The translations under genes and the position numbers were made by a program. 64,000 bases of DNA from Patiria pectinifera (Eukaryota > Echinodermata > Asteroidea > Valvatida > Asterinidae), in NCBI GenBank assembly GCA_029964075.1, contig CM057135.1:21416863-21480862 (forward strand). Direction: 5' to 3'. Positions 1 through 64,000 of the stretch are shown here, in pieces; positions within the stretch are counted from its first letter, which is position 1, and each line of letters starts with the position of its first letter. Below the pieces are notes generated by a model. That model worked only from the letters and a program-made list of their open reading frames with translations, did no database searches and was not told the DNA's origin.

Positions 1-9
1 GGTGAGTAT

Positions 10-1713
10 TTATGGCCAGGAACTTTTTGGACTCTGCATCCAACTCGAGCTGTAGGTATGCTTGTGCGAGGTCGATTTTTGTGAAAATCTTTCCCCTTCT
101 AGTGTCGCAAATAGGTCCTCTGCGTTTGGCAAGGAATACTGTGTGTCATCTAACAACTTATTGATTGACACCTTATAATCACAACACAATCGCAAACTAC
201 CATCAGGCTTAGGTACTGGTACAATAGGCGAGGCCCATTCACTGCGTTCTACCTTACTTATGATGCCTTCATCTTGCATCCTTTTCAACTCTTTTTCTAG
301 TTTTTCTTTCAGAACATACGGTACGGGACGCGCCTTGCAAAACACAGGTTTAGCATTATCAATCATATGTATGTGCGCCTTGAACTCAGTGATTGGACCC
401 CCCTTCTCACTAAATACCGTTTTATACTGTTCTTTCAGTCCTGCCATGTCCTTGGCTGGTTGACTGACATGTGGAGAGTCCTTGGCTGCTCCGCTTGTGT
501 CTTGTACTCTGAAGATCTGAGGCCAGTTCACTTTGATTTTGTCCAACCAGTTCCGACCGAATAAGGCTGGCTTATCTCCCGCCACTACGTACAGTGGCAG
601 TGTCTGTGTCTGACGCTCGTACGTTACTGGCAGAGTGAGTTTTCCCCGCACTTCTATGGATTCTCCTCCATAGGTTTTCAGTTTCACGGACGACGTTTCC
701 AATGTCCAGCTTGAAAACTGCTGCTGGTAGGTCTTATCCGATATGATGGATACAGCTGCCCCGGTATCCAGCTCCATCTCTACTGAAGATCCCGCTAGGT
801 CAACAGTCACAGCGATGCCCTTTGCTGGTGAGCTCACCGAACTTATCGTGTAAACCAGAAAGTCGCCTGATTCATCACTGTCCGCGTCTGCGGCCACGTG
901 TTTCACCGACTTCGAAGACTTGTCATCCTTTGGTGTCTGATTCTGGTACCGTTTCTTTCTGCACGCCTTGGAGATGTGCCCAACCTTGTTACAACAATAG
1001 CATGTTGCTCCTTTGAAGGGACATTCCCTTGGCAAATGTTGACCTGTGCACCGGTAGCAGTTCCCACTTCCTGGTTGGTTCTGTGCCGATTTAGGCCCAC
1101 CACTTATTGCAGTGGGTGTTGGTTTCCTCTTTGGAGTGAAGACTTGCTTGGCAGTCATCTTTTTCACCTCCAGACTGGCTCTTGGTTGTATATGTAGCTC
1201 CTGAGCTTGCTTATTTGCCATCTCAAATGCTACCGCCAGCTGCAGTGCCTTGTCAAAAGACAGCTCTTTCTCGGTTAACAGCTTCTTCTGACATGTGGTG
1301 TTGATCAGCCCACACACTGGTCGATCTCTTAAGGCATCCTTCAGGAAGTTTTCAAACTTGCAGGTGGTTGCCAGACGCTTCAGTTCGACCACATATTCAT
1401 TCACAGATTCCCCTGGTTTCTGGTCTCTTTTGTGGAATTTGAAGCGCTCTGCGATTGTCAAAGGTTGTGGTGAGTAGTGATTCTTTAGCAAAGTTTTCAG
1501 TTCTTCTAGTGATTTATCACTCACTTTGTCTGGTGATACCATTGACTTCAACAGCGAGTACGATTTCGGCCCTATGACCGTAAGAAAAACACTCACTGCT
1601 TTTGCATCCTTGATGTCGTTGGCAATGAAGAACTGGTCCAACCTTTCCAAATAGCACGTGAAGGTTTCCTTTCCTTCGTCAAACTCATCCACTTTTCCGA
1701 TGATCGCCGCCAT
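10..1713 (-). pseudogene. Ty3/Gypsy-type Gag-Pol, 5' part, frameshifted in RT
   Basis: Minus-strand retrotransposon polyprotein starting at an ATG (1711-1713). Gag lies at about residues 1-200. Two CCHC zinc knuckles follow at about 218-252 (CYRC...HLPREC and CYCC...GHISKAC). The retroviral-type aspartic protease has the active-site motif ELDTGAAVSII at about 315, and the reverse transcriptase begins near 440 with WASPIVPVPKPDGSLRLC. At about 95-100 a one-base deletion shifts the frame; the expected RT continuation (KIDLAQAYLQLEL) is visible in another frame up to the window edge. RT catalytic core, RNase H and integrase would lie left of base 1. Gag, protease and RT in one ORF is usual for this group. 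The copy cannot make full Pol. Family assignment rests on the motifs and is secure; the lineage was not determined. Confidence 0.9.
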
Positions 1714-1794
1714 CGTATAACGATCGTAATCTATAACTTTATCGTATCTATTTAAGACTCTGGTACCTCAATATCCCATCCTCGTCGCCAATTT

Positions 1795-1937
1795 TGTGGT
1801 ATCTTTAGGGGAGCGGGCACTAGGAAGAGTCAACTAAACCTGGCGGCCATTTTGCACGAGACACTCTCCGGTGTCGTTTATTCAACATCAAGAGAGGGTG
1901 CTCTTTAACATTAACAGTAATACGTTAACACATTACA
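1795..1937 (-). repeat. Short LTR of the Gypsy element, with primer-binding site
   Basis: On the minus strand a 143-bp segment starts TGTAATGTG and ends ATACCACA, so it has TG...CA ends. It contains AATAAA and lies directly 5' of the Gag leader. Just inside it (about 1782-1790) is TTGGCGACGAGG, which looks like a tRNA primer-binding site. The outer edge coincides with the start of the 1.9-kb repeated block, so the retroelement inserted at or near the left edge of that block. The other LTR is outside the window, so the target duplication cannot be checked. Confidence 0.65.
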
Positions 1938-3837
1938 GTTTGCTTTTCCCCTCAAAAAATTAAGTGAAATACTGACTTTCTGAGTTAAATTCTATTCTCA
2001 TACTCAACATTTATTGACAGTGGAAATGGTGGATACAGTTGGCAATCGTGCGTGCGAGCTTTTTTTTTTTTTTTTTAACTGTTCTCCAAATACCCCAAAA
2101 TAATTGCAAACTAGTCCTATTGTCCCTAACTGTTTTTTTCTTTTTACTTTATTTATTTATTTATTTGTTTATTTATTTATACTTTTTTAGGGGGTGGGGG
2201 GTACTTTTGTTGGTGAATCTTACTTTTCTCCACAGACATTATTTTTCCCCGAAGGGAAAAAGCCACATAAGGATGGGAAGGGGGGGGGGGGACATGGGAA
2301 AGGGGTCATGGGCGTCACCAGCATTTTTTTCTAGATGGGGTTAAGCACATTTTTCCCTGGAAATCCCTACACTTTTTCAGCACCTTCTTGATTTATTTTT
2401 TTTTTAGGTTTTTTTTTTAGTTAACAGCAATAGGCAAATGACCTAGCAACAGCAAATGACCTAGCACATCTTTTTCTTTCTTTTTCCCTTCTTTTGGTTG
2501 TTTTTCTAGTGGGAGAGGGGGCAGGCCCCCTTGGCACCCTCCCCCACCTTGCGATGCCTATAGGAGGGGGCCCTCTAGGTTCCTTACGTTTTATTTTTCA
2601 GAGTAAAAAAAAATGGGGTCTTGGAAGATATTTTGTTTTCTTAAGTGGGGACTTTTGTTTTAACAACGGTGCAGGGGCCATTTTTACCTGTGGTATATTA
2701 CTCAGACACTGGTTGTCTGAAACCATATCCAATCAAAGGGAATCCTACAAATATTGCAGCACATTTTGCTGATAATGATACCATTTCAATTGTTTTTCCA
2801 CTAAAAAAAAGTTCAGCAACATGCTGCTTCATTTATCAAATGTAATTTTTACTCCCTAAAATTTGCAGTTTCTTTCTTGGAGAATATTTACCTCATGTCA
2901 CCTGTGTATTGTTTCCCTATGCCCAGTTACTACAAGCAATTGTGCATTAAACTGCCAAACGGATCAAAGGCAAATGTTGTTGTAGACAAACCCACTTATG
3001 TTGCCGCTGTTGAGAAAAATGGTGAGAACAATGCGCCTATCAATTGTTTCCCCCGCCGGGCTGCCCCACCCAAGACGTGGGGTGTCACTTTTGAAGTGAC
3101 AAAATTCCCATTCCCAACCCTCCTCGGGCAAAATGGTAACAATGTAATTTGAGTGACCAAAATCCCCACCCTTGGGCATGACCAAATCGTGGGAAATCCC
3201 GACATCGGACCTGGGGCAGCGCGGGGGGGGGGGGGACATTTGGTAGACGAATAACATGAACTCAAAGCCTTAATTGAATTTTGAAATTATTGGCCCATTG
3301 TAGTTATCACATGATATTGAAAGGTACTGTCTGGGTCTCAGGTCCTTGTGGTTTTTTTTCACAGAGATCAAACACTAGGGGAGAATTATTTAGGCAATTG
3401 TGTCTTAGTCTCACATGGAGGCCATGTGCATGTAATAAAATAAAACAGTGTAGACAATCATACCCTGAACTTGAAAAAGAATATTTTTGTGAAATATTTA
3501 ACATGACTGTTTTCATTTACAGATCATGATGTACTGCAAGAGATCATACAGAATGTCACGCAGCTGGTAAAAGGTAATTACAGAAAGCAACCAGACAGTC
3601 ACAAAACGACTTCAATTTACCCTTGACATATTGCACTGGAGTAAACAAACCAAACATGATTTAAAGTAGTACATGTACATGCATAACGTAGCAATCGGTC
3701 AACATTAAAACAAGGAAGCAAGTATATTGTTGAGAGTGTAGCTTCCATTTGAACGTTAAAAAAATTGCTTGATTATCAGCTTATATCAGACACCCTCTTT
3801 CTCCATCATGTTTCGCGTTTGTATTGAGTCAATCTCC
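1938..3837. repeat. 1.9-kb direct repeat, copy 1
   Basis: This block matches 4893-6793 in the same orientation, with an offset of about 2955 bp and only scattered substitutions and homopolymer differences. The match begins exactly at the Gypsy LTR edge and ends at the shared word AATCTCC. It contains (TTTA)n runs near 2150, a G run at 2280, and exons of the unrecognised gene described next. The near identity points to a recent duplication. Confidence 0.9.
2674..3573 (+). pseudogene. Unrecognised gene, copy 1, lacking its last exon
   Basis: Three exons match those of copy 2: 2674-2841, 2869-3021 and 3523-3573. Acceptors end in CAG and donors read GTAATT, GTGAGA and GTAATT. Splice phases are compatible. 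The terminal coding exon found in copy 2 at 6884 has no counterpart because homology stops at 3837, so this copy is truncated at its 3' end. I recognise no domain in the roughly 125 visible residues. It could still be transcribed, or spliced into copy 2. Confidence 0.5.
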
Positions 3838-4892
3838 TACGTGGAGTATTTAGGAGAAGAACCAACCAAGAACCAAGGAAATCCCAATGACTTCAAAAAA
3901 CAAAACAATAGCATCATTCTGTTCTAATCCAAAATTATTTCCATCCGACCTTCTCAGAGTTTGACAATATTCAGTTTAATAATTGGCATATACATTTACA
4001 TTCTACAACACATTTCATCATTAAATCGAATCATTATATTTTGAAATACAAATTCACAAAAACATTTCGTCGACTCTCCATATATTGTATGATTAACTCC
4101 TTACAATGAAAACTTTGTGTAAAGTGTAGGAGGGGAATTCAGTCTTGTACCAAAAAAACACCCAAAAAACAAAAACAGCGAGGATACTTCAGTTGTGATG
4201 TTACAAAACGTCTTCCGACTTTATTACAAATGTGCCGCAATTACAATGTACATCTTCTCTCTTCCATCGCCAAGAACCAACTCCTTCCAAAATTCTTTTT
4301 TATCACACAAAAAACGAATTTCTTTCCCAAAATATTATTATTGAAGTATTTTAGCGTACGCACGCGTGCACGCGCATGCGATTTAACGCAGCTGTTCATG
4401 TGCACACCTGGGGTGCGTTCCACTCTCGCGAACGTTGCCAACGTTTGCCAACATTTGCATTGTTCGCGGAGCGGAACGCAATGTGCGCCATTGATGTTGG
4501 CAAACGTTAGCGAAAACGGCGAACGACGTCAAGGGGCTGTTGGCTGGTGACGTATTTTTAAAGATGGCGGACAGGTAAGCAAACGACAGTTTTGTTTTCA
4601 GTGTGACAACAATGATGAAGTTTAGTATATTTTCGTAGTAGGCCGAATCACGGGCATTTCTTTGGTCAGAGAAGCAACGACTTGGATATTAATGGTGAAG
4701 AAAGCACCGAGTGTCGTACATTGAAGTTGAAATCGTGGCGAAAAGGGAACATTGTGTCGCCTGTCAAATATTGTCGTCTACAAACGGAGTAGGCCTAGGC
4801 ATGGACCGGATTACTCCTGAAATCAGTAGGCTTCAGAAGTCTCCTGATTTCAGAAGTAGGACCGGATATGGTACTAGGAGAACATGGCTGTA
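3838..4892 (+). other. Spacer between the repeats with a possible first exon
   Basis: Single-copy spacer of about 1.05 kb. The first half is AT-rich and shows nothing. At 4400-4560 there is a CpG-rich stretch with inverted words (GAACGTTGCCAACGTTTGCCAAC against GTTGGCAAACGTTAGCG). It is followed by AAGATGGCGGACAG and then GTAAGC at 4564-4580, which looks like a start codon in a favourable context with a splice donor. This could be the first coding exon of the copy-2 gene, but I found no acceptor that clearly completes it. Confidence 0.3.
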
Positions 4893-6793
4893 GTTTGCTT
4901 TTCCCCTCAAAAAATTAAGTGAAATACTGACTTTCTGAGTTAAATTCTATTCTCATACTCAACATTTATTGACAGTGGAAATGGTGGATACAGTTGGCAA
5001 TCGTGCGTGCGAGCTTTTTTTTTTTTAACTGTTCTCAAAATACCCCAAAGTAATTGCAAACTAGTCCTATTGTCCCTAACTGTTTTTCTTTTTTTCTTTT
5101 TACTTTATTTATTTATGTATTTGTTTATTTATTTATACTTTTTTTAGGGGGTGGGGGTACTTTTGTTGGTGAATCTTACTTTTCTCCACAGACATTATTT
5201 TTTCCCCGAAGGGAAAAAGCCACATAAGGATGGGAAGGGGGGGGGGGGACATGGGAAAGGGGTCATGGGCGTCACCAGCATTTTTTTCTAGATGAGGTAA
5301 AGCACATTTTCCCCTGGAAATCCCTACACTTTTTCAGCACCTTCTTGATTTATTTTTTTTTAGGTTTTTTTTTTAGTTGACAGCAATAGGCAAATGACCT
5401 AGCAACAGCAAATGACCTAGCACATCTTTTTCTTTCTTTTTCCCTTTTTTTGGTTGTTTTTCTAGTGGGAGAGGGGGCAGGCCCCCTTGGCACCCTCCCC
5501 CCCCCCCTTGCGATGCCTTTAGGAGGGGGCCGTCTAGGTTCCTTACGTTTTATTTTTCAGAGTAAAAAAAAATGGGGTCTTGGAAGATATTTTGTTTTCT
5601 TAAGTGGGGACTTTTGTTTTAACAACGGTGCAGGGGCCATTTTTACCTGTGGTATATTACTCAGACACTGGTTGTCTGAAACCATATCCAATCAAAGGGA
5701 ATCCTACAAATATTGCAGCACATTTTGCTGACAATGATACAATTTCAATTGTTTTTCCACTAAAAAAAAGTTCAGCAACATGCTGCTTCATTTATCAAAT
5801 GTAATTTTTACTCCCTAAAATTTGCAGTTTCTTTCTTGGAGAATATTTACCTCATGTCACCTGTGTATTGTTTCCCTATGCCCAGTTACTACAAGCAATT
5901 GTGCATTAAACTGCCAAACGGATCAAAGGCAAATGTTGTTGTAGACAAACCCACTTATGTTGCCGCTGTTGAGAAAAATGGTGAGTACAATGCGCCTATC
6001 AATTGTTTCCCCCGCCGGGCTGCCCCACCCAAGACGTGGGGTGTCACTTTTGAAGTGACAAAATTCCCAATTCCAACCCTCCTCGGGCAAAATGGTAACA
6101 ATGTAATTTGAGTGACCAAAATCCCCACCCTTGGGCATGACCAAATCGTGGGAAATCCCGACATCGGACCTGGGGCAGCGCGTGGGGAGACATTTGGTAG
6201 ACGAATAACATGAACTCAAAGCCTTAATTGAATTTTGAAATTATTGGCCCATTGTAGTTATCACATGATATTGAAAGGTACTGTCTGGGTCTCAGGTCCT
6301 TGTGGGGTTTTTTTCACAGAGATCAAACACTAGGGGAGAATTATTTAGGCAATTGTGTCTTAGTCTCACATGGAGGCCATGTGCATGTAATAAAATAAAA
6401 CAGTGTAGACAATCATACCCTGAACTTGAAAAAGAATATTTTTGTGAAATATTTAACATGACTGTTTTCATTTACAGATCATGATGTACTGCAAGAGATC
6501 ATACAGAATGTCACGCAGCTGGTAAAAGGTAATTACAGAAAGCAACCAGACAGTCACAAAACGACTTCAATTTACCCTGGACATATTGCACTGGAGTAAA
6601 CAAACCAAACATGATTTAAAGTAGTACATGTACATGTATAACGTAGCAATCGGTCAACATTAAAACAAGGAAGCAAGTATATTGTTGAGAGTGTAGCTTC
6701 CATTTGAACGTTAAAAAAAAATGCTTGATTATCAGCTTATATCAGACACCCTCTTTCTCCATCATGTTTCGCGTTTGTATTGAGTCAATCTCC
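4893..6793. repeat. 1.9-kb direct repeat, copy 2
   Basis: Same-orientation partner of 1938-3837. The left junction is the word TAGTTTGC and the right junction is AATCTCC followed by unrelated sequence. This copy runs on into a further exon at 6884, so it is probably the parental arrangement. Confidence 0.9.
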
Positions 6794-6918
6794 AAAGTGG
6801 TTTTCCAGCTTTATTACAGTCTAGGTTGTAATTTGTCAAAACAATGCTCATATACCTCAACCCATTTGCCTATTTTCTTTTAGATGTTCAGGATAAAGCC
6901 AGCTCCAAGCTGCAGTGA
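5634..6918 (+). CDS. Unrecognised multi-exon gene, 3' part
   Basis: Predicted exons are 5634-5800, 5828-5980, 6478-6528 and 6884-6918, ending at TGA (6916-6918). All junctions are phase-compatible: AT|T, G|AT and G|AT. The visible protein reads GPFLPVVYYSDTGC..., then FLENIYLMSPVYCFPMPSYY..., then DHDVLQEIIQNVTQLVK and a C-terminus DVQDKASSKLQ. I recognise no family. The first gap (5801-5827) is only 27 nt; read through, it gives an immediate in-frame TAA, so it is either an exceptionally short intron or a stop. The 5' exons are not identified; a candidate start lies near 4564. Conservation of the exons and splice sites in copy 1 supports the model. Confidence 0.45.
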
Positions 6919-7072
6919 TTATGAAACATCTTAAGGAAATGATGATGCTACACTAGCTCCCCTGTCCCAACAGGACACATCCCAAATGCAGAAAGGTAGC
7001 TACAATTTCATGTTATGTATTAAAGTTGTTGTCTTTGCTCTGACTGAAAATGTCAATTGAGTGGATTTTCTC

Positions 7073-7882
7073 TGTCACGGCCGTCGTCACCTACCCGGAG
7101 AGCCGCCTGAGGGCGCTGTTCAGTTTTTACGGTCTCCGTTCACCTCACTAACGGCATTGTCAAGGTAGACATTTTAGCCTGACATTCTGCCTGAATTCTC
7201 TCAGAAATCTCAGTCAATCGTCCGATTCAAGTCATTGTGTAATCCTAGCAGGTCACCTTAGTCATTTGTAGATTCATCTAGCCCCACAGTCAAGTAAGTT
7301 TCTCAGTATTACTAAGTCATTTCGAGATAATTCTGCTGGGTCAATATTTTCCACGTGCGTAGATTTATTACATTCTTTATTGTTGTTGGACTTAAAATCA
7401 TCTAGATTCGACTCAGCTACGTTTATGGTTAAATCTAAAGCCGTAGTTTTCTCTAATAGTGTTTAGTACTAGTCACTCTGTTACTCATAGATAATTAGAT
7501 TTCCGTGTATTTTGAAAGTTACTCAAGTGAGCAATACCTGTATTTAAAACCTGAAAGAGCTCCATTGATAGGTTACCCATTCACGTGGTGGAGCGATCCC
7601 TTTATTTAAGGTTTATGCTCATTTTACATAAACTGCTAATTTGAAAGGGATTTTAGTACTTTTAGTAAGTGTTTTACACGCATTTCTTCATTTCAAACAT
7701 GGATCAAAGTGTTGTATAAGGTTTTGTGTAGTTTTTTTTTACAGTTCATCGTAGAATAAAGTTCATTTGGAAACCGCATCTCTGACCTCCGGCCATATCG
7801 TTCTTTGTTCTTCGGTTGACACTCTCTGGTTGAACCTAAGCTACCGGCTCCCTGAATCTACGCCTTTGCAGACGCCAGAACA
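7073..7882. mobile_element. Solo LTR, 810 bp, with 5-bp target duplication
   Basis: The segment starts TGTCACGGCCGTCG and ends GCCAGAACA, so it has TG...CA ends. It is flanked by identical 5-bp words TTCTC at 7068-7072 and 7883-7887. An AATAAA-type signal lies near 7755. No internal retroelement coding sequence lies between or beside the ends. A 5-bp duplication is standard for LTR retrotransposon integrase, so this is best explained as LTR-LTR recombination that removed the interior. Confidence 0.8.
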
Positions 7883-7887
7883 TTCTC

Positions 7888-8960
7888 CAATAAACAATTC
7901 ATAGTATACTTGTCTTCAACAAATTGCGAGTTACTGATCTGAGACTGTTATTTTTTATTTATTATTTTATTGTGTTTCTTTAATATTATATAAATAAATT
8001 TAAACAGCAACAGATGCAGAACAATTATATGCAGGCAACAGTGCCAGGATACACATTGATATGCACACATGTGTAAAAGAAATAAATGATCATGATGTGC
8101 AAATTGATAAATGTTTTATGCGTATTTGTTTGTGGATGAAAGTTTTTTCAACATAATCAAGCCTTAACTAATACTCTGCCCTAGATGCACACCCCTTTTA
8201 AATTGCAATTGCAAGGCCGTTTATTTACTGATAACAGACAAAACATTCTTCCTATTTATGCAACTGTAATCCTAAACTTGGAATTGAAGTTCATGTCCAT
8301 ATATTCCACATAAAAGTTTATCATCAATTCATGTCTACAGAATTAAGCTTAGGATATATGTTTGTGTCTAAACTGATGCCATTTGATGACTAAAATTTCT
8401 GGAGGTTAATTTTCCTATTGAAGATTTCTTAACATAGTCCAAAGGATGACTAAATTATTGTTGTGATGTCAGTGTTTGATGGCCATTGATGCCCTTTGAT
8501 AACCAATTTATGCCTGGTGAGGTCAGTCTGATGTTAGTGATGCCCTGTGATGCCTTCATAATACCCACTGATGCCTAAATGATACCCACTGATGCCTAAA
8601 TGATGCCCACTAATGCCTAAATGATGCCCGTTGATGCCCACTGATGATCTTTGCTGGCTTTTTGATGCCTTTTGATAGTAGTGATGCTGGATGATGTCTA
8701 ATGAAGACTACACATGATGTCCAAGGATGCCTAAATTTTTTATTAGGGCATGCCGGAAGAAATAATTTTGTAGGGACTTTATGGCCGAAATACAAAATGT
8801 ATATGAGGTACCATGTGTAATAAACTATTTAACAAAATTATATACATAGAACTAATGATTCATTATATTTCAGTTTTTCAGCTTATTTTGGTTTATATAT
8901 AATTCATTATTTACATATCATACATTTCTTCTCAGACAGTTTAACAATTGTTTGACAGTT
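7888..8960. other. Gene-free stretch with a degenerate GATGCC repeat
   Basis: No coding exon recognised. From about 8470 to 8730 GATGCC-type words recur. The clearest part, near 8560-8650, is a roughly 20-bp unit (CCCACTGATGCCTAAATGAT) in about four imperfect tandem copies. The remainder is AT-rich without visible structure. Confidence 0.5.
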
Positions 8961-8984
8961 TGTGGAATATGCACATTAATTTAT

Positions 8985-9240
8985 TGGGCAAGGCACTTTG
9001 TCACTCATTCTTTCACCCTACCCAGGAGTAAATGGGTACCTGTGAGGGCAGAGATGGTTATTGTGATTGAATTAACTTCCTTGCGCATGACGGGCTGCAT
9101 TGAGCTGAACATACTCCCCAGGGAGCTGAGATATTATTTGGAATGCTAAATTGGCCCAATGATCAGGGGTAATAATAATCTGTAAGCGCTGTGATTTAGT
9201 TTACTAATAAGAGCATTCTTAAATGCTGATTATTATCATT
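8985..9240 (+). repeat. Degenerate SINE-like repeat
   Basis: The stretch GGCAAGGCACTTTGTCACTC, then CACCCTACCCAGGAGTAAATGGGTACC, then AATAATAATCTGTAAGCGCTGTG and AAATGCTGATTATTATC resembles a dispersed repeat type common in marine invertebrates and deuterostomes. I see no target duplication and no clean polymerase III boxes, so the class is uncertain. Confidence 0.3.
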
Positions 9241-9566
9241 TATGTTCACTTTAAGTTGACTTAATTCTATGTATAATTTATTTCTGTTTCAGGCAGCCAA
9301 TATCTAAGCCCAGTCAAAACCAGTAAGAGAGAATACTGAGGGATTGCCCAGTGAAGGGGTGCTTTGCTCAAGGGTTAAAGCGGATCGACCATCATCTCTA
9401 CTATACACATACTTAGATGTATGTACTTTGCAATATTTGTAAAAAAATTGTCAATTGTGAAAGGGTGCATTAAATGACGGACTGTAATTTACTTTCGAAA
9501 GTTTAGTTATTCCTATTTGATGAGACTTTGTCACATCATGCACATGGGTGATCTTTCTAAATGGAT

Positions 9567-9746
9567 TACAGTCGACTCTCTTGAATAAGAGGTGCTTGGG
9601 ATTTTACAAATCCCCCTGTTATAACAGGAACCTTGTATTATCAGGAGTCAAAAACAAAGAAAACACAAGAGTTGGGACTAGCAATTTTCCTTGTTATAGC
9701 AGGAACCTTGTATTAACAGTGCTATTATTAACGATGTTCGACTGTA
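9567..9746. mobile_element. Pogo/Tigger-like MITE, 176 bp, TA target duplication
   Basis: The element runs CAGTCGACTCTC... to ...GATGTTCGACTG (9569-9744) and is flanked by TA on both sides. The ends form an imperfect inverted repeat of about 20 bp. CAG-type ends with TA duplication are typical of pogo-group Tc1/mariner elements. The interior has two related copies of a roughly 25-bp segment (TGTTATARCAGGAACCTTGTATTA). There is no coding capacity. Confidence 0.6.
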
Positions 9747-9749
9747 TAA

Positions 9750-11070
9750 CACAACAACCCAGTTGTAAACACATGAAATTTGGACTCCAATAGTCTGGTC
9801 CCTTAGACTCTTTCATTTTATTAAACCTCAAAATCAATGTGTAATACAACATTAAAGTATGTAAATCAATATTAGCTTTTGCCCTTCATTGACGTATAAA
9901 CACTTTATACTCAGTGTGTTACCTCCAGATTGAAAGTTGGCGCTCGGGAGGTAACTCACAGAGAATTCAAAGATTTTGATTTACATCACCTCAACGAAAA
10001 AAAATAGACTTACTTATGTTTGTGTGGTCGTTTCGGTAATTTATTGTATTTTTATGTCATGCAAGATAGGATATCAGTGTTGTAGTCGAGTATTTTTTCC
10101 CAAATACCGAGTACTGCGGAGTACCTCAGTGCCGAGTACCTCGATGCCGAGTACAAGTACTTGTACCTGAGAGTACACGAACAGATCTCTGAGTACGAGT
10201 ACCTCCAGGAACGAGTACTAATTACTTGTACTTCCGCACACACGAGACAATATGAAGATCCTGGATTATCCTATCAATTGCCACAAAAGTCAAGTTCAGG
10301 TCTGTCACGGTTGATTTTATATTAATTTTCAAAGATTAAATAATCTTTAATTGCTTGTAATTTGATACACCACGATATCATGATGACGTCGAATCAATTT
10401 TTACCTTTCACATATCATACCGAAGTTCATCATCAAAGTTGTCCAAAAAAGGCAGAAATGTTTAAAGTGAGCAGAAATCATTTACCCTCACTCTGGGTTA
10501 ACCTCCCTCCATTACACATACCAGACTACGTTCGTACAGACTTTTGAGCCCAGCAGTCAAATAGTTTTCTCAATAAAAAAACTTTGAAAAATGCACATGA
10601 TGACGTCTCATGCCCTGTGATACGTCATCGTAACAATACTTGGCCGTGCTTGTATGTTATTGTGGTTTTAGTCTTAACCAAGTCTGAAGCCAATCAGATG
10701 AATAAAAGTGCTAAATTATACGAAGAAAAAGAATCACCACAAAAAAAACAATGCTTTTCTGCTTTCACTTTTTTCCATGCCAAAAAAAATCAGCGAAACT
10801 CAGCAAAAAGAAATCCACAACATATGAACGAAATAAGGCTGTTTCGGCTGGTTGCAGCAACAGCCAAAAAATTCCATCTTAAGAATAATTAGAGCATGTA
10901 TTTCATACAGGTAGTCCTAATAAAACACTGCACTAGCACCATGTCAATCTGCACAAAAGCAGATCCAAATAAGACATATAAATGTACCATAAACATACAT
11001 GTGAATTTAGCACAAGCACTTACATGTAACAACCTTTTTTGATTTGAAATTTTGTTTATTGTCTTTCCAC
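9750..11070. other. Gene-free stretch with a GAGTAC-rich patch
   Basis: No supported exon. At about 10105-10235 GAGTAC and its variants recur about twelve times on both strands, giving a locally palindromic hexamer-like repeat. Short ORFs elsewhere have low-complexity translations and no recognisable motif. Just beyond the stretch, at 11071, an acceptor opens the first exon of the next gene. Confidence 0.5.
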
Positions 11071-11072
11071 AG

Positions 11073-14000
11073 CGCGGCACTGAGATGTAATTAAAGAACA
11101 TGGCGATGGCTAAGCGTTCAGAACCCTAAACCAACACAGGGAAGCCAAAGCGGCAAGCCCAAGCCCCCCCCCCCCCCCCGAACCTGATGTGACACCAATG
11201 GAAGATGACGGTACGTTTTAAAGGGAAAATACAACATTTGCAAGCATCAAAAAATAAAACTACCAAATCATTTTGAAATACCTTGCTGGACTGTTAGTGA
11301 ATGACAGTGTAAAGCATCCTGTAAAACCATGGCACCTGGTATACTGTCATTTTCAAGAAAAGTGGTATTTTTGTATCAATTTCCTACGCTGATCGGCCGA
11401 TCAGCGTTGGAAAAAAACTGGCTGTTTTTCTAATACTGGCCATCACACTTGTTTGTAATCGATTACACAGCTATGAATGGGTACAAGATTTTTTGTTTGC
11501 ATCAACTGTTATAATGTCAAGGAATACTCCTTTTGACCTATGAAACCTCCCAATTTTGTTTTTTGAGCAAGATAAGATTTTCTTTCCTGTTTATTTCTTT
11601 AAAAGTAGAATTATTTGCTAGTGATTTCTGATTTTTTTATTCAGTGGTGGATCTGTAAACATTAATAATTTTTAAAAACATAATGTTCATGTGATATTGT
11701 GGAGTACAAATTTATTATCTGCTCAAGATAAGTCAACATAAACTAATCAACTGAATGTAAGGCCTCTTAATCCACATGAACCTGAAGATACATGTGTATT
11801 TAAGTAAAAGTTCAACATGCTTATCATTATCTTTCATTATCTTTCAGATGAGCCACTCCTCGATTACTTCGAGTCGTACGAAGTGCTTAAAATTGACAGC
11901 AGTCCAGCTGCCTATAAATCAGCTGGACAGTACAGACGCCAACTTGAGTTTTGCTTGGCAAAACTCAAACTATCCAGCTCTGCAGACCTCATCCACCCCA
12001 TGATCCCACAAAAGTAAGCAATAATTGACTGACTTGTGACTGACTAATTTATTTGTCATGTATTGACTGATGTACAAGTTATTGAACACTTATATATAAA
12101 TAATTGTTTGACAGTTTGCATCATATATACATTTATGTGTCACTGCATTATTTACAAATAATTTTTTTGCAACCAAAAAAAATAAAACTAATTTGACAAT
12201 GTAATGTTATTATTATATATATATATACGTTTTTGGCAATATGATTATTTACAAATATTTTTTTGCAACTATAATTAATTTTTGTGTAAGCTATAATTGT
12301 TAATATATATTTTTGGGGGGCAACAAAGGGCCCCCTAAAAAGTTCTGCTTCTGATTACATGCCTTTCAAAAATAGGGTCGGTAGGTTGGATTTTTTAATA
12401 TTTAAAATTATTTTTACGGTAAAAAAAATCGGGAAACACGTGGCATGTATCACTCCAATTACAAGTAGTGCGATCTCAAAATGCAAGTAAGAAAACCATT
12501 AAATACCAGCATTTCTTTTACGCAAAAGGGTTGTTGAGAGGTACTTTGTTGAGGACAGAAAAGACAAGAAGATTTTAATTTTATTAATTCAATCATTGGT
12601 TGTTTTTTGGGAATTGCCAATATCATTTTTAGGGTCGCAACCTAAAAATAGGGTGGGTCGGGTAACCGGAAGCAGAAGTACATGTTTTCATTTCTTTCTT
12701 TTTTGGCCTGATTATTTATAATATAAATATTATTTTGCCTTTATGATCTTCTTACAAAAAATGTATTTAGGCCTAATAGTTACATTTTAATTTACACAGG
12801 ATTATTCAGTTCCTCCAAGGGGAAACTCGCCAGGCAAAAACGCAAGTGAGTTACCTGCTCTCGCTCACCAAGCTGTGCCACTTCTTATCCCTACGGCCAG
12901 CAATCTGCAGGAGGTTTTCCGCAACTACAGCAGCCATCCATCAAACTGATGGGGCTGACAAGGACTTACAGATGTCCCTACGCAGGGCGGTAAATGTAAG
13001 GGAGGCGGAGTTGAAGTCCAAAGTCCCTGGTGAGTTCCATGTCATTATCGCTTTGGCTAATGCTCCCTGCACTTGTGATGTTCACTCGTTCAGGGATGAG
13101 TGTAGCTTGAAAGTTCCGGCGTTACTGGCTAATGACGTCATTGGCGTGACCAGGGAGATTCACCAGGAGCACTTAGTCGGCGCTTTTCGCTTTTTCGCCG
13201 ATATTTTCAATTTCCGTTTTGGGGTCCACCTTTGCATAAATTTAAGCCGTTTGGGTGCTAGTTGTGATGTCATTCGTAAAGTGTTTGCCTTTTGTGGACG
13301 TTAAAGAAACCACCTGGATTTTTCTAGGTTTGTGGTTTTCTAGGTGTGGTATCCGTGGTCCAGGGAAATTCAGGCATGCAATTATTCACACTTCTCGGGA
13401 AGATTTTAGGTGTGCGATGGTGTGGGGATGTGATCGCACGCCTCAAATCAGAAGGACTACACTATGTGGTTGTTCCTACAACCTCCAGTTTAAATAGTGA
13501 TTAAAGGGACACTGCATTCTGGAATGAGCCCTAGTGGCCTACAAAAACGCACTTTGAACAAAATGCTGTTAATCGGAGAGAATATTTAAAAGTAGAATGA
13601 AAACATGAATTAAGAATGGGAATAAACATGTGTTCCGTCGGTTTTAAACACTCTGTTTAAAACCGGTGAGAGTCTGGATGGGTGATAATTACCCAAGGCG
13701 AAAGCTGAAGGTAATTTTCACCCATCCAGACTCTCACCGGTTTTAAACAGAGTGTTATTATACCTCCGAAACACAGATTTATTCCCTTATTTATTTATTA
13801 ACCCTTAATACTTTTTTGGTCCCCCCCCAAAAAAGTTTTCTGTCCAAAAATTTAAACAAGTCAGAAACTAGATGTTGTTAACCATTTTGTTCAACAATTT
13901 TATTTCATGTTTTACGGAACACCCCTCTGAACATGATATGGAATGCCCCTCCACAAATGCGTGCGTGTGGCGCATTCCACCTACATGGTCGCGCGTACTG

Positions 14001-17000
14001 CGCGATGTCGCGCGAAACGCAGCTCGACTGGTGTAGTGTAAATATCCGACTATGAAATACTGATTCACTGGTACATTGTTGTATTGCGCATGCATACATG
14101 GGGAATGTGAACGTTCAACCAATGAAAAGTAAAAGACAACAGATTTCATGGGAGGTCAAATTTCATGTGACACTGGAAAAGTGTGTAAGACCAGCTAGCC
14201 ATGTCTTTATCATCCGTTTAAGACCGGCCTTGTGACAGGCTCTTGACCAATAAGAATGCGTAAACTGTCTCATGTATTAATGAATAAAAAATAAATAATC
14301 AAATAATGAATAAATAAATAATTTAAAAAAAAATAATTACATGTACATAAAGTTAATCTAGTTTGAATAATTATTACATGTATATCTTTCCATCACATCC
14401 CTTTTGCAGGATGATAGAGTGGGAGTGCCATGGCTCAATATGCAGGACCGCGGGAACTGCCTAATGCTGGAATTGTTTTTTTCCGTGGTGCGCCCTGATC
14501 AGGGGTTATTGGCAATATGACTTTAGGAGAATTCCAAGATGCCGAATCAGTTTTGGATGATTGCCTGCAATCTTGCCACATCATCAATGTACGTACGAAA
14601 CGTGTATGGTAAAAAAATTGAAAAATAAGCTACACAAAATTAGGTGTTCCAAAATTTTTGACAAGCTGCAGTTCCAAAGGTACCTGTCAATGTACATGTA
14701 CATACATTTGTTATTGAATAAAAAAAAATGTCCACTTATGGACCGATAATACGAAGTGGGTATAAAGGTTGCACAAGTGTTAAATTAATTTTAGGCATGT
14801 TAAACACGTTATTCATTTACAATATAATTAATATTCATAAATACCTATTTAAGACAGTTTACGTCTTCCTAGAGCCCGTCACGTGGCCGGTCTTAAACGG
14901 ATAATATAGACATGGCTAGCTGGTCTTAAGCACTTTTCCGGTGTCAATAAAATGTGGGCTCCTAAAAATCCAGTGCCTTTTATCGTTTCATTGGTTGAAC
15001 GTTCACAATCCTCACGTAGGCCTGCGCAACACAACCAGGGAATCAGAATTTTATAGTTCAGAATTCAAAACGCAACGCGCCAGGTGTGTTCTGCGCGACA
15101 TCGCGCAGAACATGCGTCAATTTCCATAAAAGAATTGTTTACATATTACTCGCCAGCTGAACACTCCATTATTTTGCAAGAGGGATGTTTCTAAAAGCAT
15201 AAAGTAAATTTGTTGAACAAAATGGGGATGTTTTAAACGAATTTTATTATATTTTTTACCGAAAAGAAATGTATAAATGGGAAAAAATATATGCTCCGTC
15301 GGTATTTATCACTCTGTTTAAGACCACTTAGAGTCTGGGTGCTCCGGCTCGGGTAATTATCAGAAGCCGGACTCTAAGTGGTCTTAAACAGAGTGATAAA
15401 AACCGCCGGAGCACACATTTATTCCCTTAGTATAATTAATATTAAAAATAATTACTGACTAAAATATTTATTGTTTAGAACTAATAAATATTTGAATTTA
15501 GTTCATGACTAGTTAATTAATATCTCCATTAATTAATTAGTGACCTTTATAATAAGTGATTTGATCAACATGAAAAGCAGAACCATTTGATCTAAAATTG
15601 TCTATTGTCTGGTTAACAATCAAAATATTGTATTTCAATTCTAATTTGTACCTTCTTATGTTTCAGGTAAGGTATCACAAAACCCGTGGGAAGTATGGCC
15701 CCCAGATGGTCACTGTCGACGAACCCCTCTTCAAGTGGTTGTACATGTATTTGATGGTGGGCAGACCACAAACCCCAAAATGCAGCCAGGCCGTCATCAA
15801 GGACAGGGAATGATCATTCTTCCTAGAGGCTAGCGGTAAACGAATTTCAAAGATTTCTCAGCAATTAAACAGGTACAGTTAATGTAACCTTTTCCCATTC
15901 ACTAATATGCATGCATGTAAATATCGTCTACATTTGTAAGTACACTCAACCAAAACAGAAAGTCCCCCTTTTCAATAATTGTTTGTCTGACTCAAAAATT
16001 TCACTGAGACAGTTGCGCTTTTGTATATGTGCAGGTTGCGGTTAACACTCACCTTGCAAGTGTACAAAAGTGCAAAAATTGTTGAAAAAAATCGTTGTTA
16101 AAGTCTAGTTGATAATCGTGTTAGAATTGCGTCAACGCAGCATGTGAAATAATTGTCCAATATTACATGATATATAAATGGATGCGGAACGCGCAAATCT
16201 GAGACAAACCAACACTTCGTGTACAAGAATTCCATTGGGTTATCTAAGGGGTGTGACTAACTCGCAAACTTTATAATGAAAACATTAAACAAGATCCTTT
16301 TCTGACTAGTATTCTGAAACAGCCAACAAATGATTTATGCGGGCCTTTATGTAAGTGCTACACTAAGTAAATGCCAAAACATTATTCAATTTATATCTCC
16401 AAGACTGTGGCAAAAGAAAAAGATGCCGGGAAAGCTGACCGCAACCATCATCAGGAAGTCGGTGGCAACCCAGGTGAGACATTCTTTAGGTGCTCAGGCT
16501 CAACCCAATCACTGTTGTGTTGAATTGACTTTTCTGTTTTTGTTTTTGTACAAGACTCCATGACTATTCTTCTTAATGTTACCGGTACATTGTAATTACT
16601 GAGCCCTTTCGTTTGCAGTCATGGGGATCACTGAGCGCCCCTGCGCGATCCATGGTAGCGCAGCACATGAGCCACCAAGAAGACACTCAAAAATTCTATG
16701 TGGCTGCACAGGGTCCTGTGGCAGCTGCTGAGAGTCCTAACTTGATCGACAGTCTGTGGGTAAGCATGTTAGGGATCGCAATTGTGTGACACAGCAGCAA
16801 ATTCCTTGCTAACAGACATAGATCTCTAGCTTTCTTTGTATTCCATTTTATTTTAACTGCTCACAAAATTGATATCTGTCATAATTTAGTGCTTAGATAA
16901 GGGGTACTTGACAGTTTTCAAAACAGATCTCTTCCAAATATATTTAAATGTGTATGTTTGGAAACAAAATTTCAATAAATTATGACATATAATGTTTGCA

Positions 17001-17444
17001 ACTGTTGCGGTTAACAGAGCGTTGATGATCAGCTTCACTTCAAAGGACATGAGGAGGACCTTCCTTCAACATCCACGTCAATCATAGTAAGTAAAGACAA
17101 ATAGAATTACTATTATGCCTATTATATCATAAAAAATATAGCTCCCAATGAGCTGTACATGTAACGGGTATAATGTAATGCAAAAATGAAAACGGTGTCA
17201 TGCAGTCACCTGTATTTATTTAGTCCAAATGTCATGTGACACTGGCAAAGCGTTTAAGACCAGCCAGCCGGTCTTTATCGACCGCTTATAACCAGCCTTG
17301 TGATGGGCTCTCTACCAATGGGAATGGGTGAAATGTGCAAGGTATTCTGGATAAATCTGTAATTTGACTCACCTGTACAGGCACCAAGTACATGCCCATG
17401 CAATGGCTTGATCCAGCTCCTCCTCCCTGAACATGCTGAAAAGG
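11073..17444 (+). CDS. Crypton-like tyrosine recombinase-type gene, multi-exon, degraded
   Basis: Predicted exons: 11073-11210, 11848-12013, 12800-13029 (or to 12845), a partial exon ending 14588, 15667-15872, 16404-16473, 16619-16759, 17018-17086 and 17381-17444. Most junctions have good GT-AG sites and matching phases. A plausible start is ATG 11198-11200 (MEDDDEPLLDYF); an earlier ATG at 11100 runs into TAA and an out-of-frame C run. The core reads MTLGEFQDAES..., then YHKTRGKYGPQMV with LFKWLYMYLMVGRP, then LTATIIRKSVATQ, then MVAQHMSHQEDTQKFY. That order (HKT box, conserved R, H..H, terminal Y) fits tyrosine recombinase-like proteins of Crypton type. In-frame stops near 14500 and at 15812-15814 and an unresolved join at 13029/14411 suggest decay or sequence errors. 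The downstream exon is S/T/A-rich. Confidence 0.55.
12343..12677. mobile_element. Putative MITE in an intron of the Crypton-like gene
   Basis: Ends are TTCTGCTTCTGATTAC and, inverted, TTCTGCTTCCGGTTAC: 14 of 16 match. The interior repeats AAAAATAGGGTSGG words near both ends. No clear target duplication was found and there is no coding capacity. Confidence 0.4.
13618..15426. repeat. Large inverted repeat of fold-back elements around an exon
   Basis: Two copies of the same roughly 650-bp sequence lie in opposite orientation (about 13618-14282 and 14826-15426) and flank 14283-14825, which contains the exon ending at 14588. The outer end of each copy is itself a long hairpin (13618-13796 and 15279-15426) with stems containing CTCTGTTTAARACC and ends GGGAAWAAA...ATTTATTCCC. 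Shared inner words are TTAAGACCAGCTAGCCATGTC, CGTTTAAGACCGGCC, GTGAACGTTCAACCAATGAAA and CTGCGCGATGTCGCGC. The left arm continues with an (AATA)n run. Confidence 0.8.
17215..17340 (+). repeat. Third fragment of the fold-back repeat family
   Basis: CATGTGACACTGGCAAAGCGTTTAAGACCAGCC and the following GACCGCTTATAACCAGCC match the inner part of the arms at 14157-14282. It lies in the last visible intron of the Crypton-like gene. Confidence 0.6.
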
Positions 17445-17501
17445 GTAAATATAAGCCAGATATTCACTTACATATGTACATGAATAAAGTAGGGCATTAG
17501 G

Positions 17502-18220
17502 TAGTCCGAGTAACTTGGACCCAACTTATCGCCTTTTTTAACATTTGGACATGGTCTGGCGATAGTCAGGTCCAAGCTAATACCGCGACCTAGACAACAC
17601 AGTCCCAAAAACCAACATTTTCCAACAAAAAACATCAGATTTCACCTTCAAAGCGGCCTCCAAATACTACATATGCCACCTGAAGTACAAGTAGACATCG
17701 ATAATTAAGATGGTTGTACTGAAGTTTACTTACGATCCGGAAAAAAGTGAAATTTTCCGTTCATTTCGGAGAGCTCCCCTCGCGATCTTGAACACGTTAA
17801 ATTTCCAACCGTGTTTGATGTTTGAACGACGCGATTTCTTCTACATGCCCAGCGTACATTCGATGGTCCCGTATCCCGTGTGCGATTCCGTTACCGAGCG
17901 CGTGCGATGCATCGATTATGCATGATAATGAGTCACGTTTGTAAACACATACATGTGCATTTCGAACTGTAAAAGGGAATCGAGAACCAGCTTGAACTGG
18001 TACCCGCCATAAAAGCTGCGCTAGTTCCCGACTAAATGCACATGTGTTTACAAACGTGATCCAGTCTACTCATTATCATAACCGATGTTTTTTTGTTGGA
18101 AAATGTTGGTTTTTGGGACTGTGTTGTCTAGGTCGCGGTATTAGCTTGGACCTTACTATCGCCAGACCATGTCCAATTGTTAAAAAAAGGCGATAGGTTG
18201 GGTCCAAGTTACTCGGACTA
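17502..18220. mobile_element. MULE-like non-autonomous element with 137-bp inverted ends
   Basis: It begins TAGTCCGAGTAACTTGGACC and ends with the inverted form. The terminal inverted repeats extend about 137 bp with only a few differences. It is flanked by a 9-bp duplication, GGCATTAGG, at 17493-17501 and 18221-18229. Long inverted ends with a 9-bp duplication are the hallmark of Mutator-like elements. The centre has a second palindrome (CACATGTGTTTACAAACGTG and its inverse). There is no transposase. The right-hand duplication overlaps the end of the next element, so this one inserted into that element's terminus. Confidence 0.7.
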
Positions 18221-18224
18221 GGCA

Positions 18225-19188
18225 TTAGGGAGGTTTTGCAAGTCGACGGATACATGGACGGATATGATACGTATACGTTAACACTTTGTGTGATCACGTG
18301 ACACGTATCCGGACTGTCAAAGTTTTGCAAGCACATTAACAACGGATACGGGAGTTGAGACACGTAAGTAGAAAAACGGATACCGTTTTGTTAAATTTTA
18401 GTGGTATTTTTGTCCTGAATTAACAACATTTCCAACTTTATTGCTGTTCATGGTATCATCCATGATATAGCATAGAACTGTGTATGGTATTTGCAGGCAA
18501 GAAACGATAAAAGTGCAGTTTAGACAGGTTCTATTTCGTCATGGTTGTTGGAAGATTTGCACACGTTTAGGCATGAACCATTTGAGATATGGGTTCCAAA
18601 AAACGAAAAGTCTTCAAAAACAGCTAGGCCTAACGATATGCATATTCAAGTAGATTCTCTATCAGGAACATATACAACTTGTTTTTGGGGAGAGGATTAG
18701 CCAACATTTGCCTTTGTATTGTATTGTATTGTATTGTATTGTATTGTTTTATTTCCATTTGTCACAAATTAATATAATGCAAATGCAACAGATTATTTAC
18801 TACAACAATAACTAAACGTAATAGAATAATAATACATGTACAACACTTTGATCAATTAAATATAAATGGTGACAGATGGGGGAACCAGGAAAAAAGCCTA
18901 AGCTTATACAGAGCCTGGTCCCGTTTGAGAATAACTTATGAAATAAACAACAATTATAGCTATAATTTAAAACAGTGGTCAATAAATTAATTAATTAAAT
19001 ATGTACTTGGCATAATAGTAGAAAACTGAAGGAAAATTGAAATATACATGTACTAATTTACAATATAACATTTTAATTATGATGGAATGTAACTTATACA
19101 AATGCGAATTATGGGTGCACGTCTTATATAATACCGGAAATTAGTAGGTTTTTTAGATATCTTTTGAATTTATGCGAAACCTCCCTAA
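18225..19188. mobile_element. Non-autonomous Harbinger-like element with nested LINE tail
   Basis: The left end TTAGGGAGGTTTTGCAAG and right end TTTATGCGAAACCTCCCTAA are inverted. The same right end (TTGCGAAACCTCCCTAA) closes the Harbinger transposase region at 47498, which supports the family. The interior is non-coding. From about 18713 to 18925 it contains a (TATTG)n run followed by TTTATTTCC and a hairpin-forming stretch, read as the 3' end of a minus-strand LINE with a CAATA tail inserted here. Confidence 0.55.
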
Positions 19189-19576
19189 TAAAAGAGGAAC
19201 AAAAGTTTAAACTAACGTTACATGATTGATTAGTATTTAGTAGTAGTACTGAACTGAAGGGCCTAAAACGTTATTCGCTGACTAACGTTGGTCCTACTTT
19301 CCCATAAAAATAATTTGGTGTTTGGACCACTTTTTTAAATATGGGGAGTGTGAAAAGACAAGGTACGGAATAGTCTGTACGCCTACTGGGGGTTACCCTT
19401 TGGAACAAGTAAATTGATGAGGGACTTTGCACAAGAACTTTTCGTATTAAATTGTAGCCTACCTTGTCTTCACCAAAATCTGTAAATCATGTTAATTTCA
19501 TGATGAACCAATTAACTGTGCCCCCCCCCCCCTCCACTCCCAATTTAAACATACGATACTACAATTTTTTTTCTAG

Positions 19577-21018
19577 GACACAATGTCTTCCACCATTCGG
19601 TTTTACCCAGCTCTCGATTTAGGACTTATTAAGGAGGTTACAGCTATAAATCCCTATTGGAAGGAGAAGAATGCAAAGAATGGGAGGCTATAGTGGAACA
19701 TGTAAACCGTACACTCACACTGAGAGGATGTAATGACCGGATGAAAACTCTGCTCAAGGCTCATCGTAGGGCGGAAATGCAGTCCTTAAAAGCGTAAGGA
19801 ACTTTTTAACAAACTTTGGCTGTGCTAATCTCTGAAAATTTAAATCAAGGGCCTGTCAACTTGTAATTGTTTGGAATAGTTAACCAAGGCGGAAGGCTAT
19901 TCACCGGTATTTTTCTGCTCAGCATGCTTGTTACTGTACATTGATAGAAGACTATTAGAAATTAATTTTAACTGACAGTATACCGACTGTATCACAAAAT
20001 CATGATTGATTGTTAAAGTGGAACCTACATGTACAGTTTTCTTCATTTTTTTATAATTAATGTTTTTGAAAAATATCAGTTTGAGAAATTTCTTGGTACA
20101 TTTTATTAAATTAATTAAAAGGAAGAATACTTTCTTCAAAATGGATTACTTAACAAATGGTTTTACATGAACATTTTGGTGAAAGTCAACAAAGAAGTAT
20201 ATTTATCTCAACTCTTAACAGTATCTGTATGGTTTTTTTTCCAGTTCCGGCACAGAGGAAGAGTACACTGCGCGTGATGCCCTCCTGACAGAAGTCGATG
20301 AATTGTGCGCTGAAGCAGCGAAAGTGAAGGAGGAGAAAAAAGGGATGCAAGAAGATAAAAAAGAAAGGAGGAACAGGGAAAAGACATCAGGGAAGCTGCA
20401 ATGCAATCTCTGAAAAGGCCTGGTAAGCATACCATAGAAAACTGTATCCACTTTGATTAACTGACTGTTAATAATGAGGAGCAATTCATAAAAATTTTTT
20501 TAGTAGTAACTGATACATTTTCTGTAGCATTTTGCTATGCGATACAAAAGAGATGGTTTGCCGGTGTGCACTATTCACAAAAAAATACTTTGTATACAAT
20601 ATAAACTTGATCCTACTGCATGTATATTTTAAGACCCAATAGTAGATTCAGGTGGGTGAGGCAAGGGGTGCCCCCTACATTACAAAAGCGTTTGGGTTTT
20701 ATGAGTCAATTTCTCACTGATAGGTACATTGTGTATTCCTTGCTCCAAAAGACAACACTGATGATGGCTCCTTTAAACGGCCCAAAAAATCTGAAAACCC
20801 GCGCGAGTCTTGCCGAGTATTTGGAAGTGCTGAGAGAGAAAAATGCTACAGAGGCCGAGTTTAAATTTGAGCAGTTGCGCTTGGATCGTGAAAGATTTAA
20901 TCTGGAAAAACAAGAAAGAGAACAACGAATGGAAAGAGATGCTACAACAATGGAGCTCTTAAAAACATTAATCGTAGACAAAAAGAACCAATCAGCTACC
21001 AAAACAAGTGAACATTGA
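19577..21018 (+). pseudogene. Myb/SANT-like DNA-binding protein, frameshifted
   Basis: Three exon-like segments: 19577-19793 (ATG 19583), 20245-20422 and about 20750-21018. The first reads STIRFYPALDLGLIKEVTA and, after a frameshift, KEWEAIVEHVNRTL...DRMKTLLKAHRRAEM, a trihelix/Myb-SANT-like domain. A phase-matched junction (GC|T) leads to SGTEEEYTARDALLTEVDEL and a Lys/Glu-rich coiled stretch. The third segment carries SLAEYLEVLREKNATEAEFK and a charged coiled coil ending at TGA near 21018. At least three frameshifts break the reading frame, so it is probably non-functional. Proteins of this design occur as multicopy genes in aquatic animals, and some DNA transposons carry Myb-like partners; no partner transposase is proven here. 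Confidence 0.6.
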
Positions 21019-22696
21019 AGGGGTCAGACAAGTCTACCATGTGACCTACTTGTCATCCACTCAGAAAAAGCAAAAAAGAAAAATAGTTTGAATTGCTTGA
21101 CATACTGCTACTGCAGTTTGAGGGTAGCTTGTTAAGAAAGGAAATGAAAAAAAAAATGCCAACCTACCAAAGTATTCTACTTTTCAGTAGCTCAAGTAGA
21201 TTATTTGTTAAATAGTTGTTGAGCTTTCAAACCTAAATCACTCCTTTATATTAACATTAAGGTATCTAGGTTTAGAAGCAATCAGATTCTTGTTCAATCA
21301 GGTTCTTGTTCAGATTCAATCAGTTTTTGCCTGGCAAGTTGCCCGACATTACCTGCGACTTCACTCCTACACCAAATTTATGCAAAAACATGATGTGCGT
21401 GCATACCACTGGGCAGAAACATACTGTTTTGGTTTAGGCGTGACGTCAGAGGGTACATCGTCTACTCACAAAGTATTTCAGCCATTGTTATTTTTTTCTG
21501 AATGCTCTTTTGGGTTAAAAGTAAATAAGGGCTCTAAAGTCAAATTTTTGTTTTGTGCTGCACTCAATTTCAAGATAGAGCCCCTTATGAAAGTGGCAAA
21601 ATATCAAAAAGTCTCTAACCTCACATTAAAAATGGTGTAAATGTACGTTGTAAATTGACATTTTACTTGATGCTCTTTCAGAGTGAAATTTGAAACTGGA
21701 CTTCATTTGCGGTAAAAAATAAATGGATCTGTACATTCCATACATTAATTTTTCGTCGTAATTTCGTCAAAAAGTCAAAATTCAAGCCGTTTCGTCAAAA
21801 AGTCAAAATTCAAGCCGTTTCGATTGAACATCATGGAGATTCGGGAATGAACTAAAAATAAATCCTGTATAAACATGTACAAACCCATTTCATTTGTGAC
21901 TTTATGTTTAATATACTTTCGCAATCAATTGTATTTACACCATTTTATTGTGAGGTATAAGACTCATTATTTTTTTTCCATAAACAATTATAATTCATTT
22001 TATCACTGAAAGATTAAATACATGATTCTCCACGAACACCTGAGTTTCAAACTTTCAGTTAATCAGCGGATGTTTGCTATGGTATGGAATTAGTAAACAT
22101 ATTGATTGCCCTAATTGCAGCTGGCCATCCATTGCTGGCATCAAGCCAAAAGTGCTGTTCGTAGGCAGAAGTTGATGTAACTTCCAAGGGAGATATAGTC
22201 CACGCGCGCGCACAAACGCACTACGTGCACGCCGTGGATGAAAGGCCAGTTCGGCATAGCTTTTTGAGACCGCAACAACAATTAAAATAAATTTCTCCTG
22301 GAATATGCGTTTGTTCGCTTACATTCCATGGATTTTTCGTTCACATTTGAACTTCGGTTAGTGAACTTTTGATTTGCAAATTTTATGCAGCTGACTTCAG
22401 TGATCTTTTGGGGTTTTGAAGACGGCATTTACGTATATCCTACGAGTACGACCACACAGCTTTTACAAGATGCCTCGTCAGAACGTCAGCCCAAGCGATC
22501 CGCTCGCTTGTCGACATTTCATGCGATTTGTCACAGCCGTCCAAAGTTTCCAGAACATGAATTCTCAGCGTTATAGGCCTAGACCTACTTGTACTTTTTG
22601 GAATGCTGAATCCCCACTGGATTATGTCAGCCGTCCATGATTGAATCATGGCCCGTCATAAGTTTACGGACACCGAAGTCCAGGTGCTAAATCAAC
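21019..22696. other. Gene-free stretch
   Basis: No exon could be supported. A 116-residue ORF at 21290-21640 has no recognisable motif. At about 21772-21828 a roughly 32-bp unit (CGTCAAAAAGTCAAAATTCAAGCCGTTT) is repeated twice in tandem. A CG-rich patch with ACGCGCGCGCACAAACGCAC lies near 22200. Confidence 0.5.
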
Positions 22697-23098
22697 GGTC
22701 ATGACGTAGCCCAGTGGACTCCTCCGTTGTGTACAACGCGACGGAGTCCAGGGTATAACGTTTTCATGTCATTGCGAACATTTGATTTAAAGCATTTTCT
22801 CACTTTTTTACCTTATAGAGGAAGCTCAACTGGTGTCTACATATTCCTTGTATCCTTAATCACTCAAATTCATGGTTGAGAAGTAATGATTATGTCCCAG
22901 GAATAAATTATTTAAGGAAATTATCCGCTAATTCGTGCTTTCGGCTGTAAACATCTCGAACCGACTGCTCGTGTGAAGGCTTGCGCTTGCGTGCGTGCAT
23001 GCGCGAAATGCGTAGCAACTGAATGGCTCGTACGCATGCGTATTAGAATTGTGGGCGTATGCAAGTGTGCTCGTCACGCCGGCCGTGAGTGTTGAATC
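22697..23098 (+). repeat. Left inverted repeat of the candidate Academ element
   Basis: Inverted match to 38956-39361 over about 400 bp. Shared words include GTCATGAC.TAGCCCAG at the outer end, TATAACGTTTTCATGTCATTG, GGAAGCTCAACTGG, CGAACCGACTGCTCGTGTGAAG and GCGCGAAATGCGTAGCAACTG. A small palindrome (TGGACTCC...GGAGTCCA) lies at 22714-22749. The inner edge is 83 bp upstream of the helicase ATG, so it probably carries that gene's promoter. Confidence 0.8.
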
Positions 23099-23180
23099 AG
23101 AAAAGACATACAAAATTTACGTTGCGACTTTCTGAATTTCCTCAAGACTTGTTTGCTCGAGTTGATCGAATTTCTGTAAG

Positions 23181-26105
23181 ATGGAGGAGGCGATTAATAA
23201 TGTAATGACGGAATGTGGCGTCCCGTACAATCTGAAGCCAGAGCAAATTCAGATCATAAGATCTGTCTTAGAAAGGCGAAAAAATGTGTTTGGCCTTCTG
23301 CCCACTGGATTTGGGAAGAGTGATTGCTACGGATGGTTGTCATCAATCATGGACAAAGTAAGTAACACTCATCAAGACACTTTAGAATGAGCTTTTCAAT
23401 TTATAAATACTTGTGTTTTCTATTTACTACAAATTAAGCAACCGAGAAAATGACATTAGGCCTATTATTTTCATTAAATGTAAAACGCCGACAGTACGCG
23501 CGTGCAAGAAAAAACTATTTCCCATTCAAAATGTAGGTTTTTCAAACATAACCTTCCCAGTATGGTGAAATTGCTGAACAGAAATTGTGCCTGTTGTGTG
23601 CGATGTTCAATATACAGAATATCCATCTTAAAGAAACACGCCGTCGATATTTGAAAATTTGATGTTTGTGACCATTATTTTAACTTGACCTATCGACAGC
23701 AATATTATTATTTGTCAGTTCCAGATTTGTGCGAGTCTATTTTTGCGTGAATGCTTATAGCCTAAGGTTATCATCTTTAAATTAAATCAGAACTGTAGAG
23801 AAAAAACACAATGGACATTTTTAAACCGTCTTTCAAAAAAAACCCCGTGATTAATTAATGAAGTTAAACATTCTTTGAGAGTATGTAACAACGATATTTA
23901 CTGTACTAGAACTTTGTATTGTATTTGAATTGCTGAAATGAAAGGTATTGCATGAAAAGTGCTATCCTTTATTAAGAAATGAAGTTTCCTAAAACAAATC
24001 ATCCTTATAAATTTGCCCATTAATGATTATAAAATCACCCTCATTTAATAGCAAAATTATCTAAAATTCTTTAGAAAAGTTGAGATGGAAGAATTTGAAG
24101 TGAAGGTATTATTACGACTATTAAAACAGAAAACATGATCGCGCAAACCTGAACCGTTCATCTCTTTTTTTTCCCCAGATAGAGCCTGATGTAGAGCACA
24201 TCACCCTTGTCATTTCACCACTGAGGTCCCTAATGCTCGACCAGGTAGAAAGGTGGAGCTGTCGAGGTGTCACGTGTGCCGCGATAATGCGAGCTGATGA
24301 AATTGATGATGCTACCAAGGAAGGTGGGAAGATTGTTCAACACATTGAACACAGAATGTGACCATAAGACAATTTTCTCTGACGGAATAAGCGGGAAACC
24401 ACTCAAACCTTTTGGGAAAAATTAGTGTACACAATAAGTATAGTATAGATTTTCTGATATCTTGTTATATTTTATTGCAGGAATTACGGAAGGGAAATTT
24501 CAACTGATATTTTCTTCTCCGGAGGCCATACTGCGGCACAAGTGGTGGTCTGCCGCCAAAAGATGGGCAAACCGCCTTACTGCCGTAGTTATAGACGAAG
24601 CACACTGCATGACAAAGTGGTAGGATACTTGAAATTGCATTGTCATTTATTATCCTTTCTTCAGCATTATTTAAAACAACTAAAGACCACACAAAAATGC
24701 ATCCTGACATAAATAAAAGGACAACAAAAAAGGCCTTAAGGACCCCCACTTTTCCGCTCCCACTGGCTTATAACCCCTTGCAGACAGAGTGGGTTGAGAA
24801 CATTTTATGAAAATTATAACTATTTACTCTATATACTATTCTGGAAGCGGGACGGGTGAAGCGTCCATAAACAAGTTTAAGTCGGGTCCGAATTCACGAT
24901 TCCACTTTAGAGTTTGAGGGGACCGTAATTGATGAGATAGATGGCCGATCTTTTCCAATTTGCCTTCGACGAGAGATGTTGAAGTTGAGCGGTCATCACA
25001 TACAAATGAAAGTGACCATACTTGCAAGGAGCATTTTCACAACTGATATGCGTCAAAATCTGTGGAAACGAAGTCGATAGTTTGTCCGTCTTTTGTTTAA
25101 TTTTTTTTAAATGCATGACCAACTTTTCCCATTATTTTATCAGGGGGACTTTTCGAGATGGATACAAAAACATTTCAACCATCCGATCAATTCTGTCCCA
25201 ACAACCCGTCGTGTGCCTAACTGCGACTGCAACTCAAAGCATGGTTGAAGACATCATACACACTTTAAATCTTGAAGTATCGTCATTTGAAATCATAGCC
25301 GTGCTGCCTGACAGGTGAGTAATAAAGCATGAAACGAATTAAAGATGAAATTGTACAAAATGCCTCTCCTTAAAGACCGGTTCACACTTCACGCGAACGG
25401 AGATGGCACACGAGTTTTACGTCACGAAATTTCATAAAAATGTCGTTGCAGTCGCATCGAAATATGATCCGGCCGTAACATGAATTTGTTCGTGCATTCA
25501 AAAATTGTGATGTTTTTTTATTTGTCAGGCCCAACATCAAAATTCACGCTGAACGGGTTGACAATGCAAACTTTGCAGAGCAGCTTAAGTGGTACGCTGA
25601 CCTGTTAAAGGGGAAAGAGGCGCCGAAGGCAATCATTTATGCAAGGTAACATTTCAACACCTCATATGGTTTTATATCTTGATTCACTTTTTTAATCATT
25701 CCTCTGGGGTATTATAATGATCTACTGTGTATTTTCTTTGTAGGCAAGTAAACGAAGTCGCAAACATTTATGCGTGGCTCATGAGCAGCCTGAATGAGAT
25801 GGCCTGGGCAGGCTCAGATCGCACCGTCCACAACAGAATTGTGGAAATGTACCACGGCACCACAGACCAAGAGAGCCAAAAACGGATTGTATCGTCCTTC
25901 GACAAGTCGTCATCTCCCCTTCGATGTGTGGTAGCTACAATGGCATTTGGGATGGGGGTTCAAATCAATGACGTAGACTTCGTCATCCACTGGGGCCCCT
26001 CTCGAGATGTACTGAGCTACTGGCAGGAAGTTGGCCGTTGTGCACGAGACGGACGGCAGGGGCATAGCTACCTTTATCTTTATCCGCGGTCTGTCAACAA
26101 ACGGA
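23181..26105 (+). CDS. RecQ-like superfamily II DNA helicase
   Basis: Exons are 23181-23357, 24179-24323, 24481-24619, 25144-25314, 25530-25645 and 25744 to about 26105; every junction is phase-matched (0, 1, 2, 2, 2). ATG 23181 opens MEEAINNVMTECGVPYNLKPEQ. Motifs in order: Walker A LLPTGFGKS, Ia VISPLRSLMLDQ, II VIDEAHC, III CLTATAT, IV AIIYAR, V VATMAFGMGVQIND, VI QEVGRCARDG. This is a 3'-5' helicase core of about 350 residues without visible RQC or HRDC domains. After YPRSVNKRMVQ the frame enters a LINE and stops; 3' of the LINE the frame would read LQITH then stop, so the original C-terminus may have been just beyond. It converges on the PHD/transposase-like gene. The core itself is intact. 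Confidence 0.85.
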
Positions 26106-27345
26106 TGGTTCAGGAGTTATCTTTCTAACCGTCAGCAATTTGTATCTATCAGTGGTGGAGTCCAACAGGGTTCTATCTTGGGTCCCCTCTTATTCTCTAT
26201 ATACATTAATGATTTTGATAAATCCTCAGATGTATTTTCTTTTATTCTTTTTGCTGATGACAGTAATTTATTCTATAGCCACAATGATGTAAATGTACTT
26301 TTTGATAGACTAATTATGAGTTGAAAAAAGTATCTGCCTGGATCAAAGCAAACAAGTTGTCTCTTAATATTAAAAAAACTAAATATATGTTATTCAGTAA
26401 TATGAAGTACTGTCAGCCGTTTCCAATCCGTATTGATGATACTAATATTATGAAAACGGATTGTTTAAAGTTCCTAGGTTTGTATATTGATGACACTCTT
26501 TCTTGGAACAAACATATTAATCACATTTCTGCTGTTATTTCTAGAAACATAGGTATTATATCCAAGCTAAAATGTACTTTTCCCCAGGATATCTTAATAA
26601 TGTTGTATACTACCCTTATTTTACCTTATATTACATATGGAATACTTGCATGGGGCAATAGTGGTACTGGTCAAATTAATAGAATCCTAAAATTACAGAA
26701 AAAGTATTACGTATCATTAACAACGTTGACTTTCATGAGCATAGTAATCCACTTTTTTATAATTGCAATACTCTTAAAGTTCATGACATTTACTCTCTTC
26801 AGCTGGGTTCCTTCATGCATCAACTTAACACTAACAGTTTACCCAATTCGATTTGTTCTATGTTTTCAAAAAATTATGATACGCACCTTTATTTTACAAG
26901 ACAGTTCAATGAATTTCATCGGTCTTACGCACGTACTGCAATCTTTAGGGCAACTGTTAAGCATGAGGGTCCCAAGCTGTGGAGCTCGGTTGATTTTTCC
27001 CTAAAAAAATATCTCCAGTCTCTCGCTCTTTAAGCACAAATACAAAAATGAATTATTGGAAAAATATTTAAGTACTTAATTGCTTTCTTTTTTTTTCTTT
27101 CTTTTTTTCACGGGGTTGCAGCTGCATGTTTTTCGAATATATTCATGTCTGGTGTTATGTCCTTATGTTTAGTTTGTGTGTGTAACTTGTAATATTTTTG
27201 TATGATTGTAACTGGGGATCTCTACTCGACAAGCATTGCTTTTTAGGGATCCCCATCCACATATTTTGTATACATTTACATGTAACTCTGATCGTCTTTT
27301 TATGTGGAAAATAAAGTGAATTGAATTGAAAATTGAATTGAATTG
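26098..27345 (+). mobile_element. 5'-truncated non-LTR retrotransposon (LINE)
   Basis: The insert carries the C-terminal half of a non-LTR reverse transcriptase: WFRSYLSNRQQFVS, GVQQGSILGPLLFSIYINDF, FADDSNLF, then VSAWIKANKLSLNIKKTKY and FLGLYIDDTLSW. A frameshift lies at about 26320 and another near 26720. The 3' end has AATAAAGTG and a (GAATT)n-type tail. GGTTCAG lies at both edges (26106-26112 and 27344-27350) and is a possible short target duplication. The copy is dead and interrupts the helicase's last exon. Confidence 0.85.
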
Positions 27346-27421
27346 GTTCAGTTACAGATAACACATTGATCCTAGAGAAGATCTGTTCAGGGTCAAGAAC
27401 ATCATCATTGTATGTCGATAC

Positions 27422-28432
27422 CTTTGAACTCGTTATTAAGAAATTCGTTCAGAAGATCCATGCCGATATTTGCCCCTTCCTTGCCGTGTACGTTGGCTAC
27501 CCGATTCCATGTCATGTCATGACGAAGCCGCTCTGACAAAAAGCCACCGACACCTATAAATAAAACATAAGATAAAATGAAATACCCATGAATTTCAATT
27601 CACAATATGCACCCGATGATTCGACACACGTTTTAAGATACCACATGGTGACTTTTTCAAATGACGGGATACTATATAGCATTTTGTAACATGCACGGTG
27701 GATATAATATTGCAAATGAAGCAAGGATGCAACAGACCTGTCAAAAACTGTTGTGCGATGTTCAAGTACTTATGATGCCGAGAAGACCAGAATTCTAGTA
27801 GATCCATCTTCCAGTGAGACTTCATTGTTTTTCCTTCCCTGTGTCTTATAGCGAACCTCCTTGCCAAATGGTTCAACCCACGCCACATCAGGGCCTTCGT
27901 ATAATTTAATACATAGTCATCATGTTCTGTCTCCAGTGCACACTCGTCGCAACAGTACCATACCTCTATACGAACACATGCAGGAAAAACAAATCTCTAT
28001 TAATTTGGTATTTAGATACTTATATTATAATAATATTATTTGACTTTTAATAATACGTATAAATAATAAAATAAAATATTAAAACAAAGAATGTAAAGTT
28101 CAAGTTTATCATCGGCCATATTGTGGCCTAGAAATTATATCCTCATATAAAAGAGTCATACAATACCCGGAGATGTGTTGTCAGATAAACAAGATTTGTG
28201 ATACCACTCCTGATTGCGACAGGCGTCCTTCAAAGCACATTGAATTATTTCGCCGCCCTTTCTCTTGTGGCACCTACAATATATGTATGTGCCATCGACT
28301 TCACAATCGTCACAGCAAAACCAATCGTCGGTGGGTGCTTCGTCAAGACCAACACATGCGAGGTGCATCGGCGGCGGAACACTTTTCAAAGTGGGGCAAG
28401 GTCCAGTTACTGTTCCCGGAGCAGGATTAAAG
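27422..28432 (-). CDS. PHD-finger protein resembling the Academ transposase C-terminus
   Basis: Minus-strand exons are about 28432-28167, 27965-27738 and 27553-27422, joined in matching phases (G|AG, G|GT). The first has one PHD-like half (HLACVGLDEAPTDDWFCCDDC) and then a second PHD, YCRCHKRKGGEIIQC...CRNQEWYHKSC, completed by EVWYCCDEC in the next exon. Then follow NYTKALMWRGLNHLARR, GVGGFLSERLRHDMTWNRVA and HGKEGANIGMDLLNEFLNNEF. The last block is like the C-terminal part of DUF6589-type proteins, which include Academ transposases. N-terminal exons with the catalytic residues were not found, and the 3' end fades into the LINE insertion site. It is probably a remnant. The 28389 start of the longest ORF is not an ATG. 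Confidence 0.6.
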
Positions 28433-29490
28433 CAATTTCAAAGCAAATGGGAAAAGTGTGTTTGTCCGAAACGAAAGTGTGACGTACGTAATGTCTGCTA
28501 ACGTACCTATGCATGTGGACTATTTTCTCTTAGCGCAGTATATATCCCTATTTTTCGTATCATTTTTCTAATTTTGCGTCACCGCCGTACTCACTTAGGT
28601 ATAAGGCCTACTGGCAAATTTCAACCCAAACGGACTAATTTTCGTTGCCCACGTCTGGCAAAAGTACTATGTTCGTGTTATTTTAAGTTCGTCCGGGCAA
28701 GTATAATGACGCACTCACCGTTGACGTTGAATTTCACCTTTGACCTTTTTATACCTTTATCTGGATTTCATTAGATACAAATACCGTGGGACATCAAAGA
28801 GCTCCCAAACTTTCTTAATGAAAGTGAGAGACTTTCCTCTTCCGACCAGTATCCAAACAAACCAAATTAAATGATCACTTTGTTTGCGCACTCGTTTTAT
28901 TAATTTTCTATGGAGCCCTAATCAGGAAATATTTCTTATATAAATTGTGAAATGGTTATTAAATGCATTTTTTGCTTTTTTCACTTAAAAAAAGGCAGTT
29001 CGACCCCTCTACCACCCCCTCTTACCTGGATCTTCCCTTCTACAATATATTTTTTTCCCGGCTACTTGCGTCTGTTACTTTGCCTCACAGAGAATATTAC
29101 TTTTGACTAAAGGCCCATAAAAGTGTCAAATAAGATAATATATCAATACTTATTTATCTGACAATTATTTCATACTTTTAATTGTCACAATTACATTTGT
29201 AAATTAAGGAAGATATTAATTGGAATTAAAAAATATTAAATTAATAACTACATAATTAAATAACTAACTAACTCAATACATAACTAAATAAATGAATTAA
29301 TCAATCAATTAATCAAAATGAATATATATATAAATCAATCAATCAATAAACAAATAAATCAATAAAAATAGAAGCAATAAAAAGACCAATATTAACCCCA
29401 ACAGTCCTGAATCTTCCAATTTTCATATGCTTTTGCACACCCCCTAGAGAGTTAGGGTAAAAAAAATGTTTTGGACGAACTCTGAAGACT
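28433..29490. other. Gene-free, partly low-complexity stretch
   Basis: No exon recognised, although missing N-terminal exons of the PHD/transposase-like gene would be expected here. 29200-29400 is an AT-rich simple repeat of AATCAATCAAT and TAACTAAATA types. Confidence 0.5.
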
Positions 29491-29505
29491 GAAGAAACAT
29501 GTTGA

Positions 29506-30660
29506 TCACTTCCATGTGCCAAAAAATGCCCTCCTTCTATCATTTGTTGAGGAAAATGTTTTGCAAATCAACTTCAAATCTAGTTCTCTTGTTAGATGTT
29601 TGTGTATATGTGAAAATGCAACGTAATTTAGCCTCTTCTGTGACATGGTAGATCTCAAGTACGTTTTTAAGTGGCGCAGAGCAGAGAAATTTCTTTCTGA
29701 ATTAGCATTAGACATAGGAATTGTAAAATAAAGACGTAATAATTTGTGTAATTCCGACATAAGTAATTTAGTGGATTTATTATGTTGTAAAATGTCAGCA
29801 ACAGTAGAGACCTTTGTGATCTGCTTAACTTGCATATTTCTTGGCTGGCGATCATTGTGCGCCCTGACAACATCCGGAAGCATCGCCAGATGAACATTGA
29901 GTCGATTGATGTCAAAATCATTGGAGTACAGAGTACGCAGAGCTGGTGGTATGGAGAAGTCAACCCCGTTTGCAGCAGAAGTTATCATACTTTCTATATC
30001 AGATAGAAAACATAATGTCTGTTGATCAAAACGATCATTTATTTTAGCCAAGAGGGTATCCAAGAGTGCATAATATTGTTGCCGGTAGTACTCCTCAACT
30101 GTTTGCCATTGATGTGTTTGAGATCCTTCGTCAATCCGCATGGGTGGCATGATTGTTCTTCTTGGAAGCTCTGGCGCTGCTGTAAGGCCCTTGGCTGCCA
30201 ATTCTGCTTCTCTGTAAATTGAGGCAAATGTCTCATCAGTTCGCATAGATAAGTAGTGATTCTTGAGAGTTTCCGTGCACATGGAGACTTCTTCTGCTGT
30301 GATGGTTTTAGCTTGAAACACTCTCGCCATCTCCTCAGCAACAGAAAAGACCCTCATACTTATTTTCAAACCAAGGTATGTGCTGAACTTCTCTAAAAGA
30401 GCAATCAATCCAGGTGCTTTTGTAACAGCCTCTTTTTAGCCTCCTACCTCATGACTTATTCGAGAGTGTCAATAACATCCCTGTAGTTTTGATCAGTGCT
30501 GAAATGGCAGACGTTCTTGCTGTCCAACGTGTAGGGCAAAGAGGTTTTAGAGACACTCCAACTCCCCAAGAAAATGAATCCCCAAAGTTATGTTTAATAC
30601 TCTCAAACAGTGACAACCTTTTAGGCGAAGCATTGATGATTTCGTGTACTTCCTTGATTG
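29506..30660 (-). pseudogene. hAT-family transposase C-terminal half (ZMYM1-like), frameshifted
   Basis: Minus strand. The clean 3' ORF (from about 30420) has TVEEYYRQQYYALLDTLLAKI and ends with the hAT dimerisation signature: SNANSERNFSALRHLKTYLR followed by SQKRLNYVA. Upstream, in other frames, lie LFESIKHNFGDSF and LCPTRWTARTSAISALI, typical of the hAT central region, separated by a stop and at least two frameshifts (30430-30500). The apparent start of the long ORF is a TTG, not an ATG. The N-terminal half is missing; a minisatellite lies exactly where it should continue. It is related to the ZMYM1-like, non-BED-defined transposon-derived group. Almost certainly inactive. Confidence 0.85.
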
Positions 30661-31250
30661 TTCCAACCTGGGGAGCTGGGCGTGGGGAATCATCTGCTGT
30701 TCCACCCTGGGGAGCTGGGAGTGGAGAATCATCTGCTGTTCCACCCTGGGCATCTGGGAGTGGAGAATCATCAGTTGTTCCACCCTGGGGAGCTCGGAGT
30801 GGAGAATCATCTGCTGTTCCACCGTGGGGACCTGGGCGTGGAGAATCATCTGCTGTTCCACCCTTGGGAGCTGGGCGTGGGGAATCATTTGCTGTTTCAG
30901 CCTGGGGCGCTGGGAGTGGAGAATCATCTGCTGAGAGAATTGCATCCAGGAATAATCATCATGTTAAATTAAAACGATTTTTTTTTTGTGGAAAAATGCT
31001 AGAAAACTAACGTTGTCTATTGTCTATAATAGTAACTGACATACTCGGCTCAGATGAATTTGATTGTTCAATGATTCAATTAAAAGAACAATTTGGGCCT
31101 TACACACAAAATCATCTGCTGTTCCACCGTGGCGACCTGGGCGTGGAGAATCATCTGCTGTTCCACCCTGGGGAGCTGGGCGTGGAGAATCATCTGCTTT
31201 TCCACCGTGGGGAGCTGGGCGTTGATAATCATCTGCTGTTCCACCCTAGG
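30661..31250. repeat. 39-bp minisatellite in two blocks
   Basis: The unit is GAATCATCTGCTGTTCCACC followed by CTGGGGAGCTGGGMGTGGA. About seven copies lie at 30661-30933 and about four at 31106-31250, separated by about 170 bp of unrelated AT-rich sequence. Since 39 is divisible by 3, open frames on both strands persist (13-residue unit VPPWGAGSGESSA on plus). These are periodic by-products; I do not call them as genes. Confidence 0.9.
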
Positions 31251-31259
31251 GATTGTCAC

Positions 31260-32110
31260 CTGATATACGATACACTTTGAATTATCAAAATGTCATTTAA
31301 TGGAGTACTCATTAATACTAGAGAGACATTCTCAAGAAATGCTCCTTAATGCACCAGACCCTAATAGCCAAGTACCATCCTCAATCCTTCAAAATCCTGC
31401 ATTATTTCACACAAGAATATTTCCTGACAATAAATGGAACTGTCCACAAGCTTAATTACAACTACCCAATGTAAAATATGAGCTTAGGTCAGAACACAGT
31501 GGGTAAGGGAAGTACGTTGTTTATGACCGTATTGACTATAAACAACAATGGGAGTGTAATACAATGTACCAGTACACAGACAGACACTGTACCAGGCACA
31601 CACCAGTACATACACTGACTATACCACTGTGCATTAATTCTACTGGCTGCATACATGTACAGCACTGTGAAACAGATGGAGTAACAGTTTACCTTACCGA
31701 GTGAGAAAAATGAAAATTAAATAGTACCCCGTTCCAGCAACTCCTATCACACCAGTCCTCCAAAAATCCTCATGTTTTCAAACACCATTCATCCTTAATC
31801 CTCCACTATCGTTTAAAACAGATTGAGGAGGGTTAGGGTTTTTATGGCAAACACAATTTGGTTGTAGATGTTATAAACAGAAATACATTTTTGTTTTCAA
31901 TAGAAAGTAACAAAACTGATACTTTGCCATTAAGGTGAACACCATTCTTTGAAATTGCTTCATTGTTCATAAAAATATCAAGCAATTTTGCCCTTACAAA
32001 TTAAAACGATATACACTTTCCAAGGTACTTTAATTCCAATCTCTGTCTGACAGTGTTTATTTAATCACTATTTTTTTACAGTAATTTATCCCACTAAGTC
32101 CCAACTGACA
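31260..32110. other. Gene-free stretch
   Basis: Nothing supported. CAGTACACAGACAGACACTG-type words near 31570 are mildly repetitive. The stretch may be the 3' flank of the next gene on the minus strand. Confidence 0.4.
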
Positions 32111-32115
32111 TTTTT

Positions 32116-35100
32116 TCATGTCCACTCACTTTGGCCAACTGTAAACCCCTTCTTGACCTTTCCTTTCGGCTTTTTGGCAGCTACCTGTACATGAACAATG
32201 AAAATAAAAGTAATACCAATATGTTAAGAAACAGAATAAATTTTGACAGCATTTAAATTATACATGTCCTCCATTCCAAAATGTATATATTTAACCGAAT
32301 TATGTTGTAAATGTCGAAAACAGAAACTAGTTTAACGTGAACACAACCTATGGGGAAGTGGAAAAAAAAAAGAAAAAAAAAAAGGAACCAAAAAAAAAAC
32401 TTTAACGAAAACAACAGCTGTTCCTAATTGAAATTGGGAACAGCTAATAAAATTAATGAATGTTAGTGAGTAACATAACAATGCCGTTATTTGAACTCCA
32501 TTAAAAATATTAATTATTGAATAAATAATGTCCACATCAGCCATATAAATTTTGCTTTCAATGGATGACATGTCATTTTGAAGCATAAATGAGAGTTAAA
32601 TGTACATAGAAGCGCACGTTTTCCGTGTCTCAATTCAAAACCTCACAAAGTATGAGATGGACAAAAAGCTTGTTCAATTTCAGATCAGTTTTCAAAGTAG
32701 TTGCAGTGAAGTGGAAAGTATTGTTTAATCACCTTATAACTCAAGTAATAATTAGTTGAGTTAGGGAGTGATTAAACAAACGGTAAAAAAAAAAAACCTA
32801 TTGTGGTTTAGTAATTTCCATCATTAACAGCCTAGGGGGTTAAGGTTTACATGAACTGAAAATGTGAAACATAACAGAATGTTTCTGCTTAAATTCACAG
32901 ACCATGAAGAAGTCAAAGAGTGTTGGCAAGGTCCGCCTTTTGGTTTGTGGAGCATTTTAACATGATGTAGGCGGAACTGAATATTCAGTTTCTGTGAAGT
33001 GATGGGTTAACAAGTTTTAGCAGTATATTGTATTCACATTATGACCTTGTGAATATTTAATGATGCATGTTTACAGTCTTATAACTGAAGAACCATTTGA
33101 CTAATTGATCTCAAACATGGTAGGTATATAGACAAGGAAGTGTTATCAATGAAAAATAGTATGTCAAGGTCATGTGACCTTTACTTTTGGTGTTACCAGA
33201 AGTGTTAATTTTATGTTAATTATCATATCTCATAACATGAATTATGAATCGCTTTTAAAAGTCACAGATTGCTTTTAAAAGTCACAGATTTTTGAAAAAA
33301 AAAAAACATTGAATTATTTTCTACTATGCAATAGACAATCAAAAACATGTTGGGACCAGCTCTGTGGTTGTTCACTCACATCCACATAGTTCTAGTTACA
33401 TATCAGTTTTCATCTTAAATCATTATTAGTGAAATGAATTTGTACTGACCTTGAGGCAACAAACATACAAAATGGTTTGGCACAAAGCTGCTGTCCAAGG
33501 TTTCTGATGCTGGGAGGCCATCTGCAGACCATAGGATGTAGATTGCTCTTTCAAGTGAGGCAGATGCTTTCAATGTCTTCAAAGGGAAGAGCGTCTGGTG
33601 AAATATTCCACGGAACAGAAACGGGACCTGGATTTCAAAGATGTTGGGGAAAAGGCTGCACATGTCATACTGCACTCAGGCGCGGTTCTAGAACCAATAT
33701 TTTTTTTTGGGGGGGGCTAGCACGGTGGATCCAGAATTTTTCCAGGGAGGCGTGCTGAAATGTACACCGGTTATTTTTTCCAGACACTTAGGCCTCCGAA
33801 AATCAATAGGTGGGGGGGGGCTCATGCCATATTTTCAATGGGGAGCGCCAATAAAATCCTAAAATCATTCACACTATATTAACTAATGCACCCTTGTCAC
33901 GGCTATTTCTTCTTTAGGGGGAGACCGTTCGCATGTACATCACAATCCTTCTTTTTGCTAATGCATTTTTTTTTTTACGGAATTTATTTTGGGGGGGCTA
34001 GACAAAATTTTTGGGGGGCTACAGCCCCCCCTAGCCCCCCCGTAGAACCGCGTCTGACTGCACTATAACAGACAAGATTAATGTCCAAAAAAGTGACCTT
34101 TCACATCACTTTTAGCAGCTGTTGGTTACTAATTGAATGAAAATTAAAAAAAAAATCATCAAGGTAATATATTATTTTTGACAAAATGATAAAGAGAGTA
34201 TAAAAATTCGCAGGGATTACCTTGTCTGTGTAAATACTGCGGATGGGCCTGTTTATTGCAGTGGACAATGCAGGAAAGTGTAGGAGACAAGACCATGTTC
34301 TTCTCTTCTTGTCCAGTATGTGGTCAACCTCAACTTGGATTGCCTTTTTCAGATCTTTAGTCTTATTCCACACATCAGCGGCCTTATCCCCCATGGCCAT
34401 ACTTAGAGATACATCCTTGTGATATCCTGTAATTGAAAGTACCGTGCTGGGGAACTTCAGCATATTTTGATCCCACACCTAAGCTCATAGATTTTAAATT
34501 TAAAAGATTCAACAAACAACTTATAGCCATCTTCTGAAAACACTGATCTAGTATTGGATGCCAGCATTACTTTTTAAAACACCAACTTTTTGCACTGACA
34601 TTTTGTTCAGGCTGAATGCAAACCTTTTCTAAAACTGGTAATAAGTAGTTAAATAAATTTCGAATATTACATACATACTATATAATGACTCCATCATCAT
34701 TTCACTGCGTCATATCGTATGCAAATGTGAAAATTTCAGTCTGGGCCAGGCTATCTCTGTGCCGCTAGTATTTCGAAAGGCGTTGGCCATGTAAAGCCGC
34801 TGAGAATTTACAATTTTTGTTTTAAAATTTCAAGAAAAAAATCATCCTAGCCAAGAACTCAATCAGAATACCAGGAACATGTAGAGCCCAATTTTAGTGA
34901 GGTTGGATTGTAAGAAAGACATTCAAGGTGTGCAGTTGTGATCTTGTTGAAAAAAACCCAAACATTTTCAAATACAAATTTGTACACAACCATCTATGAA
35001 GTTAATGGAGTGATAGCATAATAAACCTCATTGTTCTAGGAGTACCCAATACCCATCCCAATTTTTCCTTACCTCCAACTTCCACTCGAAACTGTTCAGC

Positions 35101-36623
35101 ATATTTTGATCCGTTTTCCCTCAACTCCTCTGCACATTGTCTACGAAGTTTTGGTGCGAGTAACTCGTTTCCTAAAGAAAAAAAGTGTTCAGTTCATTGC
35201 AATTCAAAATGCAGACTGTACAAGTATCATAATTATAATTAAATTATCCTGAATAATTGGCTTTTTCGCAAAATTGTGGAAAAGCTTTTCTTTTTGTTCT
35301 GATTTTTTTGTTTTTTGTTTTTTGTTCCACACCCAAAATCCCATAGACTTTGTGCATGTTTCATTGTCCGCAGCACTTTTCACAATAAACAATCTTCAAT
35401 CTTGATGCTAGTTGGCACAGACTATAAGACCCCATAGTGAGTTTGTGTGCCGAACAGAGACGTTATAATTACGTCATCAGGGGTCACGTGACATCATCAC
35501 AAACGTGCCTATTTGGAAGACTTACATCTACAGAACTGTAAGTCCGATTGGGTTGAAACTTGGTATGTGGGTAGACCCGGATGCGTTGTAGATAAAAAAA
35601 AATGAGGTGATGTCATTATGAAGTCATCATGCAATTTTTTATGAATACTAGAATTTTTTGACCAGTGGCTATATCTCACGAACGCAACATGTATGCAAAA
35701 TTCAAAAGTCATTCTGTATTTGGTTGGTTAGGTAATAGGTACTTGCACAAAATTTTGAAAAATGTTTGACTTTATCATGAGGTCATCAAAAATGCACTTT
35801 TTCAAAACACATATAAGGAAAGGTCCGATCTTCATGTGACTCGGACTCGGAGTTTCGTGACTCGAATACAAAGTATGCTAGTATGTAAAGTTTGAAGTGA
35901 CGTCACGATGACGTCATTGTTTGATTTTTGATGATTTTTTTAATATTTATAATTTTATTCTGCCTTCAAAATTGCACACTTCCTTACATCGGATGGATTT
36001 GAAACTTAGTACAAACCAAGCCCACAGTGACAAAATGTGCATTGACAAGTGTTGTCAAGAGATGTCATCGCAGAGCATGTGTCGTCATGTGATGAAATTA
36101 TATTTAAGGAATTATTCTAAGCATTTTGAACAACCTTTAATTGCATAAAGCACTCTAAAAAGTGACTGCAAAAGGGCAAACAAAACATAAACATTTGTAA
36201 AATGCAAAAAAAAGCCATGTGTTCTGTTTTCAAACAGACAAGCAGCTCTAGCTTGTTATGCAACTTTGCAATTGGCAAAGAAGAATATAATAGGTAGTGT
36301 CTGAAAAAAAAATGGGAAAAAAACATGAAATGGCACAAAAATTTTTTAAGCAGGATAGCCCAACAACACCCTTTACAACAATGTAAAAGAAGAATATAAA
36401 ATATTTTTTAAAACTTGATAGGCTACAGCTAAAGCTTTACTGTGGCACAGTTGGTACAAAATAGAAATACTTGCCTTGTATTGCATAAGAAACCGCATTA
36501 AATAGGCAACTTCCATTTCCTGTAATTTTCTGTGCTTGAAGTTTGGAGCCTTCAGAGTCTCTAAGATCTTGGGGTATGAGTGACGATGCCCCGGCATCAA
36601 GCTGCTTTAGTTTCACAGGACCC
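32116..36623 (-). CDS. Vertnin/OTU-like protein, multi-exon, incomplete 5' end
   Basis: Minus-strand exons: 36623-36479, 35171-35073, 34426-34221, 33669-33450 and 32180-32116 (stop 32118-32116). Joins from 35073 onward are phase-matched (G|GA, K|Y, G|CT). Visible protein: LDAGASSLIPKILETLKAPN, LLAPKLRRQCAEELRENGSK, then YHKDVSLSMAMGDKAADVW, WSCLLHFPALSTAINRPIRS, FPNIFEIQVPFLFRGIFHQT and a basic tail AAKKPKGKVKKGFTVGQSEWT. The block of an REL-type helix followed by LL.ALS...NRPIRSIY resembles vertnin and OTU-like peptidase folds; I am only moderately sure. The 36479 donor reads AAG|GCAAGT, a rare GC-type site, and its phase does not fit 35171, so one exon is probably missed. No 5' start was found. 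Confidence 0.45.
33677..34056. mobile_element. hAT-type MITE, 380 bp, 8-bp target duplication
   Basis: Ends CAGGCGCGGTTCTA and CGTAGAACCGCGTCTG are inverted. It is flanked by an 8-bp duplication ACTGCACT at 33669-33676 and 34057-34064, as expected for hAT. The interior has G and C runs and no ORF. The duplicated octamer covers the AG acceptor and first base of the exon ending at 33669. Confidence 0.85.
34480..36478. other. Introns with an unclassified dispersed-type repeat
   Basis: Apart from the exon at 35073-35171 no coding sequence is seen. At 35440-35940 sequence such as GTCCGATTGGGTTGAAACTTGG, TGACGTCATTGT and ATGAGGTCATCA looks like a dispersed repeat. A similar style (ACTAATTGATCTCAAACATGG) occurs at 33070-33270 inside the same gene. 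No ends could be defined. Confidence 0.35.
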
Positions 36624-36629
36624 TACATA

Positions 36630-38950
36630 AATGTTGAAATTAAGGCCAAATCACAAAATAGAAACTTGTTTAAATTATATTGTCACCACTTCCTTTATCA
36701 TGGCTGCTAAGGTATTTTTGAATTAGGCCTAGTTCTTTTTTATAATTTGCACATAAAAAATAACAAGAAAAACATGGACAATTAAATGTTGGATTAATCA
36801 GGCGGTACAAATTTATAAATGAAATAGTCAGGGCAATGACAATGTAAAGGCAATTAGCATTAGTTTAAAGACATGATAGTTGATACGTCATTGGTTTTTG
36901 GAACATTACATTCATTTCAATCATGATGTAGTTTTTAAAATACATGTAACTTGTGAAAATTTTATAAAAATAGGTCTAATCACGTTATCAAGAAAAAAAA
37001 ACTTGTTTGTGTTTTGTGCACGATCACATTGTGTTAAATTCCATTGTAACAATCGAAATAGGGTGTTGCATTTTCAGATACAATTTTTTTCGAAGATGAC
37101 AGCATTTCATCAGGGGTAAATTTTTCACAGGAAGATTAGTATTAAATTATCAGCATTAACTTTATAAACATTAGCCTTTACAGTACACTGAATCTGCACA
37201 AAATTGTGTTACGTCTTCATCAATCCTGTATCATGCCTTCATTAAAGGAAATTTGTCCATCCACGGAGGAAGGAAATGTCATCCATGGTCCATCCATGCC
37301 CATGGCCCAAGTGTAACTTTTTAAAACAATTAAAATGCAGTGCATTACCCCATGCACAAACACCACACAAGCACCGTGCTGCTGTGACTCGGCATGTGTG
37401 TGAAGTCGTCATGGAGGTGGTGGTATATCGTCAGTCCACCTAAAACGACGAGGATCTATTTCGACGCACTCCATTCAATTTGCGTTGGACAACGCGCGCA
37501 CTTCGAAAGCGTTGCCTGCGCCGATTTATGCCATATTCGGTACTGCACGGCGATGGTACACGTACATTGTACATAAAAAGTCTGTAGCCCTATCAAACGG
37601 TTTTACTTCACGTTGGGCAAAATCTGTATAAAATGGCCGAGTGAGCTCACGCCACCCTTTGGAAATCGGCGTTGTTTTTTAAGTTTTCGTACAAGCAGGC
37701 GGGAGGGAAACCGTGTTTGTATGCCTATGTGTGTAATCATTCCTTCGTGAATCAATGCATATATTTACAAGAGTGAAACTCCCCATTTTAGCCGTCAACT
37801 AGTAGGCCTACTTGACAGACTTCGGTCGTCCTCGCCTCCGTACGTACCGTACATGTACATAGTACTGCGCAGGGTGACCGTGAGGTCGTGGCCAAATTGA
37901 GCTGCCGAAATGCACTTCAAAAATCTGTCAGATTTATCAAAAATCTGCCAAATTCCCGAGGATCACTCGAAATACACTATAAACACTTAAAATCACACGC
38001 AGATGTTATAGTATTGCCTTAATTAAGGTTCAAATTACATTACAAACAATCTGTAGTCACATAAAAATGTTACAAAATTGCATAAATTTCAGGCAAAATG
38101 CAGTTGTGTCGTGATGAAGTCCGGTTCCATGCAGTGAACCTCAGCCTAGACCGTACCAGCCGACCTGTCCCATTATGCAAGGGTTTGGGTTTGTTTGAAA
38201 AGTTTGAAGCTTTTTTAAACAAATGTACATTTTAGGGTACCTTTTTTTCAAATTTGCTGTTTTTTTCTGTCAAATAACCACATTTGCAGAGTTCTGCCAG
38301 AAATCTGCCAAAAATGCATTCTATCAAATTTTCTGTCAAGCTCGTTTTTTAACAAAAACTTTATCAAAGTTAGCCGAAAATCGGCTAAAACGGTCACCAT
38401 TATACTGCGTGTGTTTCGCGCGCGCTGGTCACATATGCGTTAGACTAGACTGTACATAGCCAGACCATGCCCAACTCCGACCTAGCCTAGGCCGATTGTC
38501 GCTACTGCATGCAGGCTTTAGTTAGGCCGTTTCGCTGCCCAGAACGCGCTGCGCGCAGCCGGACGAGCCTCTGTATATTGTTTACTTGGGCAACAAATCT
38601 GATTGGGACACAGGCTCAGCTGACGCCTGTTACTTGATTGAAGGGCATGAAGGGGAAAAAGCATGCGTTCAAACCAAACACAAAACAGCAGACCCGACGA
38701 TCGGTCCGACAACACTGCTTTCGTCAATGTTTTTTTTACCTCTTGAAAAACTAAAAACTGTAAATTGCCGTAAAGTGCAGTTGTATCATTTTAATTAACC
38801 TCGTTTTTTAAAATCGCTCCTGGTAAAAAGTGTGTGGGGGCAAAATAGCTACCTTTTCAAAAGTGGGAGTTGCCCCCCGGTTCCGCCGCCGGTGGTGAGG
38901 TGGTACCAACTGAAGGGACATTGGTAGCTGCAGCATTGAATCATGGGTTC
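36630..38950. other. Gene-free stretch
   Basis: No exon supported. A moderately CpG-rich patch at 37380-37620 could hold the missing first exon or promoter of the minus-strand vertnin/OTU-like gene, but I cannot fix a start. 37900-38420 is AT-rich and repetitive in TCTGCCAAAAAT words. Confidence 0.35.
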
Positions 38951-38955
38951 CTCGT

Positions 38956-39361
38956 TGTCTGCTTCAACAACACTGACGAACACACTTGCATACGCCCACA
39001 ATTCTAATACGCATGCGTGAGAGCCATTCAGTTGCTACGCATTTCGCGCATGCGCGCACGCAAGCGCAAGCCTTCACACGAGCAGTCGGTTCGAGATGTT
39101 TACAGTCGGAAGCACGAATTAGCGCATAATTTCCTTAAATAATGTATTCCTGGGACATATTCATTACTTCTCAACCATGAATTTGAGTGATTAGGGATAC
39201 AAGGAATATGTTGACGCCAGTTGAGCTTCCTCTATAAGGTAAAAATGTGAGAAAATGTTTTAAATCAAATGCTCGCAATGACATGAAAACGTTATACCAT
39301 GGACGTCAGTCGCAATGCGCTGCAATGTAGACGACGTCCAACCTGGGCTAGGTCATGACGG
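38956..39361 (-). repeat. Right inverted repeat of the candidate Academ element
   Basis: Inverted counterpart of 22697-23098. The match ends at GGTCATGACG (39351-39360); beyond it the two flanks differ. Confidence 0.8.
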
Positions 39362-42300
39362 TGCTTTCCAGCCGAGTCCGGGCGGCGCATCCCCGCCCAG
39401 CTTTCAATCCGTCCTGGTGCTGGTGGCTGGTGTTCTCGGCATGCTTGACCGCGGCAACGTGTCGGCCTGCAGTACAGTGTGAACGCTGGATCTTTGTTCT
39501 TCAAGACCCTCTCTCGAGATTTCCCGCTTCGTGCACTGGCTTGGACATCATGCTCAAACATGCCATGCATGATGGAATTCAAGGTGAGAATTTTCCAATC
39601 ACACAGCATTTGTTTTGGGCCCGTTTGTTTGTTGTACTGTGCAATATCGTGTGAAGTTTTTGTTCACCGTTTCTATGATTTTAGTTTTAACGCTAGGCCT
39701 CAATTATACGCAGCCAGCGGTATGGCCCTATCGAAAGTGCGGAGATCGATCGACATTTGATCGAATCCTACATTTTCCTTTCATACCTCCATGGTTTGAC
39801 CTAATTTGGATAGTTGAATTAATGATTTTGATATTTAAACTGAACAAATTGTCCAATATGTCGGATGAGTTTTACGGCACATTGAATAAAATGTAACGAT
39901 TCCGGCTTGCCTAACATAAGTCTGGGCTAAGACCCAAATGAAATCGGGTCCCAGTTATCTGCCGGAAGCTTGAATGAAGAGTCGATGAGTGAGACGGGCT
40001 TCTTGGAGGGGATGGGGGAATTATTTACAAACGACCACAAGATAATTAACAATAAAAGATGTCCACAAGGAGTAATAATCTTTCAACCGATCAAAACGGT
40101 AAACTCAGTTTATTTAATCTTCTTGAGTAAACTTGAACATCTTTGGGACAGCGCCCTCTATTATAAGAAGTAAGGAACATGAAGCTGTGGTATGAGTTGC
40201 TCAGTGGTAGCGTGAGTAGCGTATTGATTCGATGGCCGCTTTTCCTGTAATCTTTTATACAATCTCAAAATATTACAGCGCATAAAGTAGTTTCTTATAT
40301 TTTGTCTAAAGTGTCGGAATTTTCACACACAAAAGCGCTCGTGTGGTTTTCCGCCGACAAAGCCCAATTAATAGCGCAAGTAGCCTGTACACGGTTGCTT
40401 GCTTAATCAGTGCACGCAAACGTGGGGCAATAAATAGGTCTTGAGGTCTTGTCTTGAGGTCTTGCGCGGCCTACTCCGAGAGGGAACAGAACCCAAATAC
40501 TCGGAAATCTGTGGAATTTATAGGCACAGTGCGGACGCGCTCTGCACGCGCGTACGCGCACGGCACGCGCATCTCATACAACTGCAGTGATTGGCTAAAT
40601 AACACAACAATCTGCGGTAGCTTGTAACGGCACAGCAGTACGCATGCGCTGGCTCACAGTTGTGTCGTACGGTAACGAACAGCATGTACGTTCATTCAGT
40701 AAACACTGTGCATGTGGCAACAACACAACAGGAAGTCAGCGTAGGCACTGCTGAGAGTCCAGCCCCGAGGAATTATGACTGCAACAGGATCAAAGAATAA
40801 ATTCAACAAATATTATTAGATTAATTTAAAGGTTCCAGCTAGGGAAAAGGTCAGCTGTATACAAAGTTTCAAGCACTAAAATACTAAGCTAGCAAGGAAT
40901 AATTGTGATATTAATAAGCATCCTGGCGATTTTCGCCACAGTAATATCACCATGATCACTCAAACGGGGCATCGGTGTTGACGTCGGCATAGGCCTAGGA
41001 CGATTTGATACAAATTCGATCATTCGGGGACCGTTAAGCGCGATAGTTAAAATGCATATCCACTGCAAGCTGAAGGCGAATCATCGCGATTAGGCATCAC
41101 TTGATCACCGAGGCCTTAACTTTGGTAGCCTACTGAGTCAATTTTATACCTGGGTAGCTTAATTGTTTGCCATAATTAATAAGCCTAGGCCTACATCTTG
41201 GTTTCCTAAAGCTATGACTATGAGCATGAGCTATTCTAAGTGTTTAATTGACTTGTTCATTCACTTTTGCAATTACTTCCCTCAACGGAGATACCTGGCC
41301 CCTACTTCATTTTATTTGAAAAAAAAAATATTGAATTTTATCAATAGTTTTGTTTTTGCAGCCAGCCATTTATGTTTAATAATATATTTAATAGGCCTTT
41401 GTTGCCCCTATATTACGACATGTTGAGGCATGCAGTGGGGCTTGTTTTGTTTTCCTAACATATAGGACTAAAACTCTAGCGCCCATTCAGTTATTTCATT
41501 TGTTTCATTTGTATTTGTCTCAAATCGTGGCCAGAGTGCAAATGTAACCGTAAAACATAAAAAGAAGTAAATGAATAATAAACAAATAAACTAACAAACA
41601 CACAAATAAAAAAATAAAAAAAATCCAATAAGATACTAGAGCTAAAACAGCCCTGGGCAATTAATTAATTTTTCAGACCATTTCTAGTCTGACAAATGTT
41701 ATTGTTCTGCAGCTAATTTGAGCCGATCTTTCGGCATTGGTTCCTAATACAATAAATAGGGGCCCGGGGCCTATAATAACACCGCGGTGCAACCTGGGCA
41801 GTTTTTAGCCAGTGCATGTAATGACAATTACATAGTTATAAACATAATCATGATGATATTAATGGTAGGGCCTACACAATTAAATGTAAAGACAGCACTT
41901 TAATGCAAATTAAAAAAAAAGAAGAAGAAGAAGAGGAGTTACAGTGTCCCCACTGGCATGATTAATCTTGACAGTTCCTAAGATAAGATAGTACTTCCAC
42001 ATAAATTTGCGATTTTGCCCAAACATGACATGATCGGATCGCTGTTTGTCAGAGCAGCTGCTTTCGGAGCAGATTGGCAGATCTGAGATCACTGGATGGG
42101 CACTATCTTAACCTATTTGAAAAGGCATGTTAATTGTTAACCCAAGGAACCTGGCCAAAGAGTCCAAATCCGCAGTAGGCTCCGGTTGACAATGTGTCGC
42201 AGTAGGCTCCGCTTGACAATGTGTAATTAACCCAACCTTGTATGATTGCAGCAAAATGCTAGATTCTTTTTCACACAAGTAAGGGGGACCTATTCATTCG

Positions 42301-45150
42301 AGGTATAGTTTCTCTCCTGTTTAGCTTGACTTCCTTTTCTGTCACCTGGGCCAACTTGTGAAGCCATAGGAATTTATACTAACATTTAAAAATATAATGA
42401 AATACTGTACTACAAATTTTAATAATTAAATAGTAATAATTTCTACTAATGTTATAACAGCGAGACTTTACCATAGACTTGTGCACAAACCTAAACTATC
42501 ACCTAATCCAAGTTTACCTCTTATCTTTTCTTCACGAAATTTGGTGATTTTCTCGAGCTAGATAATTTGCAACACAAACATTCCTTGTCCTAAGGGTCGT
42601 TCTAACAATAGGGTGACTCAAATTTGTCACCCCCACATGGCATGTTGCCAAAATCCAGATGTGACTTGCCAAATAAATTAAAAAAAAAAATATAAAAAAA
42701 GAACCTGTCGCCCATTTGTGGGATGCTGTAGATTATATAATAATAATGATAATAATGATAATAAACACCCTGACAAAACAAATAAAACAAACACCCCAAC
42801 ACCCCAACAAACAAACAACCTACCGAACACATAAACAAAAAATAAATGAATACATTTAAAAGATAGATATGTTTGCAAAGGATAGCTGCTGCTTTGAATA
42901 TTTTCTGTTGCAGGATGCCAGGGGATAGCACACGCTACAAATTGGTTTGGGACCGGGACTCATACCATCGAATGCTCTTCAGATTTGCAACATAGAGGTC
43001 TTCCAAGGTTGGACATTTTGTCGTTTGGTACTGATCGTCCAGCAATTTGGCCAGTTTGGCGTTCAGATTATAAACTGTTGCCTAAAGGCGAATATCAGGA
43101 AAATAACTGTCAACAGGATAAAAGCTGTCAACAGAAAAAGCGGCACATTTTTTTTTACCATAACCTTTTAAATTCTATGGACATCCATTTAATTAAGTTG
43201 ACGCGATTTAAAAGCATGATGGCATTGAGGAGGATAATACAACATAAAGTGTACGTTAAGTTATATGATCTGTAGACACATACATTTAACCACACGTTGC
43301 GCGTTTACGTGCTTGACCCAGATCTTTAGCAGCCCAATTGTACTATTCACAGTATCTAGGCCTACCTGTAAGTGTAATAATATTTCCCATTGTCATGTTA
43401 ACGTTGATGCACCGTACTTAAGCCTCCTGCTGGTTATGATTTTTCATTAAAAAAAAAATTGGGCTTCAAAAACAAGGAACAGATAAAGCTGGTTAGAAAC
43501 ATTTCTTGACATGAAATGAATATTGCTAGGTAAATTACAACTTAGAATTATCTATATTGCATGCATGCTTTTAATGTCATTGTATTGGGTTGTAGGTTGT
43601 ACATAGTCCTGGCTATTTTGTAGTGTATTTTACTTTACATTGAACACGGAATACTCATCTTCAGGTAACACTTTAAATGACTATAGCTATACACTGACTG
43701 TTTACATTCAATAACGGCTACTTCAACAAGTTCATTTTTTAAGGGGATTTAAGTAATAATTGTACTTTTGGAAAAAAACATAAACAATTAAAAAGTAAAA
43801 AAAAAAAAATCTTTATGCAACCAGATAATTTTGCTCCAAAAACTACAAAGAAAACTTGGTCGCCTATTTGGGGGCCGGAAGGGAATTTCTTTCGATCTTT
43901 TCCACCAGGATGGGTTTCGTACTGGCTTTTCGCCTTTTTCAGGAGCAATAATAGCTAATTTGTTTAGTTCACGTTAGTGATACTCACAATAGGAGGTTGA
44001 TATGTTGGGGATATTTCCCCTTACTGATTTAGATTAGATCTACCCACGGGAAAATAGTACATTTCGTCCTCTTTTTGTCCACGAATGGTTTTGCCACTTT
44101 GTAGACCAGCTTAGAAGGTAGCCACCAACATTTCCCCCTTTGTATCAATTGAATCTATATCAATCAGGATTGGTTTGAGAAATATATAAAAGTATTTAAT
44201 CAACATTTGTAATTAGTTTTACCTCTTTTGAGAACGTTATCCAATGATCAAGTTGTGGCGTATGATTATAATACCTAGCTTTGTAATGTGTATTATTATT
44301 ATGCATGTTTAATTTTGAAAAATTTCAAAGAGGCAGCTTGTGTGGTTTAGGAAGAGTGCCAAAGATTTGTGGCAAGCATGCCGATGAGGTTACAGCATTA
44401 ATGATGTTTGCAACATTAACTCTTTAAAAATAAGAAAGACACGGTAGCAGCTCGCACTCTATCCTCAGTTGGTAATAGTTATACACAACTCCAGTATTAC
44501 CCTGGCGCTAGTATTTGTTTCGTTCAGTCTTTCTCGTTTGGGGTTCTACTCTGCGGGGTAAGGGTGTGAGGGTACTGCCTGTCGTCCCATGGGGCGCGCG
44601 TTGCGCGTTTGGCGAAGTTGGCTGGGAGCGACGGGCAGTGCCTCAATTCAAACTAAATAAACAAGTTGGGTAAATAGTTCTTAAGTAAAACCTTTGAATT
44701 TGGACGTTAAACATTTAACAAGTTGTGTTTAATCTTTGTGAAAAAGTACGCCAAGCACCCATTTGTACTGATTGGGCATGCCAACCGTATCTACGAGCGG
44801 TGGACCAAATCGGTGTGCTTTAACTACAAATAACTTCTTGAGTAATATAGGCATATAAATACTAAAGTCAGTTGACAAATTCTTAAGTCATGTGACAAAA
44901 CACTTTGGCTATCACCCACTTGTTCTGGTGGGGCAAGTGAATGGTTGGCAAGCGTGCCAAAGTTTCGGGCCCAGTGATGCCAAGCATGGCAAGTATTTGG
45001 GGCAAGCGTGCCCCGTTTTTAGCTTGTTTAAAATGTTTCTAAGGCAAATATCTTTTAGCAAATATGTAATTATTACAGTTAAACATTGACCGAGGAGAAA
45101 TAAATTAGCGGCTCAAAAAATATATGCCAGAAAAGTCAAATCAACTCTCA
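39362..45150. other. Long stretch without recognisable genes
   Basis: I see no exon with a recognisable domain. Items present: a CpG-rich, promoter-like patch at 40530-40720 with GCACGCGCGTACGCGCACGG; a tandem duplication of CGCAGTAGGCTCCGSTTGAC at 42190-42223 with an upstream partial copy; an (ATAATG)n run near 42740; a hairpin at 44575-44640 (GCCTGTCGTCCC against GGGAGCGACGGGC); and repeated GCCAAGCATGGCAAG words at 44925-45015. Short ORFs here have AT-biased, low-complexity translations. Confidence 0.45.
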
Positions 45151-45159
45151 CTGTGTGGT

Positions 45160-45310
45160 TTTCATATTCATATTCATATTTATTTCCACTTAATTATTTT
45201 GAAGGGAAACGGTTTAAACAATAATTTAGATAACAGGATAAGATTAAGCGGTGGGCTTCTCCAAAAAGCAAGCTTGTCAAGTGGAGAAGTCCATTATGTG
45301 TAGAAAAAAA
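45160..45310 (-). repeat. 3' tail of a minus-strand LINE
   Basis: (CATATT)n followed by TATTTCC on plus, with a hairpin-like stretch GGGCTTCTCC...GTGGAGAAGTCC, has the same layout as the LINE 3' ends at 18713 and 27310. No coding part is present. Confidence 0.45.
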
Positions 45311-45580
45311 TATATATTAAATACATTTGTACCTTTAACTTAACTACACAATGAAGTTTAAGTTACACAAAACACACATATACAAGGGACTAACACAAAC
45401 AGGACAAGACAAAACAAATCAAGTACAATCAGAACCTACATGGGAAATTATTAGAAGAATATTCTCAGTGTTTCTTCACAGATTGGTTTAGCCTTTGGAA
45501 AATGTAATCGTGACTGCAGTTGAGAACTAAAAGGCCCAGTGACAAATTTATGCGACATCGTGTTTGTGAACCTTCCATGC

Positions 45581-45760
45581 TATAGACCTTTATCATGCTG
45601 CCACCATCTTGGTCATGTTCCTTGTATCCACTTACAGTAATGAATGCTAATATTCAACGTACAAAAAGGAACCAGACTCTTTTCCCTTCCAGTCTCGTTT
45701 TGGTTACATTGATTTGAATGGGAAAAAATCAAGATGGCTGCACCATGATAAAGGTCTATA
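45581..45760. mobile_element. MITE with about 28-bp inverted ends
   Basis: TATAGACCTTTATCATGCTGCCACCATCTTG at the left is matched by its inverse CAAGATGGCTGCACCATGATAAAGGTCTATA at the right, with two or three mismatches. TA sits at both borders. Non-coding. Confidence 0.65.
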
Positions 45761-46285
45761 GACCTTCTTTTGCAAGGTCACAGCCGCGAGGTTTGCCAAT
45801 CTTGGTTGGTGAAACTACGGGCGGCGTTCATTTAAAAAACACAGTCCTTGATAGTTCTTTCAAAAAGCAACATAATTACCCAAATAAGTGATAAATCACT
45901 GATCTCCCCAAAACAAGATGAAAATACATATGTTATTGATAATGTTTCATTAAAAGAGCAGATTCTTAATTGCCAATCCGGTTATAAATTTTGTGATGCT
46001 CAAGGCCACCCATACAAAATGGTGGTCAATGTTTGTAAACAATTTTAAGAAAGGGCTATTCAACATCAGTCACTGTCATTGTTCAGAGTTTTGATTTGAC
46101 CAAACAAAATTCGAATCAAAAATCAGATATTTTGATGGGGTCTCTGAAAATTCATTCACTCGTAAAATTTTATTTATTAATGGTTGGGGCCAAAGATCGG
46201 GCCATGCAACCTTATACACCCTGTGGACTACTGTCAAAGGATGTATTATTAATTTTGGTCAGCAAGAACAACCTTTACTTTTTTT

Positions 46286-47498
46286 TCAAGTGAGGTACTC
46301 TTCCAAAGAAGGGGGTTCAATTCCAAAGTACTGGCTGGTTTGACTGATGAACAGACAAGTATGACAGTTTGTAAGCAACGCCCCCACCAAATAGTACTTT
46401 GCCACTGGCTGGAGGAGTACTTTAAGATTTTTCCTGATATCGAGGAATGCAAATTGGGTTGAAATTTTCCCAAACTGCCACTCAACAGCTTCTCGAACCG
46501 ACAACATCACACGATTGAAGTGTTGCTGGTCTTCAGTTAGGTTTGCACCCCTGAATGGACACAGAAGGTAGTTTCGTAATGGGTATGCAGTGTCTCCATA
46601 CAAGGCAAACGGTAAATTATTGGCATCTACCTGACCATCAAGCTTGGCACCGAGTCCACTTTCACAAAGCAGTGCACAGTCATGCCTCCTTCCTTCTACT
46701 TGGGCCAAACATATTAGCAATCATGCCATCTGGTACGACAACTGACTGGAATTTCAGGGAGTGAATCCGCCTTTGCCCATTGTAACACACTCTCTGATTC
46801 CGAGTAGGTCTGCATATTGGCCGTACAGTTCCATCAACAAATCCGAAGCAGTTATTTAGAGGAGCACCTTTCCGGTGGATTGCATCTGCATACTCCTGCA
46901 ACCTATTGTTTATCCATGGTTGGTTTAAGTTCGTCAAGAGGTGTCCATGCACATCAAAGAGGTGGTTCAGAGTAGTGTTGATTATCAATGATAAGGTAGA
47001 TTTCGGACAGCCAAAAAAAGGCTCCAAATCAACAAGTCTATTGGATACACAAACCTTTTGAGGAGAACACATAACGCATCCCGCCCACTAACAACTGTTC
47101 TGTCCGGGCAAACAAAATGGTCAGGCAAACGCAGTGCTGTGGCCAGTCGTCGGATCGATTGTTTGTCGAATCTGACGTGCTCAGACACTGAACATCTGAT
47201 AAACTTTCTAAGCGAAATCTTTCGAAATCAGTATCATACGTTGTCGGCCCAAAATTCGGGAGAAGACACATGAAAACCATATCTTCGTCGTCATTTTCGA
47301 CAGCAATCTGCATCATCGCATCTCGCTCCCCGGGCGTCGCCATGTTGAATGCTAGCGCCCCCAAGTGACACGTAGCGCTATTAAGTATTAGGACCGGCCT
47401 TTGATTGCGAAACAAACGCGTGTTTAACGTGAACGGCTACGGTTATCATATCCGTATCTAGCTGTATCTGTATCCGTAGACTTGCGAAACCTCCCTAA
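46286..47498 (-). pseudogene. PIF/Harbinger transposase, multiply frameshifted, with right terminus
   Basis: Minus strand. A start MATPGERDAMMQ (about 47343) leads into an N-terminal region that breaks into another frame (MSEHVRFDKQSIRRLATALR), then another (PFFGCPKSTLSLIINTTLNH). The DDE_Tnp_4-type catalytic core follows: GFVDGTVRPI (first D), ALYGDTAYPL (second D) and REAVEWQFGKI (E), ending at a stop near 46286. At least three frameshifts make it inactive. The right element end TTGCGAAACCTCCCTAA (about 47482-47498) matches the inverted ends of the non-coding element at 18225-19188. I could not find the left end. Confidence 0.85.
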
Positions 47499-47499
47499 T

Positions 47500-48130
47500 A
47501 TCCGAAAGAAAAAATTGTTTGCTTGTACTTATGTACATGTCAGATCCAACGATTTCGTTTGAGGCATAAACTACGTGCATGCTGCACAGAAGTTTGTGCC
47601 GATGCCTTCTCTGGCAACAAGTGTATACAGACATACACACAGAAGGAATACGCTAGAATGCACACTGGAATCTGGGCCAAACAGAGTGCTCGAATAGGCC
47701 TATGTATACAAAATAGAAAACGTTTTCACCGATTCGGTTATTGGCCATCAATAGCCTGACAGCATCATTTGGTCTGGGAACCAGGTTGCGCGCATTGCAG
47801 TGAAATTTTGCGTGCGTGGAACCAGATACCATACGAACGTGAACAATAGCCGACTTGGCACCAAGTCTAACAGCCAGGGGGATAAACATTCAATGGCTAA
47901 AATTTCATCCTCTACAACTAGAGGCAGAGGAATATGTAATTGACACACATGCATGCAGGGTTGGAAGAGTAAACACAAGAGTGATTTGAAGGACAGGAGG
48001 TGCAAACAGAGAGGGGAGTGTGGGGTGTTTCGAAGTTCAAATGGGAAGGGAACAAAGATGTGTGGTTGGACAAGATCATTTAATGTTTTCATAATTTTTA
48101 GTTACCAATTCTGGATAAACTTACATGTAC
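47500..48130. other. Flanking stretch without a recognised gene
   Basis: No supported exon. The part just before 48133 (ATTCTGGATAAA, then TGTACAG) is similar to the intron just before the exon at 17381. Confidence 0.4.
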
Positions 48131-48132
48131 AG

Positions 48133-48671
48133 GCACCAAGTACAGCTGCTGCAACCTCGGTGGCTTGTTGCAGCTCCACCTCCATGAAAAAGGTAATGTG
48201 AGCCAGAAGTACACCATAATTGGCAAAATAATAAAGAACATTATTTGTTGTAATCTATCCAAATCAGTGCTGTCTCAAGACAGCCTCGAGTATTATTTTT
48301 GAAGTCTCTGTCTCAGATACTAAGGTCTGGGGTTTTACCATGAATACATGTATGTGCTTTTTTACAAGTACATGTAGGGCTTTTCCCAACATGCCAAACA
48401 ATCGAACACTTCGAATCTGACAGGGGTGAGATTGGACAAAAATGAAAAATCCACCAACTTCGGCTGACATTCAATAATGCTTTTTTCTGTGTCAGACGTT
48501 ACTACTTTGGCATGTTTGCAGAGACAAAGAAAAGATTCGCAAAATAAACACAGTGCTAATATTAACAGTGCTAAGTTACTATTTTACATGTATTTATAAA
48601 AGTTCCCATTTTAATAACCTGAACTTGAATTTCAGAATATACAGGCACAGATCAACAAGGCTGGAGCTTAA
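48133..48671 (+). pseudogene. Two C-terminal exons related to the Crypton-like gene
   Basis: Exon 48133-48192 (APSTAAATSVACCSSTSMKK) has a TGTACAG acceptor and GTAATG donor. It matches the exon at 17381 in its first codons (APST) and in its upstream intron. A phase-0 join leads to 48636-48671, NIQAQINKAGA then TAA. No upstream exons with the recombinase core lie nearby on this strand, so this is a detached 3' fragment from a duplication, or the true 3' end of a second copy. Function unknown. Confidence 0.4.
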
Positions 48672-48679
48672 TCCCATGA

Positions 48680-49170
48680 GAATCCCATCCTTGTACAGTA
48701 TGTACACTGCTAATACTCAAGTACTATGACACTGAATGCACCTAAGGTCCTTCCGTTCATTTGTACCCCCCCCCCCCCAGTAAGGTCCTTGGGAAGGGCT
48801 GATATCTCTCTGAGCTTTCAAGTGACCCGTGACATACTATAATATTATCCCGCGAGCGTGAGTGGAACACGGAATAATGTAGCGCCTCCAGAGTGGTATG
48901 TGGGACAAAGATGCACTACATTTTCCGTGTTCCACGAGCACGAGCGGGATAACGAATTTATCTTCAAGCAAACTTGAAGCAGCTAGAATGTCGCTCGCAT
49001 CATGGAATAGGGCAATAGCCTACGCAGAGGGCGATACGGACCTACAAGTACAATACGGCCTCATATCACACTGTTGCTGCCATGGATCGACCAATCAGGA
49101 TCGAGGATACAAGTTTGCTTGAAGATAATGTACATGTACATGTAGCTTGTCATATGTAGCATGCTAGCTG
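48680..49170. other. Intergenic stretch with an inverted segment
   Basis: A C run lies at 48767. CCCGCGAGCGTGAGTGGAACACGG (48849) is loosely inverted in TTCCGTGTTCCACGAGCACGAGCGGG (48922), a short fold-back with loop. GCTTGAAGATAATG...GTACATGTACATGTAG follows. No gene. Confidence 0.4.
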
Positions 49171-49177
49171 CATGCTA

Positions 49178-49480
49178 CACAGTAAACATTAGATAGTCAC
49201 TTGACTAAAAAAAATTAGTCATTCTTATGGTATAATTTGACCAATTTTAATTAGTCACCAAGTTAGAAGATTAGTCATTACACTGGTGAAATGACTAATA
49301 ATATTTAGTCTTTCAAAATGGTTTAATTTGACTAATTTTTTCAATAATTAGTAATGCACGAAATTTAATTAGTAATCCCCCCAAAATAATTAGCAATTTG
49401 GTAAAATTAATTAGTCTTTATTTTAGTACTGCGACACTCGTAATCAGTCTGCAACAACAACAATTAGTCTACCAGATATT
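49178..49480 (+). repeat. Left subterminal ATTAGTC repeats
   Basis: ATTAGTC occurs at about 49211, 49241, 49271, 49411 and 49461, with the complement GACTAAT near 49293 and 49340. Spacing is irregular, about 15-60 bp. In CACTA elements such motifs bind element-encoded protein; that role is inferred here. Confidence 0.6.
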
Positions 49481-49629
49481 CTCAAAAATTCAATTTCATG
49501 AATTTATTTGCCAACAATTCACAAATTCATCAATGAACGATAATTGCAATTGATCAATATTTGCAAAGTCAGCATACACTGCCCAACAAAGGAGCCGAAT
49601 TTCAAATTCAACAGTGGACTAAACTTGTC

Positions 49630-51157
49630 ACAAATACATCAAATATTAATAGCACTGTTCTGAAAATTGCCTGCATGCCATCATGAAGATGAACGATAAT
49701 TCACTAGTTGAGTTTACACTTATACATGCAGTTGGACAAATTGATTTTAACACACATATGAACTGTTCTGAAAATTTCCTGCATGCCATCATGAAGATGA
49801 ACGATAATTCACTGGTTGAATTTACACTAATGCAGTTGGACAAATTGATTTTAACATTTAACATACATATGAACTGTTCTGAAAATTGCCTGCATGTCAT
49901 CATGAAGATGAACGATAATTCACTAGTTGAGTTTACACTTATACATGCAGTTGGACAAATTGATTTTAACATTTTAACATACATATGAACTGTTCTAAAA
50001 ATTGTCTGCATGCCATCATGAAGATGAACGATAATTCACTGGTTGAATTTACACTAATGCAGTCGGACAAATTGATTTTAACATTTTAAAATGCATATGA
50101 ACTGATCTGAAAATTGCCTGCATGCCATCATGAAGATGAACGATAATTCACTGGTTGAATTTACACTAATGCAGTCGGACAAATTGATTTTAACATTTTA
50201 ACATGCATATGAACTGTTCTGAAAATTGCCTGCATGCCATCATGAAGATGAACGATAATTCACTGGTTGAATTTACACTAATGCAGTTGGACAAATTGAT
50301 TTTAACATTTTAACATGCATATGAACTGTTCTGAAATTTGCCTGCATGCCATCATGAAGATGAACGATAATTCACTGGTTGAATTTACACTAATGCAGTT
50401 GGACAAATTGATTTTAACATTTTAACATGCATATGAACTGTTCTGAAAATTGCCTGCATGCCATCATGAAGATGAACGATAATTCACTGGATGAATTTAC
50501 ACTAATGCAGTTGGACAAATTGATTTTAACATTTTAACATGCATATGAACTGTTCTGAAAATTGCCTGCATGCCATCATGAAGATGAACGATAATTCACT
50601 AGTTGAGTTTACACTTATACATGCAGTTGGAAAAATTGATTTTAACATTTTAACATGCATATGAACTGCTCTGAAATTTGCCTGCATGGCATCATGAAGA
50701 TGAACGATAATTCACTGGTTGAATTTACACTAATGCAGTCGGACAAATTGATTTTGACATTTTAACATGCATATGAACTGATCTGAAAATTGCCTGCATG
50801 CCATCATGAAGATGAACGATAATTCACTAGTTGAGTTTACACTTATACATGCAGTTGGAAAAATTGATTTTAACATTTTAACATGCATATGAACTGCTCT
50901 GAAATTTGCCTGCATGGCATCATGAAGATGAACGATAATTCACTGGTTGAATTTACACTAATGCAGTCGGACAAATTGATTTTGACATTTTAACATGCAT
51001 ATGAACTGATCTGAAAATTGCCTGCATGCCATCATGAAGATGAACGATAATTCACTGGTTGAATTTACACTAATGCAGTTGGACAAATTGATTTTAACAT
51101 TTTAACATGCATATGAACTGTTCTGAAAATTGCCTGCATGCCATCATGAAGATGAAA
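49630..51157 (+). repeat. 112-bp satellite, 14 tandem units
   Basis: The word ATGAAGATGAACGATAATTC recurs at 49683, 49791, 49902, 50018, 50130, 50242, 50354, 50466, 50578, 50694, 50806, 50922 and 51034, with a last broken unit at 51146. Spacing is mostly 112 bp, with 116-bp variants that carry ACACTTATACATGCAG in place of ACACTAATGCAG. The unit pair 50578-50805 is repeated as 50806-51033, a higher-order duplication. The array stops 5 bp short of the stop codon of the minus-strand gene. Confidence 0.95.
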
Positions 51158-51161
51158 GGCT

Positions 51162-54100
51162 TTACTTTTTGCGTGTTTCTCGTGTGGCAGCTCTTTTCTT
51201 GTCAAGGCGTGCCTTGAGTGTTAAAACAGGCTTTTCAACCAGTGAATTATCGTTGATCTTCAGCAATGCAAACTGGTAAAAAGTAATCGTTTTAACAAGA
51301 GACGAAATGTACTGAAGGTGGAATGTGTAAAATACAGACAGATAGCATGCTACTGCTGTGATGATGTCATCGACAGTACAGATAAGCTCCCCTTCGGCAA
51401 TGATCCTGAACTCTGTAGCCACGGATGGTGAATGGTCATTCATTTCGATGAAGAATGCATGTCCATTTTCCTCGTCCTTATAAAAATAATCAATGAAAGA
51501 AAAAGATATCTCAAATTTAATAAGATCCTCTTCATTGCAAAGATAAACTATAAAAGATCACACAAAAGCATTCTGCACATCAGTTCAGTTGTAAACAGTC
51601 AGTGAAAAACTTGCATCCTTAATTCTGCATGGATTAAGGACTCTTCACAGCACTTTCACTGTGAATGTAAGCCTTACTGCTTTTCATTGGTTCATGAAGA
51701 AGGGAAAATAAGTGTTGCGGCCGGCAAAATGAAACATTCCCTACTCATGATATAATTAATCAAGGGCTGCCGACTGCAGAGTGATATCAGACAAAGATGT
51801 ACCACGTTCAGTACTTGATTCTGCACATAACATATGTTGGAGTAACCAAATTCTTTAAAATACAGTCCAACATCAATTGTATTTCCTATGAGAGACGTGG
51901 GTTGCCAGATTTTGCTAACTTAGCCTTTCTCCCAACCTGGGGATTCCCATGATAACTATCATGCATGGTTATTCGGGTTATTTGGCCAAACCCTGGTTAA
52001 TATGCAAAACCTGTTTAATTTCAGCCCTTTTCTAATGTATAATTGAATCGGACATGATGATGATGATGATGATGATGATCGATGATGTGGGACAACATGA
52101 TGTTTTAAACACCCAAGGAATGCATAGCACCCGAGACAATGCCGGGGGTGCTTTGTGTCCCTGCGGATGTTCAAAACATCATGTTCCACATCAATGCAGT
52201 CTTTAGTTGTTTTATCATATCTCTGTCTTGATGACGAAAAGTGAGGGCAACATTGAAAGGAATATTTGTTCATTATTGTCTACAGCTTAAGTATTTCCCC
52301 TGACATCAATCGTGTGGGTTTGAAGTTTTATGCACACACGTGTATGGGCGTGTGCACAATATCATCAGGCCAGTGATGTCTCGATTTTGACATGCATTTT
52401 TGTCACAGTCATGTGATCGTTCAGGGGCAGTGGAAAAACAGTATTCAAGACAGAGGTATGACAAGTATGGTTGTACGTACCTTTGAAGAGAACATGTCTT
52501 TCATGTTTTCCTTTAGCAAGGATGGCAAAACCTCTATGGCTGTCGCCATCTCACAATCTGAATGATAAAAATGACATCAAAAAGCTGAGCTGTGCATTCA
52601 AAATCTCACACATAAACTACAAACCAAGGCAATGTTACTTAACTTCAGCAGTTCATGAAATGCATTCGTTAATTAGGTGTGGAGCAAAATCAACCGATAT
52701 ACCTTAAATCCAGTCGTAAAATTTGTTTGGTAAACTTGAATTGTTTTAATAAGGAAGGCCGCGGGCCTGGTTATAAAGTATAAAAGAGTACTGGCCCGTC
52801 ACTGCTAATCAACTGCATGCTTAAACACAATCAAGCACACTTTCAATTCCATTCATAGAATCTTTTCCTACTTTTGATATTACTTTTTAAAAAACATTTA
52901 TCTTTGATGTTTGTGGAAGTTGCTCACATGTAAAAGTACTGTAAGCATGACAACATAAAGACTTGAGTGGTTCACTGCAGTGTCATTCCCACAACAGTAG
53001 AGTGAGACTGCCACAAGTGTTTATGAATGGTACTTACTGCCAGAACCATGGTTTGCAGAGATCAAGCTTTCTTCATTTCGCCTTGCAGTGTAACATTCCA
53101 AAATGCTGCTTGCATTTTCGTCCAGCCCCTTCTGCAACAGCGACTTCAGGTGGGAAGACCCATGGATCCTATGGAATTCCGCCAACAACTATATGAAAGA
53201 TTAGAAATCCTCCCAGCCTGTAATGGCTTTTAACAACAGAGTTTTTGCAAAGTATGATACAGCCAGATAGCAAGATGGATACATGGTCTCACGATGCCCA
53301 ACGCATACAACTCGCCATCTGCTATGCGTATGCAAGACATGGTTATTGTACTTTACTATAATTAGCCAATAAACAAGTAAATTTCTGGTGATCTATATTA
53401 AAAGCCAACTAAGACTGGCTGCAGAACTTTGCAGGCTATGTCTGGACTGTCTGGCTAGGGTAGGACTTGAACCCATGACCTCCTGTTTACTAGTGCAGAC
53501 TGCAGATGTCTTAACCACTCGACCATCGACCTTGCCGGGGTCGGCTGGTTGATTCGATGCAAAGTCCATCTTTAGAAAGTTTGACCCCAGTACCCCCTGC
53601 TACATCTCACTCGAACCAGCAAGCCGACCCCGGCAAGCTCAGTGGTCGAGTGGTTAAGATGTCTGCACTAGAAAGTAGTAGGTCGTGGGTTCAAGTCCCA
53701 CCTGAGTAAGCTTGTGAATTTTTGGTAAGCTCTTGGACAACATATATACATCGGTAAAGGGCAAAAAACTAAAAGACCCTACTTAAAAGTGTCTCGCGTA
53801 GTAAAGTAACATAAAAACCACTTTAATGTCATACCTCATGCTCAGTAAAGAGCCATGGGTACTGCTTCTTTCTCTGGCTAATTGGCTTTGATTCCCCCTG
53901 TACAATATCCCGTCTCCGATCTGCAAAGGTGAGACCCATATGCCGTCCTACTTCCTTGTAGTCTGGCCTCTTCTTTGCAATTTCTATCTGAAGCCATTTA
54001 TTGTGAGCAGAAACTGTTGTCTCGTCTTCTGATTCCAAGCGATCGGGAAGGTAATTCTGCAAACCCCACATCGGTGCATACTTTGGAGCCATCTTCTTAG

Positions 54101-57100
54101 GGTGAGTGCCTTTAGGTGCTGGTGGCTGTTTTCGTTTCCTGTTTTTTACCTCCAACATTTCCCTGACAGTTGGATTCCTTTTCCGAGTATTCTGGAACTT
54201 GTACTTCAGTTTCTGTAGCCACATTTCCTGAAATAAATAACCAAATGTTGTTAATTCGAACCTTGTTCATAGCCGGGGCGAGTTCATGGTTTTCTATTTT
54301 CTTAATATATATTGGTGGGGAAAGTTTGTTTCTAAAGATGGAATTTGCATTGGGGAGATGGGAAAAGTTTGTTAATATTAATGTACAAATTGATGATACC
54401 CTGAAGCCACACATAGCCTTTGAGTGGCTGATCACCATTTGAATTCTGGTTTTACAGTTACATCTCTATATAGTCCTACGTCCCATTAGTCCAATGAAAC
54501 ATAAATACTGGTTCAGTACTGACATGTAGGACAATATTTTCCTTGATCTATCGTGCCTGGCTAGAATGTGGTGCACATGGGTAATCTTGGAAATTTTGTT
54601 TCAGGTCCGCCCTTGGTGGCACCCCATATTATGCTGGTGCCCCCCCCCCCCCCCCCCCGAGGAAATCCTGGCTACGCTGTAGGACCAATGGGACCGTAGG
54701 ACTATAGAGACGTCCCCATTTTTATCATATTGCACATCACAGATAACTGGCCCACTTGTGGACACATCTAGAATTAAAATCAATTCAGTGAAACTTTGTA
54801 TGCATCCATTAAGGATTTAAGAAGAGGCTTCACTTCTGAAAAAAGTTGAGCTTCAGGAGCATGCAGTTTTATTGTAAGATTTGAGGAATTAGTTATGTAT
54901 TCACTACTGCTACTCCTATTTTTGATTCATGTACTTGTCTTGGTTCCAAACATGCATACTCACAGCTAGGCAGGGCCAGGCTAGGCAGAGCTTTATGAGA
55001 ACCCTTTGAATATTCTGGCATTTTGCATTGTATGACAGGCATCCCTGTACAGGTTTTCAGGCCACAACTTCTACTATTCAAAGGTTGATCGATGCATGCA
55101 GAGTCAAGTGGGACCACGACTTGTGGTTTTGTGTTTCTCAATCAAATGCCAGACCTTTGGTCCAACCTTTCCAACATGTAGAGAAAATGTGATGGAGCAT
55201 GTGTAAAGTCTACAAGTTGATACTTATGTTCCATCTCACGTCTAATTCCTCTTTTGCATGTAATTATAAGCAACAGTATTACTGATTTGGTCATGCTAAG
55301 CTGCAAAGAATGCAGAATCATACCTTTAGGTTTGCAATATTCAAGTCAGTGACAAGGGGATACTTCAACAGCAGCTGTTCTACGAGCTGCACATAGTCTG
55401 ATGGTGTTGGATACCTATGATGTATAAAAGTTGAAAATAATCATGAATAAGTAATTTTGACAAACAGATAAACGTTAACAACAGATACTAATTAAAGCTG
55501 TTTTCACATCTTCTGTAGTTCCAGCCCAAGACTGGATTTGGACCTCTTTACTGTGAAAATGGGGTTTATGTGAAGGCTCCATGGACATGCTTAAAATGTA
55601 GTTGAACCACGTTTGGTTACATTTTAACTGAAAACTGGATATTTTGACTGAGTGCATTTTCACAGTGTTTGGAATGTGCGCTTTCCTAAAAAAAAAAATC
55701 CTTAATTAGGATGGCCCACATGTACTATGTGGACAAATCACGACTCGTAAGTACCGTAGACATTATTTCCCCTTACAATAATGAACATTAACTCACAGAG
55801 TATGAGGTTGAACTGCCTCAAAGATGGTGTCCAGGATCACTGACTCATTGGCAGATGACAAGATTTCTTTCGCTTGTATTTTGTTGGTTATGAGATCTGG
55901 CAGCTCGGGTAAGTTGAAGGTGTTGATCCACCAAGATACTTTTGATGGCTTCACTTCTCTGAAAACAAGAAAGTGCGGAACAAATTACGCTACTGAATAT
56001 CCCCTGTATCACTCTGGTGACAATGGAGTCCCTAGTACATTTCTATGCATCCAGTTAGGGACTGTGAGTGGCAAAAAGAGTTTTTGGGACCCTGTTGTGG
56101 TCACTCACATGCAGTGGCAGTGATGGGAACAGTGTATTAGCTAGCCACCTAGAGGGAGTGTTTTGCACTCCCTTAGAGGGAGTGTTTTGCACTCCCTATA
56201 TTCAAAAATCACACCGTTTTGAGCAAAATCTACATGCAGTACATGAATAAAATGCACACCCAGAGTGTGGATTTCTAGACAATACAGTGGATGGGAAGGG
56301 GGAGGGGATGTTTTCGAGATTACATTAGGTGGCGGGGGAGGTGGGGGGTAGAGCATAGACGTACACTTTTTGCATCATGTAAATGAACTGCATCCCAGAG
56401 AAAAAAATTCTCAAATATAATTGCAAGGAAATGCACGTTCCAAAATGACTGGTTTCACTTTTCGAAAATGGAAGAACTTTTTTTTTAAAAAGGACGCTTT
56501 CTCTACCAATAGCAAAACTGCTCTGAACCAGCCCAAAATCCGAACACAAACAAGGCCAAACCCAACTGGATTCTTTTAAAACCTTGCACCGAAAAAACTG
56601 ACCTGAGGCTGGTTTCCTAATAACAATAGGCTTGTGTGGGATAGATTTGTACGATACACAACCCACCAAAACTAATTCAAAAGGGAAAAGGCAACACTCA
56701 CGGTTGTTCATCTTGCTGTGTCGGTATCACAGCTAATGGAATAGTAACTGGTAGAGTAAGGATGCTTGGAACAACTATCTTCACTTTGGACATTGGCAGG
56801 ATCTCTTCATCTGGCTCAACGTTGATGAATTCTTCAAATTCAGCATTCCATAGCTGAAGCTGTATGGCTTGTCCTTCCAGTTCTGGGAAGATCTCAAGGG
56901 CTCGATTCTCAAGGTCTCGTAATTGCACCTTTTCTTTGTCTGGCACATCTGTTATTTTCTTAGTGTCATTCCACATCAACAAAAACCTGTGTACATCAAA
57001 GTGCACACAGGGTTAAACATATGGATACCCAGAAATTGATAAAATTGGAGGGTTACGTTGAGATTAAACTCCATTCATGTACATGCTCTCCTTTTCATAT

Positions 57101-58776
57101 GCACACCAAAAAACAGTGCACATGTTCATGGTTAACATGCAGCTTTGAACAACTTACAAAATGTGATGCCTAATGACAATGAGCTTTGCATGGTCTGTAT
57201 TATACACACCAAGAGGATAGTAATCTGCCAATTCTGTCACTTTCAGCAATTTGAATTCAGTATCACATTCATCAGATATTGCATAGGCATGAACATGCTG
57301 CACATAGTCTGTTGTCTTGACAGGCTTGCACAGAATATGTACAATTCCAGAAATAATGAAGCTCATTTGAATGATTCCAAAGCAGTATTCATTCTCCAGC
57401 TTTTCCAAAACAACAGCAGACCCTGCACGGTACCATGTTCCATTACATGCTACATGCTTCACTTTGTACACATCGGTCTGACCTACAAGAGGAAGGATCA
57501 ATTGTTGCACATTCCTTGGCAATTCATTGACATGCTTCAGTTCTCCTCCAGAGTGTTCAATTACATCTTGGGTGAGAAATTTGTCTGATTGTGATTTAGA
57601 CAAGTACCAGGCTTGATGATACTGGTGTCTCTCTGCAAGAGTTTTCAGGATATTCTTTCTGTTTTTGGTCCTCCATGCTACCTGTTTGAAGTAGAAATGC
57701 TTCGCTTCAAAACGAAGCGTCCAGCAATGTATTAGTGGACCATACTCCAAAAGAAGCCTTGGGTAGTGCACAATGAAGTGAAACTTAGGTTTCATGGAAA
57801 TATCTGGATACTCTGTGTAGTAGCTAGACAGAAACAAATCAATGAGAAAGGCAAGGAATTCGGATGTCACTCTGGTCACTTTAGGCATCACACAATACTC
57901 CACAACATCGAGAAGGAGCAATAAAGCTGCCCACTTGCTGTCTCCAAAAGGAACTGCATGGCCAACCATGAGGGGCAGTAAACGTAGCAGGCACCAAGAC
58001 TGTGCTGCTGTTTGTTTAACCTTGAAGCTTCCAATCTGGGATGACATCACACTTGGTTTGTTTCTCTTGTCACTTGCATCATAGGGAAAGTTTGAAACTT
58101 GCCCATTCAAATAATTAAGTGAGAAATAGCCCTCATGAACACAGTGTGTGATGGTATTGCACATGACTTCAGGTACAATGCCCTCAAAAAAATCATGAGT
58201 GATATCGCAAGGGAGCCCACTAGTTACATGAAAGTACTGTAACTGATTAAATGGAGAATCACGCTTTACACCATACAATGATGCAAGATTAGGATTTTCC
58301 ACTACAAGTTGAACCTGTTGGTCATACGCTTCTTTGGATCGTATTTCCAGACCTTCACAATTGAAGTGTCTCTTTAGGGTTCGAGAGGTTACATTGCAGA
58401 TACGACAAACACGTCCACTATTAAAATGTTCTTGAAAGCCCCCTATTGCATGAGCAGCTGGGTTGTCTGCACTAAAAAAGCTTACAGTCCCATACATAGA
58501 ATACTCTACACCATCTTTGTACAGCGTTAGACCATCCGTCTCCAAAGCTGTAATATCTCGTATTAGTGGTTCTACGATTCTGCTCATTCCATACTTTTTT
58601 ATGTGGGAAGTCAAGCACAGACAAACTAGCTGTATACTTTGCAACTTTGACCTATACTTTGGTGATATGTTTCCAAGAACGTAGTAAAAAGCACCAAACT
58701 TCAACCCTTTGACTTTGTTGCCCAGAGGATTCCCTACACAAAAGTCATCATAATACAGCTGAATTTGAAGATTCAT
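51162..58776 (-). CDS. Transposase-like domain spliced to PB1-like and SAMD3-like exons
   Basis: Minus-strand exons: 58776-57158, 56986-56702, 55958-55797, 55414-55324, 54227-53835, 53188-53038, 52557-52481 and 51476-51162 (stop TAA). All seven joins are in phase. The first exon has LGNISPKYRSKLQSIQLVCL, VEPLIRDITALETDG, ADNPAAHAIGGF, C..C, LPCDITHDFFEGIVPEVMC, PKFHFIVHYPRLL and LRFEAKHFYFKQ, a multicopy transposase-like family of fish and invertebrates related to RNase H-fold (Tnp2/CACTA-type) enzymes. The second has a PB1-like fold (KVQLRDLENRALEIFPELEG...VEPDEEIL). The rest (SWWINTFNLPELP, YPTPSDYVQLVEQLLLKYPLVTDL, MWLQKLKYKFQNTRKRN, TFADRRRDIVQG) fits SAMD3-like proteins. An unspliced 57157-56987 intron gives a TAA instead, so separate products are possible. 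Roughly 1020 residues if joined. Confidence 0.7.
52057..52087. repeat. (GAT)n microsatellite
   Basis: About ten GAT/ATG trinucleotides in an intron of the minus-strand gene. On the minus strand it gives the serine run of a spurious ORF. Confidence 0.8.
53455..53710. repeat. Inverted pair of tRNA-like (SINE-like) elements
   Basis: The plus copy (about 53630-53710) has A-box-like TGGTCGAGTGGTTAAGATG, an anticodon-loop-like CTAGAAA, B-box GGTTCAAGTCC, and short stem words CTCAG and CTGAG. The minus copy (about 53560-53455) carries the same boxes with CTAGTAA. CAGCMAGCCGACCCCGGCAAG precedes both. The two lie head to head in the intron between exons 53835 and 53188. They resemble tRNA-Ser without a long variable arm; more likely tRNA-derived SINE heads than working tRNA genes. 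Confidence 0.55.
54462..54711. mobile_element. MITE with about 30-bp inverted ends and an internal C run
   Basis: Left CATCTCTATATAGTCCTACG followed by TCCCATTAGTCC is inverted at the right as GGACCAATGGGA, CGTAGGACTATAGAGACG. A run of 17 C lies at 54642-54658. Intronic, non-coding. Confidence 0.6.
56149..56199. repeat. Tandem short hairpins
   Basis: AGGGAGTGTTTTGCACTCCCT occurs twice in direct tandem. Each forms an 8-bp stem with a 5-nt loop. Located in the intron between exons 56702 and 55958. Role unknown. Confidence 0.75.
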
Positions 58777-59573
58777 GTGATTTGTGGAGAACAGGCCCTT
58801 CTATACAGAGAGCCATCACAGTAGTCATTAAGGGTTTCATCGGCAAAATGGCCGTTATAAACTTCTGCAAAGACATCATCCTTATCAAGTAACACCTTGA
58901 CAGTTGAAAGAACTGAAATGTACTGCATTGTATCACCCTGGCCAAGGATATACTCCACTGGTTCCACGTATCCAAACTGCTCTGCTGCATATTTGTTGAT
59001 GTGACGATCTGCTGAGAAATACCTCAATGCCTTTTCATAATTTGACTCCCCTGATGCAGTTGCAAGGTCAAGTTGCTCAAGGTTCTGAAAATTAGCACCA
59101 CCTCTCCCTATTATTTCGTGTACGTTTGCACTTAAATCTTCACGATACGATCTCATAATATCTGCCATCCCATTGGCAACATAGGTGCATGCACTGGTTG
59201 AGGTCTTTAACTTTTCTCTTAAACCAAGCAAGAATGAGCTCACTTCATGGTTTTCATTTATTTGCTCATTTTGGTTGTTCTGACCAGGATTATTGCCATC
59301 ATCGTCATTATCATCATCAACAACATCATCGTCATGTATAATTCCTTCTACATTTCTGTTTTGGACTCTATTGCGTCTGCTGCAATTCTCCATCCAAAAC
59401 GCCTCATGTTTATATTTAATGTGATTCAAATATGCTCGCACTGTTGCAAGAAATTTGTGACAACCACTTATATTGCAAAGTATTTTTTGTGCACAATGCC
59501 CATGCCTGTAGTGTTTTATGAGTGACGAAAATGTGTTTTTCTCTGCAAAGCAAATACTGCATGCAAACCTCAT
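58773..59573 (-). CDS. C2H2 zinc-finger N-terminal part of the transposase-like gene
   Basis: ATG 59573 opens MRFACSICFAEKNTFSSLIK. Two C2H2 fingers follow within 65 residues (C..C...H....H in CSICFAEKNTF...HYRHGHC and CNISGCHKFLATVRAYLNHI). Next come an acidic stretch of D and N (about 85-105), GLREKLKTSTSACTYVANGM and a region ending YRRACSPQIT. Its TGA overlaps the ATG of the next ORF as ATGA (58776-58773), with a -1 frame relation. In the related family these parts form one protein, so this is a frameshift, a sequencing error, or a point of recoding or re-initiation. The zinc fingers would bind DNA at the element ends if this is a transposase. Confidence 0.7.
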   Translation of the reverse strand: MRFACSICFAEKNTFSSLIKHYRHGHCAQKILCNISGCHKFLATVRAYLNHIKYKHEAFWMENCSRRNRVQNRNVEGIIHDDDVVDDDNDDDGNNPGQNNQNEQINENHEVSSFLLGLREKLKTSTSACTYVANGMADIMRSYREDLSANVHEIIGRGGANFQNLEQLDLATASGESNYEKALRYFSADRHINKYAAEQFGYVEPVEYILGQGDTMQYISVLSTVKVLLDKDDVFAEVYNGHFADETLNDYCDGSLYRRACSPQIT

Positions 59574-61390
59574 TTCATTTTAGGTAAAAGTAAATTAATT
59601 CTGGATTTTCAACTCCCAACTTTATATTGTGTATAATTCCCACCAATAGTGAGCAGGCATTATGCAAAGTCCAAATAAAAAGACAATTTGGCTGTGTGAA
59701 ATTAATTGAGTGCGGTAATGAAAAATCAAAATTACTTTTATGGCATCACATTATATTTCTGACCATGCACATGAATGGACTGAAATAATCTCAATGATTT
59801 CTTGCTTTTTTTGCTTTCAGTGATCCTAATCAGAGTGCCAGATAATTCATGACCCTATAAAATAAAAAACAAATAAATTAGGGTAAGTGCATAAAGACCA
59901 TGCTGTGAAATTCTAAATCCGGCCCCCGCTTATGACAAATCTGAACAATGCTTCATATTCTCTTGTTATTACCCTCTAGGGCAGGACATACATGTACATG
60001 TATACACGTATAATATGGAAACCAATCTAAAGCAGAGGGTTCTCTCGTCCCTTTAGTCCATCTATCTCAATCTGACAACACTAAATAACACTTACTTGAA
60101 GACACAGTTTGCGCTCATGATGAAAAGCACATGCACCAGCCAACTACTTGCTGAATGTCAATCTAAAATGCAACAAATAAAAAATAAAAAACTCAATTCA
60201 AATTTGTCTCAATATCCAACAAGTTACATGTTATACCTGTGCTTGGGTGTTTAACATGCAGTAACGTCAGAAAGTGTATGCCAAAAGGCATGCATGTAGT
60301 ATGCCCTCCCCATATTGAGTTTATAAGGCACCCACCGACAGAGGGTTTTACATGGCTGTATGGGTGGACTTGAGTAGCCTACAGGTTAATTAAACTGTGT
60401 ACAGTCCAATGAACCTGGCTGACATGTCGAGTTAACTTGGGTCAAACTGGGCCCCAGTTTACTCCGATACAGCCTCAACTTTCAAGTTACGAAGTGGCTA
60501 CAGTTACGGAAGTTTGACAGGCTGCCTGGATTTTTTTATTATTTTTTATTTTTGAAAAATGCAGTAAAAACACTGAAAAAGTCCACAAATTCATCGGAAA
60601 ATAAATACTTGCGAAATATGTAGAATTGTCGAAGTTTTCAGTATAGACTCTGTCAGTCACTTTGTACACCACATAATATCGACGTGTGATATCGCTACCC
60701 CTGCAACAGTGCGAGCATGGCGAGTTCACAAAAACTCACCCACTTCGTTCCCAGACCAAAAGATTCTGACTATTCCTGATGAATCTATGCGCCCATGGAG
60801 TCGAGGCTGAGACGTGAGCGTCAGGAATAATTGTCAGGTTTAGGGAACCAGACTACGTACATGTATGTCTATTGATAGTTTTAGACTACAGTCGTTTGAA
60901 AATTCAACCGGAATCTGTCTGCCGTACTGTATGTGGTAAATGCTGACTTCAAAGCCAGAATGCAACCGGTATGAGACTAGCTCACGCTGGAGCATGTGTT
61001 TAAAGAATTCGCTCGGGACTTTTGGCGGTTAAAGCAAATGCATCTAAAACTGTTCTTGGTAGACCAATACAACTATAAAGGACACTGTAAATATGTTCAG
61101 TTCTCTTGTCCAACTTGTCTTTTATTTTAAATGTGTCTTTGAACAGTGGAAACACCAACGGTTGCAGGAAATTTTATAATGGTGGCCATCTTGAAAAAAA
61201 AGAAGAAAAAAAACAGAAAAAGCCCCTCTTCCTCCTATTTTTCAAAAACCCGGACGAGAAACTTTTTTTTTACTCGGCCTTATGGTTACCGTAACTATAG
61301 CCACTTCGTTCACGTTAACCCAGGTGCCGGGAAGAGTTCCGTACACGGACAATGCTTATTTTTTCCTGTAGTGACCTACATGTACAACTT
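59574..61390. other. Upstream region of the transposase-like gene, no exon recognised
   Basis: Expected to hold the promoter of the minus-strand gene if it starts at 59573, but no TATA or first exon could be fixed. 59580-60700 is AT-rich. Short ORFs at 60487 and 61146 have no motif; the latter includes a poly-lysine run from AAGAAG repeats. Confidence 0.4.
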
Positions 61391-61397
61391 TAGACTT

Positions 61398-61974
61398 GAT
61401 CACGTTTGTAAACACATGTGCATTTCGAACGATAATAGGGAGTCGGGAACTAGCGCAGCTTTTATGGCGGATACCAGTTCAAGCTGGTTCCCGATTCCCT
61501 TTTACAGTTGGAAATGCACATGTGTTTACAAATGTGACTCATTATCATAATCGATGCATTGCGGGCGCTCGGTAACGGAATCGCACTCGGGATAGGGGGA
61601 CCATTGAATGTACGCTGGCATGAAGAAGAAATCGCGTCGTTCAAACATTAACACGAGTCGGAAATTTAATGTTCAAGATCGCGAGGGGAGCTCTCAGAAA
61701 TGAACGGGAAATTTCACTTTTCTTCCGGATCGTAGGTAAACTTCAGTACAACCATCTTAATCATCGATGTCTACTTGTACCTCAGGTGGCATATCTAGTA
61801 ATTTGGAGGCCGTTTTGAAGGTGAAATCTGATGTTTTTTGTTGGAAAATGTTGGTTTTTGGGACAGTGACAGGATGATGTTGTCCAGCTCGCACTATTAG
61901 CTTGGACCTTACTATCGCCAGACCATGTCCAAATGATAAAAAAGGCGATAAGTTGGGTCCAAGTTACTCGGACT
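61398..61974. mobile_element. Truncated, inverted copy of the MULE-like element
   Basis: It matches 17502-18070 in reverse orientation, including GTTTGTAAACACATGTGCATTTCG, GGAGCTCTCAGAAATGAACG, GGTCCAAGCTAAT and the terminus ending TTACTCGGACTA at 61974. The second inverted arm is missing, so no target duplication can be read. It lies inside the candidate CACTA element. Confidence 0.75.
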
Positions 61975-62005
61975 AATGATAGGCCTACTTCTGAACATAC
62001 TCGCC

Positions 62006-62180
62006 GAATGGAACACATAAAAATAATGATAATCTATCCAAAAATCACCCCAAAAAATGACAAAAACTGTACCTCGGTGAGCTCACAAATTTGACAAAGT
62101 CACATGCTCACCAAGGTAGTTTTTGTCATTTGTTTGGTGATTTTGGATAGATTTTGTCATTATTTTTATGTGTTCCATTC
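62006..62180. mobile_element. Fold-back MITE
   Basis: GAATGGAACACATAAAAATA at the left and its inverse at the right start arms of about 75 bp with few mismatches (ATCTATCCAAAATCACC, TGACAAAAACT, CTYGGTGAGC) around a loop of about 25 bp. Non-coding. Confidence 0.85.
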
Positions 62181-63399
62181 AGTGAGTTTATGTTAAGAAG
62201 TATCATAGGAAATTTCAGATTGATCGGAAGGTTTGGTCGCGAGAACGGGGTGAAAACTGGAGTGCCAAAACCTAAGGCTAAAAAATCATCCTTCCTATGG
62301 GGGACGGTATGACCTTCATACTAGTTCTAGTCTAGGGGTATACAGGGCCTAGGCCCTGGCTATGACATTCTTAATAAAAGACAATGTTCAGACCAGTCTC
62401 AAAGTCGGTTATTGCACAGTCAATGACCTTGAGGACATGGAGGAATTGACAGGGACTGTGTGTCAAATATTGTCGTGCATGTGGTGTACATGTACTGATG
62501 TAGCCTACGTGTGAGAAGTATACAACTTACATTTAGCCTGGCTTTACATTACAAGTTAACTGCAACTCCCCTGCCTGAGCATCGTCCTTCCCAACATGTC
62601 CCTCAAAATTTCGAAAACCCACCCTCTATTCTACTTCCAACCTATTCTACGCAGTGTGTCTTATCCTCAATTAAGTGAGTTCACACTTCAAAGGGAGAAG
62701 AAGAGAAGAATCAACTCGCCCCACATGGCCCAGACAATGCTAACGCTAAGGCTAACACTAAACAGACGGATAGCATGTAGGCCTATAGTGCATATGGAAC
62801 TCGGACAGTAGGCGTAGGCCTATTACTACATGCGTAAAACTGTAGCCGGGATTTTGCGTATTTGCTGTTTATCACGACCCCAGGTCTAATTTACAGTAGG
62901 CTACCTTCAATCCAAGACAAAATAATACTTAAGTTGAAAGAGGTAAACAGTAAAGTTGTTTTATTTTAGACCTACCTCAATCAGATCAGACCGAAGTTCG
63001 TGGGTTGCTTCTCACCCTCGGCACGCTGGGGCAGATCTGGCGCTCGCCTCATCGCTGCTCAATTTGGCCTCTGTATAAGTACATTTCGTCACCAGACTAG
63101 TGCAGACCCGCCGCGCCGTTGTGTTGAGCGCCAAAAAGTTTTGCGAAAGTGCTTAGAACTGCCGCGCTCATACTGTCTTATCGGGAACAGTGAATGTGTA
63201 ATAACTACTCATTTTGTGGCCGTCCTAACGAAACTTGCTTTTCATTTTCTTGAAAAGAACAAATATGATTTTTATATTGCTAGGGAACCGTGCTTGTTTT
63301 CTTGAGGAGGACACATCTCTTCTTTACTTTCAGAGATCAGAGGGAGGGAGGGTTATTATTTAAGCTAGAAACAACTTCGGACAAATCGTATGCAGTTTA
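62181..63399. other. Gene-free stretch inside the candidate CACTA element
   Basis: Nothing recognised on either strand. Short ORFs at 62596 and 63000 have no motif. Confidence 0.4.
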
Positions 63400-63703
63400 G
63401 TATTCCAGCGATTAATTAGTCATCCAATTTGTCACCCGTATTTTAATTCGTCTTTTGAAAATGTAATGACCAACATGATTAGTAAATCCGATCAATACTA
63501 ATTAGTCTAACAGTAACATTTGTCTTTGCAAAATCTCAATTAGTCTTCACAAAAACTTGGGTTAGTATTTCAATAAAACTAATTAGTCAAAAGACATCCG
63601 ATTAGTCTTTTAGATTTAAACATTAGTCAGTTGTTAAAAGACTAATGTTTTTTCTCAGTTTGACGAATTTTTGGTGCAAGATGACCAACTAATGTTTTCA
63701 GTG
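63400..63703 (-). repeat. Right subterminal ATTAGTC repeats and end
   Basis: Six ATTAGTC copies (first near 63415, others through 63625) and one GACTAAT near 63640, followed by the inverted terminus CTAATGTTTTCAGTG. The motifs are mainly in the same orientation as at the left end, so only the last bases form a true inverted repeat. Confidence 0.6.
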
Positions 63704-63705
63704 TA

Positions 63706-64000
63706 GCATGTTAGACGAATTCAAAATGCAAACAGAATTTCTTCATTATGACATGTTAAATGGGTACTTAAAATACACGACAAACAAAGAGTACAAGCAT
63801 TTGGCGGCAAACTTTTTTCAGCGAGCCAAGAAAGGACACTGCTAGAAGAGTACTACTTATTACGGGGATTGAACGATCTAAGCCTGGCAAGAAGAGGAGT
63901 ATGATTCAACTAGTAAGTGAATAAAGTTCTCCTGCAGGTCCATTGCCATTTGCATTTTTGATTTCCCCCCTTTCTCTCACCCCAACACTTTGACAATTAT
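63706..64000. other. Right flank, nothing recognised
   Basis: No exon or repeat supported to the window end. Confidence 0.4.

Follow-up and report, generated by a model that had tools for sequence, protein, structure and literature searches.

Maize En/Spm is the TnpA-TnpD two-product system, and the element described here resembles it in its repeated subterminal motifs and possibly in having two products per transcription unit, a likeness drawn from described organisation, with the isoforms here being predicted ones. The CMC(T) clade (EnSpm, Mirage, Chapaev, Transib and kin) is characterised, in the accessible part of PMC12730594, by a DDE triad whose second D and last E enclose the motifs C(2)C and H(3-4)H, by termini that are mostly CA...TG and by target-site duplications of 2 to 5 bp; the same text describes ESTA as fungal EnSpm-like transposons with TA duplications. 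Strict plant CACTA/EnSpm elements produce a 3-bp duplication, as given in the accessible part of PMC4158355. A literature search covering titles and abstract openings, with subscription papers and Repbase outside its scope, returned no description of the architecture reported below.

The window, the whole 64-kb stretch of DNA that was analysed, contains a 14.5-kb element that we consider likely to be a degenerate cut-and-paste transposon of the EnSpm-like, CMC-clade kind found in animals, whose zinc-finger/DDE/BAH-like gene carries a spliced extension with family-owned first exons; this conclusion was drawn from one locus and one copy. Between the ends lies one minus-strand gene, consisting of a C2H2/N-terminal ORF, a transposase exon and seven further exons, all of which can be joined by splicing without loss of the frame (Table 1). 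With EnSpm/CACTA (TNP2; PF02992 Transposase_21 and PF13960 DUF4218) the element shares CAC...GTG ends, subterminal motifs, the CMC catalytic motifs and, at the family level, Pfam similarity in which Transposase_21 precedes DUF4218. It differs from them in its N-terminal C2H2 fingers, in a C-terminal domain modelled as BAH-like, in the spliced 3' extension and in that the window copy scores no Pfam transposase. When CAC is placed first, the flanks read by eye are CTA and TAG, and since no 3-bp duplication was seen the element is not filed as a strict CACTA. With RAG1, ProtoRAG (BbRAGL) and Transib it shares the predicted fold of residues 5-411 and the C(2)C and H(3-4)H motifs between the second D and the last E, whereas sequence identity is 7-14% (VIA alignments), the flanking domains differ and their 5-bp duplication is absent here. 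ESTA, likened by description alone from the accessible text, has the same C(2)C/H(3-4)H motifs and, provided that the present element really duplicated TA, the same target-site duplication, but is fungal and bears a TET/JBP gene where the present element has its extension.

Table 1. Features of the element and its borders, in window coordinates
Feature	Position	Strand	Basis or remark
Left flank CATGCTA, terminal TA	49171..49177	+	inverted match to right flank
Left terminal inverted repeat, starts CACAGTAAACATTAG	49178..49221	+	exact pattern match and local alignment
ATTAGTC subterminal motifs, seven	49214..49469		5 plus, 2 minus
112-bp satellite, 13.4 copies	49654..51156	+	~1.5 kb
Exon 8 and stop codon	51162..51476	-	GT-AG; no confirmed relative
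Exon 7	52481..52557	-	GT-AG; no confirmed relative
Exon 6	53038..53188	-	GT-AG; no confirmed relative
tRNA-like sequence, intron 5	53636..53709	+	overlaps palindrome 53459-53702
Exon 5, lysine/arginine-rich stretch	53835..54227	-	GT-AG; no confirmed relative
Exon 4	55324..55414	-	GT-AG; no confirmed relative
Exon 3	55797..55958	-	GT-AG; top match of P0060 tail in window, E 2e-5
Exon 2 (earlier label PB1-like)	56702..56986	-	GT-AG, in frame; weak P0010 tail match
Exon 1 5' splice site GTAAGTTG	57150..57157	-	includes TAA of the unspliced reading
BAH-like domain, model residues 412-540	57178..57564	-	
Catalytic E364	57706-57708	-	
H340 / H344	57778-57780 / 57766-57768	-	
C131 / C134	58405-58407 / 58396-58398	-	
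Catalytic D111	58465-58467	-	
Catalytic D17	58747-58749	-	
Exon 1 continued, DDE catalytic domain	57158..58800	-	
C2H2 zinc-finger and N-terminal transposase ORF	58776..59579	-	ORF; relatives P0001, P0002
Nested repeat	61391..61975		88% identical copy at 17502-18068
ATTAGTC subterminal motifs, seven	63415..63646		6 plus, 1 minus
Right terminal inverted repeat, reads CACTGAAAACATTAG inward, ends 63703	63661..63703	-	pattern match and alignment
Right flank TAGCATG	63704..63710	-	inverted match to left flank

The transposase exon encodes a DDE enzyme of the CMC type (CACTA/EnSpm-Mirage-Chapaev). It carries the motif set of the clade (D17, D111, C131-x2-C134, H340-x3-H344 and E364), and its structure model (pLDDT 92) matched RAG1 and Transib over residues 5-411, while in the same model residues 412-540 look BAH-like. 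As to the profile check that the original prediction had proposed for this exon, the DDE residues are present and, together with C131, C134 and H344, invariant across all 37 aligned sequences; no Pfam transposase model matched the window copy. Of the 37 family members, 17 matched Transposase_21 when E values as high as 10 were admitted (best 9.4e-6), the inspected scores lying below the curated cut-off, and searches of PDB sequences, exon 2 included, gave no match. E205, likewise identical in all 37 sequences, was first read as the catalytic glutamate and then rejected, as the spacing of the C(2)C/H(3)H motifs and the range covered by the alignment with RAG1 both place that glutamate at E364.

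The predicted pairing of a zinc finger with a DDE transposase between the two ends is supported by the ORFs, the catalytic residues and the fold model. The zinc-finger ORF (58776-59579) and the transposase ORF (57157-58800) lie in different frames, whereas the relatives P0001 and P0002 read through the zinc-finger/catalytic region in a single frame, indicating a frameshift near 58776-58800 in the window copy or an error in the assembly. Given such a frameshift, the window copy is probably dead and should produce no full transposase. The gene had been called splice-intact, which holds for the open frame of the 3' extension but not for the gene as a whole, since the frameshift, unmentioned earlier, splits the zinc-finger ORF from the catalytic one.

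Removal of the seven predicted introns, whose GT-AG borders were picked by eye, keeps the frame that leaves the transposase ORF open for 1038 residues, up to a stop at 51162. The unspliced reading of exon 1 stops at a TAA within the GTAAGT donor itself, which suggests, at the level of sequence, two isoforms, one short and one long. This stop, and an in-frame ATG as the fourth residue of the extension, would also suit a second product, an accessory protein comparable to the ORF2/TnpA that plant CACTA elements encode and only optionally joined to the enzyme, and the second ORF of plant CACTA aids excision in specific families according to the accessible part of PMC4158355. However, the frame is continuous over the exon 1/2 junction and the gene models P0010 and P0060 fuse both parts, so that a second product, although it overlaps with our own explanation, is possible but rather doubtful.

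The PB1 and SAMD3 labels given earlier to the extension are unconfirmed; it matched no Pfam model corresponding to either of them, and the PB1 model itself was not matched at E up to 10. Among 133 proteins, extension-like tails were recognised by eye in P0010 (Holothuria), P0060 (Armadillidium) and two proteins of Merluccius (P0095 and P0115). In 500 shuffles per tail, none scored as high as the real tail for P0060 or P0010, whereas 7 did for P0115 and 19 for P0095; both fish tails were dropped as support, P0095 on this count and P0115 on its count and because its leading tblastn matches fell outside the exons. A tblastn search of the whole window with the P0060 tail placed exon 3 on top (E 2e-5, next match 0.44), and the last residue of P0060 aligned with the end of exon 3, at the same junction. 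The corresponding search with the P0010 tail also placed an exon, exon 2, on top, but with an E of 0.26. Exon 3 thus has a counterpart in an isopod element and exon 2 perhaps one in a sea cucumber, and the extension, as far as its first exons go, is unlikely to be a passenger peculiar to this copy. When exon 2 was aligned by MAFFT with the complete P0060 and P0010 proteins it came out scattered, and this alignment was discarded, as was a structure of P0060 folded without an alignment (pLDDT 32).

The original prediction had treated the extension as an unusual passenger region, and capture of host sequence by this copy or subfamily, whether of all the 3' exons or of exons 4-8 alone, has some evidence on its side. 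Thirty-two of the 36 aligned relatives terminate no more than about 25 residues from where exon 1 ends, and named gene models, for example P0007 of Asterias and P0009 of Apostichopus, stop there as well. A targeted search for longer relatives yielded 13 proteins, 895-1015 residues in length, and the extension was absent from all of them; a search with the extension's own words scored 7989 candidates, of which none was a fused protein at E 0.01. Many of the relatives that end at exon 1 may be single-ORF calls unable to cross the intron; their endings reflect either two isoforms, or ORF calls cut at the intron, or a lack of the extension in many of them. Since the same transposase continues in P0060 into exon 3-like sequence and, weakly, in P0010 into exon 2-like sequence, the passenger reading is disfavoured for exons 2 and 3 and is probably wrong for the extension as originally proposed; exons 4-8 are without a confirmed relative, which leaves room for their capture. 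In all, a true passenger seems to us quite unlikely.

Scans of viral contigs gave no confirmed relative, and the scan of genome contigs gave one locus (L001, 446-2980 of contig QNXQ01000014.1) without a recognisable extension among its ORFs. Its transposase ORF ends in TAG instead of GTAAGT, with a donor possible a few codons earlier. This animal-type transposase of the same family sits on a contig filed under an Aquifex MAG, where it is probably contamination.

Inverted ends at 49178 and 63703, with TA flanks and seven ATTAGTC motifs each, had been predicted and were borne out by pattern search, motif counts and alignment. Exact matches to CACWGWAAACATTAG, a pattern itself derived from the two ends, occur in the 64 kb at these ends only; with 3 mismatches allowed, 18 matches were found against 11.1 expected, a number reached in 4 of 100 shuffles. 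ATTAGTC occurs 20 times in the 64 kb (8.2 expected; 0 of 100 shuffles at 20), 6 of them outside both ends. The left and right ends pair over about 44 bp, followed by a 7-bp inverted match of the flanks, and their local alignment scored 48 over 52 columns, flanks included, with 3 gap positions; when the right end was dinucleotide-shuffled 1000 times, no shuffle did as well and the best reached 37. That the ends are instead separate MITEs or relics, in a region rich in nested palindromes and repeats, is very improbable, as they form the only exact pair in the window, with this long pairing and 7+7 shared motifs, and enclose a transposase of the matching class.

With termini of CAC...GTG, the palindromic flank fits a duplication of TA (2 bp) or CATG (4 bp). 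TA was read by eye on either side of the element, and is the duplication if the element begins at CAC, in which case the target would have been the palindrome CATGC-TA-GCATG. A start 3 bases further out gives CATG, and starts 2 or 4 bases out give GC or AT; the target-site duplication is ambiguous because the flanks are palindromic.

For intact copies of the EnSpm-like element that we favour, the zinc fingers or the extension would bind the repeated subterminal motifs, and the RAG1-like DDE domain would cut at the CAC/GTG ends. The stop in the donor would yield a short enzyme from the unspliced transcript and a long or accessory form from the spliced one, and the BAH-like domain might serve in chromatin reading. 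More tentatively, zinc fingers, RAG1-like DDE domain, BAH-like domain and spliced module might form an ancient cross-phylum architecture with donor-stop isoforms, and cellular SAMD3-like genes may derive from the detached module, a wider proposal that we hold as doubtful. Taken singly, the locus is one probably dead copy. If the BAH-like domain and the extension were general features, the EnSpm transposases of animals would couple a RAG1-like nuclease with a chromatin-reader fold, offering a testable route to chromatin-guided insertion and a possible transposon source of cellular proteins.

Part of the 14.5 kb is accounted for by the satellite and nested repeats, and four palindromes are found among the repeats of the element. 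A 29-bp piece of the satellite unit recurs, with 28 bases identical, in exon 8 (51234-51262) on the opposite strand, and the tRNA-like arm of the palindrome in intron 5 scored 41 bits with the Rfam tRNA model. Elsewhere in the window, two ORF pieces on the minus strand (46289-47087), about 2 kb outside the left end, matched DDE_Tnp_4, a Harbinger-type domain. A hAT dimerisation domain ORF (29509-30435, minus), a retrotransposon ORF with gag and aspartic protease (13-1767, minus) and a helicase C-terminal domain ORF (25721-26125, plus) were also observed.
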